A stretch of 64,000 nt of DNA from a virus. Numbering within the stretch: position 1 is the stretch's first letter; the number at the start of each line of letters is the position of its first letter. The notes under the pieces were generated by a model. It was not told the DNA's origin. It did not search any database and saw nothing but the letters and a program-made list of their open reading frames with translations. The stretch spans positions 1 through 64,000 of the IMG/VR virus record IMGVR_UViG_3300043496_000205; one strand, written 5' to 3'. Positions 1-64,000 of this stretch are shown one piece after another. The position numbers and the translations under genes are program-made.

Positions 1-3
1 GCC

Positions 4-333
4 TTACGGCTTGGGCTCGAACAGAGCGGAAAGTCTCTGGTGGATGGTGTCGAAGTGCTGCTTCCGAATGGGATCGGAGTGCATTTGACGGAGGATGGAT
101 TCCATCTTCTGCTGGTGGTTGGCAGAGGCTTCTGCGATAGCCTCTTCCTGGTACGTATCCATCTCTAGTGCATGGTCGATGACCTGCTTGGCCTTGGCCT
201 TGCGGATCATCATGTCAAGCATATCAAGCCCAGTGCTAGCTGTGCTGATGGTACGTGCAGTGGTGTCAGCCACGGTGGCTACAGCGTTGAGCGCTGAGTT
301 AACAGTGGCAGAGGTAGTGGCAAGTATGGACAT
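4..333 (-). CDS. Hypothetical early-region protein, helical
   Basis: A 109-aa protein of unknown function. The chosen ATG at 333 has AGGAG eight bases upstream on the coding strand; the open frame continues upstream to 471 but would translate through two strong inverted repeats and reads as low-quality sequence. The N-terminal third is rich in Ala, Thr and Val. The rest is charged and predicted helical, with many Glu, Gln, His and Lys residues. No catalytic motif or membrane segment is recognised. It is the last gene of a minus-strand run of small genes that lies where an N4-type phage starts its early region, so an early host-takeover role is possible but is only inferred from position. Confidence 0.6.
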   Translation of the reverse strand: MSILATTSATVNSALNAVATVADTTARTISTASTGLDMLDMMIRKAKAKQVIDHALEMDTYQEEAIAEASANHQQKMESILRQMHSDPIRKQHFDTIHQRLSALFEPKP

Positions 334-364
334 AACAATGACTCCTGGGGATAAGCCCCCATAA

Positions 365-378
365 CGCCCTTTAGGGCG
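365..378. other. Inverted repeat in leader of the 109-aa gene
   Basis: Perfect 6-bp arms CGCCCT/AGGGCG separated by TT. It lies between the AT-rich noncoding block and the ribosome site of the minus-strand gene ending at 4, so it would fold in that gene's 5' leader. There is no following T-run on either strand, so a simple terminator is unlikely. It could be an RNA structural or processing element. Confidence 0.5.
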
Positions 379-388
379 GGGGGTGTGA

Positions 389-410
389 ACCGTGGGGGGG
401 TACCCACGGT
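389..410. other. Inverted repeat with GGTACC core
   Basis: Perfect 8-bp arms ACCGTGGG/CCCACGGT around a 6-base loop, next to the hairpin at 365-378. Both would fold in the leader of the same minus-strand gene. The sequence GTGGGTACCC, partly palindromic, recurs at 58481-58490 beside another inverted repeat upstream of the nuclease gene, which hints at a shared regulatory element. No function is established. Confidence 0.45.
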
Positions 411-503
411 GTGAAGAATAGGAGTGGCACACAATTATAAAAAATTCCCTAATGCTGGGAATTTGCACCATAATTTGAATTGTGAGCTATCTGATCCAGG
501 AGA

Positions 504-516
504 TGGGCGGTGCCCA
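504..516 (-). promoter_or_regulatory. Candidate virion-RNAP hairpin promoter
   Basis: On the plus strand, 5-bp arms TGGGC/GCCCA enclose the triloop GGT, which has a central purine. N4 virion RNAP recognises early promoters as template-strand hairpins with 5-7 bp stems, 3-nt loops and a central purine about 11 bases from the start site. With the plus strand as template, transcription would run leftward into the gene at 4-333. The pyrimidine pair expected at the start site lies 13-14 bases from the loop centre rather than 11, so the match is imperfect. It sits in an AT-rich stretch (about 470-600) that otherwise holds only the tail of a 29-codon frame. Confidence 0.35.
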
Positions 517-579
517 AAACTATAATAATTACAAGGACTAAGCCCAAAATAAAATATAAAATATTTTTAGTATAGATAT

Positions 580-669
580 TCATATTAATGTTATAGTTAA
601 TAGGATAGCTAATCCTATAACGGTCGAAATTATAAGAGCATTGAGGATGCCTTTATGGAAGGGATCCAT
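580..669 (-). CDS. 29-aa single-pass membrane peptide
   Basis: A short frame beginning MDPFHKGILNALI, followed by a continuous hydrophobic helix of about 20 residues rich in Ile, Leu, Val and Thr, then TGA. The ATG at 669 has a strong GAGGAG five bases upstream on the coding strand, which is the main reason to believe it. It overlaps the 3' end of the 63-codon frame at 653-844. Function is unknown; tiny membrane peptides in phage early regions often disturb the host envelope or block superinfection, but nothing here shows which. Confidence 0.45.
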   Translation of the reverse strand: MDPFHKGILNALIISTVIGLAILLTITLI

Positions 670-844
670 GGATACTCCTCAAGAATATTATCTTGTGAGG
701 ATGTATCTTGCGACGAGCCGAGTTAGTGCTGGTGAAACAGCGGGCCTGCATACGGTGTTTGTAGACACGGCCTGGTTGGGGATTGCCCCAGTACCATTGC
801 TTGATGGAAGACAGGAACCGGTGTTTGTTCCAGAGCGATCTCAT
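653..844 (-). CDS. Small basic hypothetical protein
   Basis: 63 aa, rich in Arg, Lys, His and Trp, with no recognised domain. Its ATG overlaps the TGA of the preceding gene (ATGA), suggesting translational coupling, and its 3' end overlaps the start of the 29-codon membrane peptide. A basic composition could suit nucleic-acid binding, but it could equally mark a non-coding frame. Support is mainly positional. Confidence 0.4.
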   Translation of the reverse strand: MRSLWNKHRFLSSIKQWYWGNPQPGRVYKHRMQARCFTSTNSARRKIHPHKIIFLRSIHGSLP

Positions 845-1035
845 GAGACGTTGATGCGGACGAGGAGTGGAATACCACCTGCGTCGAAGTCCCAGGACTT
901 CTTGATGACCACATAGATTTTACCATCCACGACGATCGTATCGCCGTTGGCTGGATGCGAGGTCATGTTGATGGATTTGATCCAGCCGCTGTCGGTATAG
1001 AAGTCGGTCGGGATTTCGGTGATGGATTCGCTCAT
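841..1035 (-). CDS. Small hypothetical early-region protein
   Basis: 64 aa with alternating hydrophobic and charged residues; a compact beta-rich fold is likely from the stretch around GKIYVVIKKSWDF. The start overlaps the stop of the upstream 83-codon gene (ATGA), and its own stop overlaps the next start, so three genes are coupled. No family recognised. Confidence 0.6.
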   Translation of the reverse strand: MSESITEIPTDFYTDSGWIKSINMTSHPANGDTIVVDGKIYVVIKKSWDFDAGGIPLLVRINVS

Positions 1036-1283
1036 ATGATGTCTACTCCGGTGAGCTTCTGGTATTCCTTGACCAGCATGGCAGCTATCTCTTGGGTAGC
1101 TTTCTGTTTGGAGATGCCAGGGCCGAGGATCATCCTTCCGTCATGCGTGAGGGTCAGCATGACCTGGGCGTCAGCCCCATGGAAATAGATGTTGTTGAAG
1201 GTGGGATTGTCCGGTCTGAAGTAGATGGTTCCTTCAGATTGGATGTTCTCGTGCTTGGTAGGGGTGTTGTCATCTATGCCCAT
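1032..1283 (-). CDS. Small hypothetical early-region protein
   Basis: 83 aa. The N-terminus is polar and probably disordered; the middle has a strand-like run, and the C-terminus is an amphipathic helix ending in TGVDII. AGGA lies about ten bases before the ATG. Its first codons overlap the end of a 34-codon membrane-peptide frame (1270-1374). Four-base overlap with the next gene supports co-translation. No family recognised. Confidence 0.6.
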   Translation of the reverse strand: MGIDDNTPTKHENIQSEGTIYFRPDNPTFNNIYFHGADAQVMLTLTHDGRMILGPGISKQKATQEIAAMLVKEYQKLTGVDII

Positions 1284-1374
1284 CGAGAGAACGTCCTTTG
1301 CGCCAGAGGTAGCTTGAGAGGAACACGATTACCCCCCAGTTGACCAGTCCGTTCAGGATATCGAAAGCTGTCAT
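1270..1374 (-). CDS. 34-aa membrane peptide
   Basis: A short frame starting MTAFDILNGLVNWGVIV with one hydrophobic helix (about residues 5-23), followed by a positively charged tail containing WRKGRS. This is the pattern of an N-out/C-in single-pass peptide. The stop overlaps the beginning of the 83-codon gene. There is no clear Shine-Dalgarno sequence, so confidence is limited. Confidence 0.35.
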   Translation of the reverse strand: MTAFDILNGLVNWGVIVFLSSYLWRKGRSLDGHR

Positions 1375-1480
1375 GGGATGGGGGGTTCAGCGGTGGTTCG
1401 GCGGAGCACAGCTTACGCACTTCTCTCTCTTATAGGAAGGGGGGGAGAATTTTGGCAGGCTCAGGATTATGGGGTGGGGA

Positions 1481-1684
1481 TTAATTCCACTGAACTTCGT
1501 AAATGTCAAACAGGGGAATGACGAACCAGCCTACCTGGTCGTTGCCCGCCAGGATGATGGCGGCTTCCTCGAGGGAAGCGGTATCCTCTCCGTCCGGGTC
1601 CATGAAGGCGTTGATGGGGATTTTTCTTCCATCATCGAGGATGACGTAAAGGTCGATCAGGTTTAAGAATTCCACGGTAGGCAT
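1481..1684 (-). CDS. Small acidic hypothetical protein
   Basis: 67 aa, acidic, with alternating hydrophobic segments (LIDLYVILDDG, AAIILAG, VGWFVIPLF) that suggest a small beta-rich or mixed fold. No membrane segment or catalytic motif. It is divergent from the gp49-like gene at 1720, with only 35 bp between start codons. It heads the leftward run of small genes at 1-1684. The 106 bases between it and the next small frame hold nothing I can assign. Confidence 0.6.
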   Translation of the reverse strand: MPTVEFLNLIDLYVILDDGRKIPINAFMDPDGEDTASLEEAAIILAGNDQVGWFVIPLFDIYEVQWN

Positions 1685-1719
1685 GGTATAAACCTGTCTC
1701 GATTTTGGAGAAAATCATA

Positions 1720-2304
1720 ATGGAAACGAGCTATACGGAACCTGTGACTGAAGAGGAATTGATCGAACGAGCTAAACAGAAGGGTAATCGGGAGAGGGTG
1801 TCCCTGCAGGACCTCAACCGGAACATCGCCGGGGAATTCTACTACAATCCCCAGGAACTGCACCCTCTCACAATTTGCGTGTTGAAGCTGGCCAACGGCT
1901 TCATGGTGATGGGTCACAGCGCTCCGGCTATCCCGGAGAACTTCGATGAGGTGATCGGCAGGCGGCTGGCTCGGGAGAAGTGTGTCGACCAGATCTGGCA
2001 GCTGATGGGCTACGCCCTGAAGGAGCGGGTCGACAATGACACCAAGATGCTGAAGGGAGTGATCGCCCAGCCGCAGGAGGGGTTCGATACCTACATCGGC
2101 ACCAAGGTCATTTATGCCAAGCCATGTACCCGGTATGAGTACCTCGAACTGCGGCAATGGAAATTGCCCGACAATGAGGATGGCAACGATGAGGGCTATC
2201 TGCTGGAGTACACCGACAAGGCCGAGAACGTGCTGGCGCCGTTCACCGGCTACGTGAGCTGGTCACCGAAGGATGTTTTCGAACGGGCATATCGTAAGGT
2301 GTAA
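1720..2304 (+). CDS. Gp49/gp66-family phage protein with C-terminal fusion
   Basis: 194 aa. Residues about 45-105 match the phage N4 gp49/Sf6 gene 66 family: LTICVLKLANGF, then PENFDE, IGRRLAREK and WQLMGYAL. Residues about 125-194 (TRYEYLELRQW through EGYLLEY to GYVSWSPKDVFERAYRKV) resemble a second small phage protein usually encoded on its own. Function of both is unknown. The ATG at 1720 follows TTGGAG by nine bases. It is transcribed in the late direction, ahead of the stem-loop at 2311-2362. The family call is from recognised sequence pattern; the fusion is read from the single uninterrupted frame. Confidence 0.75.
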   Translation: METSYTEPVTEEELIERAKQKGNRERVSLQDLNRNIAGEFYYNPQELHPLTICVLKLANGFMVMGHSAPAIPENFDEVIGRRLAREKCVDQIWQLMGYALKERVDNDTKMLKGVIAQPQEGFDTYIGTKVIYAKPCTRYEYLELRQWKLPDNEDGNDEGYLLEYTDKAENVLAPFTGYVSWSPKDVFERAYRKV

Positions 2305-2310
2305 AAGTGA

Positions 2311-2362
2311 AAAGGCCGGGATGCTGCCTTTAGGAGTCACTCAATAGCGCTTCCCGGCCTTT
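2311..2362. terminator. Stem-loop after the gp49-like gene
   Basis: Perfect 11-bp arms AAAGGCCGGGA/TCCCGGCCTTT enclose a 30-base loop seven bases after the stop of the gp49-like gene. A short T-run follows on the plus strand and a matching one on the minus, so it could terminate transcription from either side and insulate the early-type and late modules. The long loop is atypical of a minimal terminator. A second, weaker stem (CTCCACG/CGTGGAG, 2366-2372 and 2393-2399) follows. The rest of 2400-2536 has no gene I can support. Confidence 0.5.
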
Positions 2363-2536
2363 AGTCTCCACGACACTCGAGCTACAAAATACCGTGGAGG
2401 TTTCGCAAACGGGGTCCCGAATATCAACGCTAGCACGCTGCTGGGTCCCTTATAAACATAATCGTATTTCTGATTTTCAGGTAATAATTATGCATTATCA
2501 ATACCAGATCGAACCCTGGAGACAAGGAAAAATTTG

Positions 2537-3340
2537 ATGTCTCTCTTCGAGAAGCCACCCCTGTTCCCGCCCTCAGAGGCCGAACCCGAAAAAAGCGATG
2601 GAGGTATTCCTGCTGGTACGGGCTCTCCTCCTCTGGTTCCAAAATCTGGGGCTCTCACGGTCGAAGACGTACAAAATGCGGTCCCGAACCATCTCCGGAC
2701 CAGCGTCACCCAGGCCATGGTAGACAACCTCAACACAATCGCAAGCGACCCGGAATTAGCTGAAAACATCCGTGCTAATTTCCTGGGATATTCTGCGATT
2801 TTGAAAGATGGTAAATTTAAAACCGAAGAGTATATCAACGCGGTCACTTATGTCAGCTTCAAGCTGATGGGCTTCACCAACATCGAAGCCTACACGCGAA
2901 CCTTCCCCCAGCGGTACGCGAACCTGGTTGCCAAGGGCACGTCCTCCAAGGATATCTCGGGTTACGTCTCTGCCTACAATAGGGGCAGGCTGCCGAACCT
3001 CATCATGGAGCAGACGCTGGTCCCCACCTGGGTCCTGAACCAGGACATCTACCAGAAGGCCATCAACGTCCAGGCCGAGCTGATGATGAGCTCGAATTCG
3101 GACAAGGTTCGCACTGACGCGGCGAACTCGATCCTCAACCACCTGAAGAAGCCGGAGACAAAAGAATTCCAATTGTCCATTGACACCAACGATTCGGCGG
3201 GGATCAAGGAAATGCGGCAGATGCTTGGTCAGCTCGCCCAGCAGCAGCGTGACCTGATCGAGCAGGGACAGATGAAGACCATCGAGGTGGCTGCCACTCG
3301 CCTTGTTCCACGGGAAACACCGGAAAAAACCCATGAATGA
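2537..3340 (+). CDS. N4 gp69-like protein, possible terminase partner
   Basis: 267 aa. Residues 1-45 are Pro/Glu/Gly-rich and disordered; the remainder is mostly helical, ending in a Gln-rich coiled-coil-like stretch. It directly precedes the large terminase and overlaps it by eight bases, the position of gp69 in N4 (next to gp68). Position beside terminase suggests a small-terminase or packaging role, but no HTH is evident and this is inference. ATG 2537 has AAGGAA seven bases upstream; the TTG one codon earlier is rejected. Confidence 0.6.
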   Translation: MSLFEKPPLFPPSEAEPEKSDGGIPAGTGSPPLVPKSGALTVEDVQNAVPNHLRTSVTQAMVDNLNTIASDPELAENIRANFLGYSAILKDGKFKTEEYINAVTYVSFKLMGFTNIEAYTRTFPQRYANLVAKGTSSKDISGYVSAYNRGRLPNLIMEQTLVPTWVLNQDIYQKAINVQAELMMSSNSDKVRTDAANSILNHLKKPETKEFQLSIDTNDSAGIKEMRQMLGQLAQQQRDLIEQGQMKTIEVAATRLVPRETPEKTHE

Positions 3341-4928
3341 GCGCGTCATTATCAAGAAGTCGATCGACGAATGGCTCGACGAAGTCGACTACCATGACAT
3401 CAATTCCGGATCCTACGTTCCCAGCACTTTTGCCCTGATTTTCATGAATTTCGTCAAGCTGGTAAACGGCTCCGAGGGGGAATCCCACAAGACACCCCCC
3501 GTGCATTTGAAGATGCTCGACAAAATGCTTTCTCCGAGGAATCAGATCGCCAATCTCTGCTTTCGTGGAGCTGCCAAGACGACCCTGTTCTTCGAGTACC
3601 TGGTTCTCTTTATTGCCACCTTCGGTTACCTGCCCGAATTTGGCGATGTGACGGGCATGATCTACGTCTCCGACTCTATGGAAAACGGCGTCAAGGCTGC
3701 GAGGAAGAATGTCCAGTTCCGGTATGACCACAGCGACTTCCTGCAGGAGTGGATACCAGAGGCTTATTTCACAGACAGTTACCTCGAGTTTACCAATCGG
3801 GATGGGCATAAGCTCGGCTGCCGAATGTTTGGCGCTCAGACGGGTCTTCGAGGCACCAAGATCTTCGGTAAACGTCCAGTGCTCGCGGTGCTTGACGATC
3901 TGGTCTCTGACGACGATGCCAAATCCCGAGTGTCGATGGATGCAATCAAGGACAACATCTACAAGGGGGTGAATTACGCCCTGGATCCGACCCGCCGCAA
4001 GATCGTCTTCAACGGCACGCCCTTCAACAAGGACGACATCATGATCGAGGCGGTCGAATCGGGTGCCTGGGACGTGAACGTCTGGCCGGTTTGTGAGAAA
4101 TTTCCCTGCAATCGTGAGGAATTCGTCGGCGCCTGGGAGGATCGCTTCTCCTATGACTTCGTGACCGAGCAATACGAGAACGCGGTCCTGACCGGTAAGG
4201 TCGAAGGCTTCATGCAGGAGCTCATGCTCCGCATTTCGAGCGATGAAGAACGCCTGGTCCAGAACGGGGAGATCAGGGAATATTCAAGAATCCAGTTACT
4301 CGAGCGAAAAGGTGTATTTAATTTTTATATTACCACCGATTTTGCCACTTCCGATAAACAAACCGCGGATTTTTCGGTGATCTCCGTCTGGGCGCTCAAT
4401 GCTCAGGGTGACTGGTTCTGGGTCGACGGCATTGTCGAGCGCCAGACCATGGACAAGACGATCGATGACCTCTTTCGTCTGGTTCAAACCTACAAGCCCC
4501 AGTCCGTGGGCGTCGAAGTCTCCGGCCAGCAGCTGGCTTTCATCAAGTGGTTGCAGCGCGAGATGATGGAACGTAACATCTGGTTCAATTTTGCGTCGTC
4601 GGAAAAGAACAACTCCCCTGGGATCCGGCCCATCGTCAATAAATTGGCCCGCTTTAACTTAATCGTCCCGCTATTTAAGGCGGGGAAGATGTACTTTCCC
4701 AGCGAGTGGAAAACGTCGAAGATTATGGCGCACTTTTATGGCCAGATTCGCCTCGCAACCAAGAATGGCCTGAAAGGCAAGGACGACTGTCTCGACACGA
4801 TATCCATGCTGATGTATCTAAATGCCTGGAAGCCCAGCGAAGAGATCGCGGTCCCTGATCCAGGCAGTGGCATGTGGAAGGATACCTTCCCAGACCAGCC
4901 AAGCGCCATTTCATCATATATTGTTTGA
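3333..4928 (+). CDS. Terminase large subunit (gp68-like)
   Basis: 531 aa packaging motor that translocates DNA into the prohead using ATP and cuts concatemers. The N-terminal ATPase has the Walker A variant FRGAAKTT (R78, K82, T83) and Walker B VLAVLDDLV (D188-D189). The C-terminal RNase H-like nuclease shows TTDFATS with an Asp metal ligand, VGVEVSG, and GKDDCLDTISML with further acidic ligands. Length is typical. Start at ATG 3333 overlaps the end of the gp69-like gene; an in-frame TTG at 3303 would add ten unlikely residues. Expected to dock on the portal encoded at 26454. Confidence 0.92.
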   Translation: MNERVIIKKSIDEWLDEVDYHDINSGSYVPSTFALIFMNFVKLVNGSEGESHKTPPVHLKMLDKMLSPRNQIANLCFRGAAKTTLFFEYLVLFIATFGYLPEFGDVTGMIYVSDSMENGVKAARKNVQFRYDHSDFLQEWIPEAYFTDSYLEFTNRDGHKLGCRMFGAQTGLRGTKIFGKRPVLAVLDDLVSDDDAKSRVSMDAIKDNIYKGVNYALDPTRRKIVFNGTPFNKDDIMIEAVESGAWDVNVWPVCEKFPCNREEFVGAWEDRFSYDFVTEQYENAVLTGKVEGFMQELMLRISSDEERLVQNGEIREYSRIQLLERKGVFNFYITTDFATSDKQTADFSVISVWALNAQGDWFWVDGIVERQTMDKTIDDLFRLVQTYKPQSVGVEVSGQQLAFIKWLQREMMERNIWFNFASSEKNNSPGIRPIVNKLARFNLIVPLFKAGKMYFPSEWKTSKIMAHFYGQIRLATKNGLKGKDDCLDTISMLMYLNAWKPSEEIAVPDPGSGMWKDTFPDQPSAISSYIV

Positions 4929-4958
4929 TTATTTATGGGTGTTTTCAGGTGATTTATA

Positions 4959-5663
4959 ATGAAAATTTTGGAATTATTCCGTAGATTAGCCTACGGAGAG
5001 CTTTCCAACCTGGCTGTAGCCAACCCTGATGGGACCCTCGTCACCGAGAAGCACCCTCAGATGACCCAATACGTGAATGAAGGGCTACTTCGGCTCTATT
5101 CGCGGTTCATCCTCGAGGAGAAGGTCGTTCTCATCGAGCAATACGAACATATCATCAGTTATCACCTGAAGAATCGGTTCTCCGAGTCGGCTGGTGCCGA
5201 CATCGCCTACCCGTACATCAAGGATATGCCGGATGAGCCCTTCAAGGGTGACGTTATCCGCATCCTTCAGGTCACCGACAAGGACGGGAATGTCCGCGTT
5301 CTCAACGACAAGGACGATCCGTCCTCCCTCTTTACGCCACAGCCCGATATCCTTCAGGTTCCGACGCCAATCGAAGGTGAACCACTTTCGATAACCTACC
5401 AGGCACGGCATTGGGTCCTCGATGACCGGATCGGCAAGATCCTGGAGCAGGAAATTGACCTTCCCTTCTTCCTGGAAGGTGCCCTGCAGAGCTTCGTCGC
5501 CTACAAGACCTATTCCGATATGAATGGGCAGGAGAACATTGGCAAGAGCCAGGAAAAACTGGCTGCCTATGAGGCGATCTGTGTCGAAGTCGAGCTGAAA
5601 GACCTGATCAATCAGAGCTTCCACACGTCGCACACCAAGCTCGAGCAGCGAGGCTTTGTCTGA
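4959..5663 (+). CDS. gp67-like head-tail joining protein
   Basis: 234 aa, mixed alpha/beta, beginning MKILELFRRLAYGELSNLAV and containing repeated aromatic/acidic segments. It lies between terminase and the first tail-appendage gene, where N4 has gp67, a virion protein associated with the neck/tail. No catalytic motif is visible and no signal or membrane segment. The stop overlaps the ATG of the next gene by one base. Assignment rests on order and overall character; a head-completion adaptor that contacts the portal is the most likely role. Confidence 0.6.
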   Translation: MKILELFRRLAYGELSNLAVANPDGTLVTEKHPQMTQYVNEGLLRLYSRFILEEKVVLIEQYEHIISYHLKNRFSESAGADIAYPYIKDMPDEPFKGDVIRILQVTDKDGNVRVLNDKDDPSSLFTPQPDILQVPTPIEGEPLSITYQARHWVLDDRIGKILEQEIDLPFFLEGALQSFVAYKTYSDMNGQENIGKSQEKLAAYEAICVEVELKDLINQSFHTSHTKLEQRGFV

Positions 5664-7834
5664 TGGGTAGTGTCCCGGTTTTCCACAATCCCTATGGGCA
5701 GAATGGCAATTCGCCGAAGCAGATCGACCAGGTAGTCGGCACTGCCTATGAGGTTGTCCGCGAAGTCGGCGAAAACCTCGAATATGTGAAGCACGTCTCG
5801 GCTCACATGGTTCAGATCTTCCGGGTGGCGCAGTCGACCGATGGCATCGACATGCTTTACACCTACATCGAAGAGCTGGCGATCCTGCTGACCCACATCG
5901 AAGAGGTCCTGCTGGTCTCGGCTTCCCTCGAAGAGATCATGGCGATCCATGACGAGCTCGCCAAGCTGCTCGTTATCTCCGACAACATCGTTGCTCTGGC
6001 CGATCTCTACGCCAACCTGGATGAGATCCTCTCCAAGGGCGGAACCGTCATCGTCTCCGAGACGCCGCCCACTACCGAGGTCCAGGGTCGCCTGTGGTGG
6101 GAGAATGACTCGGGAAATCTGTTCGCCTGGTACGACGATGGGACCTCGGGGCAGTGGGTCCAGATCAATATCGCCAGCACGTCCTACGACTGGACCGATA
6201 TCCTCAACAAGCCGAGCACTTTCCCGCCGACGAACCACACCCATGCCGAGGATGTGAAGAAAACCGGCGATGTGATGACCGGCAACCTCTACATCGCACC
6301 CCCGACAGGCAATGCTTTCCTGGCTTTGAGGAGTACCGTCGCTACCAGTGCTGTTCTCTATGGGCAGCAGCTCAATGACCAGGGCGTAGCCGGGAATCGC
6401 TGGTCGATTACGTTGGGAAACACGCTCGCCGAGAGTGGTGTCTCGACTGGATCGGATTTTGCCATCACCCGCTACAGCAATGCTGGCGCCGGGATCGATA
6501 GCCCGTTCACCATCCCGCGATCGACCGGAGTTCCCAATTTCCCTCTCGGCCTGACAGCCAAGACGCCTCTGACCACCGACAATGACACGTCTGTCGCGAC
6601 GACAGCCTTCGTTAAGACCCAGATCAACAGCTTCAACGACATCGTGGGCAACACGCTGACTGTTGCAGGCCAGACCGTCATCCATGTCGTCAATGATCCA
6701 GAGGTGCTGGGCTATTCCATCGCCTGGGGTAACGGCCTCATGAAGACGACCCACAAAGCTGGGTCTACCGTCGAGGGGCGATACAACACAGCTGTTGGAC
6801 TGCATGCCCTGGCTGAGTTGACGATCGCCAGCCACAACACTTTCATGGGCTATACGGCGGGTCAGAGAGTCACCACCGGGTCTCACAACACCGCCATCGG
6901 GCGGGCGTCGATGATCTACCTGACGACCGGCTATCAGAACACCGCCGTTGGGCAGGGTGCTATGGTTGGCAGCCTGGACACAGGTCAGACCGGGAAATGG
7001 TTCTACAATACCGGTATCGGGCATAATGCCCTGTACGATCTCAAGGATACCGCCAGCAGCAATACCGGTGTTGGCTGGGGCGTCATGTATAGCAGCGTCA
7101 GTGGTGGCTTGGCGGGACAACAAAATTCTGCTCTCGGTGTTAATGCCCTTCATAATATTTCCAGCGGAGATAATAACAATGCCCTTGGTTATCTGGCTCT
7201 GGGTTCTGTCTCCACCGGTAATAATAACATTGGCATTGGCTACAATGCTGGCGGAGGCATTACGTCTGGATCCGGTAACGTCATCATCGGGCATAATCTG
7301 GGATCACTAAGCCCGACCCTGACGAATGCCTTTATCGTTTCTGTCGAGAATGGCACCCAGGTCATCACTGGCGGCAAGACCGGTATCTTCATACGCGGCA
7401 CCAGCAGCAATACCGTCCCCCTGGCCGGTTATGTTGGTGAATACAAAGAGGTCAACCTCCCCCAGGCCTCTGATAAGGCCATGGGAAATGGGGTACCGCT
7501 CACGGTTGCCTCGTTGGCACTCACTCCCGGTGACTGGGATGTCTATGGCTGGATCGGTTTCACGGGTGGTGCATCCACAACAGTCACCCGCCTGCTTGGC
7601 TGCCTGTCCCTGACAGCAGCGACGATCGATACCGGCACGCCTGGCGCCTCATGGGCCACTGTGCAGGTCCCAGGTACCGTGATTGGGGCAAGTGCCAACT
7701 ATTTCAAGGGAATGTGCGGTTATCGCAGAATGACGATCAGTGCCAGTGACACTGTTTATCTTGTTGGGTATGCGACTTTTACCGGTAATGCCCCAAGTGT
7801 CTGGGGTAAAATCTGGGCAAGGCGGATGAGATAA
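5663..7834 (+). CDS. Tail appendage protein with YadA-head-like repeats
   Basis: 723 aa. Residues about 20-60 form an anchor (YEVVREVGENLEYVKHVSAH) that recurs in the 168-aa protein at 11086. A linker module with LWWENDSGNLFAWYDDG and QWVQI follows at about 130-175, then a HTH collar-type segment and a TTDNDTSVATTAFVK repeat. Residues about 375-555 contain roughly ten 14-20-residue repeats of the N-T-A-x-G-x-x-A type, as in the left-handed beta-roll heads of YadA-like trimeric adhesins. The C-terminal 150 residues are beta-rich. It is the first gene after gp67 and probably the appendage that attaches other fibres to the tail (gp66-like position). Confidence 0.75.
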   Translation: MGSVPVFHNPYGQNGNSPKQIDQVVGTAYEVVREVGENLEYVKHVSAHMVQIFRVAQSTDGIDMLYTYIEELAILLTHIEEVLLVSASLEEIMAIHDELAKLLVISDNIVALADLYANLDEILSKGGTVIVSETPPTTEVQGRLWWENDSGNLFAWYDDGTSGQWVQINIASTSYDWTDILNKPSTFPPTNHTHAEDVKKTGDVMTGNLYIAPPTGNAFLALRSTVATSAVLYGQQLNDQGVAGNRWSITLGNTLAESGVSTGSDFAITRYSNAGAGIDSPFTIPRSTGVPNFPLGLTAKTPLTTDNDTSVATTAFVKTQINSFNDIVGNTLTVAGQTVIHVVNDPEVLGYSIAWGNGLMKTTHKAGSTVEGRYNTAVGLHALAELTIASHNTFMGYTAGQRVTTGSHNTAIGRASMIYLTTGYQNTAVGQGAMVGSLDTGQTGKWFYNTGIGHNALYDLKDTASSNTGVGWGVMYSSVSGGLAGQQNSALGVNALHNISSGDNNNALGYLALGSVSTGNNNIGIGYNAGGGITSGSGNVIIGHNLGSLSPTLTNAFIVSVENGTQVITGGKTGIFIRGTSSNTVPLAGYVGEYKEVNLPQASDKAMGNGVPLTVASLALTPGDWDVYGWIGFTGGASTTVTRLLGCLSLTAATIDTGTPGASWATVQVPGTVIGASANYFKGMCGYRRMTISASDTVYLVGYATFTGNAPSVWGKIWARRMR

Positions 7835-10197
7835 TGGTAGCTTTTAATTTCCCCGATAATCCCTTTGTCGGTGAGAGTTTTGCTCCACCCAATGGACCCG
7901 CTTGGCAATGGGATGGCCTGACCTGGCGTATTGAATCGATCGCACCCCCGATCTCGCAGGCTGAGGTCTCGGTTGGTGACCAGCTGCCCACTGTCGGTGT
8001 CTTCAATGGTCAGCTCTGGTGGCAAAGCAACACCGGCAAGCTGTTCGTCTGGTACGACGACACGAGTTCGGCTCAATGGGTGCAGATCATTGCCCCGACG
8101 CTGATCCTCGATGCCACTGACTCACTGGTCAAGGCGACTGGGGGTTCAATACACCGGCCTCTGGCCGACTGGTTCGCTGGTATGGGTCGGGTGGACAATC
8201 CACCGGAGCTAGGTTTTTGGCCTGACCAGCACGCCACCAATATCTGGCGTATGCGAGACCGCGTCTTCATCGGTGACGCCAGTTACTATGACGGCAACAT
8301 GACCCAGGCCAATGGATCCTGGCTGGGTGAGCCACAGACCGTGCTCGATGACGGTAATATGAACCAGCACTGGCTCGAGCGGTCAGCACAGCTGTACTCG
8401 AACCACACTGAAGGTGGCATCGCCATCCTGGGAGCTACCCGTGTCGGCGACAAAAGCGTCGCTGGGCAGACATCGATCGCTGTCGCTGGCTATGCCTACG
8501 CCAACAAGGATCCAGGCAATGTTTGGGGTGGGTATTTCGAGGGTGTCCGGGATTCTGTTTCCACAAATGCGGTATTTGGTATTGAAGTTAATGCCAAAAA
8601 TCTTGGAACAGTTAAAACCAATAATCCCTACGAAATGTTCGTCCCCGGTGGTACTTATGGGCTCTGGGTGGCCGGAGGTGGCAATTCTCCAGCTGAGCCG
8701 ATACCGACCGCTAACTCCACCGCTGCCATTTCGATCGGAGCCAATACCTCTCGCTGGGTCAAGGGCATCGTCTTCGACGCCGATGGTCTCGAAGGTACCG
8801 ATGGCCTGAATTCCGGTAAGGCGATCGCCATTGAAATGGGCATGGGCCAGGCGATCAAATGGCGCCATGCAGCCGAGCTCTACTCGACATCCGGTGAGAT
8901 CAGATCCGACAACAACCTGGCATCCTCCGAGACCCGTATCGTCTTTGGACCTACTGGCCTGCAGCTCAAATGCATGGACAGCTCGCAGAACCAGGAAGTC
9001 ACCATTGCCGAATTCCCGATCCAGCCGGATGCAGGTATCTACCCGGTGCTCAGCGCCGGTATGGCCGGTGTTCACCTTGCTGCCGTAGGCACCAATGCCG
9101 ATGGCCACATTAACCTGACCCCCAAGGGGATAGGTGTCGTCCAGACACGCAGCTCCATCCTGATGAACACCGAGGCTCCAATAGAGGCTGGCGGTGCGCT
9201 CGGGATTGGGCTCATGCTGTCGAATGTGCCCAATTTCGGTGTGCATTTCGGGGCCGGTATCCCATTGATCGTGGCAGCCCAAGGCTCTCTCTATCTGCGG
9301 TCTGACGGCACTTTCAACGAGCGTATCTATGTCAACGAAGATGGCACCGCCCGCTGGCGTGCTCTGGTCGACGATGTCTCCGGCAAGGTCGATGTTGTTC
9401 ACGTTGGGGCTGGTGGGGACGCTCATGCCCTGGCAATCCCGGTTGGTGACGCTGTTGTCCCGGCAGGTCTGAATGGCTTCATGAGTGCTGCCGACAAGGC
9501 CAAGATCAACACGATCAGCGCCGGTATCGGGGCATCCATCGACCGTAGGTGGGATACTGCCGGTACCGCTTCCTGGCTCAAGAACGCGAACATTGTCGCC
9601 CTTGAAGTCTGGGTCCAGGCAGGAGGTGGAGGTGGTGGTGGAGCCAGTGCTGGTCTTGGCCAAACTTCTGTCGGTGCTGGTGGTGCTGGAGGTGGCGGCG
9701 TCTACAAGTTCTATGACAAGGCCGCATTGGCCCTCCTGGATCCCGATCTGCTGGGCATTCCAATTGTTGTCGGTGCCGGTGGCATTGGCGGCGTGATCGC
9801 AGGTGGTGCTGGTGCCAATGGCAGCGTATCGAGCTTTGGTACCCTGTCGGCAAGCGGTGGCCAGGGTGGCAATACGTCTGGGGCCAGTGCCCTGGATGCA
9901 GCTGTTGCCGGTGCTCAACCGGGTGAAGGAACTGGTGGCGACGACAACATTCGGGGTGGCCCCGGTCATCTCGCAATCAAGTTTGCAGGAACCACGCCTT
10001 ATACAGCAGCGGGTGGCGTCGGTGGTGATGCCGCATTTGGTAATGGCGCTGGTTGGGCACGAACCACGCCAGATACTCCTGGCATTGACGCTAGCCGTGG
10101 TGCTGGTGGCTCTGGTGGTTTCTCAATAAATGCCGGTGGTGGAGCTGCGGGCGGTACCGGTGGAACCGGTTATGTCAAAATAAGGGAATATTATTAA
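7834..10197 (+). CDS. Tail fibre with glycine-rich adhesin tip
   Basis: 787 aa. It begins with the NFP-x-x-P-x-x-G / WxWDGLxW attachment module shared by several neighbours, followed by LWWQSNTGKLFVWYDD-type linker. The middle is a beta-rich shaft. From about residue 595 to the end the sequence is extraordinarily glycine-rich, with runs such as GGGGGGG, AGGAGGGG and VGAGGIGG separated by single hydrophobic or polar residues. This resembles polyglycine-II receptor-binding domains of distal adhesins such as S16 gp38. It likely contacts the host surface directly. It starts at ATG 7834 inside the previous TAA. Confidence 0.75.
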   Translation: MVAFNFPDNPFVGESFAPPNGPAWQWDGLTWRIESIAPPISQAEVSVGDQLPTVGVFNGQLWWQSNTGKLFVWYDDTSSAQWVQIIAPTLILDATDSLVKATGGSIHRPLADWFAGMGRVDNPPELGFWPDQHATNIWRMRDRVFIGDASYYDGNMTQANGSWLGEPQTVLDDGNMNQHWLERSAQLYSNHTEGGIAILGATRVGDKSVAGQTSIAVAGYAYANKDPGNVWGGYFEGVRDSVSTNAVFGIEVNAKNLGTVKTNNPYEMFVPGGTYGLWVAGGGNSPAEPIPTANSTAAISIGANTSRWVKGIVFDADGLEGTDGLNSGKAIAIEMGMGQAIKWRHAAELYSTSGEIRSDNNLASSETRIVFGPTGLQLKCMDSSQNQEVTIAEFPIQPDAGIYPVLSAGMAGVHLAAVGTNADGHINLTPKGIGVVQTRSSILMNTEAPIEAGGALGIGLMLSNVPNFGVHFGAGIPLIVAAQGSLYLRSDGTFNERIYVNEDGTARWRALVDDVSGKVDVVHVGAGGDAHALAIPVGDAVVPAGLNGFMSAADKAKINTISAGIGASIDRRWDTAGTASWLKNANIVALEVWVQAGGGGGGGASAGLGQTSVGAGGAGGGGVYKFYDKAALALLDPDLLGIPIVVGAGGIGGVIAGGAGANGSVSSFGTLSASGGQGGNTSGASALDAAVAGAQPGEGTGGDDNIRGGPGHLAIKFAGTTPYTAAGGVGGDAAFGNGAGWARTTPDTPGIDASRGAGGSGGFSINAGGGAAGGTGGTGYVKIREYY

Positions 10198-10898
10198 TGT
10201 TTAATTTCCCTGATCTTCCTTCTGTCGGCGATATCTTTGCTCCTGCTGGTGGACCGGCATGGAAATGGGATGGTGATTCCTGGCTGTCGATGATTGTCAT
10301 GCCGGAACCACCACAACCCGATCAGGTGGTGGCTCTGCTTGGTGGTGTGGGCTATTCGGCTGGCCTCTTCTATGATGGCGCCTATACTCTGATGAACTCG
10401 ACGGCCACACAGGAGCTGCTCGCCGACAAGCTGTACTTCACCCCATTCCGGGTTCGGGATATCCAGTTTTTCAACAAGATCGGGTTCAATGTCTCGATCC
10501 CGCTGACGGCAACATCTGCACGAGTGGGGATCTACAGTGCGCTCGAGGAAACTGCGATGCAGTACCCTGGCCAGCTGCTCTACGATGCTGGGGTACTCGA
10601 TGTGACCTCCGAGGGAATCAAGGAAGCCACCGTTTTCGATCCGATGACGGGACGCGGCAAAGAGCTCGCTCCCGGCGAATACTGGTTGGCACTTGTGCTG
10701 GATGGGCAATGCACGGTCTATGGGAATGTCTCCCCCCAGGGCATGACCAAATTTGGCAGTACCCTGGGACCTGGAATGCCGATCGATCTCCTGTTTTCGC
10801 AGGAGCATGTTTTTGCCGAGCTACCTGCATTGCCTGGCGTGATTTCACGCGAAGGCGGTGTATTCCCCAATATGAGCTTAAGGATAGACGCATCATGA
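10197..10898 (+). CDS. Tail-fibre protein, short, jelly-roll-like
   Basis: 233 aa. The N-terminus (FNFPDLPSVGDIFAP, then WKWDGDSW) is the same attachment module as in the gene before. The rest has the pattern of a compact beta-sandwich seen in many phage tail proteins: YFTPFRVRD, ARVGIYSALE, PGQLLYDAG, PGEYWLALV. Probably an accessory receptor-binding subunit. TAATG overlap at the start and ATGA overlap at the end place it in one translationally coupled run. Confidence 0.65.
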   Translation: MFNFPDLPSVGDIFAPAGGPAWKWDGDSWLSMIVMPEPPQPDQVVALLGGVGYSAGLFYDGAYTLMNSTATQELLADKLYFTPFRVRDIQFFNKIGFNVSIPLTATSARVGIYSALEETAMQYPGQLLYDAGVLDVTSEGIKEATVFDPMTGRGKELAPGEYWLALVLDGQCTVYGNVSPQGMTKFGSTLGPGMPIDLLFSQEHVFAELPALPGVISREGGVFPNMSLRIDAS

Positions 10899-11089
10899 AC
10901 CAGAACGAAGAATTGCGTATTCCGCTGACCAACACTCTGATCCAGGCAATTGGCGACTACCTCATCTCGCGGCCCTACCGTGAAGTCGCTGTACTCATCA
11001 ATTCCCTGCAGATGGAGGTGACGGCAGCGACAACCGTCAAGCCGAATGGCGTACATGAGAATGTCGAGGTGGTGGGGGATCTTCAATGA
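10895..11089 (+). CDS. Small tail-cassette protein
   Basis: 64 aa. ATG at 10895 overlaps the previous stop, and its own TGA overlaps the next ATG, so I use this start rather than the longer frame from 10709 that lies inside the upstream gene. The core (LIQAIGDYLISRPYREVAVLINSL) matches a pattern I recognise in small proteins next to tail-fibre genes of many phages, where an amphipathic helical hairpin is followed by a short tail. Function is not known; a chaperone or fibre-base subunit is possible. Confidence 0.65.
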   Translation: MNQNEELRIPLTNTLIQAIGDYLISRPYREVAVLINSLQMEVTAATTVKPNGVHENVEVVGDLQ

Positions 11090-11592
11090 CGCCTGAGAAG
11101 AAAGCCGAGCTCGTCGCCCAGAAGCTGACCAAGCCAGTCAAGCGCACCTATTTCGGTGTGCAGCTTGCTGCATCTCCGTCCGGGCGAACTGTGGCGGCAA
11201 CACCCTATGAACAGGGAGTGCCACCTGTCGTGGTCATTCCGCCCAATATGGGATCGGTGCCAGTAACTCCCACCGGCAGCCATAATTCCCATGGTTCCAC
11301 GGGAAACCTTTCACCCCTGGTCGACAGGATGGTGGGTTCTTCCTATGACGTGGTGCGGGAATGCGTGACCAATCTCGAGTACATCAAGCATGTGTCGGCC
11401 CACCTGGAGCAGGTTTATGCTCTGGCCAAACAGATCACCGAAGGGGGCTCATTTATTTTTACCCCCGAGGAAATAGCCAATCCCATTAACGAAGGGGATA
11501 TGGTTTTTGAATTTACTGATAATGAAACATTAACCATCAAAGCCAAAGGTTCTGATGGCATTGTCCGGCGCGGGATCATCCCGCTGGTCTAA
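11086..11592 (+). CDS. Adaptor carrying a second tail-anchor domain
   Basis: 168 aa. The N-terminal 75 residues are Pro/Ser/Thr-rich and likely flexible. Residues about 80-115 (YDVVRECVTNLEYIKHVSAH) clearly match the anchor of the 723-aa protein at 5663. The C-terminal 50 residues are a short beta-rich piece. A free-standing anchor suggests a branching adaptor that occupies the same tail site and carries other fibres. Start ATG overlaps the preceding stop. Confidence 0.65.
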   Translation: MTPEKKAELVAQKLTKPVKRTYFGVQLAASPSGRTVAATPYEQGVPPVVVIPPNMGSVPVTPTGSHNSHGSTGNLSPLVDRMVGSSYDVVRECVTNLEYIKHVSAHLEQVYALAKQITEGGSFIFTPEEIANPINEGDMVFEFTDNETLTIKAKGSDGIVRRGIIPLV

Positions 11593-11604
11593 TAGGTGAT
11601 TGCC

Positions 11605-12198
11605 ATGGCTACTGATGACCCGATGGCTGGGTATATCCCTCTTGAGCATTTCCAGCTGACGGATGACGATGCGTCGACGGTTCGCATCCGCGACATGCCG
11701 TATGGCAAACGCCGCGAGCAGCTGACGATCTATCCGACTGCACTGGTGTTCCCCCAGCTCTCGGTCAATTCGATTTCTCCTGGCTACCCGATCATGCTGA
11801 CCAACACCGGCTACGATGTCCTGGTCATTAGCGATCTCAAAGTCGTCGGCGATTTCGCCATTGTCAAACCGTCGATCTGGGTGGGTGCAAGCATTACCCT
11901 GGTCGCTGGCCAGCATGTGTCCCTGACGGTCACTTATAATCCCAAGCGTGAAGGCACTGTCACCGGAGGCATCTATTTCAACACTGGCTCTGCTGCGGGT
12001 GAAGAATTCGTCCACCTCACTGGTTCGGGCACGCCTGGATCCGGCACAATCGTCTGGATGAGCGGCACTGGATCTCCCGAAGGCAAGATTGCTGCCAAGG
12101 TGGGATCGGTCTTCTGCCGTACCGATGGCGGCGTCAAAACCACGATGTACGTCAAGGAAGCCGGGGCTGCCGGTATGACTGGATGGGTGGCCAAATAG
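11605..12198 (+). CDS. Ig-like tail protein, copy 1
   Basis: 197 aa. After YIPLEHFQLTDDD and RIRDMPYGKRRE it has an immunoglobulin-like ASH/choice-of-anchor fold pattern: ILTNTGYDVLVISDLKVVGDF-type strands, HVSLTVTYNPKREGTVTGGI and VHLTGSGTP. The C-terminal ~50 residues are a separate small module. It is a tandem paralogue of the next gene. The GTG at 11596 is rejected in favour of ATG 11605, which follows TAGGTGA. Likely a structural or carbohydrate-contacting appendage subunit. Confidence 0.65.
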   Translation: MATDDPMAGYIPLEHFQLTDDDASTVRIRDMPYGKRREQLTIYPTALVFPQLSVNSISPGYPIMLTNTGYDVLVISDLKVVGDFAIVKPSIWVGASITLVAGQHVSLTVTYNPKREGTVTGGIYFNTGSAAGEEFVHLTGSGTPGSGTIVWMSGTGSPEGKIAAKVGSVFCRTDGGVKTTMYVKEAGAAGMTGWVAK

Positions 12199-12888
12199 AT
12201 GCAGCCGTATATCCCCCTGGAGCATTTCAAAGCCACGGATGACGACTACTCGACGAGTCGTATCCGGGACATGCCCTATGGGAAACAGCGTGAAGCACTG
12301 AGGCTGACCCCCACCACGATGAACTTCAACTCGATGATGCTCAACCGGATCTCTCCTCCGGAGACCCTGCTGCTGCAGAATGTCGGTTACGACAAGGTGA
12401 TCATCGAGGATATCCAGGTCGTGGGGGATTTCGTCTTCGATGGTTCAACCATCAAATCCGTAGACATTGGAGAGACGGTTTCCCTGTTTGTGTCCTTCCT
12501 GCCGAAGGTGACTACGATCGTAACCGGAGCTCTTTACGTCAATGCCCCCAGTGCGGTCGGCTCGAAATTTGCTACCCTCACTGGCTCAGGGGTCACAACC
12601 GAGGATCGCCTCATGCAGTACCCCTTGCTTACCAACGGCAAAGCCACGGGCGCCACGATCAACATCTCCAATGGCGTCTATTCCTGTGCAGTGTCGGGTG
12701 TCTTCGATGGAGCTGTTGCCCAGCTGCAGTGGCGGGCCGATACGACCAAGCCCTGGGTTGATATCCCGAATGTCAAGTTTTCCAAGGCAGATACGATTTA
12801 TGGTATTCCATTAAATATTGGGCAAGCTCGAATATTTATTACTGGCGCGGGTTTTTCAACCTCGTTAACCGTCATGTTAATGTGGTAA
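12199..12888 (+). CDS. Ig-like tail protein, copy 2
   Basis: 229 aa, paralogous to the preceding gene: YIPLEHFKATDDD, RIRDMPYGKQREAL, the strand pattern VGYDKVIIEDIQVVGDF and FATLTGSGV line up. The C-terminal 75 residues differ and look like another beta-sandwich (YSCAVSGVFDGAVAQLQWRAD). It starts directly after the previous stop. The gene's last 100 bases are AT-rich compared with the rest. Probably a receptor-binding or fibre-stabilising subunit. Confidence 0.65.
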   Translation: MQPYIPLEHFKATDDDYSTSRIRDMPYGKQREALRLTPTTMNFNSMMLNRISPPETLLLQNVGYDKVIIEDIQVVGDFVFDGSTIKSVDIGETVSLFVSFLPKVTTIVTGALYVNAPSAVGSKFATLTGSGVTTEDRLMQYPLLTNGKATGATINISNGVYSCAVSGVFDGAVAQLQWRADTTKPWVDIPNVKFSKADTIYGIPLNIGQARIFITGAGFSTSLTVMLMW

Positions 12889-12891
12889 AAA

Positions 12892-15126
12892 ATGACTTAT
12901 TATTCCCAATTTCTAGAAGATGTCGTCTCTTCGCCGACGCCTCCAGCTAGTCCTGTCAAGGATCAGATGTGGTGGCGGCTGCCGGAGCAGACCCTCTATA
13001 TCTGGGATGGAGCTCTCTGGGTCCTGAACAAGGCGGTTCTTGCGAACGACCCGAGCAAAGCACCTCTCGATTCCCCCATCTTCATTGGCGATCCGAGAGC
13101 TCCGACACCTCCTCCCGGTGACGCAGACACGTCGATAGCAACGACAGCTTTCGTCAAGATCGCCCTCGATAACGACACCGCCGATTGGGCGCAGGTGGTG
13201 AACAAGCCAGCGACCTATCCGCCGACGCTGCCCATAGCGCAATCCGGTGTCACCAACCTGGAGACGGATCTCTCTCTTCTGGCTCCCAAGGATAATCCCG
13301 TCTTCACCGGCAATGCACGGGCGCAGACACCCCTGCCTGGCGACAACGACACCTCGATCGCCACCACAGCGTTCGTCACGACGCACGCTTCAGCTCTGTT
13401 CCCTGGCGGCAGTGTGCTGCAGTACCTGCGAGGCGATAAGGTCTGGACCACGCTCGATAAATACGCGGTTTTGTTGGATCAGGTGAACAACACCTCTGAC
13501 GCCAACAAGCCGGTGTCGACTGCCCAGAATACAGCTGATCTTCTCCGGGTCCTGAAATCTGGCGACACAATGAGTGGTCAGCTGACCATCTCTCCGCCAT
13601 CTGCGCCAGCGCACCTCAATCTTCTGGCTGTCGGTTCGCAGAGTGCGGGCATCATCCTGTCCAACGATGCGACATCCTCGAGCGTCTACCTGGAGAGCCG
13701 GACGGGTACGTCGACTCGTTGGCAGGTTTTTCTTGGTGATAACGTTGCTGAATCAGGTGTTGGCAGTGAAGCTGGTGGCACCAACTTCTCGATACGCCGG
13801 TTTCGCAATGATGGTGTCTTCCTCGGCGATGTCATAACAATCCCCCGTAGCACTGGCATTGTAAACTTCGTCGAAGGCGCCACATCGCCTACGCCTATCC
13901 TTGGAGACAGCAGCACCAAGGTTGCGACGACAGCCTTTGTCGTCAACACTGTAGGAGCCAAGGAGCCAGTGATAGCGGGAGGTGCGACCTCCCAGTATTG
14001 GCGTGGTGACAAGAGCTGGCAAACTCTCGACAAGAATGCTGTTGGCCTGTCTTTAGTTGATAATACCGGTGATATTAATAAGCCAATATCGACCGCTACA
14101 CAGATATCCCTCGATCTCAAGGCCCCTATCCTGAGCCCTACCTTCACCGGCAAGGTGACGGTTGCGACCTCCACCACGGGCTCTGCGGGCATCCGTGCGC
14201 CGCATGGGGTTGTTCCGAGCGCTCCAGTCAATGGTGACTTCTGGTCCACCTCAGCGGGCTTCTTTGGCCAGGTGAATGGTGTGACAGTCGGCCCTTGGGG
14301 TCCTGGTATTCAGGGTATTCAGGGTCCCAAGGGTGACAAAGGCGACAAAGGTGACAAGGGCGATCTGGGCGGCCAGATCATGTATATCGGCGATGCTCCC
14401 CCGGCTTCACCCCAGGTTGGCCAAACCTGGTTCGAGAGCGATACCGGCAATAGCTTCATTTATTACAACGATGGCGTCGGAGCTCCGCAGTGGGTACCCA
14501 GCCATGTAGGGCAATTACCGCCCAATGCATCCGTCATGTATATCGGGGACACGCCCCCTCCTTCGCCCATCATTGGGCAGACCTGGTTCGAATCCGGCAG
14601 CGGCAACAGCTTCATTTATTACGATGACGGCAACAGCGTTCAATGGGTGCCGGTCCATGTCGGTGTCGTGCCGGAAGTCACGCCCAGCTTTACGACCTTC
14701 GAGTACATGTTTGATTCAGCAACGGTGGAACCACCAACTGCGAGTGAGATCCGTTTCAACAACTCGATGCAGAACCTGACTACCGAGATTTGGGTCCATC
14801 ACAATTCGTCGCTCGGCAAGGATCAGACCAACGCTTTCAGCCTGATTGGGCTCTATGATCGGATCTTCATCCAGGACAAGGATGATTCGGATAAGTGGAT
14901 CTCCTTCACCGTCAGTGGCACGCCGGTCGACGAAGGCACCTATCACAGCATCCCTGTTACCTTACGTGATCAGGGTGCTGTCCTGCCGCAGCAGCGTGTG
15001 CTGTTCAACATCGGCACGACAGGCAATGGTGGCAGCGGCGGCAATGTCATAGGAGGCAACATAACCATCGGTAATACGGCGCCATCCTCACCTGCCGTCA
15101 ACGATGTCTGGATCGATACCACCTGA
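12892..15126 (+). CDS. Long tail fibre with collagen-like segment
   Basis: 744 aa. It opens with a PTPPASPVKDQMWWR linker module, then has three GD-x-DTSIATTAFVK-type fibre repeats (about residues 65-90, 145-165, 330-350) joined by TYPPTLPIAQSGVTNL and QYWRGDKSW shaft segments. A short collagen-like triplet run (GPKGDKGDKGDKGD) lies near residue 480. Two consecutive IMYIGDAPP...TWFESDTGNSFIYYNDG modules follow, then a beta-rich domain and a final PPS-type linker. The modular architecture is that of a trimeric tail fibre assembled by recombination. Confidence 0.75.
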   Translation: MTYYSQFLEDVVSSPTPPASPVKDQMWWRLPEQTLYIWDGALWVLNKAVLANDPSKAPLDSPIFIGDPRAPTPPPGDADTSIATTAFVKIALDNDTADWAQVVNKPATYPPTLPIAQSGVTNLETDLSLLAPKDNPVFTGNARAQTPLPGDNDTSIATTAFVTTHASALFPGGSVLQYLRGDKVWTTLDKYAVLLDQVNNTSDANKPVSTAQNTADLLRVLKSGDTMSGQLTISPPSAPAHLNLLAVGSQSAGIILSNDATSSSVYLESRTGTSTRWQVFLGDNVAESGVGSEAGGTNFSIRRFRNDGVFLGDVITIPRSTGIVNFVEGATSPTPILGDSSTKVATTAFVVNTVGAKEPVIAGGATSQYWRGDKSWQTLDKNAVGLSLVDNTGDINKPISTATQISLDLKAPILSPTFTGKVTVATSTTGSAGIRAPHGVVPSAPVNGDFWSTSAGFFGQVNGVTVGPWGPGIQGIQGPKGDKGDKGDKGDLGGQIMYIGDAPPASPQVGQTWFESDTGNSFIYYNDGVGAPQWVPSHVGQLPPNASVMYIGDTPPPSPIIGQTWFESGSGNSFIYYDDGNSVQWVPVHVGVVPEVTPSFTTFEYMFDSATVEPPTASEIRFNNSMQNLTTEIWVHHNSSLGKDQTNAFSLIGLYDRIFIQDKDDSDKWISFTVSGTPVDEGTYHSIPVTLRDQGAVLPQQRVLFNIGTTGNGGSGGNVIGGNITIGNTAPSSPAVNDVWIDTT

Positions 15127-15818
15127 TGGCTGTCCCTGTTTACACCCCAGCCAACGCGCTCACCTCGCCTGACGTTAATCAGCAGACCAACTTCCGTGTG
15201 CTGGTGAAGATGGCAACGGCGAGCAATGGGCAACTGCGCGTGACGTTCAGGACGGGCGGTGGCGGCAGTGGCCTTGGCATCGAAGGTGCAGCAGTCGGCA
15301 AGTGGGATGGTCTCCCCCTTAGTTCTGCTGCATGTGACATGACCACCCCGCCGCACCGGCTGATGTTTGCAGGTCTGGTTGAGAAGCTGATCCCCCCTAA
15401 CAGCGCCTTTGTCACGGACTGGGTCACCCACAGCAATTTCTCGCTGGCGGCAGGCGATTGGCTGATCGTCACTTTCAAGACCAATTATGACGGCTACGAG
15501 GTGTACTCGACCGGTCCCACCAATACGAACGTCACCACGGTGTTCAAGAGTAGCAGCACCGATTACAGCCAGGCCCAGACCGCCGCTGCGATGGGCGGCA
15601 GTGTGTCGATCACTGGCGGTAAGCAGCCCGGAGAAGCAGGCGGCTACAACTTCTCTGTCGATCTGGTCGAGACGAATGACCCATCCGGAGGTGGCGGCAA
15701 GCCCTCCAAAGTCTGGAATGGTACGTCATGGGTTACCAAAACAGCCAAGGTTTGGTCTGGTTCGGCATGGGTCACCAAGCCAATTAAAATCTGGAATGGA
15801 AGTGGGTGGGTGTCCTGA
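15126..15818 (+). CDS. Tail protein with C-terminal WNG-x-W repeats
   Basis: 230 aa. Residues 1-185 look like a beta-sandwich with a Gly-rich loop (TGGGGSGLG). The last 40 residues carry three tandem copies of a K-x-W-x-G-x-x-W-V unit (KVWNGTSWVTK, KVWSGSAWVTK, KIWNGSGWVS), a repeat common at the ends of phage tail proteins. Starts at TGATG and ends in TGATG overlap with the next fibre gene. Likely a small accessory fibre. Confidence 0.6.
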   Translation: MAVPVYTPANALTSPDVNQQTNFRVLVKMATASNGQLRVTFRTGGGGSGLGIEGAAVGKWDGLPLSSAACDMTTPPHRLMFAGLVEKLIPPNSAFVTDWVTHSNFSLAAGDWLIVTFKTNYDGYEVYSTGPTNTNVTTVFKSSSTDYSQAQTAAAMGGSVSITGGKQPGEAGGYNFSVDLVETNDPSGGGGKPSKVWNGTSWVTKTAKVWSGSAWVTKPIKIWNGSGWVS

Positions 15819-18571
15819 TGGCTTATGATTTCCCCGCCAGCCCAACACCGGGCGATGAATTCACCCCACCTGTCGGAGGTCAGACTTATGTCTGGGCGCC
15901 ACCGCGTTGGCTGGTCAAAGGCATTCCTCCGATAGGAGTTGATGGCGGTGGTGGCGGCGAAGGTGGTATTCCCGAAGCACCCGTTGATAATAAACAATAT
16001 GCTCGTAAAAATGCCGCCTGGGATATTGTTACGGCGACCGGTGCCTGGGTCGATATTACCGGCAAGCCTGCCACCTTTCCGCCGACATTGCCGATCGCAC
16101 AATCGGGGGTAACAAATCTTGTCACCGATCTGGCAGGAAAGGCCCCGACCAGCCACACGCATACGACAGCTCAGGTCACTGGCCTGGACACGGCCCTGGC
16201 TGGCAAAGAGCCGTCGATCACAACTGGCAACTCTGCCTGGTTCTGGGCGGGTGACAAGACCTGGAAAGCAGCTCCTGCTCAGGACTGGTCAGTCATCACT
16301 GGTAAGCCTGCGACGTTTGCACCGTCCACGCACACCCACGTCATTGGTGACACGACAGGCCTGCAGACAGCTCTCGATGCCAAGTCACCGACTTCGCACA
16401 CGCACGTCTATTCAACCCTGACCGGTATTCCTTCGACGTTCACGCCAAGTGCCCATATCCATGCACAAAGCGAAATCAGTGGATTGATCACTGCCCTGGC
16501 TGGCAAGCAGAACACCCTTCCGGCTGGGGGTGATTCAACCAATTATCTGCGCGGTGACATGACCTGGCAGGCAGTAGCTGGTGGATCCAGCGACTGGGCC
16601 AGCATCACTGGGAAGCCTTCCACGTTTCCGCCAACTGTACCGATCGCTCAGGCCGACATCACCAACCTGACGACCGATCTCTCAGCCCGTCTGCTGAAGG
16701 CTGGCGATACGATGACCGGCAAGCTGACCCTGCCGGGGGCGACCAACACCCAGGCCATGTTCAACATGCCAGCTGGTTCCGGTGAACCGGCATCGCCAGT
16801 CGATGGGGACTTCTGGTTCAGCAATACCACTGGTGTTCTGCGTTTCCGATTGGGTGGCGTTACCAAAATCATCGCCAATCTCGACACCGGTCAGACCTGG
16901 AACTCTGCACAGAATTTTGCTGCCAGAACGACATTCATGGCATCGACCACGTCATCGGCTTCGATCCGGCTGCAGCATGGCGTTGATCCGACTGCCTGGT
17001 CCAATGGCGATATGTGGACCACGACCCTGGGTCTCTATGCCCGCATCAATGGCGCCACTAAGGGACCTTTCGTCGACACGCTCGATATTGCTGGCAAAGC
17101 CAATGCGACTCACACGCACACCCAGGCTGACATCACCAATCTAACCACCGATCTGGCTGCCCGCGTGGCGAAGGCCGGAGACACTATGACGGGGAACCTG
17201 GGCCTGCCGACCGATGGCGCTCTTACCTTCGGTGGCACGACCGCGATCACCCAGGTTTCGGGTTCAGGAAGGCTGAACTTCACAGGTGCCGGTAGTGACT
17301 ATGTGTTCGACGCCAATCTCATACCGCTAACCGATGGTGTAGGATCGCTTGGACGATCTGGGATGCAATGGGCCAATCTCAGCCTGAAGTCGGGTGCAGT
17401 CATCACCTTCGGCCCCAACCACATGTATCTCCAACACTATTGGGATGGATCAACCAGCACGCTGACCGTTGCCGGTAACATCGTGATGAGCATGGCGAGC
17501 AGGACGATCACCATACCTGGTGCGCCGACACTCGATGCTCATGCTGCCAACAAGCTCTATGTTGACACACAGTCCAAGCAATACGTGGAGAGCTACACTC
17601 GTAGGGTTATGAGTGGGTCTATTAATTATTATGTTAATAAGACAACCGGTGTTGATACAAATGACGGATTGAGTTCAGGTTCGCCATTTAAAACTATTAC
17701 CGCGGCACTTAATAAAATAGGTTATGTGGATATTTCCGCAGCGGCTATTATGATTAATCTAGCCGATGGGGAATATACAGAAGGTTTTAATCCTACCCAG
17801 ATATATAGCGGAACAGAACAAGCTCCTGCTATGGAGTACAATCATTATAGCGGTATGTATGGCAGCATTTCCCTCATTGGAAATGTGACGAATCCTGAAA
17901 ATGTGAAAGTTGCCATCTATACATATGATTCCACCACACTGCATGCCACTGCCATTCTCAAGGGTATCGGATCTCTGTCGGGTTCTTCCTGGAACGAGAT
18001 CGCTGTCAAAGGACCATGCACGCTTGTCCTCGAGAGCTGTGCTTTCTCCAGCCTCAAGGCGTTCGATAATGCACGTCTGCTCGTCTACGGAAACAGTAAG
18101 TTGAGTGGAGGCACTACTCTGGCCGATGTGCGATCGGGGGCATCCTTCTACACCACCTACAACTCGAAATTTAACCTGCTGACTCCCTACACATTGACTG
18201 GCGACAATGCGTTCCTGACGGTCGACAGCGGGGCTACGGCCTACCTGGATAGCATCACCTTCTCTGGATCAGCAGTTACCGGCAGGCGCTTCCGTGTCCG
18301 GGGCAACGCCACCGTGGTGGCCTACAACGGCAACTTCACAGTGCTCCCTGGAACAGTCGAAGGGATTTGCGAAACAGGTGGTGTCTATGGTGGCAAGTAC
18401 GACTACGACAAGCGGATGGGATCCGGTGGCGCCACCATCCAGGAGACCGCTCCCACCTTTCCTGCACATGGCCAACTGTGGTGGAACTCGTTCAATGGCA
18501 ATCTTTACATCTGGTACATCGACAGCGACGGCACGGCGCAGTGGGTCCAGGTCAATTCGGGAGGTGCATGA
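15818..18571 (+). CDS. Tail fibre/tailspike with beta-helix-like domain
   Basis: 917 aa. The N-terminus (YDFPASPTPGDEFTPP, then QTYVWAPPRWLVKGIPP) is nearly identical in pattern to the 746-aa fibre at 21997. Residues about 60-300 are HTH-x-x-x-DITGL...AL.GK collar repeats. Residues about 600-860 begin with YYVNKTTGVDTNDGLSSG and SPFKTITAALNKIG, a pattern typical of right-handed beta-helix tailspikes, and continue as short strand repeats; a polysaccharide-degrading role is possible but no catalytic residues can be assigned. The C-terminus is a LWWNSFNGNLYIWYIDSDG / QWVQV linker. ATG 15818 is chosen over GTG 15806. Confidence 0.75.
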   Translation: MAYDFPASPTPGDEFTPPVGGQTYVWAPPRWLVKGIPPIGVDGGGGGEGGIPEAPVDNKQYARKNAAWDIVTATGAWVDITGKPATFPPTLPIAQSGVTNLVTDLAGKAPTSHTHTTAQVTGLDTALAGKEPSITTGNSAWFWAGDKTWKAAPAQDWSVITGKPATFAPSTHTHVIGDTTGLQTALDAKSPTSHTHVYSTLTGIPSTFTPSAHIHAQSEISGLITALAGKQNTLPAGGDSTNYLRGDMTWQAVAGGSSDWASITGKPSTFPPTVPIAQADITNLTTDLSARLLKAGDTMTGKLTLPGATNTQAMFNMPAGSGEPASPVDGDFWFSNTTGVLRFRLGGVTKIIANLDTGQTWNSAQNFAARTTFMASTTSSASIRLQHGVDPTAWSNGDMWTTTLGLYARINGATKGPFVDTLDIAGKANATHTHTQADITNLTTDLAARVAKAGDTMTGNLGLPTDGALTFGGTTAITQVSGSGRLNFTGAGSDYVFDANLIPLTDGVGSLGRSGMQWANLSLKSGAVITFGPNHMYLQHYWDGSTSTLTVAGNIVMSMASRTITIPGAPTLDAHAANKLYVDTQSKQYVESYTRRVMSGSINYYVNKTTGVDTNDGLSSGSPFKTITAALNKIGYVDISAAAIMINLADGEYTEGFNPTQIYSGTEQAPAMEYNHYSGMYGSISLIGNVTNPENVKVAIYTYDSTTLHATAILKGIGSLSGSSWNEIAVKGPCTLVLESCAFSSLKAFDNARLLVYGNSKLSGGTTLADVRSGASFYTTYNSKFNLLTPYTLTGDNAFLTVDSGATAYLDSITFSGSAVTGRRFRVRGNATVVAYNGNFTVLPGTVEGICETGGVYGGKYDYDKRMGSGGATIQETAPTFPAHGQLWWNSFNGNLYIWYIDSDGTAQWVQVNSGGA

Positions 18572-19707
18572 TGGCAATCACTTTCTGGACTGATCCTACC
18601 GATGGCATGGTCTGGTGGTATGGCGACAACGTCCGGAGCTTCATCTGGAACCAGGCTCTCGGTGTCTGGACACGACCGCATGGGACAGCCCTACCGAAGA
18701 ATTACTTCCTCAATCCGGCCATGCAAATCAATGAGCAGAATGGCCTGACGGACGGATCCAACGTGCAAGGCCTGATCATGGCTGAAGGCTATTTCATGCA
18801 GCATGCCTTCAGTGGCGGTGGCGTCTATCGTGGCCAGCGTGTCGCCTCACCGACACCCGGAGGCTCCCCCTATCGGCTGCGGGTTACCTGCACGACCAAG
18901 AACACAACCCTTGGAGCCAGTGACTGGTTGGTCTTTAGCACGCCCTTTGAGGGCAGCAAGATGATCGGTCTCAGATTCGGTACCACTGCCGCCAAATGGT
19001 GTGTCGCCCGGTGGGGCTGGAAGTCACCTGCCGGGTGGTATTGCTTCGGCATCAAGAATGCGCTCAACACCGAGGCTTATTCCTACCCCTTCAGGGTCAG
19101 GCCCGCGAAGCACAACATCGAGCATGTGCAATACGCGATCATCCCGCGCTGCATGTGGGACACCTGGCAGGTTAACAACACCCTATGGGGAACAGCCTAC
19201 TGGTCGTTGATCAACGGCAACATGACCGATGATTCATATGTCTGGACCGACAGCAACAAGGTCGCGTCCTGGGAGATGGATAACGTCTTCATGGATACGG
19301 TCGGCAATGTCGCCGAGCTCTTCGATGTTGGGTTCTATATGGACCCAGACCTTACCGGTATCTCTCCTGACTGGCAGATGCCCAATTACGAGGACGATTA
19401 CGCGGAATGCTCGCGCTACTGGCACAAGATGCAGAATGCCAGAGGCATTGCCCAGACAGCTACGACTGCACGGGTCAGTGCTTTGCATCCGGTTCCGATG
19501 GCAAGATCTCCCACGCTTTCCGTGGTTGGAACGCCGAAAGCTTATGACGGGACGACTGTGGCGGCGATTACCGCTGCAGCTCACACCTTCGGTAGCACGA
19601 CTGAATTCTATGGCACCTTGACCACTTCTGGTCAGGTCGCTGGCAGACCATGCGGATTAATTTATGATGCTGCAGCTTCATATATAGCCATGGATGCAAG
19701 AATATAA
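18571..19707 (+). CDS. Receptor-binding tail protein, paralogue 1
   Basis: 378 aa. Short attachment region (WTDPTDGMVWWYGD) followed by TALPKNYFLNPAMQINEQNG, a beta-sandwich, then the conserved tail DDYAECSRYWHKMQNARG. Two downstream genes share this plan. The fold is probably a carbohydrate-binding jelly roll as in many fibre tips. ATG 18571 is preferred to ATG 18568 because GGGAGG sits six bases before it; the longer frame from 18367 lies inside the previous gene. Confidence 0.65.
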   Translation: MAITFWTDPTDGMVWWYGDNVRSFIWNQALGVWTRPHGTALPKNYFLNPAMQINEQNGLTDGSNVQGLIMAEGYFMQHAFSGGGVYRGQRVASPTPGGSPYRLRVTCTTKNTTLGASDWLVFSTPFEGSKMIGLRFGTTAAKWCVARWGWKSPAGWYCFGIKNALNTEAYSYPFRVRPAKHNIEHVQYAIIPRCMWDTWQVNNTLWGTAYWSLINGNMTDDSYVWTDSNKVASWEMDNVFMDTVGNVAELFDVGFYMDPDLTGISPDWQMPNYEDDYAECSRYWHKMQNARGIAQTATTARVSALHPVPMARSPTLSVVGTPKAYDGTTVAAITAAAHTFGSTTEFYGTLTTSGQVAGRPCGLIYDAAASYIAMDARI

Positions 19708-20867
19708 TGGCAATTAATTTTCCAGCTAATCCTGTAAAAGGCCAGATTCACAACGTGTCTCCTGGGGTTTCCTATATTTATAGTAATCCTACATCGGTTG
19801 AATATGCGGATGATGAAATTGGTTGGGAAAGGGTTAATATTAAAACGGCTTTGCCTAAAAATTACATCGTTAATCCGTCAATGCAGATCAGTCAGCAGAA
19901 CGATGTTGTTTCAAGCACAGTCAGTGGGTTTTACCCGGCTGACCAATGGATGATGTCACGCTCCATGGCGACCGGGCTATCCACCATCTGGCGGCTTACA
20001 GGCGCTACCCCGGAAGGATCTGGCTGGCAAATCCACATGAATGTAGGCACAGCGCAGACTGTTCTGGCTTCCGGTGAGTGGTTGGCTTTTTTGACCTATA
20101 TCGAAGGCCAGCGGATGGCTGATTTTCGTTGGGGTACGGCATCGGCGAAAGCTGCCGTCCTCAAATTCTGGTTCGTTGGAAAAGCCGGGACCTACACAGC
20201 CTTGCTGCGGGAACCGGCAAATACCCTTCACTATGCCTGCACGTTTACCATTCCCGCCAACAAGGCCGACACCTTCATGGAATGGGTGTTCGCCATTCCT
20301 GGTCCCACCACCGGTACCTGGCCAATCACCAATGCAATAGGATTGCAGCTCTGGTTCACCCTTGCTGCTGGTTCAGGTTACATATCCTCAACAGCATTTG
20401 CGTGGACAGCAGGTGGTGCAATCGCTGGTCCTGGCCAAACAAATGGGGCGGCAGTAGTCAATAACGCTTTCCGCGTATTAGATGTTGGACTTTACCTGGA
20501 CCCCTATAAAACCGGTGTTGCACCGCCGTTCGAGATTCCTGACTACGGGGCTGAGCTGCGTCGTTGTCAGCGCTACTGGTACAAGGGCATGGGCATGCGC
20601 GGCTTTGCTGCGTCGGCGACATCGGTCAGCAGATTGGGATCAACGCATCCAGTGGCGATGCGGATAGCTCCGACTCTTACTGTTGTTGGAGCGCCTAAAG
20701 TTTTTGATGGCACGGCGACACCAACCTTGGCTGGTACGATCACATCATACAGCACAGTGAACAATCTTGAATTCACCCAGCCAAATGCCGGTCTAATAGC
20801 AGGTCGTCCCTGTAATCATTATTTCACGGCAATTGGTGATTATATCGCCGTGAGCGCGAGGATGTGA
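19707..20867 (+). CDS. Receptor-binding tail protein, paralogue 2
   Basis: 386 aa. NFPANPVKGQ attachment start, then TALPKNYIVNPSMQISQQND, GFYPADQWMM, a beta-sandwich (EWLAFLTYIEGQRMADFRWG, LQLWFTLAAGSG) and the ELRRCQRYWYKGMGMRG motif near residue 285. Same architecture as the genes on either side. The first 200 bases are AT-rich relative to the rest. TAATG overlap at the start. Confidence 0.65.
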   Translation: MAINFPANPVKGQIHNVSPGVSYIYSNPTSVEYADDEIGWERVNIKTALPKNYIVNPSMQISQQNDVVSSTVSGFYPADQWMMSRSMATGLSTIWRLTGATPEGSGWQIHMNVGTAQTVLASGEWLAFLTYIEGQRMADFRWGTASAKAAVLKFWFVGKAGTYTALLREPANTLHYACTFTIPANKADTFMEWVFAIPGPTTGTWPITNAIGLQLWFTLAAGSGYISSTAFAWTAGGAIAGPGQTNGAAVVNNAFRVLDVGLYLDPYKTGVAPPFEIPDYGAELRRCQRYWYKGMGMRGFAASATSVSRLGSTHPVAMRIAPTLTVVGAPKVFDGTATPTLAGTITSYSTVNNLEFTQPNAGLIAGRPCNHYFTAIGDYIAVSARM

Positions 20868-21994
20868 TGACAGCGCTCAATTTCCCATCCTCTCCCCCCG
20901 ATGGCTTCCAATATGTAGATGGCAAGATTGTCTACACCTATTCGGCTGCGACCGGGTTGTGGAGCAGAGGCCTACTTGGGACTGCCCTGCCGCAGAATCT
21001 CATCGTCAATCCCCAGATGGCGACCAGCCAGGAAAACGATGTCACCGGGGGTACTACCAGCGGCTTCTATGCTGCTGACCAATGGCGCATGCTGGAGACC
21101 CTGGCGACAGGTGTCGTCACTGGATCACGGCTTCTCTCGGCTGGTGCCAATGGGTCTCCCTATCGAATCCGTACATTGGTTTCGACAGCTCAGGCTGCGA
21201 TCGGTGCTGCCGAATATGCTGGTCTTCTTAGCTATGTCGAAGGCAATCGGATCGCCCCACTGAAATGGGGGACAACATACGCCATCCCGGCAGTGCTGCG
21301 GTTCTGGGCGGCAAGCGTGCCTGCTGGCATGAACTATACGGTGACGATACGGAATAATCCGGCCACGCACCGTATCTCATTTCCCTTTGCCCCAACTGCT
21401 TCCTGGACCCAGTTTTCTTTTGCGATCCCTAGTCCTGTCGGCCAGACATGGACATTGGATAGCACGGTTGGCCTTGAGCTCTGGTTCGTGGCTGCTGCCG
21501 GAGCAAACCATGCAGGTGCGGCCTTTACCGGGCAATGGATGACAGGGAGTGCCATCAGCTTACTGGGCCAAGGCAACGGTGTTGCGACGGTCAGCAACCA
21601 GATGGTGATCAGCGATGTCGGGCTTTATCCAGATCCTCTGGGAACTGGTATTGGCCCGATTTGGGATGCCGTGCCCAATATGGATTCCGATATGGATTGC
21701 CTGCGCTACTGGTACCGGCTGATGGGATCCAGGGGTGTCGCCAACAGCGCGACCTCCGCTGGGCGCATGGGACAGCAGCATCCGGTCGAGATGCGGATCG
21801 GTGCAACGATCGCCAATGTTGGTGCGCCTACGGCTTATGACGGCACCAACAATGGCGCCCTGACCATGGGGGCGACTTATCCGAACACTCGGTTCGCCGA
21901 TTTCACCGGCAGCACCACCACTCTCGTGGCTGGACGGGGTGTCATGCAGAGCCAGCCCGCTGGTGCCTATGTCGCAGTCAGTGCGAGGATGTAA
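20867..21994 (+). CDS. Receptor-binding tail protein, paralogue 3
   Basis: 375 aa. NFPSSPPDGFQYV start, TALPQNLIVNPQMATSQEND, GFYAADQWRM, LSYVEGNRIAPLKWG and MDCLRYWYRLMGSRG align with paralogue 2 throughout. The ATG at 20867 (TGATGA overlap) is preferred over the GTG at 20864. Third of a tandem series, presumably offering alternative receptor specificity or forming a mixed appendage. Confidence 0.65.
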   Translation: MTALNFPSSPPDGFQYVDGKIVYTYSAATGLWSRGLLGTALPQNLIVNPQMATSQENDVTGGTTSGFYAADQWRMLETLATGVVTGSRLLSAGANGSPYRIRTLVSTAQAAIGAAEYAGLLSYVEGNRIAPLKWGTTYAIPAVLRFWAASVPAGMNYTVTIRNNPATHRISFPFAPTASWTQFSFAIPSPVGQTWTLDSTVGLELWFVAAAGANHAGAAFTGQWMTGSAISLLGQGNGVATVSNQMVISDVGLYPDPLGTGIGPIWDAVPNMDSDMDCLRYWYRLMGSRGVANSATSAGRMGQQHPVEMRIGATIANVGAPTAYDGTNNGALTMGATYPNTRFADFTGSTTTLVAGRGVMQSQPAGAYVAVSARM

Positions 21995-21996
21995 CG

Positions 21997-24237
21997 ATGG
22001 CCTATAATTTCCCCTCCTCCCCGGCTGAAGGCCAGGAATACATCCCCCCGATGGGTGGACAGACCTATGTCTGGTACTCACCGCGCTGGATGGTCAAGGG
22101 TATCCCCCCGGTAGGTGGCGAGGGTACTGGTGTCGGCATCGAAGAAGCTCCGATGGATGGCAACCAGTACGGTCGCCAGGATGGGGGCTGGGGAATCATC
22201 GCGCCAAACTTCGACTGGTCGTCGATACCGGGTAAGCCCGCGACGTTTCCAGCCGATCCGCACACCCATCCCCAGTCCGAGGTTGTCGGTCTGACGGCAG
22301 CACTGAATGCCAAGGAAGCGACGATTACGTCAGGCACCACGTCCCAGTGGTTTCGTGGTGACAAGACATGGCAGCCTTTACCGATACCGGACTGGTCGAC
22401 GATCGCTGGCAAGCCATCGACCTTTCCGCCCTCGACGCATAATCATCCACAAAATGAGATCACCAATCTGGTGCCTGACCTTGCAGCCAAGGCACCTCTG
22501 GTACACACGCATCCGCAGACGGATGTAACTGGACTGGTTGGAGCTCTGGCCGGAAAAGAACCTACTGTCACCACAGGAACCACCACCCAGTTCTGGCGGG
22601 GAGACAAGACCTGGCAGCCTGTGCCAGCTGGTGATTGGAGTGCGCTCACCGGCAAACCGGCGACGTATCCTCCGTCCGGCCATAGCCATGTCATGACCGA
22701 TATTACTGGTTTGCAGGCGGCCTTTAATAATAAATCGGATATTGGGCATATTCACGATTATTCAACGCTTAGTAATATCCCGAACACATTTGCCCCAGCT
22801 CCCCATGCCCATGGCCAAAGCGACATTACCAACCTGGTTACCGACCTGGCGGAGAAGGCTTCCCTGACCTCGCCGGTCTTCACTGGCACGGTGACTCTAC
22901 CGGTTACCAATGTCCTGGGAGCCCTGACAGGTGTGGCTGCTACCTTCAGCAGCACCGTGAGGGCGGTCTCATCCTACTATGTCAAGCCTGGAACGGTGGA
23001 CCCCCAGAACGTCCATCTCTGGTTCCAGGGCTTTGCCAACGAAGATCGTGCTGTCCTCTACACATCGGCGGCTGCACTGGGATCGTTTGTCATCCGGGTA
23101 GGTGGCGCCCAGTCCTACTCGTTTGGTGCTGCTGGAATGTTCACCTCTCCGGTCGGTATCACCAGCGGTACGGGCGCGTTCAGTGGTGCTCTCAGCAGTG
23201 GCGCACACTCGGTGACTGGCACTATTACCGCCACCGGCAATGTCACCAGCACTGCCGGTCATGTTGTTTCCGCCAATTATTCCTATGCGAATGCAGGGTA
23301 TTTCATTGGTGCGCCAACTCTGGCTGTCGTCGGGACGACCTCTGGCAGTGTAGGCGATGTCGCCCTGCGTCCATCAGGCTACAACACCTCTGCCATGCAG
23401 ACACTCCTCGATGGGGCAACAGGAAATCTGTCCGCCACAGGATGGGTCATCTCTAACAATGGCCGTCATGTGGGCACCACCACCACAGTTGTTCTCTGCA
23501 ACAATGGTACCGGTGCCGGAACCGTCTATCTCCGGCCCAATGGATCTGCCAGTGGCACTGGCCAAATGACTGTCTCATCTGCTGGGGATGTCCAGGCCTA
23601 TCGAAGCATCGACGCCAATGGGAATATTACGGCTGCCCAGAATTTCATCTCCTCCACGGCAGCCCTGGTTCTCTCTGTCACAGGAGCCACAGGTAATATC
23701 TATTTCCGTGGTGTTAATAATACGACTGCTGAGCAGGGGTATTATCAATATAATGGCAACTTCACGATCGGGAACCAGGGCTATAAAGCCGTGGCAGGTT
23801 CCTGGGCAGCCTCCTCAGATGGCCGCATCAAGACCGTGGTCGGTGACTACATGGCTGGGCTGAAGGAGATCCTTCAGCTCAAGGTCAGGCGCTATACCTA
23901 CAAGGGCAACGAGACCTTGCTGAATGCCCCGGAGAAGGCAGGTCCCGGTCCCTACGAGGATAGCCCGCATCGCAAGCAGGCAGAGACCGGAGAGGTCCAC
24001 ATCAGCCTGATCGCTCAGGAAGCTGAAGCGGTCATGCCCGATCTGGTGACCCGTTCCATTGCCTGGATCGATGGCGTAAAGGTTGATGACTTCAGGACCC
24101 TCAACCCAACCAATGTCACCTGGGCATTGATCAATGCAGTCCAGGAAATGGCTGCTAAAATCCAAACCCTAGAAGGAGAAATTCGTGGCTACACAACAGG
24201 AAATAATCGAGCAGAATATCCGCGTCTTGTTGGGTGA
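21997..24237 (+). CDS. Tail fibre with S74 self-cleaving chaperone
   Basis: 746 aa. N-terminal attachment module (YNFPSSPAEGQEYIPP, RWMVKGIPPVGG) as in the 917-aa fibre; residues about 65-290 are collar repeats with HTHPQSEV, HNHPQNEITNLV and WRGDKTWQP; 300-600 is a beta-rich shaft. Residues about 600-746 are a peptidase S74 intramolecular chaperone with the SSDGRIK motif (S607, K612), which trims itself off after trimer assembly in endosialidases and T5 fibres. The C-terminal helix (VQEMAAKIQTLEGEIRG) fits the chaperone coiled coil. The 3' end overlaps the next gene by 53 bases. Confidence 0.85.
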   Translation: MAYNFPSSPAEGQEYIPPMGGQTYVWYSPRWMVKGIPPVGGEGTGVGIEEAPMDGNQYGRQDGGWGIIAPNFDWSSIPGKPATFPADPHTHPQSEVVGLTAALNAKEATITSGTTSQWFRGDKTWQPLPIPDWSTIAGKPSTFPPSTHNHPQNEITNLVPDLAAKAPLVHTHPQTDVTGLVGALAGKEPTVTTGTTTQFWRGDKTWQPVPAGDWSALTGKPATYPPSGHSHVMTDITGLQAAFNNKSDIGHIHDYSTLSNIPNTFAPAPHAHGQSDITNLVTDLAEKASLTSPVFTGTVTLPVTNVLGALTGVAATFSSTVRAVSSYYVKPGTVDPQNVHLWFQGFANEDRAVLYTSAAALGSFVIRVGGAQSYSFGAAGMFTSPVGITSGTGAFSGALSSGAHSVTGTITATGNVTSTAGHVVSANYSYANAGYFIGAPTLAVVGTTSGSVGDVALRPSGYNTSAMQTLLDGATGNLSATGWVISNNGRHVGTTTTVVLCNNGTGAGTVYLRPNGSASGTGQMTVSSAGDVQAYRSIDANGNITAAQNFISSTAALVLSVTGATGNIYFRGVNNTTAEQGYYQYNGNFTIGNQGYKAVAGSWAASSDGRIKTVVGDYMAGLKEILQLKVRRYTYKGNETLLNAPEKAGPGPYEDSPHRKQAETGEVHISLIAQEAEAVMPDLVTRSIAWIDGVKVDDFRTLNPTNVTWALINAVQEMAAKIQTLEGEIRGYTTGNNRAEYPRLVG

Positions 24238-24403
24238 TCTGCAGCTTCAGCTGTGCTTCGCCAAGGCTCAGATCCAGAGCATGGAAACCTACATCGCCGA
24301 GGTCAACGCCAAACAGAAGCAGGAAGAATCCGTAACAGAAGCTGACGGCTTGCCCAAGGTGAAGACCAATGGCGCCGCACATCCGGTAGATCAGGTGCCC
24401 TAA
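24185..24403 (+). CDS. Small helical protein after fibre chaperone
   Basis: 72 aa, starting at GTG 24185 with AGAAGGAGAA immediately upstream, a strong ribosome site that lies inside the preceding fibre gene. The first 45 residues form an amphipathic, probably coiled-coil helix; the remainder is polar. No family recognised. Position suggests a fibre-assembly helper, but this is inference. Confidence 0.55.
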   Translation: MATQQEIIEQNIRVLLGDLQLQLCFAKAQIQSMETYIAEVNAKQKQEESVTEADGLPKVKTNGAAHPVDQVP

Positions 24404-24996
24404 TGGCCTTCAGCGGTTTCCAGGATTTTCAGGATCCTTTTGCAGATGCCTTGCAGCAGATGATTGCAGCGCGACCTGGGATCTCGATCAATTCCGGGTA
24501 CCGCTCACCTGAACGCCAGGCTCAGCTTTATCAGGCTGCGATCCAGAAGTATGGCTCGGAGAGTGCTGCCCGTCACTGGGTGGCACCCCCCGGCAAGAGC
24601 CGTCACAATCATGGAATCGCAGCCGACCTGGCGTTTGCTACCGACGCTGATCGTCAATGGGCACACGAGAACGCTGCCCAGTTCGGCCTCAATTTCAGGA
24701 TGGGTCATGAGCCCTGGCACATCGAACTGATCGGCGGGAAAGAAACAGCTGTCGGGAATCACTCGGGTGAACCTGTTGCTGCACCTGGACAGGTACCCAC
24801 CAATTACCGGGCGCCCCAGGAAGTCGCACGAGAGGATCAACGTCTTTATTCGGCTACGCCGGATGTCACGTTCAATTCCCCTGTCGCCCAACAACCAGTT
24901 GGAGCTCAGGACGTAAACGCATTGGCCAGTTTGCTTTCACCAAGGCGGCAGGAAAGAGCAAAAGGTATTTTAAATAATATCAGAGATTATGCTTAA
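24403..24996 (+). CDS. M15-type D-Ala-D-Ala carboxypeptidase/endopeptidase
   Basis: 197 aa. The zinc-peptidase pattern is complete: SGYRSPERQAQLY, SRHNHGIAAD (ligands H68 and D75) and HEPWHIEL (catalytic E103, ligand H106). The family cleaves D-amino-acid bonds in peptidoglycan stems. No signal peptide. The last 80 residues are Pro/Gln-rich and unassigned. It is encoded with an amidase and small membrane proteins, so it probably acts in host lysis. A virion-carried enzyme is an alternative because fibre genes lie just upstream. Confidence 0.85.
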   Translation: MAFSGFQDFQDPFADALQQMIAARPGISINSGYRSPERQAQLYQAAIQKYGSESAARHWVAPPGKSRHNHGIAADLAFATDADRQWAHENAAQFGLNFRMGHEPWHIELIGGKETAVGNHSGEPVAAPGQVPTNYRAPQEVAREDQRLYSATPDVTFNSPVAQQPVGAQDVNALASLLSPRRQERAKGILNNIRDYA

Positions 24997-25331
24997 TGGA
25001 CGGGGAAATTAAAGGTTGGTTTTCATCGCAAACAATCGCCATCCTCGCCGGTATCGGTGTGACGTTGGTAGGTTGGGGCTATGTGTTCAACCAGCTGCAG
25101 ACCGACACTGACAGGAACAGCGCAGCTGTCAGTGATCTCAGCGTCCGAATGGAGAAGAATGACAGCACGACTGCCTTGCTCGATACACGGGTGGCTGGGC
25201 TGGAGAAGGTGGCTACCGATGCCATCATGTTGAGGCGTGAACTGGAAGCCACAGTTGGAGGATTCAGGAGCGACATCGCAGTGATCAAGGAGATCCTGAC
25301 CAGGATGGACAAGGACCAGAAGAAGCCATGA
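24996..25331 (+). CDS. Small membrane protein with coiled coil, lysis region
   Basis: 111 aa. A single membrane helix (about residues 12-31, AILAGIGVTLVGWGYVF) is followed by a long charged coiled coil (residues 35-105). This N-in topology with a periplasmic coiled coil fits an i-spanin or a pinholin-type accessory protein. It overlaps its neighbours by one base upstream and four downstream. No Rz1-like lipoprotein was recognised within it. Confidence 0.6.
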   Translation: MDGEIKGWFSSQTIAILAGIGVTLVGWGYVFNQLQTDTDRNSAAVSDLSVRMEKNDSTTALLDTRVAGLEKVATDAIMLRRELEATVGGFRSDIAVIKEILTRMDKDQKKP

Positions 25332-25537
25332 CCGGACCAGTGGGAGAAACCAGGGAGGTTGCAACATCGATTGTCGATGCCTTCAAGAACAATCCTACCT
25401 GCCTGGCTGTGGTCGTGCTGGCGTCCCTGTTCTCCGTGCTCACCTTCTTCGCTTTGCAACGCGACGCTGACAGACGATCCGAGCTGCTCAAGATCGTCGT
25501 CGAGCGCTGCCTACCACCAAAGGGGAATGCATCATGA
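25328..25537 (+). CDS. Holin-like single-span protein
   Basis: 69 aa with one hydrophobic helix (NPTCLAVVVLASLFSVLTFFALQ) followed by RDADRRSELLKIVVERC. I recognise this helix-plus-basic-tail pattern from small membrane proteins beside endolysins in phages of Alphaproteobacteria. Start and stop overlap the adjoining lysis genes by four bases each. Holin function is inferred from size, topology and location. Confidence 0.6.
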   Translation: MTGPVGETREVATSIVDAFKNNPTCLAVVVLASLFSVLTFFALQRDADRRSELLKIVVERCLPPKGNAS

Positions 25538-26214
25538 GCAAAGCTGACATCAAAGAATGGCAGATCACGCTCCAGGGAGCAGGCTTCCCTCCGGGTGCGA
25601 TTGATGGTGACTTCGGACCAGCGACTCTGAAGGCCAGCATGGCCTCGATCAAAGATCAGCTACCTGCAGCAACCGAACCAGACGAGATCCATGAGATCCC
25701 GATGGAGTGGCTGCCCAAGTCGACCAAGATGCGTCGGATCATTGCCCACTGGACTGCTGGTTCCCATCAGGCCAGCAAGACAGACCGCGAGCATTATCAC
25801 TTCATCTGGAACGGCGACGGCAAGATCGTCAAAGGCGATCGGCCTGTCACCGCCAACGAGAGCACAGCCGACAATGACGGCTACGCGGCGCACACCAAGA
25901 ACTGCAACTCTGGTTCGATCGGTACCTCGGTTGCCTGCATGGCAGGCGCCAAGGAAAGCCCATTCGATCCGGGTCTCTATCCGATGACCAAGGAGCAATG
26001 GGACCGCATGTGCAGGGGCATCGCCCAGCTCTGCACGTTTTACAACATCCCTGTCACCGACGAGACGGTGCTCTCTCATGCCGAGGTCGAGGGCACCCTG
26101 AAGATCGATCAGAACGGCAAGTGGGATTTCACGAGACTACCTTGGGCACTGGACGTAAAGGGCGCCCATGCCTGTGGTGAACGTATGAGGGATGATGTAA
26201 TAGGGTATTTATAA
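25534..26214 (+). CDS. Endolysin: N-acetylmuramoyl-L-alanine amidase with PG-binding domain
   Basis: 226 aa. Residues about 5-45 are a peptidoglycan-binding repeat (WQITLQGAGFPPGAIDGDFG). Residues about 65-205 are an Amidase_2/PGRP domain with zinc ligands H72 (IIAHWTAG), H182 (VLSHAEVEG) and D198 (KWDFTRLPW), and HYHF nearby. It cuts the bond between MurNAc and L-Ala. No signal peptide, so it needs a holin. N4 itself uses a glycosidase-type lysin (gp61), so this enzyme is of a different class in an equivalent location. Confidence 0.88.
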   Translation: MSKADIKEWQITLQGAGFPPGAIDGDFGPATLKASMASIKDQLPAATEPDEIHEIPMEWLPKSTKMRRIIAHWTAGSHQASKTDREHYHFIWNGDGKIVKGDRPVTANESTADNDGYAAHTKNCNSGSIGTSVACMAGAKESPFDPGLYPMTKEQWDRMCRGIAQLCTFYNIPVTDETVLSHAEVEGTLKIDQNGKWDFTRLPWALDVKGAHACGERMRDDVIGYL

Positions 26215-26225
26215 GGAATACAATT

Positions 26226-26429
26226 ATGAGCATTCTCACAGCAATTATTGTTTTAATATGCCTTGGTATTTTGTACGCTGTTGGCGTTTTAGTAATCGAT
26301 AAATTCTTTCCCGAACCACCAAACAGCTACCTGAAGCTGGCATTGATAGTTCTCATTTGCCTGGCAGTCGTGCTATTGCTGCTGGGTATGGTAGGTATTG
26401 GGCCTGGCATTAATTTAAAAATCGTTTGA
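26226..26429 (+). CDS. Two-span small membrane protein, holin candidate
   Basis: 67 aa with two hydrophobic helices (about 2-24 and 36-60) separated by a short loop FFPEPPNSY. It is preceded by AAGGAATACAATT. This is class II holin topology. I recognise a similar two-helix pattern in uncharacterised phage and bacterial membrane proteins. With the 69-aa protein it makes two holin candidates; one may be an antiholin. The sequence is AT-rich relative to surrounding genes. Confidence 0.55.
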   Translation: MSILTAIIVLICLGILYAVGVLVIDKFFPEPPNSYLKLALIVLICLAVVLLLLGMVGIGPGINLKIV

Positions 26430-26453
26430 TAATTCTTACGGTGAGTATTTAAG

Positions 26454-29090
26454 ATGGCTGTCCATAGCCCTGCCCATCCGAATGAGAAGACCCTGAAGGA
26501 GATCTACAAGATCACTCCTTCGATCAATGGCAAGGACCATCTCAATGGGTCTGCCAATGGTAGCTCAGAGGATCATGATGTACGGCCATACAATGCTGCC
26601 GAGACGCCCAAGATCACCAAGTGGGCGAACGAGCCAACGGTCACCAAGCTCAAGGAAGATCTTGAAGCTGCCAGGCCAGCGCACGATTCGTTCGTCCTCA
26701 AGGTACGCAGGTGGAATGATCTCACGGCAGTAACTGGCGAAGCCAAGCCACCGAAGATCAAGGGCCGGTCACAGGTCCAGCCAAAGCTGATTCGGCGCCA
26801 GGCTGAGTGGAGATACTCGGCTCTGACCGAGCCTTTCAATTCATCTGAAAAGCTCTTCGACGTTGCCCCCGTGACGTTCGAAGACGGCCCAGCCGCTCGT
26901 CAGAACGAGCTGCTTCTGAATTGGCAGTTTCGAACGAAGATCAACCGCGTCACGTTCATCGACAATTACGTCCGCGCCAATGTCGATGAGGGCACGGCAG
27001 TCGTTCGTCTCGGCTGGTGCCGTTATACCGAGGAGGTCACCGAGGAAGCACCGACCTGGGAGCATACAGAGCTCCAGGACGAGATGCAGATGAAGCAGCT
27101 GCAGGCTGCGATCGAGCTCAAGGAAGCTGACCCCAGATCCTTCAACGAGGGTATCACCCCGGAGATCAAGGCTGCCGTCGACTACTACGAGGAATCAGGC
27201 CGGCCATCGGTGGCTACCAAGAAGGGCACCGAAAAGATCAAGGTCGAGAAGATCATTGAGAACCGACCCACGCTGGAGGTGATCAATCTTGAAAACATAT
27301 ATTTCGACCCATCCTGCGGGGACGATCTCGACAAGGCTGGCTTCGTCATCCTGTCGTTCGAGACCAGCCAGGCTGAGCTCAAGAAGGAACCCAAGCGCTA
27401 CAAGAACCTGGAGTACGTCAACTGGGAAGGCGCTACGGCGGTTCTTGAACCGAACCATATGCCGCAGTCGAACGATATTAACTTTAATTTTAAAGACCCA
27501 TTAAGAAAGCGTATTATCGCTTACGAATATTGGGGCCTCTACGATATCGACAACAAGGGATACCTGGAGCCGATTGTTTCTACCTGGATCGGAAACGTTC
27601 TGATCCGGTGCGAGAAGAATCCCTTCCCGGACAAGAAGCCCCCCTTCGTGATCGCCCCCTATATGCCGGTCAAGCGCCAGCTACTGGGTGAGCCGGACGC
27701 TGAACTGCTGGAAGACAATCAGAAGATCCTGGGTGCCGTTAGCAGGGGCATGATCGATCTTCTGGGTCGAAGCGCCAATGCTCAGCAGGGCTTCGCCAAA
27801 GGCATGCTCGATGTTTTGAACAAGCGCCGTTATGAAAGCGGGCAGGATTACGAGTTCAATCCGAACATGCCGCCCCAGCAGGGCATCATGGCGCATACCT
27901 ATCCCGAGATCCCGCAGTCAGCCATGCTGATGCTGCAACTCCAGAACCAGGAAGCAGAGGCTCTCACAGGCGTAAAGGCGTTCTCTGGAGGGCTTTCGGG
28001 TGACGCCTATGGCGAAGTAGCCGCAGGCATCAAAGGCATCCTGGACGCCGCTGCCAAGCGCGAGATGAGCATTCTACGCAGACTCGCAGGTGGACTGGTT
28101 CGCATTGGCAAGAAGATGATCGCGATGAACGCGGTCTTCCTGTCGGACGAGGAAGTGATCCGTGTCACCAACGTGCTGCCGGTTGTCCCCGGCATCGGTC
28201 ACAATGGTGGCCCTGCACTGGACGACGACAAAGCCAAGAAGCTTGAGAAGAGCCAGTTCGTTTCCATCTTTCGTGATGAACTGCCGGGGGAATTCGATCT
28301 CAAGGTGGACATCTCCACCGCCGAGGTCGACGCAGCCAAGTCGCAGGACCTGGCCTTCATGCTGCAGACCATGGGACCGACCATGGATTTCAGCATTACC
28401 AAAATGATTTTGGCAGAAATAACCCGGCTGAAAAGAATGCCGGAACTCTCCCACGCGATCATGTTGTATGAGCCAAAGCCGGATCCAATGGAGGAGGAGC
28501 TCAAGAAGCTCCAGCTGGAAGCTGCCCGCAAGGAAGTCGAAAAGCTACAATCCGAAATCGATCTGAACCTGGCTCGAGCCAAAAAGGAAGAGACCGAAGC
28601 GGAGCAGGTTGTCCTCGATACCGTCGAGCAGGAAACTGGTACCACCCATGCTCGCGAACTCGAGAAGCAGGTGGCCCAGTCGACAGGCAACCAGGCACTG
28701 GCTGTCACGCAGGCACTGCTCAAGCCGAGGAAGTGGAACGAGACACCGCCCGATATCGATGCAGCCATTGGCTACAACGAGATGAGCAAGGTCATGCACG
28801 ACCCGCGTACTGGCGCCACATCGACCACCTCCCCACCAATGCCATTGGACCTGGCAACACCGGGGAGCAGCATGACTGCCGCGCAGATCAACGCGATGGC
28901 AGGACCAGGAGCAGGAGGTCCATTACCTGGAGGGCCGATGGCGCAGATACCAAACATGCCACCACCACCAGAACAGCAGCTGGGTCCACCCGAGATGGGT
29001 GGCCCAGCAGCACTACCACCTGGGGCCATACCGGAAGGCGTAGACATTCCGGATATGCCCGAGCCACCGGCACCACCGCCAATAGCTTAA
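26454..29090 (+). CDS. Portal protein (gp59-like)
   Basis: 878 aa. The sequence has the layout of podovirus portals: an N-terminal helical wing region, a central stem/crown segment (ENIYFDPSCGDDLDKAGFV, FVIAPYMPVKRQLLGEPDAELLEDNQ) and a long helical stretch from about 680 with Glu/Lys-rich coiled coils. The last 80 residues are Pro/Gly/Met-rich and disordered. It forms the dodecameric ring for DNA passage, contacted by the terminase and neck proteins. Larger than N4 gp59 (about 760 aa), mainly through the tail. It lies upstream of scaffold and capsid as in N4. Confidence 0.85.
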   Translation: MAVHSPAHPNEKTLKEIYKITPSINGKDHLNGSANGSSEDHDVRPYNAAETPKITKWANEPTVTKLKEDLEAARPAHDSFVLKVRRWNDLTAVTGEAKPPKIKGRSQVQPKLIRRQAEWRYSALTEPFNSSEKLFDVAPVTFEDGPAARQNELLLNWQFRTKINRVTFIDNYVRANVDEGTAVVRLGWCRYTEEVTEEAPTWEHTELQDEMQMKQLQAAIELKEADPRSFNEGITPEIKAAVDYYEESGRPSVATKKGTEKIKVEKIIENRPTLEVINLENIYFDPSCGDDLDKAGFVILSFETSQAELKKEPKRYKNLEYVNWEGATAVLEPNHMPQSNDINFNFKDPLRKRIIAYEYWGLYDIDNKGYLEPIVSTWIGNVLIRCEKNPFPDKKPPFVIAPYMPVKRQLLGEPDAELLEDNQKILGAVSRGMIDLLGRSANAQQGFAKGMLDVLNKRRYESGQDYEFNPNMPPQQGIMAHTYPEIPQSAMLMLQLQNQEAEALTGVKAFSGGLSGDAYGEVAAGIKGILDAAAKREMSILRRLAGGLVRIGKKMIAMNAVFLSDEEVIRVTNVLPVVPGIGHNGGPALDDDKAKKLEKSQFVSIFRDELPGEFDLKVDISTAEVDAAKSQDLAFMLQTMGPTMDFSITKMILAEITRLKRMPELSHAIMLYEPKPDPMEEELKKLQLEAARKEVEKLQSEIDLNLARAKKEETEAEQVVLDTVEQETGTTHARELEKQVAQSTGNQALAVTQALLKPRKWNETPPDIDAAIGYNEMSKVMHDPRTGATSTTSPPMPLDLATPGSSMTAAQINAMAGPGAGGPLPGGPMAQIPNMPPPPEQQLGPPEMGGPAALPPGAIPEGVDIPDMPEPPAPPPIA

Positions 29091-29114
29091 TAACAAGGAA
29101 AGGAATTATTATTA

Positions 29115-29489
29115 ATGTCGGATATCCAAGATCTTGAGCAGGGCATAAAGGACGCCGAAACATTGATCGCGCGCCGTCAGATGGCTCTCAAGCTTTCCGA
29201 TAATCACGATTTCAGGAAGCTCATTCTGGAGGACTTTTGTGGAACTGAAGCAGCCCGCCTGGTTCAACTCTCCGCCGATCCTATCCTCTCCGACAGGGAG
29301 AGGGCCGACGCTCTCGCCATGGCCCAGGCCAGTGGTCATCTCAGACGCTATTTGTCGATGATGATCCAGATGGGCTATACCGCCGAACGCGAACTCCCGC
29401 AGCTACAGTCGGCTCTCGATGAGACCCGAAGCGTGGAGTTGCATGGAGACGATGATGACGTAGAGGAGGTGCGCGGTTATGGCCACTGA
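29115..29489 (+). CDS. gp58-like hypothetical protein
   Basis: 124 aa, predominantly helical and acidic, with RRQMALKLSDNHDFRKLILEDF near residue 20-40. It sits between portal and scaffold, corresponding to N4 gp58. Function unknown; the position suggests a head-assembly factor. Its 3' end overlaps the scaffold gene by 11 bases. Confidence 0.6.
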   Translation: MSDIQDLEQGIKDAETLIARRQMALKLSDNHDFRKLILEDFCGTEAARLVQLSADPILSDRERADALAMAQASGHLRRYLSMMIQMGYTAERELPQLQSALDETRSVELHGDDDDVEEVRGYGH

Positions 29490-30702
29490 ACCCAATGAAA
29501 GCACAAACCCGGAAGAGAAAGTCGAGACTGAGACCCAAACCGAGGAGGTCAAGAACCCTCTCGAAATGTCCGACGAGGAGTTCCTGAAGACACCACCCCC
29601 AGGTGCTGCTCCTGCCGAGGAGAGTACGGAGGAGGAAAAAACTGAAGGGTCGGAAAAGGCCGGTAATGATTCCCAGCCTTCCGGTGATGCCGGTGAGACC
29701 GAGGCGGAGAGCGTCAAGTCTGGTAATGAACCGCCGCCACCCAAGAAGGCTGTCAGCGAAGGTAAGGAACCAGCAGGGAAGGAGCAGGCGAAGCCACCTG
29801 TAAAAAAATCCGCAGCCGAAGCTGAAGGGACCGAACCAGCTAAGGCCGAGGACGCACCGGTCGACTACGAGGGCTTCTTCAAGCAGATCATGACGCCCTT
29901 CAAGGCGAACGGTAAGACCTTCGAGATCAAGACCCCGGAGGAAGCTGTTCGTCTGATGCAGCAGGGTGCTGGCTATGGGCGAAAGCTCCAGGACATGCAG
30001 CCGCACCTGAAGGTGCTTCGCATGTTGGAGAAAAACAATCTCCTCGATGAGGGTAAGCTCTCATATTTAATTGATCTGAATCAGAAAAAGCCAGATGCGA
30101 TTAAGAAACTAATCAAAGATGGGGGGATCGACCCCCTTGATCTGAATACCGATGATAAAGTAACGTACACACCAACGAACCACGCTGTCAGTGATAAGGA
30201 GGTTGTGTTCCATCAAGCCATCGCCGAGGTGCAAAACCAGCCCGGTGGCCATGCGACACTCCAACACATCAACCAGACGTGGGATGAAGAGAGCAAGGGA
30301 TTGCTCTGGGACGAGCCGGAGATATTCGGGGTTATCCAAGGTCAACGAGAGAATGGGGTCTATGACCAGATCCTCTCCGAGATCGAGCGCCAGAAACTCC
30401 TGGGTCACATCAAGAACGGAACGCCGTTCCTACAAGCCTACAAGGTTGCCGGGGACCATCTGGTCAAGACCAATGGCTTCAAAGCGCCGGTCCAGACACA
30501 AGCTGCAGCACCCATTCAGACTGCACAGCCACAAGTGATCGCCACCCGTACAGCAACCCCGAAATCTCAGGCTCGGAATGGTGAGCGGGCTGCCGCTGCA
30601 TCCCCTACCAAGGCAGTTGCATCGAGCAAGCCAACCAGCACCGTCAATCCGCTGCAGATGGCGGATGACGATTTCATGAAACAATTTAGTGGCCGGTTTT
30701 GA
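29479..30702 (+). CDS. Scaffolding-like protein (gp57-like)
   Basis: 407 aa. The first 130 residues are highly acidic and low-complexity (Glu, Pro, Lys, Thr); the middle is helical (EEAVRLMQQGAGYGRKLQDMQ) and the C-terminal 80 residues are Ala/Gln/Thr-rich. This composition and its place immediately before the major capsid gene suit a scaffolding protein that guides prohead assembly. A short motif recurs at both ends: NPLEMSDEEFLK (about 26-37) and NPLQMADDDFMK (about 390-401), which may be capsid-binding elements. Confidence 0.7.
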   Translation: MATEPNESTNPEEKVETETQTEEVKNPLEMSDEEFLKTPPPGAAPAEESTEEEKTEGSEKAGNDSQPSGDAGETEAESVKSGNEPPPPKKAVSEGKEPAGKEQAKPPVKKSAAEAEGTEPAKAEDAPVDYEGFFKQIMTPFKANGKTFEIKTPEEAVRLMQQGAGYGRKLQDMQPHLKVLRMLEKNNLLDEGKLSYLIDLNQKKPDAIKKLIKDGGIDPLDLNTDDKVTYTPTNHAVSDKEVVFHQAIAEVQNQPGGHATLQHINQTWDEESKGLLWDEPEIFGVIQGQRENGVYDQILSEIERQKLLGHIKNGTPFLQAYKVAGDHLVKTNGFKAPVQTQAAAPIQTAQPQVIATRTATPKSQARNGERAAAASPTKAVASSKPTSTVNPLQMADDDFMKQFSGRF

Positions 30703-30742
30703 TATTTAACTGAAAATCATTGCCTGCCCGGAGATTTGAGCC

Positions 30743-31945
30743 ATGCTGAACTATAATGCTCCCACCACAACGGCGAGCGGCACCAGGTCTGACATTGATG
30801 CCGCAGGTACTGCCGGTCAGATGCAGACCTTCTTCTGGCTGAAGAAGGCGATTATCACCGCCCGCAAAGAGCAGTATTTCATGCCGCTCTCTTCGACGGT
30901 GAACATGCCCAAGCACTACGGCAAGACCATCAAGGTCTACGAATACGTGCCCCTTCTTGATGACCGCAACATCAACGACATGGGCATCGATGCTGCTGGT
31001 GCGGTGATCACCAACGGCAACCTGTACGGCTCGTCCAAGGACATCGGCACGATCACGTCCAAGCTGCCGGTGCTGACTGAAAACGGTGGCCGTGTGAACC
31101 GCGTCGGCTTCACCCGTATCCAGCGTGAAGGCTCCCTGCAGAAGCTCGGCTTCTTCACTGAGTTCACGCAGGAAGCTCTCAACTTCGACAGCGACGACGA
31201 ACTGATGGACCATCTGAGCACGGAGCTCATGAATGGCGCCGTCGAAATCTCCGAGGACATGCTCCAACGAGACCTCCTGAACAACGCAGGCGTCGTCGTC
31301 TACGCTGGTATCGCTACCAGCCACGCCACGGTGACCGGTGAAGGTGCAACGCCTTCGGTCGTCGACTACCAGGATCTCATGCGCCTCGATGCGCTTCTCA
31401 CCGACAACCGTACCCCGAAGCAGACCAAGATCATCACCGGTTCCCGGATGATTGACACCAAGGTCATCTCCGGTGGCCGTGTTCTCTATGTTGGTTCGGA
31501 AATCGTCCCCCTCCTGAAGTCGGTCAAGGACCTGTTTAATAACCAGGCCTTCATTCCGATTCAGCAATACGGTGACGCCGGGACCATCATGAACGGCGAG
31601 ATCGGATCGATCGATGCGTTCCGTATCATCCAGGTTCCTGAGATGCTGCACTGGGCTGGCCAGGGTGCCACTGCTGGCGGTTCCCCGACCTACCGGAACA
31701 CCTCCGGCAAGTACAATGTCTATCCGCTGCTCTGCGTCGGCGATGACAGCTTCGTCACCATCGGCTTCGAGACGGATGGCAAGACCGTGAAGTTCTCGGT
31801 CATGACCAAGATGCCCGGTAAGGAAACCGCCGACCGTAACGACCCCTACGGTGAGACCGGGTTCTCCAGCATCAAGTGGTACTACGGCTTCTTGACCAAG
31901 CGTCCGGAACGGATCGGCGTGATCAAATCAGTGGCGCCAATCTGA
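30743..31945 (+). CDS. Major capsid protein (N4 gp56 family)
   Basis: 400 aa, the length of N4 gp56. Family landmarks are present: [19 protein letters not shown] near the N-terminus, [40 protein letters not shown] and a central [11 protein letters not shown] region. It forms the icosahedral shell with an HK97-type fold. Codon use is strongly GC3-biased, as for highly expressed genes. A good terminator-like hairpin follows, probably limiting transcription of downstream genes relative to the capsid. Confidence 0.92.
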
Positions 31946-31977
31946 GTCCCCTCGATCGGGCAACCGCCATTGGTGAG

Positions 31978-32009
31978 GAGGGGGAGTGGCCCTACCGCTC
32001 TCCCTCTTT
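31978..32009 (+). terminator. Terminator-like hairpin after major capsid gene
   Basis: A 12-bp stem with two G-T wobbles (31978-31989 with 31995-32006) and a 5-base loop, followed by TTTC. It lies in the 94-base gap between the capsid gene and the next gene and would attenuate late transcription on the plus strand. The short T-run makes partial read-through likely. Confidence 0.55.
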
Positions 32010-32039
32010 CAAAATGAACATAATCCTGGAGGATTATTA

Positions 32040-32948
32040 ATGGCTAACCAGCCAGAATCTCTCGAGCTATTCAAGAATTTGCCTCTCAGAGCTGGCGGCC
32101 CCAGGCCTGGCACCAGGGAAGGTGAAGAGACCCCACCGGAAGATCCGACAATCACGGATCCCAATGAGTTCCCGTTGGGTGAGTACGAAGTACCCCCCAT
32201 GGTGATCGAAGAAACCCCTGCACCGCCGCCACCGGCAGAGGAATCGGGTACCCCTCCTCCTGAAGAGTCACAGATCGAGGAGCAACCCGAGCAGGATACT
32301 CAACCGGAACCGATCGACCCGGATGCCCCACCCGAGGAGGAAACCCCTCCGGCGATCGATGCTTCCGGAGTAAGGGGGGTGACAGAAATTGACATGCTCA
32401 AACAACGGGCTCTGTTGATGGGCATCAAGTTCTCCAACAACATCAGTGCCGCGACCTTGCGAACCAAGATCCAGGCACGCATAGACGGTGAGGAAGCAAA
32501 GGAAGCTGCCGCCACCCTCATCAATGGCAAACCCGAACCAGAAGAAGAGATCGTCGTGACCGCTGAGCCATCCGCAGCCGAAATCCGCAAGAAGATGTTC
32601 GACACCGAGATGCGTCTGGTGAGGCTCCGGATCACCAACCTGGATCCAAAGAAGAAAGACCTCCCCGGCGAGATCTTTACCGTCGCCAATCGTGTGCTGG
32701 GCGCTGTCAAGAAATACATCCCCTATGGCGAGGCGACCGACAACGGCTACCATGTGCCCTATGTCATCTACCGCCAGCTGAGGGAGCGCGAGTTCCTCAA
32801 CATCAAGACCCGCAAGGACCGCCAAGGCCGGACCATCGTCGAGACTGGCATGGTGCGAGAGTTCGCCCTCGAGGAACTACCACCTCTGACCCAGGCAGAG
32901 CTGACTCAACTTGCTGCACAACAGGCAGCTGCAGCAGGCATGAACTGA
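32040..32948 (+). CDS. gp55-like virion protein with SAP-like domain
   Basis: 302 aa. The first 110 residues are Pro/Glu-rich and disordered. Residues about 115-150 (IDMLKQRALLMGIKFSNNISAATLRTKI) look like a SAP/HeH two-helix motif, a fold that often binds DNA. The C-terminal ~110 residues form a compact domain. Position after the capsid matches N4 gp55. ATG 32040 has TGGAGGATT upstream; the in-frame start at 31986 lies inside the hairpin and is rejected. Possible roles: head-tail linkage or contact with packaged DNA. Confidence 0.65.
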   Translation: MANQPESLELFKNLPLRAGGPRPGTREGEETPPEDPTITDPNEFPLGEYEVPPMVIEETPAPPPPAEESGTPPPEESQIEEQPEQDTQPEPIDPDAPPEEETPPAIDASGVRGVTEIDMLKQRALLMGIKFSNNISAATLRTKIQARIDGEEAKEAAATLINGKPEPEEEIVVTAEPSAAEIRKKMFDTEMRLVRLRITNLDPKKKDLPGEIFTVANRVLGAVKKYIPYGEATDNGYHVPYVIYRQLREREFLNIKTRKDRQGRTIVETGMVREFALEELPPLTQAELTQLAAQQAAAAGMN

Positions 32949-32994
32949 TTATTATCTGATTATTTTATTACGCATTTTTGAAATGGATTAGATA

Positions 32995-34038
32995 ATGGCT
33001 GCGACTCCATCTGGTGCCGATGTCTTAGCCAATACCCTACTCAAGAACCTGACAACCGGGGTGGATTTCACCGTCCCGGATGTCAACCTTGATGACCCAG
33101 CCTATGAACTACCGAAAGCCGAAGGCCCCAACTACGAACAGATCAAACGCCTGACAGACGACGACCTCACCACTGGTGCGGTCGGCGGCACCGGCATGTT
33201 CGACCAGATCATGGTCAGCCTGGTGAACCACCTGAAGGTGGAATACACCGCCAACCGCATAGCAGGCGCTGAATACACCAAGGCTTACATAGGCGTCATC
33301 GGGGCTGCACTTACCACGGCACAGCAGTACCTGCTGGCCAAGGATGCTGCCTACTGGACAGCTGTCACCGTTCAGAACCAGGCACGAGTGGCCGAGATCG
33401 AGGTGGTCAAGGCCCGCGTCGAGCTGGAAATCTCGAAGGCTACACTGGTCAAGCTGCAGTTCGAAGCGAACACAGCCAGCGCCCAGTACGGCCTGATCAA
33501 GATGCAGATCTCGAATGCCGATGCCGAGTATGCTGGCACCGTGGCGCAGACCACAGGCACCACCTACACGAACACCTACCTGCTGCCAGCCCAGCTGGCT
33601 CAGAGCAAGGAACAGACCGAGCAGATCGCCTATCAGAACTCGCACATTCTCCCGGCACAGAAGATCGGCCAGGATCGAACCAACGAGAACCTGAAGTCCC
33701 AGGGCGATGGCGTCGACTACACCAACGCAAACATCCTCCCTGCCCAGAAGAAGCTGATCGTCGAGCAGAGCGAAGCCCAGCGTGCCCAGACCTACGACAA
33801 GCGCTCCGATGGCGCCGTTGTCACGGGTGCGATCGGCAAGCAGAAGGAGCTCTACACCCAGCAGATCAAGGCCTACCAGTTCGATTCCGAGACCAAGCTG
33901 GTCAAGCTCTACACGGACAGCTTCATTTCCCAGCTGACCATCAACGAGGGCCTCAAGGTCCCCGAGCAGTTCGACGAGGGCAGCATCAACTCCATCGTCA
34001 AGGAAATGAGAAAGAAACTCGGCTTCACGTCCGTCTGA
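32995..34038 (+). CDS. gp54-like tail/internal virion protein
   Basis: 347 aa. Residues about 100-170 are an Ala-rich helical stretch; from 190 to 280 there are repeated segments around NTYLLPAQLAQSKEQTEQIAYQN, NSHILPAQKIGQDRTNENLK and NANILPAQKKLIVEQSEAQ. These form an internal repeat with period about 35 residues. This pattern recurs in tail-tube or stopper proteins of podoviruses, and gp54 is the tail tube of N4. Gene order supports the assignment. Confidence 0.65.
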   Translation: MAATPSGADVLANTLLKNLTTGVDFTVPDVNLDDPAYELPKAEGPNYEQIKRLTDDDLTTGAVGGTGMFDQIMVSLVNHLKVEYTANRIAGAEYTKAYIGVIGAALTTAQQYLLAKDAAYWTAVTVQNQARVAEIEVVKARVELEISKATLVKLQFEANTASAQYGLIKMQISNADAEYAGTVAQTTGTTYTNTYLLPAQLAQSKEQTEQIAYQNSHILPAQKIGQDRTNENLKSQGDGVDYTNANILPAQKKLIVEQSEAQRAQTYDKRSDGAVVTGAIGKQKELYTQQIKAYQFDSETKLVKLYTDSFISQLTINEGLKVPEQFDEGSINSIVKEMRKKLGFTSV

Positions 34039-34040
34039 TC

Positions 34041-36308
34041 ATGGGACTTTTCAGCGACAAGAAAATCATCTCGGTCGCGTCGTCCGTTTACAATATGGCA
34101 GGCGAAGAGAAGGACCGTCCGCAGTTCCTGCAGAGCCTGATCATGAGAAACATTCTCTCAGGCACCAGGGACAGCATGGGTGATACCATCATCACTGGCT
34201 ACCTGAATGGCCCAGCCATGAGGCTCAGGCAGTTCTACAAGTGGGCACGTCAGAGCAAGAACTACGGCCAGATAGGCATGCCTACCGGTACCCTCGGCAG
34301 TGGTGACGAGATCGATCCCAAAAAGACCGAGATCTATATCCCCCATAGTGCTGCGACCCAGGTGTGGTGCCAGTCCGCCGAGACAGGCATCGCGGATTAC
34401 ACTTACTGGGCTGAAGAATGGGTCATGAAGAACCGACCCACCCAGTTGGACAAGGCCTGGGTCGCCACACACAATGCGACCACCAACAAGATCACGATCC
34501 GGTTCGTGGACAACTCGACGGTGTCATTCACACCAGCCAATTTCTATAAAGATAAATATTATGTCTATGCATATTATATAATCATAACAAATCCAGGTAA
34601 TAATGAGACCATAAGCTATGGTCCCGACCAGATCATGATCTATCGACTGGGTACGGGTAAGCCTGGCCTGGATGCCCTGGTCCAACAGGGCTCATCCTAT
34701 GGTGAGTTCTTCCCATTCATCCCAGTCCGGCTGGACGGCAAGTTCCTGTCCGACACCCATGAGCCCACTGCCTTCAAGCAGGCTGACAAGGCCTACAAGA
34801 AGGCAACCGGTGGCCGCTACAAGGAGATGATTGAGGAGCTCAAGGACAATAAGGACCTCGACGATATCGACTACGCCTATGTGGTGTTCGGGGTATCCCT
34901 CAACGTGGTGGAGATGTCCTGCAAGCGGTACCTCTACACGTTCTTCGAGAAGCTGATGTTCTCCCAGAAGGGAGGTCCCCAAGCTTATCAGAAATGGGCG
35001 GCAGCCTCGCGTGCCCAATCGCTCACCTATAATACCTGGCGCAATTGGAAGACAGATCTCGAGGTGCACCGTGGCGGTCACAACAGAGGAGGTGAATCTC
35101 CGGGTGATCCAGGACCTGAACCAACCCGTCCCACCATGCCTGCACCGCCTTCGAATACGATCAAGATTACCAACACGACCAAGCTGGATACGGATTATGA
35201 CATCCGTATCTCGTGGTCATACATCATGAACGGTGTCGGCACCGGCAAAGGTCGACCGGGAGCCAGGACCAATGACTGCTGGCTGGTCTACACGGGTGAG
35301 GACAAGGCGATCCAGAACTTCTTCTCCCAGGAAGTCAGCATATTTTTTCAAAACAAAGACATCTCATCCCACAAATTCCGCATCTATTGGCAGCGTTCAG
35401 CCAACAGCTACACCTACCTCGACGTGGTCGGGATGGTGCATAAGAACATGATCTACGGTGGCAAATCCGTGACGATCAATGCCAAGGAAGCGCTGCAGAA
35501 CGCAGACGAATCTGGCTTCATCGTCCCACTGCACTACGAGACCTGGCGTGAGACGCCGATCATCGATGCATCCCAGATGGGCACGGCCTGCATCTTCATG
35601 GTGGTCAATTCTTATCAGGTGACCAAACAGAAATGGTACCAGAGGGGGATCTTCAGGATCTTCCTGGTGATTATCATCGCCATCGTCAGCGTGGTGCTCA
35701 CTGGTGGTGCTGGCCTGGGTCTTCTGGGTGCTCACCTGAGCGTCGGCAGTGCCCTCGGGTTCTCAGGCATGACCGCAGCAATCGTCGGCTCCGTGGTGAA
35801 TGCTCTTGCAGCTCTAGTCCTGACCACCATTCTGGAGAAGGTGGCAGGGGCATTCGGTGCCCTGGGTCCAGTCATTGCAGCGGTGCTGGGCATCGTGATT
35901 GGCAACATCGCCAGTGCCTTCCAGTCTGGTGGCGCCATAGCGATCAACTGGGGTTCGTTCCTGCGAGCGGACAACCTGCTGAAGATCACCGATGCGATTG
36001 GCACCGGGCTGCAGAAAATGATCCAGGAATCCACCTTGGAAGTCCAGCAGGACATGATAGAGCTCGCCAAGAAAGCCAATGACGAGCTGCTCAAAATCAA
36101 GGAAGCGTATGTCGCTGAATTCGGTTATGGTCAGATCAAAATCGACCCAATGGAATTGTTTGTTAACGATAAGTCTCTACGCATGGAGAGCCCGTCTACC
36201 TTCCTGGCTCGGACTACATTAACTGGTTCTGATATTGTAGAAATGTCCCAGGATATGTTATATAATTTCGCTGAATATAGCATCAAATTGCCTGATGCAT
36301 TTGCTTAA
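34041..36308 (+). CDS. Large internal virion protein with hydrophobic segment (gp53-like)
   Basis: 755 aa. The N-terminus MGLFSDKKIISVASSVYNMAG is typical of podovirus ejection proteins. Residues about 535-640 are strongly hydrophobic (FRIFLVIIIAIVSVVLTGGAG; MTAAIVGSVVNALAALVLT; VIAAVLGIVIGN), enough for several membrane helices, while the flanks are soluble. This suits a protein ejected ahead of DNA that helps form a trans-envelope channel. In N4 order it sits at gp53. It begins three bases after the preceding stop. Confidence 0.6.
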   Translation: MGLFSDKKIISVASSVYNMAGEEKDRPQFLQSLIMRNILSGTRDSMGDTIITGYLNGPAMRLRQFYKWARQSKNYGQIGMPTGTLGSGDEIDPKKTEIYIPHSAATQVWCQSAETGIADYTYWAEEWVMKNRPTQLDKAWVATHNATTNKITIRFVDNSTVSFTPANFYKDKYYVYAYYIIITNPGNNETISYGPDQIMIYRLGTGKPGLDALVQQGSSYGEFFPFIPVRLDGKFLSDTHEPTAFKQADKAYKKATGGRYKEMIEELKDNKDLDDIDYAYVVFGVSLNVVEMSCKRYLYTFFEKLMFSQKGGPQAYQKWAAASRAQSLTYNTWRNWKTDLEVHRGGHNRGGESPGDPGPEPTRPTMPAPPSNTIKITNTTKLDTDYDIRISWSYIMNGVGTGKGRPGARTNDCWLVYTGEDKAIQNFFSQEVSIFFQNKDISSHKFRIYWQRSANSYTYLDVVGMVHKNMIYGGKSVTINAKEALQNADESGFIVPLHYETWRETPIIDASQMGTACIFMVVNSYQVTKQKWYQRGIFRIFLVIIIAIVSVVLTGGAGLGLLGAHLSVGSALGFSGMTAAIVGSVVNALAALVLTTILEKVAGAFGALGPVIAAVLGIVIGNIASAFQSGGAIAINWGSFLRADNLLKITDAIGTGLQKMIQESTLEVQQDMIELAKKANDELLKIKEAYVAEFGYGQIKIDPMELFVNDKSLRMESPSTFLARTTLTGSDIVEMSQDMLYNFAEYSIKLPDAFA

Positions 36309-36322
36309 AAATAGGTGATCTC

Positions 36323-36832
36323 ATGTCTCTGTCAGACACCCTCAACTACTACAGCAATCCCTATGGAGCGGGAGCAAATCCTGCCTATACGAATGGGGTC
36401 ACTACTGCCGCCCCAACCTCGACCATTGTCGATCCGTTGAACCCGACAGCAACGGCACCCCTGCCGGAGATGGCAGGTGGCGGTGGCGCCAACACCCTCA
36501 CGGGTAAAGGCGTGGGTGATGTCGGTGCTGGTAACCTGGCTCCCGGTGCCAAGAATACATTTGGTTGGAACCTGGGTTCCCTTGATCTGGTTCTCGGCGG
36601 CATCAAGACGATCGGTGGATTGTGGGCTGCCTGGCAGGAGAACAAGCTGGCCAAGGAGCAGCTGAAGCTGCAGCAGCAGACCACCAATGCCAACTTCGCA
36701 AACCAGGTCAGCGCCTACAACACGGCCCTCGAGGACAAGACGCGGCATCGTGCGTCGTTCAATGAGCTGCCACAGGCCGAGGCTGACGCCTATCTCGCCA
36801 GCCACAAGCTGGACAAAGTGAACATCGGGTGA
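36323..36832 (+). CDS. gp52-like internal virion protein
   Basis: 169 aa. The first 85 residues are Pro/Thr/Gly/Ala-rich; then FGWNLGSLDLVLGGIKTIGGLWAAWQENKLAKEQLKLQQQTT and FANQVSAYNTALEDKTRHR, a pattern I recognise from N4 gp52-like and other podovirus internal proteins: a Gly-rich hydrophobic helix followed by an amphipathic coiled coil. It is likely injected with the virion RNAP. SD and start are clear. Confidence 0.72.
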   Translation: MSLSDTLNYYSNPYGAGANPAYTNGVTTAAPTSTIVDPLNPTATAPLPEMAGGGGANTLTGKGVGDVGAGNLAPGAKNTFGWNLGSLDLVLGGIKTIGGLWAAWQENKLAKEQLKLQQQTTNANFANQVSAYNTALEDKTRHRASFNELPQAEADAYLASHKLDKVNIG

Positions 36833-36840
36833 GGTGAGCC

Positions 36841-39084
36841 GTGGCCGTTCTTAAGTGGGATGATGTTGCCTACAATCCTGTCGCTACTCGGGGGGGTGCT
36901 ACCGCAGCTGCCCTACTGAACGATGGGATCACTGGGTTCAGTGATGCGCTCGCCAAATACGAGGCGCGAGAGACTAAGAATGCAGGTGTCGCTGGCATCG
37001 CTGAAGCGATGAAGCTCACGACTGCCGAGCAGTACCGGCAGGCTGCCAAAGAAGGCAGACTTCAGATCAACGAGAGCAACATCGACTTCTTCACGGGCCG
37101 GGAGAAGGAACTCCTCGCTAACGAGCAGTCCCAGGTACTCACCAAAGGTTACACACTCGACAACCAGGGCAAGCTCATCGATCAGGAGGGCAAGCGTGTC
37201 CAGATCGAAGGCTGGCGTATTGATAATCAGGGTAAGATTATTGATAATGAAGGCAAGGTTATTGGTAATAACCAACAGGCCCTGGCTCTCGAGGAGAGCA
37301 AATACAATTTTGGTCGAACCAAAGATCAGCATGTAGCCGAGCTGGAAGCTGCTCCCATCATGGCTCGCATCAGTCAGCTTGCTGATTCCGGTACAGCTGA
37401 AGGTCGCCGCCAGGCCAATGCACTAGCCGTCGAACATGCTCCCCTGCTTGTCAAAGCAAACATGAGCCTGAAGGATGTGGCTGGCATCAGCGGAGATATC
37501 CGTACCCAGGTTGAAGCTGGCATCCAAACCAATGAGGCCGTCTTCAAAGGCGCCGAGACAGCCAAGGATCAACAAGCAAACCTGGCAGGCCAGAAAATCT
37601 TCCAGGATTTTTACAATAATAATAGTTATATTAACTATGAAGACGCTGTCAAAGCTCTCAATGCTGGACCTGGCGATGCCAAGGCCAAGGAATATGCGGC
37701 ATCTCTCCTTGAGAAAAACAAGGCGATCATGTTCCCGCAGGACCCCAACATCGAGACGACGATCTTCGATCAGGGTCAACGGGAAGGAGCCACACCAGGA
37801 GCACCAAAACCCACTGGTGGTGCCCTCTATGACCTCGTAACTGGCAAGGAGAGCGCCAACAGGTGGGATGCTCTCTATGGCCAAAGCCAAGGCAAGGGAG
37901 GTGCTTTCGAGGGTGTCGATGTCACCCGCATGACGATTGGTGATCTCGACAAATTCTCTTCGGAGTATGGCCCCTGGGTCGCTGAGAGGAACAAGGGCGT
38001 CACTGCCACCCCGATGGGGATGTTCCAGATCGTCAATAAGACGCTCCAGTCAGCAGCCAAGGAGATGGGTCTCCCGCCTGACACGGTGTTCGATGCCGAC
38101 ACCCAGACCAAGATCTTCCAGCATCTGGCCGACAAGCGTCTGCTCGGGCCTCGCTCGATGCAGACAAAGCTGAATGGCATTAGGGAAGAGTGGGCAGCCC
38201 TCAAGGGTGTCAGCGATACCCAGCTGGCAGCAGCGATCACCTCCTACGAGAACGGCGATCGAAACGCTCTGAGCTCCATGTTGGATCCAACCCAGCAGAC
38301 AGCCGCAGCCCAGGACCCAGCGATCGTAGAGAACGCGCTTACAGCTGCAGCCAAGTCTGGTCAGCCTCTGAACTACCAGCTGAACCAGGCTCTCTTCGAT
38401 ACGGCCAAGCAGAAGGACGCCTACGCTTCCCAGCTGATCCAGCAGATGAACCTGGACTCATCCTTCGGTGGCGACAGGGCAGCTGTGCTGCAGGAGCTGG
38501 TGAACCCAACGCAGGTGGGTGCCGGTCAGCGTGGCAAGATGGTCAAGGACGCCTTCAATGAGGTGTCCCCAGACATCCCGGATGCAGCAAGCGAGGAAGA
38601 CAAGTCCGCAAGCCTTGCCGCGTTCGACAATGAAGTGAGGTTCGCGCAGAACGAATATAACCTGACGATGCCCCAGGCCATCGCCATGGTGAAGGGTTCC
38701 ACTGCCCAGTCTTCCTGGTGGGAAGCCTGGAAGGGAAACCAGTACGTCGACCACAAGCAGCTCAAAGAATACATCGGCAGCATCCTCGATCTCAAGGAGC
38801 AAGACCCTCAGAAACGTATGGAGAAAGCCAAGGTCGAGCTGCAGGCCCAGGCCGCCAAGACCGCTGGTGCTGCTAATATCCAGCAATATCAAAAAGATTA
38901 TCAGAATGCCATGACCGATTATTATAGCGCAGCTGAACGAAGAAGAAATGGCCAGCCAGTCAATGACTCCCTGGCTCTTCAGCGTGTGCTTGCTTATGGC
39001 AAGAGACTACAAGCCGAGCTCGATAGAATTAATGCTAATCCAGTATCATCAGCTAATATTGCAGCTATAAAAGCAGAGCAGTAA
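36841..39084 (+). CDS. Virion protein with lysozyme-like transglycosylase domain (gp51-like)
   Basis: 747 aa, GTG start preceded by GAGGTGA. Residues about 95-145 hold an internal repeat (LDNQGKLIDQEGK, IDNQGKIIDNEGKVIGN). Residues about 328-475 resemble a goose-lysozyme/transglycosylase fold: LVTGKESANRWDALYG with candidate catalytic E337, then TATPMGMFQIVNKTLQSAAKEMG and a MQTKLNGIREEWAALKG helix. This would open the cell wall locally during DNA entry, as virion-borne hydrolases do. The C-terminal third is helical. Located just before the RNAP, as gp51 in N4. Confidence 0.68.
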   Translation: MAVLKWDDVAYNPVATRGGATAAALLNDGITGFSDALAKYEARETKNAGVAGIAEAMKLTTAEQYRQAAKEGRLQINESNIDFFTGREKELLANEQSQVLTKGYTLDNQGKLIDQEGKRVQIEGWRIDNQGKIIDNEGKVIGNNQQALALEESKYNFGRTKDQHVAELEAAPIMARISQLADSGTAEGRRQANALAVEHAPLLVKANMSLKDVAGISGDIRTQVEAGIQTNEAVFKGAETAKDQQANLAGQKIFQDFYNNNSYINYEDAVKALNAGPGDAKAKEYAASLLEKNKAIMFPQDPNIETTIFDQGQREGATPGAPKPTGGALYDLVTGKESANRWDALYGQSQGKGGAFEGVDVTRMTIGDLDKFSSEYGPWVAERNKGVTATPMGMFQIVNKTLQSAAKEMGLPPDTVFDADTQTKIFQHLADKRLLGPRSMQTKLNGIREEWAALKGVSDTQLAAAITSYENGDRNALSSMLDPTQQTAAAQDPAIVENALTAAAKSGQPLNYQLNQALFDTAKQKDAYASQLIQQMNLDSSFGGDRAAVLQELVNPTQVGAGQRGKMVKDAFNEVSPDIPDAASEEDKSASLAAFDNEVRFAQNEYNLTMPQAIAMVKGSTAQSSWWEAWKGNQYVDHKQLKEYIGSILDLKEQDPQKRMEKAKVELQAQAAKTAGAANIQQYQKDYQNAMTDYYSAAERRRNGQPVNDSLALQRVLAYGKRLQAELDRINANPVSSANIAAIKAEQ

Positions 39085-39090
39085 TCAATA

Positions 39091-42000
39091 ATGGCTAGTG
39101 TTCTTGGCAACAGCCTCAAGGCGAGTGATTTCACTCAGCCTGCATCCTCGATGCCGCCACCCCCTCCGTCATTGACGGAGCAGGATGTCAGCGATCTGGA
39201 GTTCAGCGCCCGAGACGCAGCCTACAAACGCTCGCAGACAGACTTCACGTCTACCCCCGCCGAGGTGGTGGACCCGCTGGATGAAGCAGCCAAGACGCTG
39301 TGGAAGACAGGCAGTGTAACCGAGGCCATCAAGACCTACTCACCACCGGACCCGAACGCTCCTAAGATGCAGGAGCTTTCGCCGATGATGAAACGGATGC
39401 GTGATCTCAATGAGATCCGCAACGCCACCCAGAGTTCCCAGGGCGTGGCGATGTTCGAGCTGAAGCGCCAGGACACGGAGAACTTCGACAACCAGGTTGC
39501 CAAAGACTACCAGAACATGGACGCCAATGTGTTCGAGCAGGTGTATGGCGCCGAAGCTCGCAACAACATGATGGCCCTGACCCTTGGTGCCGCCGACATC
39601 AACAGGCGAAAGAATACCAGCCGTGGTGTCACAGAGCATCTGCAGGATGCAGGCACCCAGATCGTAGCCGGTGTTCCCTCGCTGATAGGTGGTGTTGGAG
39701 CCCTGGCTCTCAAACTGAACAGCTACACACCTGCTGGCTATGCCCAGGACAAGATTGCTGAATGGGTTGGCATAACCGAGAAGGGTGGACCCACATTCAA
39801 TGAGCAGATGTCCACCACCGTAGCCAAGCTGGGTGAAGCAGGCAGGAAATTTGTCCTACAAAATGAAACCCAGGCAGGCCAGGATCTACGTTATGCCGAC
39901 GAGGTACAGGCAGCTGTCGATCAGGAACAACAGGCCAAGGATTATCGTGAAAATCTTTCCAAGGATGGTCTGGCTCTCGCCGAGCTGAGAGACTTTGGAC
40001 ACAGCCTCACCAACACTGGCTCCAGACTGATCACTGATCCGTCCAGAGGCGCGGCTCTTGTCTTCGAGAGCGTGCCTTCCCTGGCAGCAGGTGGCCCTGC
40101 AGCCAAGGTCATCACCAAGGGCGCCAAGCTCGCCATGGGTGTCGATGCTGCAGCTACTGCAGGCACCAGGGCAGCAGTTGCGGAAGCGATATCCTTCCCG
40201 ACTGCCATCGGTGCGATGGAAGGTGCTGATGCCTACGGTGGCACGACAGCCCAGATCATGAACATGAGCCACGATGAGCTCATGGTGAAGTCGCCCGAGT
40301 ATCAGAAGCTGATCTCGTCGGGCTTCACCGAAGAGGGAGCCAAGACCCGTATCGCTACCAATGCTGGTCTCAAGGCAGCTGCGATCGCTGCTCCTATCGG
40401 AGCAGTCACTTCCGCTGCAGCCAAGACCAAGGCATTCGAAACCAACCTGTTCAAGCCCAGGTCACTGGGTCAGACCGGTGTCAACGTCGCCAAGGAAGTT
40501 CCCGAGGAAGCAGCCCAGGGATTCGGTGGTCAGTACGCCACCAACGAAGGTGTCCAGCAGGCAGCCAATCCAGATCAGCGTGCCCTTGCGGACACTGGTG
40601 CAGCTACTCTGGAGGGTGCTGTCGCAGGCGGTGGCATGCCTCTCCTCACGCATGGCCCGGTGCATGTCACCAAGGGTGCAGGCGAGGTCGCCAAGGCTGT
40701 AGTCGATACCGCTGTCGTCAAACCTCTCAAGATGGTTGGCGATTCACTGGTTGCCAGAGGTGAGGCAAGGAAGGCTGAGCAGGCTGCAAAGGCGCCCACC
40801 TCGACTGAGACACTCACTCCCGAGGTCGCAGCTGCAGCTACGGCTGCACCAGTGGTGGGTCAGAGCCTGCGTGCTTTGGCGGAGGAAGCTGCCAAGCTAC
40901 CCCCTGTAGGGACAACCGAGACAGCCCCGAAGGCTCCAGCCTCAACAACTGAGGCCATCCCTGTGGCCACGACAGAGACTGCCCCTGCTGCTGAGACTGG
41001 AAAGGAAACTGTTACCGGAACCGAGCCAGAGACTGAAGCCCCAGCTACTCCAGAGGAGAGGGAAACCTTCATCAAGAAGGTGGAATCTGCAGCCCTGCTG
41101 CAGACTGAAGACTTCGAGGGCATGCCCATGTCCGTGACCCAGAGAGTGGGTGACCTGGCGCAGTCCAAGGGTGAAGCACCCAATCGCTTCGAGGCCATGA
41201 CCGAGGTGGCCAAGGTACTCGATGACGAGAAGGCTACCCCCGATGAAAAGGTAGCGGCAGCTTCATTTATAACGAAGATTATTAATGAAAATAAGGATCT
41301 GTTCGGTCCTGAATCCCCTCTCCCTGACTTCCTGGCGAATGCTCCTGCGGATCACAAGAGCCGACAGGAGTTCGATAGCTACGCCCAGACCCTGCAGAAG
41401 CTGGGTGATAACCCAGCCATCAAGAAGGCTGTCGACTGGCTTCAGAAGGAAGCTGTCGTCGAGGAGAAAGACTTCAGCACGATCGACCTCAACAGCGAGG
41501 AGGGTCAACAGGCTGTCGATACTGTCGTCAATGTCGCCACGCATGCACCGCATAAGCTGAGCGAAGCCACGGTCGATAGCCTGCTGCAGGCCGATGAGAA
41601 AACCTCCAAGCTGACCCCACGCGCACGCCAGGTCCTGCGTGGCACCCAGTCTACGCTGGCTGCTGAACGTATGTTCTCCGCCAACAATCGCCTACCCGAG
41701 GCAGGACTGGTCGAGGCGGAAGCCAGTGAGCTAGAGACTGAGCTCGAGGAGACCAAGGGTAAGGACGAGGCTACCATTGCCAGGGTCAAGGAGCAGCGTC
41801 AGGCCAGGGCTGCCAAAGCCAAGGCTGCCAAGGCTGAAGCCAGTGCTACTCCTCCTGGATCCACTGAGCAGAGTGACACCGCACCCGGCATAGAGACGCC
41901 GGGCATGAGTGCGGAAGGCTCTGCCAACATCGATCTGATGTCCCGTCAGATCAACGAGGATGGTGGCGCCAAGGCACACCAGAAGCCAATCAAGACTCAC

Positions 42001-45000
42001 GTCGCCGAGATCAGCAAGGCGATCATGTCGGGCGATACCAAGGCCATAAAGAGAGGCATTGGTCATCTATCGATGTTCGCCAAGACCATGCGGAACAAGG
42101 TCAAGGCGATCCAGGCTTCGATCAACACCCCGAAGGGCGATCGTATTCCCTACGAAGCCTTCGACGGTAAGAAGATGCAGCCAGCCGATGGCGTGTTCGA
42201 GACCTACTTCAACAAGAAGGCGGCCAACTCCGCCAAGTATGCCCAGCAAGTTTATGCCGAGGCTGTCGCGCTCACCCAGCTGGCCAATGACTACGCCAGG
42301 GCCAACCCTGGAGCAGGCATTCAGCCTGACGATGAAGAGATCCAGCTGACCCTGCCAGGTCAGGCAACCCAGAGTTCCAAGGCAGGAGTACCTGCTCCGA
42401 CTGCAGACATGGGTCTGGCAGCAAATGTAACTGGGGGAAGCTCAACACCTGGTGCGTCTCCGGCTACCACGTCAGAGACCAAACAGGTGGAGCCTCCCCT
42501 TCCTGGCTCCCCCACTCAGGAGGCGCCAGCAGCTACTGATACAACAGCTGCGGCACCCAAGAGCAAGCCCCCGAGCCAGAAGACTACCGATCTCTCCACA
42601 GTCCCCGATACGGAGCTGCAGAATCGGCTGAACTTTTTTGACAGGCAAAAACAACGCGGCCCATTGAACGAGTGGGCCACGGAAAATGAATCGAAGGTCA
42701 AGGCTGAGCTCGCCAAGCGCAGAGCTACGACACCTGAAAAAACAAAATCCGGAAACCAGTTACCGGACGTTTCCGGACAAGCTGATCAGACCGAAGAGAC
42801 CGATGATGATCTTGCAGCCTACGAGGCGATGGCCTCTGAGCGCAGTGGTCAAGAGGGAGATGCGATCGATCAGTTCGCCGACGAGATAGCTTCTATCCCG
42901 GCTATGGATGCTGATACCGCAGCTAAGTTGATTGATGAATTCAAAACCAGGACACCTACTCAACAGGAACTGGTAGCCCTTAACAAATTCCTCGACACAT
43001 TATCAGACGAAGAGTTTGATAAACTCTATGAAAGAGCTGATAATAATATCAAGATTAGTAACATTAAAGGTAAAGCGATAGCAGGCATCAAGCAGGCTAT
43101 GGATGCGATATCCAAAGCAGCAGGCTTCGATGTCTCGAAGCTGATGCGTGCCGTCAAGGCTGCCACCTTCAAGGAAGGTCCCTCGGGTGGTCAGTTCAAT
43201 ACGGTTGGACCCAGCCTGTTCCTGACCGACAGGGTCCTCGACCGGTTCAACAACGATAAATTCACGCCAGACCAGATGAACCATCTCCTGGCTCATGAAC
43301 TGGGTCATGCTGCCGACTTCCACGCCGCTGGTACCGATGCAGACCATCTGTTCCGCAGCAGCGATGATCCGATGTTCCAGATCAACAGCCCACTCTGGAA
43401 TGAATTCAAGAAGATTAAGGGTCTAGCCAGCAACAGCGTCAACGAACCAACGTGGAGCTACCTGGATAAGTTCGCCAAAAACAGGGAGGTATTCCCCAAT
43501 GAATTCTTCGCCGAACTCGCAGCCTTCGTCCTCAACGAACGAGCCCTCGCCGAAGAGCACCTCCCGCTCGGACTCAAAGCCGTCGAGGAGACCCTATCCA
43601 GGGCCGCAGCAAACCGGCAACTTCCTCGAAGCGGGACTGGCGATACCCAGTCTACCAATCGAGGAGATAACAAGAGCAAGTCGCGATCAAAACAAAAAGT
43701 AATCAAGGATCTCAAGGACCTGGGTCCGGCCCTCGAGGAAACTCAGGAGCCTGCTCCCGAGGCTGAACCCGAAGAAGATCTCGAGCTGACCGACACGTTG
43801 GATGAGAACGCCACTCCTGAGCAGGACATCAAGGAGGCGTTCCCCAACCTGGTTCAGAAGGACAAGAACTGGTTCCACAAGGCGTTCCGGGTGGGCAAGA
43901 AGCTCACCTCACGGATACTCCTGCTGGATCGTCCGCTGTCCAAGATCAAGGCCCTGCTGGATAATCCTGCTGCCCTGCAGGAGTTCATGAAGGGCGCCAA
44001 GATCGAGGGTTACACCCCCAAGGAAAAGGATCTGCGTGCCCATCTGAAGATGCTCGGGCTGGGTGACACTGCCCTCAAGCATCTGAACCAGAGGCTGGCC
44101 AAGGCCCTGGCTGTCAAGAACAAACAGGGCATCTCGGTCCTGGATCAACTGAACAGCGAAGACCCCCAGGTTATCCGGACACGTAATAATCGTATCCTTA
44201 ATCTCCTGGAACTGGATGATAATGGAAATTATAAATATAACCCCCAGCTGATCGAGGGGGCTCTCATAGCTGCAATCGATTGGGCCATGAACATTGGTGA
44301 CCGTCAGGTCCCCATCGATGTCGAGGACATTGCCAAGGCACTGGGTATCGATGAAGCCGAGGCAACCAAGTACCTCGCTGAGTTCAAGCGTGGCCTGTCC
44401 ACCGAGATGGCGGTTCGCTCACTGGCCGAGAACATCAAGAAGCTCTGGGGCCTGCAGACCAACCGTGACACCAACGAGGACTTCACCAAGGGTGTGCCCG
44501 AGGCTGTCGCCAAGGAGATGCTGATGGCGCTCGAGCATGTCGGGCTGATCAGCAGGGGCAATGTCAGCTACACGGTGAACGAGACAGCTATCAACAAGAA
44601 GACTGGCGAGGAGGAAATCGTCAAAGTCCATCCGAGGAAGACAGGCCGTGTCTGGTTCGATGAACGACCCAACCACATAGAGGGCCTGGTCACCTCCCTG
44701 GATCGTACTGCTACCCTGCTGCGGGACATCTCCCTCATCGGTGGCGAGAAGGAAGGCTTTGCATTCGGCAAGCCGATCACTGACGTGGATGACACCCAGC
44801 TGAGACAACGTTGGGTGAAGCTTACCAACTTCGGAAAGAAGGCTCTCCTGGCTGCCCAGGCTGTCCCCCACTACCTGGATCGGACCATGCTCAACTTCTA
44901 CCAGTCGATGGATGAAGATGGCTATGTCGCACTCCGGAGCGGGCGCCCCTACAAGGACGGCGATCTCGAGAAGACCCACACCGAGATGGGCTACAACAAG

Positions 45001-48000
45001 AACGACTGGGAATCGATCAAGGGTCGCCAGCGTGGGCTGCGTACTACCTACCGGAACATCCAGAAGCAGATCGCCGGGATGCAGGCTTACGCCGACCAGG
45101 AAGGCATCGACATCACCAAGGTGCCTGTCTTCTACAGGCATCACATCAATCGTCTGGGCCGCCCCCAGATGGATGGCGCCAGCAATCCGCAGACCGACAA
45201 GACTGCCCGTCACACGTTCGTCTCGACACGGTCGAAGCTGAACCTGTCCAAGCCAGGCAGTGCCGACTTCAATCGTTTCCTCAAGACCGTGGGCCAGGGC
45301 CTCGGCCTCAAGACCGAGAAGCTATTCGGTGATGACATCGCCGCCAAGGTTCTGAACCAGGTGACGGAACCCCTGGGGGAGAACGAGCAGGGCAAGTTCA
45401 ACGAAGCATTCAAGGCTACCAAGACCTGGCTCAAGTCTGACCAGACCAACATGCCGGAGAGCACCTACAAGCTCTTTGAGGCTGCCGAGCTGACGGACCA
45501 TGGCATCCATGCTCTGATCTCGTTTGCCCGCTATGACAATGCACGGGAAGCGGGCGAGGATCTCACCAGCTTCAAGAACTATAATGCCCTCGAGGCTGAC
45601 GGCAAAACCAATGGCGTCATCAATGCACTGATGATGGCAGCCGGTAAGATCACACCCAAGTGGCTACGCACTGTTGCCAAGGGTGGTGTCTTCTTTGGGC
45701 GGCTGAACAAGACTTTGAACCAGCATATGCTGGAGGATAGCGCTGATATTTATCAGGAGGTATCCGGATTAACCGCATATAAAATGAATAATCTGGGTGA
45801 GACCCTGTCCAGGCAGGACAATCCTGCGGCTCATGCCCAGTTCCAAGCCTTCAGGCGTCTCCTCGCACTGATCAATGTGGATGCCACGATCAATGCCGAT
45901 GGCGAGATAGAACTCAAGCGTGGCATAGCCAAGAGCCCGCAGACCAAGTCGGTCTATGGAGCCGGTGGCGATAGCCTGGCTGTCACCGTCACCAATGATC
46001 TGCTCAACGAGATCTACGAAGCCCTGTCGACCGAGGTCAGGACCGGTACCCCTGCGGGTGACATCCTCTATGGCAAGGGTGGCAGCAGGCAGTTCGTCAA
46101 CGACCTGCAGGCGCTCATATCCAACAAGCCGATCTACAGCAACAAGGACAAGAAATGGATCCTCCTGAACGGAGTGTCCTCCAGCTTCCTCAACCCGAAC
46201 CCTGGGGACATCACGCTGAATCCCCAGCAGTTCGATACCTTCAAGAACAATGTGAAAGCCTTCCTCATCGGGCCGATGCAGGAAGCCATCAAGTTCACGG
46301 TCAACGATCACGTCAGCTCAGTCACCTCCCTGGTTCAGCAAGCGACCCAGGTGCAGTCGATCTTCCTGGTCAACATGATGATCGGGGATGTCATTGCTTC
46401 CATGAGAGAGAAGCAGCTCGACAAACAGAAGCATGACTGGAAGCCGGGTGAGATATCATTATCAGAAAATGATATGGACCGTATTAGAAAAACGCTCCTG
46501 CCATTTTCACCATTCATAGACACAGGCACGCAGCGCTACATGATGTCGGGTGGCGAGACCACCGACCTGTTTGATACCATTACGACCGAGGTCAATGGCG
46601 AACCCCTGGTAATCAGGCTCCCGCGTACCTACTCGACGACCCTCGATAAGCAGATGGAGACGGCCATCTATATCTATGGGGCCACCTATGCTGGTGTACG
46701 TGCCATCCCGACACTGAATGTCGGCAGTGGCGACGGCCAGATGATGCTCAATATGCTGGTCGACTATCCCGAAGAAATGAAGCGCATGTTGCACGTCTTC
46801 GACGGTCTCTACATGCCAGCCGACCAGATCGAAGCCTACTCCCAGCTGGTCAATCAGTCGGTCTACCAGACGTGGACCGAGAACGGTAACCCGATACGAG
46901 CTGTCGCCGATAGCTTTGCCAGGTTCATGGAACATAACCCTGTCGATGCCCTCTTCCCTGGATCGGTTCGCGGTCAGCATCAGAACGATGCTCTGCATGA
47001 GATGGCCAAGGTCATCTCCAACAAAAAGATACCCAGCGACGAGGACAGCGTGAACTCCGAGGACGTTCACAAGTGGATGGAGAAGCTGGTCGACAAGCTG
47101 TACGACACAGCCGAAGCCCTGGATCGCAGACGCCAGATCTACACCGAGTTCGACCTGTCGATCGATCAGATGGCTTCAGGCGAAGCGCCCTTCGTCCGCA
47201 AGGGATCCATCGAGACGGCCCCCAATATCAATGAGGATGACCTGGCCCAGGCCATGCAGGCTCGCCTCGAAGAACTCGAGGAACGTGATCGCCGTAAGCC
47301 GAGGGACAGGTACCAGGGAACCAGGAAGAAGGGTCCCCCGGCTCCAGAGATCACAGTCCGTGAGCTGGGGCCTGAGTATGTCCCCACCCCGGTGGAAAAG
47401 TTCCTGCGTCAGTATGCGACGGTTGATACCCAGACCGGCGCCCAGGTGCTCACGGTTGGCAAGCTGAAGAACATCCCCGACCAAGCGGGGATCATGACCA
47501 AGACGCTGAACTATCTGAAGCACAATGATTTCCTGGTGGTGTTCGGCACACCCTCCCAGCTCAATGCATGGAAGCGGGCCAACACGGATCACCAGGGAGA
47601 CGATACGTTCTCCTCTGATACCCAGGGATTAACTGACTTTAGAAACAAGATTATTTATATCGCTAATGGTAACCAGGAAACTGTTACCCATGAGCTGATT
47701 CACGCGGCCACTTTCAAAAAGGTGGACCTCTACTATCAGGGTGGTCACGCCAAGGGATCTCTCTCGCAGTACGACCAGGACGCCATCAAGCGTCTCGAAA
47801 GCCTGATGGGTGAATGGCTGAACGCCACCGGCCCCATCGAGGACATCGGTCAGCGCCAGCTCGACACGGATGCCAGGGCTTCAGTCGTCGGTCACCAGTC
47901 CACTGGTCAACCGGCTGCTGCCCTCAATGAATTCATGGCTTATGTCCTGGCTCACCAGGACCTGGCCAAAGCAGCCGAGGGCGTGACAGTCAAGAGCAGG

Positions 48001-51000
48001 GTGTCCCGGATCATCAAGAAGGCCCTGGCTGCAATCCAGTCCCTGATCTGGGGCAAGGATATCCCGGCACCAGGCACCGACATCCTGTCGAACCTGCGCT
48101 TCAATACGGACGTGCTACTGGCAACGGCGACGCCTCTCCAGCTGATGCGCGACAAGGCCGGGGAAGTGATGCTCTTCCAGAGCTCTGCCTTCGGACAGAA
48201 CGATCGTCTCACCACGGCTCGTGACGGATTCAACCGCAAGATCCTTGCCTGGCTCAACGAGCCTTATATCGGTCCCCTCAAGCCCGGTGCGGCTGTGAAC
48301 CCCACCGCAGCACGAGCCATCGAGACCCACACCCAGCAGGTGAACCGGGCCGCCGAGTTCTCTGGCGCCGAGCTGAGGGCCAACGACTTCGTCAAGGAGT
48401 TCGCGCTTCACTTCGGTGACCTGAACAACATGCAGGCATGGTCGACGTTCGAGATGATCCAGACTGCGCTGTTCACCGATCTCAAACTCAATCCCAATAC
48501 GATGCTCCGCCTCGAGGAGATCTACGATCATGTGATCAGCAACCTGAAGGCCGCGGATTTCCGTACTACCACCGATCCCAACGATGTCGTCGATGCACAG
48601 AAGGCCCAGGACAAATACGAAGCGATCCATGGCCTGAAGATCTTTCATACCGACAGGTACGGAAGGTCCTCCTTCATGAGCTCCTTCCTGGCTCTCTCCA
48701 TAGCGTCGGATGAATTCCGGAACGTGCTCGCCAAGATGGAGAAGCCGAAGACCGAACAGAATACAGCTGGTGGATTTGATGCCGCCGTGGAGAACATGGC
48801 CAACTCCATGCTGGACCGCACCTCGATGGCTTTATCGGGTGAGCGATCCACCAGCTCAACTATTACCGATGTGTTGGATGACCTGACGGTCAAGATGATC
48901 GAGCAGGTAGCCGACCAGGACAAGCACATCGATGTCAAGGCCAACAATCAGCTGAGCAGATTCGAGAACGCCCTCGCCGAGGGGATCCAGAGTGCCAGCC
49001 AGAGGGTATCCGACAAGGCAAACCAGGTAGCCCAGAGTTCCAGTTCTCGGATCGTCAGGGGAGGAGCGAAACTAATTAGGGCTGCGATGGTAGCCATCAA
49101 TGAGGAGCAGGCAGAGCAGGCTCAACTGGGATTAATAGCTAATATTAATAAGTTCGAGGGCCTGCATGAAATCCGTGCGCTCATCAACGATTGGGTTGGT
49201 CGCAACAAACAGAACATGAACGTCTGGGATCTGATCAACAAGGTCAGGGCCATCGCTCAGCAAACCCGCCAGCGCTATCGGAAACAACTCCCCAAGGCGA
49301 TTGCCAAGAAGTTCTCCCGGACACTGAGCAAGGCGGAATACTCCGCGATGTTCAGGGCCTGGGGCAAGACGGACCTGGCTGCCCTGTTTGCCACATACGG
49401 GGCCGCTGGAGCGTTCGAGCTGCTGACCGATACTCGCAAGCTCACTCGTGCGATTGCCTCTCTGGAGGCCACGATCCAGGGCTATGAAGGCCCTCGAGCA
49501 GCGAAGGTGATCCAGAAGGCGAAACAGCACGCCAACTACATGAACACTGGCAACCACGGTGCCAAGTGGCTGAGCAATTCACACGCGATTGCTCACCTTT
49601 ATGGTGAGAACGAGTTCCAGAGTACGCTTCTCAATTCCCAGCTGGAAGACGATGTCGATCAGCTAACCACGCTCTATGCCATGCAGGGCACGAGCCAGGA
49701 GGACCGTGATCTCGTCAAGGAACTTATTAACAATGAAAATGAGGGCTCAAAATTTGTTTACCATTATCTGGTAAGCCTTCGCAAGCATGAACTAACTAAA
49801 GTCTCCGGACGATATGGTACCCCCAACTATGTGAAGGGGCACCTCCCCTCGGAGAAGCAGAACGAGGGCCACCTGGTCGTCGTCGATGACCGTGACCATG
49901 CCGACTGGGCCAAGCTGGGCTATGCCAAGGTCGGTCCTTACGCTGGGTCTTCTGCCGATCGTACCAACAGGGGCAAGAGCTATTACTTCTCGCCGGTCTC
50001 ATCGAAGGCGCCCTTCAGGCAGGGCATCCTGCAGACGGTTCGTTACACAGCCTCTGGCATCGATCCGAACACAGGCTACCTCAGTGATGAACTGACAGCC
50101 GGACGCATCGACAACCAGCAGGTAGTCGACCTGATCCGCAGGCAAGTCTCACGCCAGCGTCAGACCAATGAGAACCTCCGGCCTATCTATGACCAGCAGA
50201 CGGGCGAGACGATCGCTTACGAACGTCTTCTGGATCCAACCAAGATCGTTGGTCTCGATCACAGCACCCACCTGGGCAACATGATCGGTGCCTGGAAGGG
50301 TAGACAAGTCGAGGAGGATTTCGCCCCGGCTCTCAACGAGGAGCTGGTCGACGAGCTCAAGAGCGACTGGGACAAAGGCGTCCGGGATGGCAAGACCAAC
50401 CAGTTCGTCAACGTCTATGCCAGCACCGATCCAGTGATCATGGACGCGGTGAAGCTAATCCCCAACTATACGCGGGACTATATCAAGGGCGAGTTCGGAC
50501 CCAACACCCTGATGATCCGCCGCGACGTGCTGCTGCAGACGCTTGGCGATCGCCAGGCCTCGGTGGGTGACATGTTCACCGGCAGGACACGCTGGAAGCC
50601 AGGCGTGACCGAGCGGTTCGAGAACATCGCAATGGGTCTCTTCGCTACGGCGCCATTCAAGAAACTGTTTGGCGAGGACAAGGCCTACCCAACTCTGGTT
50701 CGGGCCGAAGGATTGATTGGTGATGCAGTCATCGCTGCCAAGACCAACATCGTCATCAAGTCTGTCGTGGTGCCTGTCGCCAACATCATGGCTGGCTTCG
50801 GCCAGCTGCTGAACAGGGGTGTTCCCTTCCGGGATATCGTCACCAAATTCCCCAAGAAGGTGATCGAGATCAACACCTACATCAAGCTTCGCAACAAGGA
50901 GATCGAGCTCGAAGCCGACCTCGAGGCTGCCAAGGGCGAGAACAAACTGAATGAGATCCGCAAGCTGACCAGCAGGATCCAGGCCATCAAAGATTCCTAC

Positions 51001-51612
51001 AAGCACATGAGCATCTACCCGCTGATCGAAGCTGGGCAGTTCGCATCCATCTCGGACGGTCAGGTGACTGCCGAGGACCTGGCCCTGGCTGAGGGCAAGT
51101 GGTCAGAATTCATGACCAATATGATTCAAAAGATTCCTGATAATGGTCTGAGGACTGCAGCTAAATATGGCATCGTCGACAAGGACACTGCCATGTTCCG
51201 GGCACTGGGCGCCGCGACCCAGTACGGTGACTTCGTGATGAAGGCGATCCTCACTGACCACCTGGTCGCCAAGGAGAACAAGTCCACCGATGATGCCATC
51301 GCCGAGGCCAGCGAAGCGTTCGTCAACTACAACGTCCTGGCTGGGCGGTCTCGTGACTGGCTGGAGAGGCATGGCCTTCTCTGGTTCTATAACTACAAGC
51401 TGCGTTCCATGAAGGAAGCAGCCTGGACACTGAGAAACCGTCCGCTCAGGGCATTGATCATGATGTCAGCACCTGGGCTGAGCTCGATCCAGTCGGTGGT
51501 CGACAGCAACTTCATGAGCCTTGCGGTAGAAGGTGATCTGCCTTGGTCGATTGGTCCCGGCATGGGGCTGAACTCATGGGCGATGAATCCCTGGGCTAAT
51601 CTGATCGACTAG
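39091..51612 (+). CDS. Virion RNA polymerase (gp50-like), 4,173 aa
   Basis: Giant single-subunit RNA polymerase packaged in the capsid and ejected into the host to transcribe early genes. Catalytic motifs: NRLGR 2020-2024 (T/DxxGR type), LEADGKTNG with D2170 (motif A), R2277-x3-K2281-x7-Y2289-G (motif B) and VFDGLYMP with D2571 (motif C). The A-to-B spacing equals that of N4. N-terminal 550 residues are helical with Gly/Ala-rich hydrophobic stretches; 560-720 and 1100-1250 are Thr/Pro/Glu-rich linkers. Zincin-like HExxH motifs lie at 1402-1406 and 2867-2871. It is about 670 residues longer than N4 gp50. The extra domains and the C-terminal 1,500 residues are not understood. Confidence 0.93.
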   Translation: MASVLGNSLKASDFTQPASSMPPPPPSLTEQDVSDLEFSARDAAYKRSQTDFTSTPAEVVDPLDEAAKTLWKTGSVTEAIKTYSPPDPNAPKMQELSPMMKRMRDLNEIRNATQSSQGVAMFELKRQDTENFDNQVAKDYQNMDANVFEQVYGAEARNNMMALTLGAADINRRKNTSRGVTEHLQDAGTQIVAGVPSLIGGVGALALKLNSYTPAGYAQDKIAEWVGITEKGGPTFNEQMSTTVAKLGEAGRKFVLQNETQAGQDLRYADEVQAAVDQEQQAKDYRENLSKDGLALAELRDFGHSLTNTGSRLITDPSRGAALVFESVPSLAAGGPAAKVITKGAKLAMGVDAAATAGTRAAVAEAISFPTAIGAMEGADAYGGTTAQIMNMSHDELMVKSPEYQKLISSGFTEEGAKTRIATNAGLKAAAIAAPIGAVTSAAAKTKAFETNLFKPRSLGQTGVNVAKEVPEEAAQGFGGQYATNEGVQQAANPDQRALADTGAATLEGAVAGGGMPLLTHGPVHVTKGAGEVAKAVVDTAVVKPLKMVGDSLVARGEARKAEQAAKAPTSTETLTPEVAAAATAAPVVGQSLRALAEEAAKLPPVGTTETAPKAPASTTEAIPVATTETAPAAETGKETVTGTEPETEAPATPEERETFIKKVESAALLQTEDFEGMPMSVTQRVGDLAQSKGEAPNRFEAMTEVAKVLDDEKATPDEKVAAASFITKIINENKDLFGPESPLPDFLANAPADHKSRQEFDSYAQTLQKLGDNPAIKKAVDWLQKEAVVEEKDFSTIDLNSEEGQQAVDTVVNVATHAPHKLSEATVDSLLQADEKTSKLTPRARQVLRGTQSTLAAERMFSANNRLPEAGLVEAEASELETELEETKGKDEATIARVKEQRQARAAKAKAAKAEASATPPGSTEQSDTAPGIETPGMSAEGSANIDLMSRQINEDGGAKAHQKPIKTHVAEISKAIMSGDTKAIKRGIGHLSMFAKTMRNKVKAIQASINTPKGDRIPYEAFDGKKMQPADGVFETYFNKKAANSAKYAQQVYAEAVALTQLANDYARANPGAGIQPDDEEIQLTLPGQATQSSKAGVPAPTADMGLAANVTGGSSTPGASPATTSETKQVEPPLPGSPTQEAPAATDTTAAAPKSKPPSQKTTDLSTVPDTELQNRLNFFDRQKQRGPLNEWATENESKVKAELAKRRATTPEKTKSGNQLPDVSGQADQTEETDDDLAAYEAMASERSGQEGDAIDQFADEIASIPAMDADTAAKLIDEFKTRTPTQQELVALNKFLDTLSDEEFDKLYERADNNIKISNIKGKAIAGIKQAMDAISKAAGFDVSKLMRAVKAATFKEGPSGGQFNTVGPSLFLTDRVLDRFNNDKFTPDQMNHLLAHELGHAADFHAAGTDADHLFRSSDDPMFQINSPLWNEFKKIKGLASNSVNEPTWSYLDKFAKNREVFPNEFFAELAAFVLNERALAEEHLPLGLKAVEETLSRAAANRQLPRSGTGDTQSTNRGDNKSKSRSKQKVIKDLKDLGPALEETQEPAPEAEPEEDLELTDTLDENATPEQDIKEAFPNLVQKDKNWFHKAFRVGKKLTSRILLLDRPLSKIKALLDNPAALQEFMKGAKIEGYTPKEKDLRAHLKMLGLGDTALKHLNQRLAKALAVKNKQGISVLDQLNSEDPQVIRTRNNRILNLLELDDNGNYKYNPQLIEGALIAAIDWAMNIGDRQVPIDVEDIAKALGIDEAEATKYLAEFKRGLSTEMAVRSLAENIKKLWGLQTNRDTNEDFTKGVPEAVAKEMLMALEHVGLISRGNVSYTVNETAINKKTGEEEIVKVHPRKTGRVWFDERPNHIEGLVTSLDRTATLLRDISLIGGEKEGFAFGKPITDVDDTQLRQRWVKLTNFGKKALLAAQAVPHYLDRTMLNFYQSMDEDGYVALRSGRPYKDGDLEKTHTEMGYNKNDWESIKGRQRGLRTTYRNIQKQIAGMQAYADQEGIDITKVPVFYRHHINRLGRPQMDGASNPQTDKTARHTFVSTRSKLNLSKPGSADFNRFLKTVGQGLGLKTEKLFGDDIAAKVLNQVTEPLGENEQGKFNEAFKATKTWLKSDQTNMPESTYKLFEAAELTDHGIHALISFARYDNAREAGEDLTSFKNYNALEADGKTNGVINALMMAAGKITPKWLRTVAKGGVFFGRLNKTLNQHMLEDSADIYQEVSGLTAYKMNNLGETLSRQDNPAAHAQFQAFRRLLALINVDATINADGEIELKRGIAKSPQTKSVYGAGGDSLAVTVTNDLLNEIYEALSTEVRTGTPAGDILYGKGGSRQFVNDLQALISNKPIYSNKDKKWILLNGVSSSFLNPNPGDITLNPQQFDTFKNNVKAFLIGPMQEAIKFTVNDHVSSVTSLVQQATQVQSIFLVNMMIGDVIASMREKQLDKQKHDWKPGEISLSENDMDRIRKTLLPFSPFIDTGTQRYMMSGGETTDLFDTITTEVNGEPLVIRLPRTYSTTLDKQMETAIYIYGATYAGVRAIPTLNVGSGDGQMMLNMLVDYPEEMKRMLHVFDGLYMPADQIEAYSQLVNQSVYQTWTENGNPIRAVADSFARFMEHNPVDALFPGSVRGQHQNDALHEMAKVISNKKIPSDEDSVNSEDVHKWMEKLVDKLYDTAEALDRRRQIYTEFDLSIDQMASGEAPFVRKGSIETAPNINEDDLAQAMQARLEELEERDRRKPRDRYQGTRKKGPPAPEITVRELGPEYVPTPVEKFLRQYATVDTQTGAQVLTVGKLKNIPDQAGIMTKTLNYLKHNDFLVVFGTPSQLNAWKRANTDHQGDDTFSSDTQGLTDFRNKIIYIANGNQETVTHELIHAATFKKVDLYYQGGHAKGSLSQYDQDAIKRLESLMGEWLNATGPIEDIGQRQLDTDARASVVGHQSTGQPAAALNEFMAYVLAHQDLAKAAEGVTVKSRVSRIIKKALAAIQSLIWGKDIPAPGTDILSNLRFNTDVLLATATPLQLMRDKAGEVMLFQSSAFGQNDRLTTARDGFNRKILAWLNEPYIGPLKPGAAVNPTAARAIETHTQQVNRAAEFSGAELRANDFVKEFALHFGDLNNMQAWSTFEMIQTALFTDLKLNPNTMLRLEEIYDHVISNLKAADFRTTTDPNDVVDAQKAQDKYEAIHGLKIFHTDRYGRSSFMSSFLALSIASDEFRNVLAKMEKPKTEQNTAGGFDAAVENMANSMLDRTSMALSGERSTSSTITDVLDDLTVKMIEQVADQDKHIDVKANNQLSRFENALAEGIQSASQRVSDKANQVAQSSSSRIVRGGAKLIRAAMVAINEEQAEQAQLGLIANINKFEGLHEIRALINDWVGRNKQNMNVWDLINKVRAIAQQTRQRYRKQLPKAIAKKFSRTLSKAEYSAMFRAWGKTDLAALFATYGAAGAFELLTDTRKLTRAIASLEATIQGYEGPRAAKVIQKAKQHANYMNTGNHGAKWLSNSHAIAHLYGENEFQSTLLNSQLEDDVDQLTTLYAMQGTSQEDRDLVKELINNENEGSKFVYHYLVSLRKHELTKVSGRYGTPNYVKGHLPSEKQNEGHLVVVDDRDHADWAKLGYAKVGPYAGSSADRTNRGKSYYFSPVSSKAPFRQGILQTVRYTASGIDPNTGYLSDELTAGRIDNQQVVDLIRRQVSRQRQTNENLRPIYDQQTGETIAYERLLDPTKIVGLDHSTHLGNMIGAWKGRQVEEDFAPALNEELVDELKSDWDKGVRDGKTNQFVNVYASTDPVIMDAVKLIPNYTRDYIKGEFGPNTLMIRRDVLLQTLGDRQASVGDMFTGRTRWKPGVTERFENIAMGLFATAPFKKLFGEDKAYPTLVRAEGLIGDAVIAAKTNIVIKSVVVPVANIMAGFGQLLNRGVPFRDIVTKFPKKVIEINTYIKLRNKEIELEADLEAAKGENKLNEIRKLTSRIQAIKDSYKHMSIYPLIEAGQFASISDGQVTAEDLALAEGKWSEFMTNMIQKIPDNGLRTAAKYGIVDKDTAMFRALGAATQYGDFVMKAILTDHLVAKENKSTDDAIAEASEAFVNYNVLAGRSRDWLERHGLLWFYNYKLRSMKEAAWTLRNRPLRALIMMSAPGLSSIQSVVDSNFMSLAVEGDLPWSIGPGMGLNSWAMNPWANLID

Positions 51613-51973
51613 CAGGAGAGTTGAGGCCGTTGAGCGCAATGCTCTCGACACGGAAGGCCAGACCGTCCTTGATCGGAAAGCGGCTGCATTCGTTGACGAT
51701 GTGCGTCAGCGCCGCATCCTTGGCCGCAATCTGCGCCTTGAGGTGATCCAGCTTGGCCCGCCATTCGCTGTCGTTTTGCAGGCGGAAGTCCTGATGCTCT
51801 TGTTCGTTGGCCGCGATCTGCGCCTCAAGGACTTCTATTTTTCGCAGCATCGTATCTGCCCAGGCGTGCAGCTCGGTGATCTTTTTGTCTTTCTCTTCGA
51901 TCAGCTCTGCCTGCTTGTTCATGGCAGCTACCGTGATGTCCCAGGCAGTTTTCCATTCTGCATCGGTACTCAT
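51596..51973 (-). CDS. Coiled-coil hypothetical protein
   Basis: 125 aa. Residues about 20-95 form a long coiled coil (heptads rich in Glu, Lys, Ala, Gln); the C-terminus is more compact. ATG 51973 has GAGGA six bases upstream; an upstream start at 52045 would read into the regulator gene. The TAG stop lies 17 bases inside the converging RNAP gene. It overlaps the regulator's stop by four bases, so the two are coupled. Confidence 0.65.
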   Translation of the reverse strand: MSTDAEWKTAWDITVAAMNKQAELIEEKDKKITELHAWADTMLRKIEVLEAQIAANEQEHQDFRLQNDSEWRAKLDHLKAQIAAKDAALTHIVNECSRFPIKDGLAFRVESIALNGLNSPASRSD

Positions 51974-52221
51974 GACTTCCTCACGATCTGAACGCTCAGA
52001 CCCAGGGTAGCCAGTAATGGAAACAGGGTGGTAGGCCGGGGCCAACGGGTCTTACCGCTGGCCAGGTTGTTGACTGTGGTAGCGTTGACGCCGGTCTTGA
52101 AGGCGATCTCCTTATAGGTGCGTCCGTCCTTGAAGATCTGGGTTCGTAGCTCTTCGATCATTTTCTCGGCAGTTGTGAATGCACGCGGCCTGTCCTGGCG
52201 GAGCTGCACTATCTTTGCCAT
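51970..52221 (-). CDS. Xre-family HTH regulator
   Basis: 83 aa. Residues about 34-63 (TYKEIAFKTGVNATTVNNLASG) are a Cro/CI-type helix-turn-helix. The N-terminal 15 residues are basic and the C-terminus LLATLGLSVQIVRKS ends the five-helix fold. It probably binds DNA as a dimer to regulate phage or host genes. It lies at the end of the replication block, where the middle operon meets late transcription. An antitoxin-like role is possible, but no toxin gene is adjacent. No operator could be assigned. Confidence 0.8.
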   Translation of the reverse strand: MAKIVQLRQDRPRAFTTAEKMIEELRTQIFKDGRTYKEIAFKTGVNATTVNNLASGKTRWPRPTTLFPLLATLGLSVQIVRKS

Positions 52222-52224
52222 TAC

Positions 52225-52596
52225 CTATTCCCCTCTGAGTACCCTCAGTTTGCTGATAATTTTCTCCAGTGAACTGATCTTGTCCTGGTGCTCCTGATCC
52301 AGCATCCGAACCTGCTCTTCAGCCTCGGCCTTGAGCGACTCCATGCGGACGCGGTAGCTGTCGATGATCTCGATCCGTTGGAGCCCGTAGGAGCTGATCT
52401 CATCGCTGAGTTCCTGGGTCTTGGTCTTCAACAGCTTGGCTCCTGCTGCCAGTATCCTACCCATGTCGAGAACCTGTTGGGTAGCATTCTCCTGTCGGCG
52501 GACTGTCAAAGGCTTACCGATCTCCTTGGCAACCTCCTCCATCTTCTGGTTCAGGCTTTCCTCGATAGTCTTGTCGAGCTGTTCTTCAGCGGTCAT
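52225..52596 (-). CDS. Coiled-coil hypothetical protein
   Basis: 123 aa, almost entirely helical: heptad-like repeats from about residue 10-30 and 55-120 with many Glu, Lys, Gln and Leu. No membrane segment, no known motif. It starts within the stop of a 56-codon membrane protein (ATGA). Its role is unknown; as part of the minus-strand replication operon it may be a structural partner. Confidence 0.6.
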   Translation of the reverse strand: MTAEEQLDKTIEESLNQKMEEVAKEIGKPLTVRRQENATQQVLDMGRILAAGAKLLKTKTQELSDEISSYGLQRIEIIDSYRVRMESLKAEAEEQVRMLDQEHQDKISSLEKIISKLRVLRGE

Positions 52597-52763
52597 CTGT
52601 AAGGAGGTCCTTTCGATTCGTTCTCGTGGATGATCGCATAGGCTATGAGCGCGATGATCCCGAAGATTATGAGGAAGGTAGCTACCGGGATTATCCAGAT
52701 AACAATCAGGAATAATGCTCCGGTAACTAACCCAGCTAATAGGATGGCCTTGATAGCGGCCAT
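52593..52763 (-). CDS. 56-aa two-span membrane protein
   Basis: A short frame between the RusA-like and coiled-coil genes: ATG three bases after the upstream TAA and TGA overlapping the downstream ATG, so it fills the gap exactly. The sequence MAAIKAILLAGLVTGALFLIV, IPVATFLIIFGIIALIAYAII and a polar tail (HENESKGPPYR) give two close membrane helices. It could be a small membrane anchor or effector in the replication operon. No homologue is recognised. Confidence 0.6.
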   Translation of the reverse strand: MAAIKAILLAGLVTGALFLIVIWIIPVATFLIIFGIIALIAYAIIHENESKGPPYR

Positions 52764-52766
52764 CGC

Positions 52767-53657
52767 TTATTCTTTCGTGTCGTGTACCGGCTTCTGCAAG
52801 TTGGAGAACAGCGACTTGCTCGGCGGTGGCGTCGCTGGTTCAGTCACAGGGGCAGAGCTGTTGACATCGGGGAAAATCTTCGATGTGGCCTTGGCGATTA
52901 CCGTCGCCGGGTCTCCAGGCTGTGCAAAGATCGGCTTGGACAATGCCGAAGCATCGGCTGCCCTTGCCAACTCACCTTCCATCTCGGCTCCACGATCGAC
53001 GACCTGAGCCTTGGCTGGTTCTTCCTGGGTCGGCTCTTCTGCCTGGCTCGTCCTGCGAGTCCGCATCTTTTTAGGAGCGTGCTCTTCGCTGACCATCTTT
53101 TGAATGGTGATGATAGCTCCATCCTGCTGGAACTTGATGGCGATGCCCTGGTCTTCCTTGAGGGTGATCTGTTGCATGACAGCTTCGCGGACCATGTCCT
53201 CGAGTTCCTGTCCGGTGATTGTGATCTGCATGGGTGCTAAGTCCTCAACGGTTTGAATGTTTGAAAGGGTAACTTCGACCCGAGGGTTGAGCTTATCCAC
53301 CCCACCCCATCGGTAATTTATATTAGAAATGCTGTCCATATTATCGTCTGATAATTTCTTCTGATTAACAAGAGTATCGCAGAAAAACTTATCAACGATG
53401 CAGCATATGTTCGCGACATCGATCGCGCGTTTAGAACCAAAGAAAAGACTGTAGCTCAGGTCAGCCTTGGCTATCTGAGGCAGCTGCGTGATGTCAAAAG
53501 CAATGAGCTTTTCGAACTTCACCTTGGCATTGCTCAGGATATGGAAGTGAGCGTTTCGATAGACGTTCAGGTTCAGGCTGAACCTGTCGGCGAGCTTCTT
53601 TCCCAGCCGGATATAGATCGGTAGGCTGATTGTAATATCCGGCTGGGCAGACCCCAT
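52767..53657 (-). CDS. RusA-like protein with C-terminal extension
   Basis: 296 aa. Residues 1-135 have the RusA Holliday-junction resolvase plan: KRAIDVANICCIVDKFFCDTL with Asp80, Asn83, Asp89-Lys90 and Asp94, then LSDDNMDSI (D104-D105) and NPRVEVTLS. The spacing is looser than in Escherichia RusA, so activity is uncertain. Residues about 144-190 (MQITITGQELEDMVREAV...) are a different beta-alpha domain, followed by a Pro/Ala/Glu-rich disordered tail. A candidate internal start with GAGG lies at the second domain (53231). Would resolve branched recombination intermediates during replication. Confidence 0.6.
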   Translation of the reverse strand: MGSAQPDITISLPIYIRLGKKLADRFSLNLNVYRNAHFHILSNAKVKFEKLIAFDITQLPQIAKADLSYSLFFGSKRAIDVANICCIVDKFFCDTLVNQKKLSDDNMDSISNINYRWGGVDKLNPRVEVTLSNIQTVEDLAPMQITITGQELEDMVREAVMQQITLKEDQGIAIKFQQDGAIITIQKMVSEEHAPKKMRTRRTSQAEEPTQEEPAKAQVVDRGAEMEGELARAADASALSKPIFAQPGDPATVIAKATSKIFPDVNSSAPVTEPATPPPSKSLFSNLQKPVHDTKE

Positions 53658-54422
53658 TTAGTTACCGCTGAACAGGCTGGGCGTCTTCGCCTGGGTCTCG
53701 CCTGCCTTGGGTGGCGTACCTGGTCGGCCAGGCCGTCCGGCATTGCCATTCCCTCCGGCGCCATCCTTGATGGAGCGACGGTCACGGGTGTTGCCCTTGT
53801 TCTTCTCCAGCCAGGCTGTGTAGAACGTGGCTGCCGTAGTGCCCTGGCGAGCCTCGACCACGGTCAGGTTCGATGGGTGGTGGAACACCTTGTCGGTGGT
53901 GTTCTCCTCCCTGGATTCTGCCGTGTCCTCATACTCGCCGGTCGATGCGTTCTTGACCTGACGGTTCTTCAGCTCCTTGAGGATGCCGAAGGTGACCTTC
54001 TTGCCGAGCAGCTCGACCAGCATCGGTACCGACTTGGGCACCTCCTTCTTCAGCTCTGGGTCATAGATGTTCATGACCTTGTCCTCGGTGGTCTGCTCCG
54101 AGAGCGGCTTGTTGGTCGTGACGAGGCAGAGATCCTCGGCGATCACGAAGCCAGGCAGGGGCACCTTCTTGGTGTTGTCCTGCTTGTTGCGGAAGAAGTT
54201 CTCGTTGTTGCGGTTGGTGATCCAGAACGTCTCGCGGTACTCGCCCTTCTCGGTGTCGAGGATGACGGAGATGCTCTGCGCCTTCGAGTTCGGGGACTTG
54301 CCTGCATAGGCAGCCTTGATCGTTCCCGTGTAGGCGTCAGTGTCGAGGACACGGAAGCCACCCAGTCTATCCTGGGTATCTTCCAGTCCTTCGGTTGTCA
54401 GGTTACCAAAGATATTGGCCAT
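53658..54422 (-). CDS. Single-stranded DNA-binding protein (gp45-like)
   Basis: 254 aa. N-terminal OB-fold-like region with GKSPNSKAQSISVILDTEKG and YRETFWITNRNNENFF, a helical middle, and a Gly/Pro/Arg-rich C-terminal tail (about 215-245) ending in TPSLFSGN. N4 SSB coats ssDNA in replication and recombination and also activates host RNA polymerase at late promoters through its C-terminus. Neighbouring gp44-like and gp43-like genes are in the N4 order. Confidence 0.8.
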   Translation of the reverse strand: MANIFGNLTTEGLEDTQDRLGGFRVLDTDAYTGTIKAAYAGKSPNSKAQSISVILDTEKGEYRETFWITNRNNENFFRNKQDNTKKVPLPGFVIAEDLCLVTTNKPLSEQTTEDKVMNIYDPELKKEVPKSVPMLVELLGKKVTFGILKELKNRQVKNASTGEYEDTAESREENTTDKVFHHPSNLTVVEARQGTTAATFYTAWLEKNKGNTRDRRSIKDGAGGNGNAGRPGRPGTPPKAGETQAKTPSLFSGN

Positions 54423-54463
54423 TGATTTCTCACTCCATTTCTAGGGCTGATTATATCAGATAA

Positions 54464-55195
54464 TCACCCGTGATAAAACTTGTTGAGGTGGTCGAGGAGC
54501 AACTGGGCGTCGTTGTCCATGTAGGTCTGGTCACGAGTGAACATCCCCATGGGAGATCTGATGCGCTCCCCGACAGTTTCTTTTGTTGGTCGGGTCTGGA
54601 AGACGTGCTTGTAACCAAGCTCCCGGTCTTCGTCGGTTATGGTGAGGAGATCTGACCCATATTTCTCCAGCTGCAGCAGCGTCACCTTCTTGGCTGACAC
54701 CACCGTCGAGAAGTATGCCTCGACACCATTGTTCTTGAGCGATCCCTTGATTGGGACCACTGTTTTCATTTCGAACTTGGCCTCGTCGTAGTCGTCCCTG
54801 ACATGGGCCGTGACGATCGTCGGCTTGCCCCATTTCACCACCTTGTCCTGCATCAGGACCTTGAAGAAGTCGGCGAAATTCCCCCAGGCTTTCTGGGTGT
54901 TCGGGTTGTTCATGATGTAGATCGACTCGAACATATCCATCATGAAGGTGGCCGAATCGACCACGACACCGTCCCATTGGGCCTTGTTCTGGGTCGCGTG
55001 ATCGAAGCCTTCATGGACCTCATACGGGTCGGAGACCCTGAATGTTCTGAATGTATTTTGAAAAGGAAGCCGCTTACCGGCCTCCGTGTTCAGATACATC
55101 CACCGATCCTGGTGCCGGATATTTCTGAGGCTGGCTGACTTACCGGTGCCTGAATAGCCACCGATTAATACCAGCTGATCGTTAATTATATCCAT
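54464..55195 (-). CDS. RecA-like ATPase (gp44-like, Sak4 type)
   Basis: 243 aa single-domain ATPase. Walker A GGYSGTGKS (12-20); Walker B VVVD ending at D80; TIVTAHVRDDYDE after the core. Matches the Sak4-like phage RecA-core family, which handles ssDNA annealing or exchange with the cognate SSB. The gene lies next to SSB, and the pair is expected to act together. A TGATTAT/ATAATCA inverted repeat (54448-54466) overlaps its stop. Confidence 0.75.
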   Translation of the reverse strand: MDIINDQLVLIGGYSGTGKSASLRNIRHQDRWMYLNTEAGKRLPFQNTFRTFRVSDPYEVHEGFDHATQNKAQWDGVVVDSATFMMDMFESIYIMNNPNTQKAWGNFADFFKVLMQDKVVKWGKPTIVTAHVRDDYDEAKFEMKTVVPIKGSLKNNGVEAYFSTVVSAKKVTLLQLEKYGSDLLTITDEDRELGYKHVFQTRPTKETVGERIRSPMGMFTRDQTYMDNDAQLLLDHLNKFYHG

Positions 55196-55225
55196 AATGT
55201 CTCCCTATTAGACCGGAAAAAGCAC

Positions 55226-57382
55226 TCAGGGTGTCTGAGTGAGGAACTTCTTTGCGATCGTGATCATGATGGTGCTGTCGATCTCCTGGACCGACATCGG
55301 ATCCTGAAGCTTGGCATTGAAGGCCAATACCTGCTGCCGGATGTCGAACTGCTTCCAGTTGGCGTCATAGAGGCAGAGGGCATATTTCAGCATCTGGTTG
55401 TTGCGGTTGCCCGGAGCCATCCGCGAAGCAAACCAGCGCTCGAGGTTGTCCAGGCTTCCCAGAGCCTGGTTCCTCTCCTGGTGTTGCTCGTTCCGGCTGG
55501 TCTTCGGGATGAAGTCCAGCACGTCCAGAGCTACGCCATCGAGGTTGTAGGTGACCTGGCCATTCTCATGGGTCTGCCACTTCTTGGCTCGCTGGTTCGC
55601 ACTCTCGTCGGATGGGAACGGCAGCCAGGCCAGGATGCCATTCATGAATGCCTTGTACTCTTCGTGGTCGAGCTCAAGGTGGTAGTTGATGGGTAGGATC
55701 ATCCTGAACCTGTTGACCTCCGGCGTGTGCCGCTTGGTCGTATAGGTCAGGAACTTGTAATCCTTCATCAGCTCCTGGGCCTGCTCCAGGGAGACCCCCG
55801 CATCGACATCGACGACGATCATATTGAAGCCGGGGATGACGTTCTCGTCGGCCCGGTGATCGTTCCTGAAGTGATGGTTGGACCAGTGCATGTCGGGTGC
55901 CTGGGTCAGCATATAGAGCTTCTCGAAGGGCACCTCTTCCTTGAGGTAGTTGTAGGCCCAGTGGCCTGAGTACGAGACCACCATCTTCTGGAAGTCGGTC
56001 TCCTGCAGCTTCTCGCCCTTGAAGAACTCGATGCCGTCGATGAAGCTCTTCTTGATGATGATGTGCTTCTTGTAGCCCCAGGCTGCCGCCAGGGTCATCT
56101 GCTCGTCCCGCTGGGCCTTGGCCGTCTTGTAAAATGGCAGGGCCTCGTTGAGATCGGCGTGTGTCACCTCTGCGTTGACCCCGGCGATGTACTTCGCCAG
56201 CTTCACGTAGGATTTTTCCCTCGCTAAGATTGTCTGAAAGGAAGCGCCGCTTTCTTCAACCAATTTGATCGCCGAATGCAGGTGCTCCATCAACACTTCT
56301 GTGGAGCCATCGATGAAGGCATAGGCGCCTGCCAACTTCAGGGTCTTGAAGTAGCGATGGGACATCTCCGACTTCTTGATCTCCTCGTGCTCAGGCATGG
56401 CCTCTGAAAGGCGTTCGCAGTCGATCCGGTACTCGAGGAGCTCGACCGACACATCGTCGTCCACGGTCATCTTCCAGCCGAATAGGGCAGGGTCTGCCAG
56501 CGTGTAGAAATGCTGTGCCCACTTGCTGAGGGTCGCATCGTTCTCCGGTGCGATCAGGAGATTGAAGATCTCCTTGGCTGTCAGGGTCTGGTGTGCCCTG
56601 ACGGGTTGGCCATAGCCGAAGATGCAGCGACGTGCGTATCCCGTTTCGAGGAAGCTGTAGAACTGATCCTCGGTGGTACTCCCATCCAATAGCTTGGCCG
56701 GCGTTCCGAACAGCAGCATGTTGGCTGGTGTCTTGCCATCCAGTTCCTGGGTCCGCTGATTTTCCGCGGTGTTCTTGACCAGCTTTTGCTTGACGATCCC
56801 CAGGTCATACAGTTCGAGGAACGTGTTGAGGATATCGGTCTGGCCGATGAGGTTCGAGCCGATCTCATCGATCTGCAGGTTGATGGATCCAGCTGAGCTC
56901 AACAGCAATTTCTGCCTGAGCTGCTTGACGGCTGGAGTGGTACCCGAGTCGAAGGTGAAGGGGAATACCCCCATCTGCTTGAACTCGGTGGCAGCCTTGT
57001 CGTACTCGACCTGTTGGTCGTTGCCATTCCTCGCTGCCCGCTGGTTGGCTATCACCCAGAGGTTCTGCTCGGAGATCACCGGGAAGGTGTCTTCCATGAA
57101 GCGGCTCTTGAACTTGGACAGGATATCCATCTCGGCAAGACTGACCGAGTGACCCTTGTTGGATCCAGAGGGAGCCAGGGCAAGGGCATACATGTTCACG
57201 GGGATTTCTCCCCGGTCCTTGGTGATGATGGTAGCCCTCATGCATGAGGCCATCTTGGCGAAGAAATACGCCAGCTGGGTCCGGAAAAAACTCCGGTCCA
57301 GGTTCTGTGTTTTGTTGCAGAGAATGTCGACGATTTCTTCCAGGGTTGGGTGATGATTAAAGCCAGTCAAATCAAGCGACAT
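55226..57382 (-). CDS. Helicase-primase type protein (gp43-like)
   Basis: 718 aa. The N-terminal half is an ATPase with a Walker A variant APSGSNKGHS (70-79) and Walker B LQIDEIG (D172-E173), DUF3987-like. Residues about 500-615 look like an archaeo-eukaryotic primase core: FNMIVVDVDAG with D525 and D527, then YTTKRHTPEVNRFRMILP with H552. This puts the primase after the ATPase, the reverse of common PrimPol fusions. It likely synthesises primers for the gp39-like polymerase. The 3' end overlaps the nuclease gene by 11 bases. Confidence 0.72.
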   Translation of the reverse strand: MSLDLTGFNHHPTLEEIVDILCNKTQNLDRSFFRTQLAYFFAKMASCMRATIITKDRGEIPVNMYALALAPSGSNKGHSVSLAEMDILSKFKSRFMEDTFPVISEQNLWVIANQRAARNGNDQQVEYDKAATEFKQMGVFPFTFDSGTTPAVKQLRQKLLLSSAGSINLQIDEIGSNLIGQTDILNTFLELYDLGIVKQKLVKNTAENQRTQELDGKTPANMLLFGTPAKLLDGSTTEDQFYSFLETGYARRCIFGYGQPVRAHQTLTAKEIFNLLIAPENDATLSKWAQHFYTLADPALFGWKMTVDDDVSVELLEYRIDCERLSEAMPEHEEIKKSEMSHRYFKTLKLAGAYAFIDGSTEVLMEHLHSAIKLVEESGASFQTILAREKSYVKLAKYIAGVNAEVTHADLNEALPFYKTAKAQRDEQMTLAAAWGYKKHIIIKKSFIDGIEFFKGEKLQETDFQKMVVSYSGHWAYNYLKEEVPFEKLYMLTQAPDMHWSNHHFRNDHRADENVIPGFNMIVVDVDAGVSLEQAQELMKDYKFLTYTTKRHTPEVNRFRMILPINYHLELDHEEYKAFMNGILAWLPFPSDESANQRAKKWQTHENGQVTYNLDGVALDVLDFIPKTSRNEQHQERNQALGSLDNLERWFASRMAPGNRNNQMLKYALCLYDANWKQFDIRQQVLAFNAKLQDPMSVQEIDSTIMITIAKKFLTQTP

Positions 57383-58352
57383 AATAATTATCTTTCTGTT
57401 TGCATACGGAAAATGCCGGGCAGTAATCGCAGGCTTTTACTTCTCCGGGCACCACAATAATGACTCCCTTTCCACCCTTGCTCGCCATGTAGGCGTGGGC
57501 TTCGCTCTTATCGTCGAAGTTCTTGGTGGCCCTGAGTGTCTTGGCTGGGTCGGCGTAGTATTTGTAGGTGGTCTCCGATCGCCAGAGCTCCTTGTCGGTA
57601 CAGAACGGGATCTCCTCGTCGGGAGAGTTCTTGTATCTGTTGATCTGGCTCAGCTTGTGCGTGATGAACTGTTCGACCGTAGCCATGTCGGGCAAGGCTA
57701 CCGGATACTCCAGCGCCCTGGTCTGCGGGTACTTGTCGTCCCGCTTGGCCATCATCTTCTGCCAGTCGGTGAAGACGAACTGGATGTAGACGTGGTCGCT
57801 GGTGACCAGCTCAGGGTTCAGCCAGCGGTAAATGCCACCCTGCATCGCATAGTCGGCGTCCTTGCTGCCCAACAGGTAGCTGTAGACAGAGGTGGTCTTG
57901 ATATCGAACAGGCGGCCATCAAGCACCATGTCAAACTTGCCACCGATCTTATAGTCGACGCCGTTGACACTGATCTGCCTGATGACACGCCGCTCGATCC
58001 AGACAGGAATCGTATCTGGATTGAGCTCCATGTATTTTTGATCGGGATTAATAGCTATTTTCTTGATTACATTTTCAGGGTAACCAAGCTTCTTCATCTG
58101 ATGGGCACCCGATTTGGTCCAGGCTTTCTCCACCGAGTCGTGGACGGCGTTACCCAGGCGGGATGCGATCCAGAAGGAGATGTCCATCTCCTTATCCGAT
58201 TCCAGCACCCTCTGGCTCAGGACCAGCTGTCGCGTGCTCTTCAGGAGAGAGGTGGCCGAGATGTAGTTTGGCTCATTGATGAAGTCGTAATCATCATGCA
58301 GCAGCCAGACAGCGAGAGGCAGACTGATGCCGTGTTCGTTGGTGAGACGCAT
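57372..58352 (-). CDS. RecB/Cas4-type PD-(D/E)XK nuclease (gp42-like)
   Basis: 326 aa from ATG 58352, which has GAGGGG six bases upstream; a start at 58442 adds 30 residues but has no ribosome site. Nuclease motifs: GNAVHDSVEKAW (H71), IGGKFDMVLDGRLFDIKTT (D141, D150, K152) and QGGIYRWL (Q171). Cys251, Cys308, Cys311 and Cys317 could bind an Fe-S cluster as in AddB/Cas4. It probably acts as an exonuclease that exposes ssDNA for the SSB and Sak4-like proteins. Confidence 0.78.
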   Translation of the reverse strand: MRLTNEHGISLPLAVWLLHDDYDFINEPNYISATSLLKSTRQLVLSQRVLESDKEMDISFWIASRLGNAVHDSVEKAWTKSGAHQMKKLGYPENVIKKIAINPDQKYMELNPDTIPVWIERRVIRQISVNGVDYKIGGKFDMVLDGRLFDIKTTSVYSYLLGSKDADYAMQGGIYRWLNPELVTSDHVYIQFVFTDWQKMMAKRDDKYPQTRALEYPVALPDMATVEQFITHKLSQINRYKNSPDEEIPFCTDKELWRSETTYKYYADPAKTLRATKNFDDKSEAHAYMASKGGKGVIIVVPGEVKACDYCPAFSVCKQKDNYYVA

Positions 58353-58442
58353 AAAATTCCCCTCGTATTGATCTCGGAAAGTTCGGGTGGTAGCGAACCG
58401 AAAAAAGACCCTAGCTGGATCTCTATGGTTTTGTAAAGCCAT

Positions 58443-58526
58443 TTATATGGTATAATTTAGGGCATTAACTACTATATGTAGTGGGTACCCTAACCTATTG
58501 ATTTCATTAAGGAAATAAATAGGAAT
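58443..58526 (-). promoter_or_regulatory. AT-rich intergenic region with palindromes
   Basis: The gap between the polymerase and nuclease genes extends from 58353 to 58526. Within it an ACTAC/GTAGT inverted repeat with 5-base loop lies at 58468-58482, next to the palindrome GGGTACCC (58483-58490); TATACCATATAA-type AT-rich sequence follows toward the nuclease gene. It may hold a promoter or RNA-processing site for the leftward genes. No clear sigma70 pair could be placed. Confidence 0.35.
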
Positions 58527-61100
58527 TTAATCAGCCAAATTAACCATATCATTCGTGAAAGCTTCCCAGATGGCTTCCTGGGTTGCCCAGTTGGGTAGCT
58601 TTATCCCATGGCTCCAGTCCGGATAGAAGATGCTGAACTTTCCGCCGAGCCTGACACTCTCGTGCCAGATATCCGGATGGTCCTGCCACTCGCAAGCGCG
58701 AACCACATAGTTGTTGGCGTACTCGATCGTCGAGAGATCATCCTGGATCAGGTAATACTGGGCGTCATGGATTTGGGCGCATGGCTTGATCTTGTGACGA
58801 TGCTCGCTCGTCCTGACCCCTGCCATGAATTCCGAACCGGCTCTTGAGTTGAGCAGGCACCAGGATTGCCCTAGTGCATTACCGGCTGTCCGACCCTCTG
58901 CATCGGCTTCGAATGGGGTTTTGGAAGTCCCACGGACAACCTGATGCAGAAGGGGAGTCCTCAGCCGTAGGCCGAAGGCTACGGTAACATAGCCGTCTAA
59001 CGAGGCCTGGTCCAGCTTGGCTTTGACCCACTGGTCACTGACCTCATAGAGCTCGTGGTACTTGGCCTCGATGCGCCTGGCTTTCTCTTCGGAGAAGCCG
59101 CAGTTGACCATCAGTGTGCGCCAGGTGCCCTGATAGGTCAGAGCGAACGTAGGTGCCTTGCTGTCCTGTCTCAGCTCGGAGTATCTGTCCTGGATCGAAT
59201 TGATCGACTCCACGGTGTCCTCGATGTCGGGCATCTGGTCACCGAAATAGCTGAAGGTCCGCAGGCTATGGCCATCGTAACCATCGAGGTAGACCTTCAG
59301 TTTATTGGGGTCCTTAGTCGTAAGCGCCGAGATACGGTCTTCGAGCGAATTGAAGTCGATGCCGCAAAAGAACCAGCCAGGCGGTGCCTTGAAGCAGCTC
59401 TTGATCAGCTTGGCATAGCGAGTGCCGGTCGCTGGGAGGTTCTGAAGGTTTGGATCACTGGAACTCAGGCGCCCACTAACGGTCCCCCCGAGGTTGAAAT
59501 TCCCGAATAGGTAATGCCATCCATCGGGTCCCGTGGCTGCCTGTTCCATCGCCGGGATCGTGCTGGTCAGGATCTTGTTGACGGCCCTGAATCTTATAAG
59601 TGCCGCCAAAAAGTCCTTAACGTCCTGACGGCTCGTATGGTTGAGGAGAGCAGTGAGCGTATCACCATCCGTGGCAGGCAGACCCGTGTCCGTCCTGGCG
59701 ATGATGGGAAGCTCCAGGTTCGTATAGAGGAGCCTGATGAGCTGGGGACCCGAATTCGGATTAAATTCTTCGTCGGCGTCGGCAAAGGTGACGTACTTTT
59801 TCTTGAGGGTCTGGTTCTTCTCATCCACCCATTCCTCGTTGAGCTGGTAGACGAATTCGCGAACCAGCAGGCTATCCTGCATTTCCTCGATGGCCTGGTC
59901 GTTGTCTTTCTGGAGGAGTTTCCTCACTTCCTGGGTCCGAGCCATATCGATCGGCAGGCCTGTCAGCTGCATCTGGATGATATCCACCATTGCTGGCTTA
60001 AAAATATCTTCATAAATTTGCAGCTGATTATCAGCTATTAATGTTGGCCAATGCTTTCCATGGACGTACCAGGTAGCCAGGCAATCGACGAGGTTGTACT
60101 GCAGCAGCTGAGGCAGAGGCATAGCGCGTATATTTTGAATAGTCTCGACCGCGTAGTTCCCGGCGTATTCCTGCGCCTGCTCCTTGAGACCCAGACGGTT
60201 CCCGGAGCATGAATTCGTTGCTAAATAACTTATAAGCCGGGTGCAGTCCCAGTCCCTGAGCATGACCTGTAGGCCTTTCAAGAGACCCTCATTGTCGAGG
60301 ATATCTTTCATGAAGAGCTGGTAAATCAGCACGCTCACGTCATAATCGATTTTGTGGAAAATCAGTTTTTGCCGAAATTCAATGAAGAAATTCTTCAGAA
60401 GTTTCCTGACCTCGGTCAGGTAAACTGGGTCGGCGCTGCTGTCGACTGGGAAGGCAACGCCTCCGGTCTTCGACCACGCGAAGGCAATCGTACCAATACC
60501 CGCCGAGTAGTGCTTGAGGGAGAATCCCTCGATGTCCACGGTGAGCGGTACGTTCATATCCTTGAGCTGCTTGAGGATAGAGCGTACATCCTGCACAGTG
60601 TTCGGATAGGCACAGTAGCCGATGATATCGACACCGGGGTCTTTATAGGTTCCGCCGATCCAGCTCTGTAGGGCATGGATGCCACTGGCAATGCGTTGGG
60701 TGACCTTCAGGGGGTCATAGAAGATGGTCCTGAAGTTGGGCACGTAGACCACCTTCCAGGGGCCATATTCGGTGTCCAGCACATAGCCCAGCAGCTTATC
60801 AATCTTGCTGGTCGTCTTGGTCAGCGTCTTGAAATAGTCCCCGTCGCCGACGATCAGATATTCGACCCCCAGATCCAGGAGAACCGGCGCCAGCTCATCC
60901 GTGAGGTAAGCCTTCTGTTCCTTGACCGGGGTGGATTTCTTGCCTGGTACCTTGTGCAGGTCCAGGACGACGATCTCGTTGGGATCCAGATTGTAGGGCC
61001 TGATGTAGGCTCTCTCTATCTCGTCCCTGCGGATGTCGTTGACCAGAATACAGATTTTATAAGTGCGACTTTCTTCCTGATTAAAAGTTAAATATCGCAT
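58527..61100 (-). CDS. Family A DNA polymerase (gp39-like)
   Basis: 857 aa replicative polymerase with proofreading. The 3'-5' exonuclease is indicated by DIEG (D189, E191), HKIDYDVS (249-256) and YNLVD (Y335-D339). Polymerase motifs: A, GIDFNSLEDRI with D582; B, R644-x3-K648-x7-Y656; C, QIHDAQYY with H778-D779. There is also RLSSSDPNLQNLP at about 545. It copies phage DNA using the gp43-like primase and SSB. Length and position match N4 gp39. Confidence 0.93.
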   Translation of the reverse strand: MRYLTFNQEESRTYKICILVNDIRRDEIERAYIRPYNLDPNEIVVLDLHKVPGKKSTPVKEQKAYLTDELAPVLLDLGVEYLIVGDGDYFKTLTKTTSKIDKLLGYVLDTEYGPWKVVYVPNFRTIFYDPLKVTQRIASGIHALQSWIGGTYKDPGVDIIGYCAYPNTVQDVRSILKQLKDMNVPLTVDIEGFSLKHYSAGIGTIAFAWSKTGGVAFPVDSSADPVYLTEVRKLLKNFFIEFRQKLIFHKIDYDVSVLIYQLFMKDILDNEGLLKGLQVMLRDWDCTRLISYLATNSCSGNRLGLKEQAQEYAGNYAVETIQNIRAMPLPQLLQYNLVDCLATWYVHGKHWPTLIADNQLQIYEDIFKPAMVDIIQMQLTGLPIDMARTQEVRKLLQKDNDQAIEEMQDSLLVREFVYQLNEEWVDEKNQTLKKKYVTFADADEEFNPNSGPQLIRLLYTNLELPIIARTDTGLPATDGDTLTALLNHTSRQDVKDFLAALIRFRAVNKILTSTIPAMEQAATGPDGWHYLFGNFNLGGTVSGRLSSSDPNLQNLPATGTRYAKLIKSCFKAPPGWFFCGIDFNSLEDRISALTTKDPNKLKVYLDGYDGHSLRTFSYFGDQMPDIEDTVESINSIQDRYSELRQDSKAPTFALTYQGTWRTLMVNCGFSEEKARRIEAKYHELYEVSDQWVKAKLDQASLDGYVTVAFGLRLRTPLLHQVVRGTSKTPFEADAEGRTAGNALGQSWCLLNSRAGSEFMAGVRTSEHRHKIKPCAQIHDAQYYLIQDDLSTIEYANNYVVRACEWQDHPDIWHESVRLGGKFSIFYPDWSHGIKLPNWATQEAIWEAFTNDMVNLAD

Positions 61101-61113
61101 GGTAACTCGCTTA

Positions 61114-61617
61114 TTAATACAGAAGCCGGGTAGCTACATAGAATTCTATTTTCTCCCGCAGCTTCATATATTGTGAATAGGCCCTCGGATTTTCCCGAAG
61201 AGTGAATGCTTCGGGCCGGGTTCTGTCTAATTTCTGGGCACCTGGGATGTATTCACGCAAGGCGTTGGGTAGCACATCCCGCATGTCCTGGAAGGTCTTG
61301 CAGTCTCGCAGGACCAGAGTCAACGCCTGGCGTATCCTCTCCTTGTCGGCAGCCAGGATAGCCTGCTCGGCAAGGATCTGGTCCATCTCGGGGATCATCT
61401 CGACCGGCAGGCAGCCATAGGTGCCCCTGGCCTTGTCGCCTGCTTGCAGCAGGGAATAGATGATCCCCAGGTGACGAAAGCCATCAGGCTTGCCGCCCCC
61501 GGTGACGTACTTGTCGATCATGGAAACTTCCCGCTTACGGAGGAAGATTTCCTCCCGCTCGAACAGAGCCTTCAGCAGGATATTGACGTTGTCGTAAACG
61601 ATATTTTTCCCAGCCAT
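61114..61617 (-). CDS. gp38-position hypothetical protein
   Basis: 167 aa, mainly helical, positively and negatively charged, with EREEIFLRKREVSMIDKYV near the start and ENPRAYSQYMKLREKIEFYVA at the end. AAGGGTGA precedes the ATG. It lies between helicase and polymerase, so a replication accessory role is plausible. No domain recognised. Confidence 0.6.
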   Translation of the reverse strand: MAGKNIVYDNVNILLKALFEREEIFLRKREVSMIDKYVTGGGKPDGFRHLGIIYSLLQAGDKARGTYGCLPVEMIPEMDQILAEQAILAADKERIRQALTLVLRDCKTFQDMRDVLPNALREYIPGAQKLDRTRPEAFTLRENPRAYSQYMKLREKIEFYVATRLLY

Positions 61618-61635
61618 GGTGGGTCACCCTTCTGC

Positions 61636-62958
61636 TTAAGGAAGGATCAACCCTCCATATTTCTGGGCCAGATTACCGTACAGGAACACCCTGTTCCGTG
61701 CCCGAGAAAAGGCCACATAGAGCATTCGCGCTACCTGGTTCGGGATGTTGCAGGTGCTGATGTTGGAGAGATCCACGAACACCGTATCGTAGGTGGATCC
61801 CTGGGCCTTGTGAACGGTGGCCGCATCACGGGGCCGTAGGTCGGCCACATTATTTTTCAGCTCGAAATACTTTTTCCAGTTTTTCTCCCGAGCATAATAT
61901 TTGAGCAGCTGATCCAGGTGGTTCCGATCGGTGGCAAAGGGCACGTCCGTGAACATTGTCCCCAGGGGGGTCTCGAGGTCGAGCCTGATTACATCCAGGT
62001 GGATGTCATGCTTCTCGTCGACCAGCATCTGGCTCGGTCCCCGGTTACGGAAGACTTCGACCTCTGCCTCGACGGTGAGCATCCCAGTCCTGTGGTGATA
62101 GGCGCTGTTGTTGACCAGCAGCTCACCCTTCTGAAATTCAGCAGGCAATCCCCGCATGTTGCGGATGTGCTCGTTGTACTGGATCACCCTCTTGTTGGTG
62201 TAGGCCAGCACACGAGCATCCGTGGTCTGGCTGTGAAAGTGGTTCGTCAGCTCGGTCTGCATCTGGCTATCGTCCAGCAGATCGATAACACCTGGAACCA
62301 GATGAATGGGATGGAAGTCCCCGGTGGCGACGGTATCCCGCAGCTGGTTGCAGATGTTCATGAGAGCTGGCTGTCCAGCATTCCTGACGGGCGTCAGCAG
62401 CTCGACCATTGGATTGTCGTGCGTGTAGATCGGTGACTGGTGCTCCATGATCGGCGCCAGCTGGTGACGGTCGCCGACATAGACCAGCTTGCAGTCCATC
62501 GTGCCCTCGTGGAGCATCTTCCAGAGCTCCGTATCGATCATCGAGGACTCGTCCACGAAGATGATAATGTTGCGGTGGATGGTCCAGTTGTTGGTCTTCT
62601 TGAGCACCGTCTGGCCGGTCTGGTAGTCGTCCTTGACGGTGAGGTTGAAGAACGAATGGACAGTGCTGGTGGGCCGTGAGGTGGCTGCCGAGAGAACCTC
62701 GGATGCCTTGTTGGTGGTGGCTGTCATCATCACCGAGTTGTACTCGGGCTTGAGACCCACGAGCCTGCACATCTCGTGGTACCTGGGCATCGTGTTGTCC
62801 ACGATGTAATTCATCAGGTACGTCTTGCCGACACCAGCAGGACCGCTGATGATGAACTCCTCCTCGGGAGCGAATAGGAATTCGAAGAACTTGTCGGCGG
62901 CGTGCTTCTGGCCCTGATTCAGATTATATTTATTATTAATCTGGTTCGCGATATTCAT
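61636..62958 (-). CDS. SF1B DNA helicase (gp37-like, Dda/RecD type)
   Basis: 440 aa. Motif I SGPAGVGKT (38-46), motif Ia TTNKASEVL, motif II VDESSMID (135-142), motif III VGDRHQLAPI, and C-terminal TVHKAQGSTYDTVFVDL and LYVAFSRAR (motifs V and VI). This is a RecD/Dda-type 5'-3' helicase that unwinds DNA in replication and recombination. AGAGGGA precedes the start. A terminator lies just upstream, so transcription of this operon may restart nearby. Confidence 0.88.
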   Translation of the reverse strand: MNIANQINNKYNLNQGQKHAADKFFEFLFAPEEEFIISGPAGVGKTYLMNYIVDNTMPRYHEMCRLVGLKPEYNSVMMTATTNKASEVLSAATSRPTSTVHSFFNLTVKDDYQTGQTVLKKTNNWTIHRNIIIFVDESSMIDTELWKMLHEGTMDCKLVYVGDRHQLAPIMEHQSPIYTHDNPMVELLTPVRNAGQPALMNICNQLRDTVATGDFHPIHLVPGVIDLLDDSQMQTELTNHFHSQTTDARVLAYTNKRVIQYNEHIRNMRGLPAEFQKGELLVNNSAYHHRTGMLTVEAEVEVFRNRGPSQMLVDEKHDIHLDVIRLDLETPLGTMFTDVPFATDRNHLDQLLKYYAREKNWKKYFELKNNVADLRPRDAATVHKAQGSTYDTVFVDLSNISTCNIPNQVARMLYVAFSRARNRVFLYGNLAQKYGGLILP

Positions 62959-62975
62959 TGGGTCCCTCTAGACAT

Positions 62976-63012
62976 AAAAAAGGCTGCTGTCAGGGAGTTC
63001 CCAACAGCAGCC
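62976..63012 (-). terminator. Rho-independent terminator after H-NS-like gene
   Basis: Read on the minus strand: stem GGCTGCTGT/ACAGCAGCC (9 bp) with a nested GGGA/TCCC pair in its 13-base loop, followed by six T residues (62976-62981). It lies downstream of the H-NS-like gene and upstream of the helicase. The flanking bases 63013-63088 contain no gene I can support. Confidence 0.8.
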
Positions 63013-63088
63013 CCTCTGCAGAGTATCAACTTTGCCTCTTACCCCAGATCCAGCAGGACAAGGGTACGGCAGGTCTGTCTACTGCAGA

Positions 63089-63655
63089 TTAGTGAATTTC
63101 AAATGGGCTGCGATCAACCATGCCCTTGATCCAGGCTGGCTCCTTGCCTCTGCCGGACCAGGTTGTCCCCGTGGCCGGGTCGCGGTACTTGGCCTTCGCC
63201 TTGGTACCCTTGCGGCGCAGCTTGAGGCCACCCAGGGCTTCGACGAGTTCCTCGATCGGCACATCGTATTCCTTCACGACATTGACGATCTGCTCGATGA
63301 CAGAGGCACGCTGAGCCTTCTGCTTTTCCTGGATCCGACGATCCAATTCAGCCTGCTGAGCCTTAAGCTGTTCGATGCTCAGCTCTGCAAGATCCTGCAG
63401 CTTGGCCTGTTCAGCTGGCATTGGGACAGGCCGGGTCGTGCTGCCATGTCCAAGATTTAGATTTTCCATTTCTTTATCCTCTGTGGAATTATCAGAAATG
63501 GGATCTGCTGCTTCCTGTTCCAAGTCATCAGGATTAACTTCTTCCTCCACCCGTTTTGCACGGGAGCGTCCCTTCTTGAGGAACTGGGGGATGTCGGCGT
63601 CGTCCTTGTCGAATGCCAGGCGCTGAGTGGTAGCTTCTGCCACATCTTCACTCAT
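63089..63655 (-). CDS. H-NS-family DNA-binding protein with acidic extension
   Basis: 188 aa. The C-terminal motif KYRDPATGTTWSGRG followed by KEPAWI (about 156-176) is the classical H-NS AT-hook-like DNA-binding element. Residues about 82-145 form a coiled-coil oligomerisation region (LAELSIEQLKAQQAELDRRIQEK). Residues 1-80 are an acidic, disordered extension not found in typical H-NS proteins. It could silence or reorganise host or phage chromatin, or interfere with host H-NS by mixed oligomers. AGGAG precedes the start and a strong terminator follows. Confidence 0.82.
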   Translation of the reverse strand: MSEDVAEATTQRLAFDKDDADIPQFLKKGRSRAKRVEEEVNPDDLEQEAADPISDNSTEDKEMENLNLGHGSTTRPVPMPAEQAKLQDLAELSIEQLKAQQAELDRRIQEKQKAQRASVIEQIVNVVKEYDVPIEELVEALGGLKLRRKGTKAKAKYRDPATGTTWSGRGKEPAWIKGMVDRSPFEIH

Positions 63656-63717
63656 AATATTCTCCTGTTTGAATTGCCGTTATGACAATTCCAGCTTTGG
63701 ATTTCCAGCGGGGCTTG

Positions 63718-64000
63718 TCAAGGATTATTTGTAAATAAGCCCTGCTTAATTGGGCGATTCATAAACTCCCTGATCAGGAGTGACCGCACAAAATCCTTGA
63801 CTGCATATCCAGGACTAAGCTGGTCTATCAGCCAGCCTTTCTGGGGTTCCGACAGGCTTTCGTAGATGTCTTCCATGAAGGCTCTTCGGGTATCCGCAGG
63901 CTGGATCCCCAGGCTCTTCAGGCGGTAGGTGACGGTAGTGTGGTGGAGACTGAGCCGCTCGGCTATCCCACACAACGAGAGCCCTACATTATTGAGATTC
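63718..64000 (-). CDS. Truncated helix-turn-helix protein
   Basis: The frame remains open to the window edge, so the 5' end is missing. The visible part shows NNVGLSLCGIAERLSLHHTTVTYRLKSLGI, a helix-turn-helix, then about 60 helical residues (EDIYESLSEPQKGWLIDQL, FVRSLLIREFM). A TTG at 63975 could be mistaken for the start, but the HTH extends upstream of it. Probably a transcription regulator or DNA-binding accessory protein. It lies upstream of the H-NS-like gene. Confidence 0.6.
   Translation of the reverse strand, partial: NLNNVGLSLCGIAERLSLHHTTVTYRLKSLGIQPADTRRAFMEDIYESLSEPQKGWLIDQLSPGYAVKDFVRSLLIREFMNRPIKQGLFTNNP

Follow-up and report, generated by a model that had tools for sequence, protein, structure and literature searches.

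Phage N4 ejects its virion RNA polymerase (vRNAP) into the host along with the DNA, and this enzyme transcribes the early genes (PMC12633501). The structure of this protein, gp50 (PDB 9pnr and 9pnt; Bellis et al. 2025, PMC12633501), has a linker at residues 907-1006 and a C1 domain, in which an HExxH motif was pointed out by the structure authors themselves. As far as the main text of Iyer et al. 2017 describes them (PMC5512222), the polyvalent proteins with a zincin-like MPTase are, like the vRNAP reported here, multidomain ejected proteins with RNAP, zincins and ADP-ribosyltransferase (ART).

The window, i.e. the whole stretch of 64,000 nucleotides analysed here (positions 1 to 64,000 of the IMG/VR virus record IMGVR_UViG_3300043496_000205, which has 77,620 bases), carries an ORF of 4173 aa on the + strand (39091..51612). 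PHROG 2206 matches residues 131-4172 of this ORF (1925 bits, E 0), and N4 gp50 in the PDB aligns with 1559-4171 as well as with parts of the N-terminal domain (E 0). The RNA polymerase core (residues 1589-2735, 43855..47295, + strand) was delimited by PDB 3q0a and other mini-vRNAP chains, and it keeps all the catalytic residues of the N4 mini-vRNAP, R424, D559, K670, Y678 and D951 (N4 numbering). Judged by its homology to N4 gp50 and these conserved catalytic residues, the ORF is an N4-type vRNAP (Schitoviridae) and, by analogy with N4, would be packaged and ejected. Since the DNA polymerase of the window phage is closest to those of Sinorhizobium, Agrobacterium and Rhizobium schitoviruses (around 60-62%), the host is likely alphaproteobacterial.

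Two HExxH motifs had been noted in the first-pass annotation of this ORF, i.e. HELGH (residues 1402-1406) with E1471/E1475 and HELIH (2867-2871) with E2947, and all of them are present at these positions. The first H and the third Glu are 69 and 80 residues apart, respectively; the layout described there holds, while its spacings of about 65 and 75 residues were approximate. The motifs do flank the polymerase, with HELGH before and HELIH after the stretch aligned with the N4 mini-vRNAP. A shuffled window vRNAP carries 0.07 HExxH on average, and two or more in 0.24% of the shuffles; for both motifs being real, homology is stronger evidence than this shuffling. Both domains are also gluzincin-like and of the polyvalent-protein type, as had been proposed, on the basis of their conserved motifs and of AlphaFold2 models with a confident zincin topology, i.e. 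short strands, then the HExxH helix, then a later helix with the third Glu.

The domain after the polymerase (z2, residues 2763-3020, 47377..48150, + strand) was assigned as the vRNAP C1 domain from its N4 match, AlphaFold2 and Foldseek. Its HELIH (H2867, E2868 and H2871; 47689..47703, + strand) and the candidate third metal ligand E2947 in NEFMAYVL (47929..47931, + strand) are invariant in 69 aligned homologues, together with the Glu four residues upstream of HExxH, a conservation that is partly by construction since the homologue loci were gathered by HExxH or NEFMA motif patterns. By tblastn, the z2 region matched 218 phage records, annotated, among the matches listed, as (virion) RNA polymerase or not at all, and its HExxH was found in all 15 phage-collection loci inspected (14 tblastn matches and N4). 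The z2 profile matches N4 residues 2124-2376, i.e. the C1 domain of the 2025 structure, and both the HExxH and the downstream NEF helix sit at the C1 position (2124-2375). The AlphaFold2 model (pLDDT 91.4, pTM 0.90) has the HExxH in helix 100-126 and the third Glu in helix 179-192 (model numbering), and its Foldseek neighbours in the PDB were N4 gp50 (E 1e-7) followed by the lethal factor family. By these comparisons, z2 is the family-wide C1 zincin of vRNAPs, already described in 2017 and 2025, and a core peptidase-like unit of the vRNAP.

Two further occurrences of z2-type zincins were observed. The z2 profile matches 9sfn_G, an internal virion protein of 1337 aa in the PDB, over both catalytic helices (E 3.5e-6); therefore, a z2-type zincin is also found in an ejected protein other than the vRNAP. 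In addition, the vRNAP ORF of L152 harbours a second z2-type zincin upstream of the polymerase, at about residues 388-480 (HEMLHAVTLEAL ... AINEFMAYGL), for which a duplication of z2 is plausible.

The domain before the polymerase (z1, residues 1310-1512, 43018..43626, + strand) was delimited as an M90/MtfA-like catalytic core by a leave-one-out profile, hhalign and AlphaFold2. The window z1 sequence alone received no assignment in Pfam, PHROG or PDB sequence searches, and neither tblastn of the phage collection nor scanning viral contigs with the single sequence found it elsewhere; when the contigs were first scanned with a z1 profile, this returned only other HExxH proteins (L021-L025) and no vRNAPs. 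An HExxH is found at the same pre-polymerase position in Rhodovirinae roseophages (23 phage records) and in further metagenomic vRNAPs. A profile of 12 z1 domains without the window recovers the window z1 with 40 bits (E 7.6e-12), against about 3 bits for the best non-family vRNAP or shuffled protein. The extra HExxH of L087 (HEILH) was missed by the z1 profile and was taken as chance. Within 12 z1 domains, H, E, H and Asp of HExxHxxD, to which HELGH belongs (H1402, E1403 and H1406; 43294..43308, + strand), and E, F and A of a downstream E-x-F-A are invariant. E1471 (43501..43503, + strand) aligns with the invariant third Glu in the E-x-F-A column and is the candidate third metal ligand, whereas E1475, the other residue suggested for this role, was rejected as its column is not conserved.

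The z1 copy of L079 passes the Pfam M90 cut-off (50 bits); the window z1 has no match above it and is hence called M90-like rather than a member of M90. The best PDB matches of the z1 family profile are MtfA (E 0.005-0.017), and hhalign of the z1 profile, the window included, against 11 cellular M90 proteins from bacterial genomes gave 96.7% (E 3.8e-10), spanning both helices, and still 94.3% after removal of three of the rows scoring best against the M90 models. The M90 assignment of the window z1 thus runs via its relatives, its own sequence falling short of the M90 models, and the match is limited to M90 positions ~110-235 of 247, i.e. the catalytic half, with the N-terminal half missing. 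The AlphaFold2 model of z1 (pLDDT 85.8, pTM 0.85) places the HExxH in helix 84-103 and the Glu in helix 159-173 (model numbering); its Foldseek neighbours in the PDB, all weak (best E 0.0095), were the lethal factor family, selecase, PPEP-1 and one HExxH oxygenase, which is not a peptidase. As judged from profiles and model, z1 is an M90/MtfA-like gluzincin core inserted into the linker before the polymerase.

In the z1 gene tree, the window branch has no resolved position and no donor is picked out. By a simple Nei-Gojobori estimate on pairs of relatives other than the window, three pairs gave z1 dN/dS values of 0.10, 0.15 and 0.31, comparable with the polymerase values of the same pairs or slightly higher. 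For the linker preceding z1, two of these pairs gave 0.65 and 0.84. The divergent pair L002/L012, in which synonymous sites are near saturation, had a higher value for z1 (0.52) than for the linker (0.35). The earlier suggestion that the zincins may be decayed finds no backing in the ligands, which are intact in both domains, or in the dN/dS of the first three pairs, and decay of z1 or z2 is unlikely.

As to the occurrence of the pair in other vRNAPs, z2 was present in every vRNAP examined, whereas z1 was missing in N4 and in the nearest polymerases. The region that contains z1, an exchange slot at residues ~1158-1559 (42562..43767, + strand), was delimited by the N4 alignment, by its absence in the nearest relatives and by differing contents in close pairs. 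Its N4 counterpart consists of about 20 residues (964-984) in the linker that joins the N-terminal domain to the polymerase, and in the window low-complexity linkers flank z1. The five nearest polymerases (L031, L036, L046, L029 and L030), all of which miss z1, align to the window until ~1167-1248 and resume at ~1490-1525; in L036, an overlapping second segment starts from 1028, and a global alignment gives no support across z1. Of the 100 distinct vRNAPs whose upstream sequence was long enough, an M90-type z1 occurs in 13, scattered over the tree, another zincin type in three (L078, L085 and L153) and a z2-type copy in one (L152). On the polymerase tree (FastTree), the M90-type z1 requires nine changes, at least eight of them forced by well-supported branches, gain and loss being indistinguishable here.

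Close pairs differ in the same place. L079 and L107 share 79-86% identity just upstream of the slot, 73-86% downstream and 16% inside, their far N-terminal part being 50% identical. L103 and L085 share 69-75% outside against 22% in the slot, where they carry two different zincin types, and L002 and L012 are 33% identical in the slot but 75-79% in the polymerase, z2 and the C-terminal domain. Pfam found ART-PolyVal in 7/66 and GGDEF in 1/66 pre-polymerase regions, and in L113 the spacing between the ART and z2 is close to that between the roseophage z1 motif and z2.

Several individual slots are worth recording. ART-PolyVal lies directly before the polymerase in the vRNAPs of L113, L117, L186 and L086, and relatives of these phages carry z1 there. 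The GGDEF domain (E 1.5e-12) was found on a Dyella genome contig, in the pre-polymerase region of its vRNAP (L187:2787-4736), and an early manipulation of cyclic-di-GMP is possible in this case. The slot of L094 has HGLAH where its close relative L078 has HELEH, i.e. a slot zincin of another type that has lost the catalytic Glu.

We consider it reasonably likely that the window vRNAP belongs to the ejected polyvalent proteins and combines two zincins that differ in origin, z2 being the family-wide C1 zincin and z1 an exchangeable M90-like effector and putative host-directed peptidase. Such a role as exchangeable, host-directed cargo is probably the best description of z1, because it is optional and is replaced by an ADP-ribosyltransferase in relatives. 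Carried into the cell together with the DNA, as in N4, z1 would refold after ejection and coordinate a divalent metal ion by H1402, H1406 and E1471. With E1403 acting as general base, it would then cleave a cytoplasmic protein of the host at an early stage of infection and so offer an alternative to the ADP-ribosyltransferase that other schitoviruses carry in the slot. The conserved z2 would be another metallopeptidase-like unit, acting on a substrate shared across the vRNAP family. More tentatively, it is tempting to speculate that the pre-polymerase linker of schitovirus vRNAPs might be a dedicated exchange site for host-directed effectors (MtfA-like peptidase, ADP-ribosyltransferase, GGDEF and other zincins) delivered before any phage gene expression, and that the cargo here is an MtfA-like peptidase removing a host regulator or defence protein.

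Alternatively, one or both zincins could cleave the flexible linkers of the giant polypeptide and free the domains after ejection. Zincin processing of multidomain polypeptides is proposed in the main text of Iyer et al. 2017 (PMC5512222), and the low-complexity linkers on both sides of z1 are in line with it. However, recombinant full-length N4 gp50, z2 included, showed no degradation (PMC12633501), and an optional z1 that is swapped for the non-peptidase ART is hard to square with a required processing enzyme. We therefore regard self-processing as unlikely and, for z1, as less likely than host-directed cargo. Somewhat more doubtful still is that the domains are not peptidases at all, the HExxH folds being structural or serving other catalysis such as an oxygenase reaction. 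In favour of this, Foldseek matched z1 with the HExxH oxygenase domain of 8s5f, which is alpha-ketoglutarate-dependent (E 0.025), and the N4 structure paper notes HExxH in non-protease enzymes too and reports a salt bridge between C1 and the polymerase (PMC12633501); yet neither the general-base Glu nor the third-ligand Glu varies in either domain, i.e. the pattern of gluzincin peptidases, and the nearest cellular family of z1, M90, is a named peptidase family.

That a single zincin unit was duplicated across the polymerase, as the first-pass annotation had imagined from two HExxH...E domains flanking the core and as the upstream z2-type copy of L152 might suggest, is highly improbable, since the z1 and z2 profiles match each other with a probability of only 10-15%, over the strand and motif helix, z2 matches the cellular M90 proteins at 2% against the 96.7% of z1, and BLASTP between the two window domains aligns the motif alone. 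The profile comparison refutes a recent duplication, a remote common zincin ancestry being conceivable, and by this measure z1 and z2 belong to different families.

Phage proteins that act ahead of the first phage transcript are difficult to find, and a variable slot in the single giant injected protein of schitoviruses provides a circumscribed set of early-effector candidates that can be tested by domain removal or point change in a single gene of a laboratory phage. The conserved zincin, whose role must be family-wide, is now also separated from an accessory zincin with a possibly host-specific target.

Our literature search returned no paper that connects vRNAP with M90 or MtfA-like domains. 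The main text of Iyer et al. 2017 (PMC5512222) neither names z1 as M90-like nor describes a pre-polymerase exchange slot, and its 'one or more' MPTase domains may include the roseophage z1; in the literature found, which covers Iyer et al. by its main text, z1 is not described as an M90-like exchangeable pre-polymerase domain. In N4 gp50, the C1 domain corresponds to z2, with the same HExxH in the same place after the polymerase (PMC12633501), but a pre-polymerase zincin is absent and there is just a low-complexity linker. The vRNAPs of Rhodovirinae roseophages, e.g. DSS3phi2 and EE36phi1, carry z1 and z2 in the same order as the window, although their z1 is only ~15-26% identical to the window z1 and their polymerase sits on a distant tree branch. 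Finally, MtfA and peptidase family M90 (PF06167; PDB 3dl1 and 9srw) share with z1 the HExxHxxD followed, after ~60-70 residues, by the E-x-F-A helix; while MtfA is a free cellular protein of ~260 aa, z1 corresponds to its catalytic half only, placed inside a phage polymerase.
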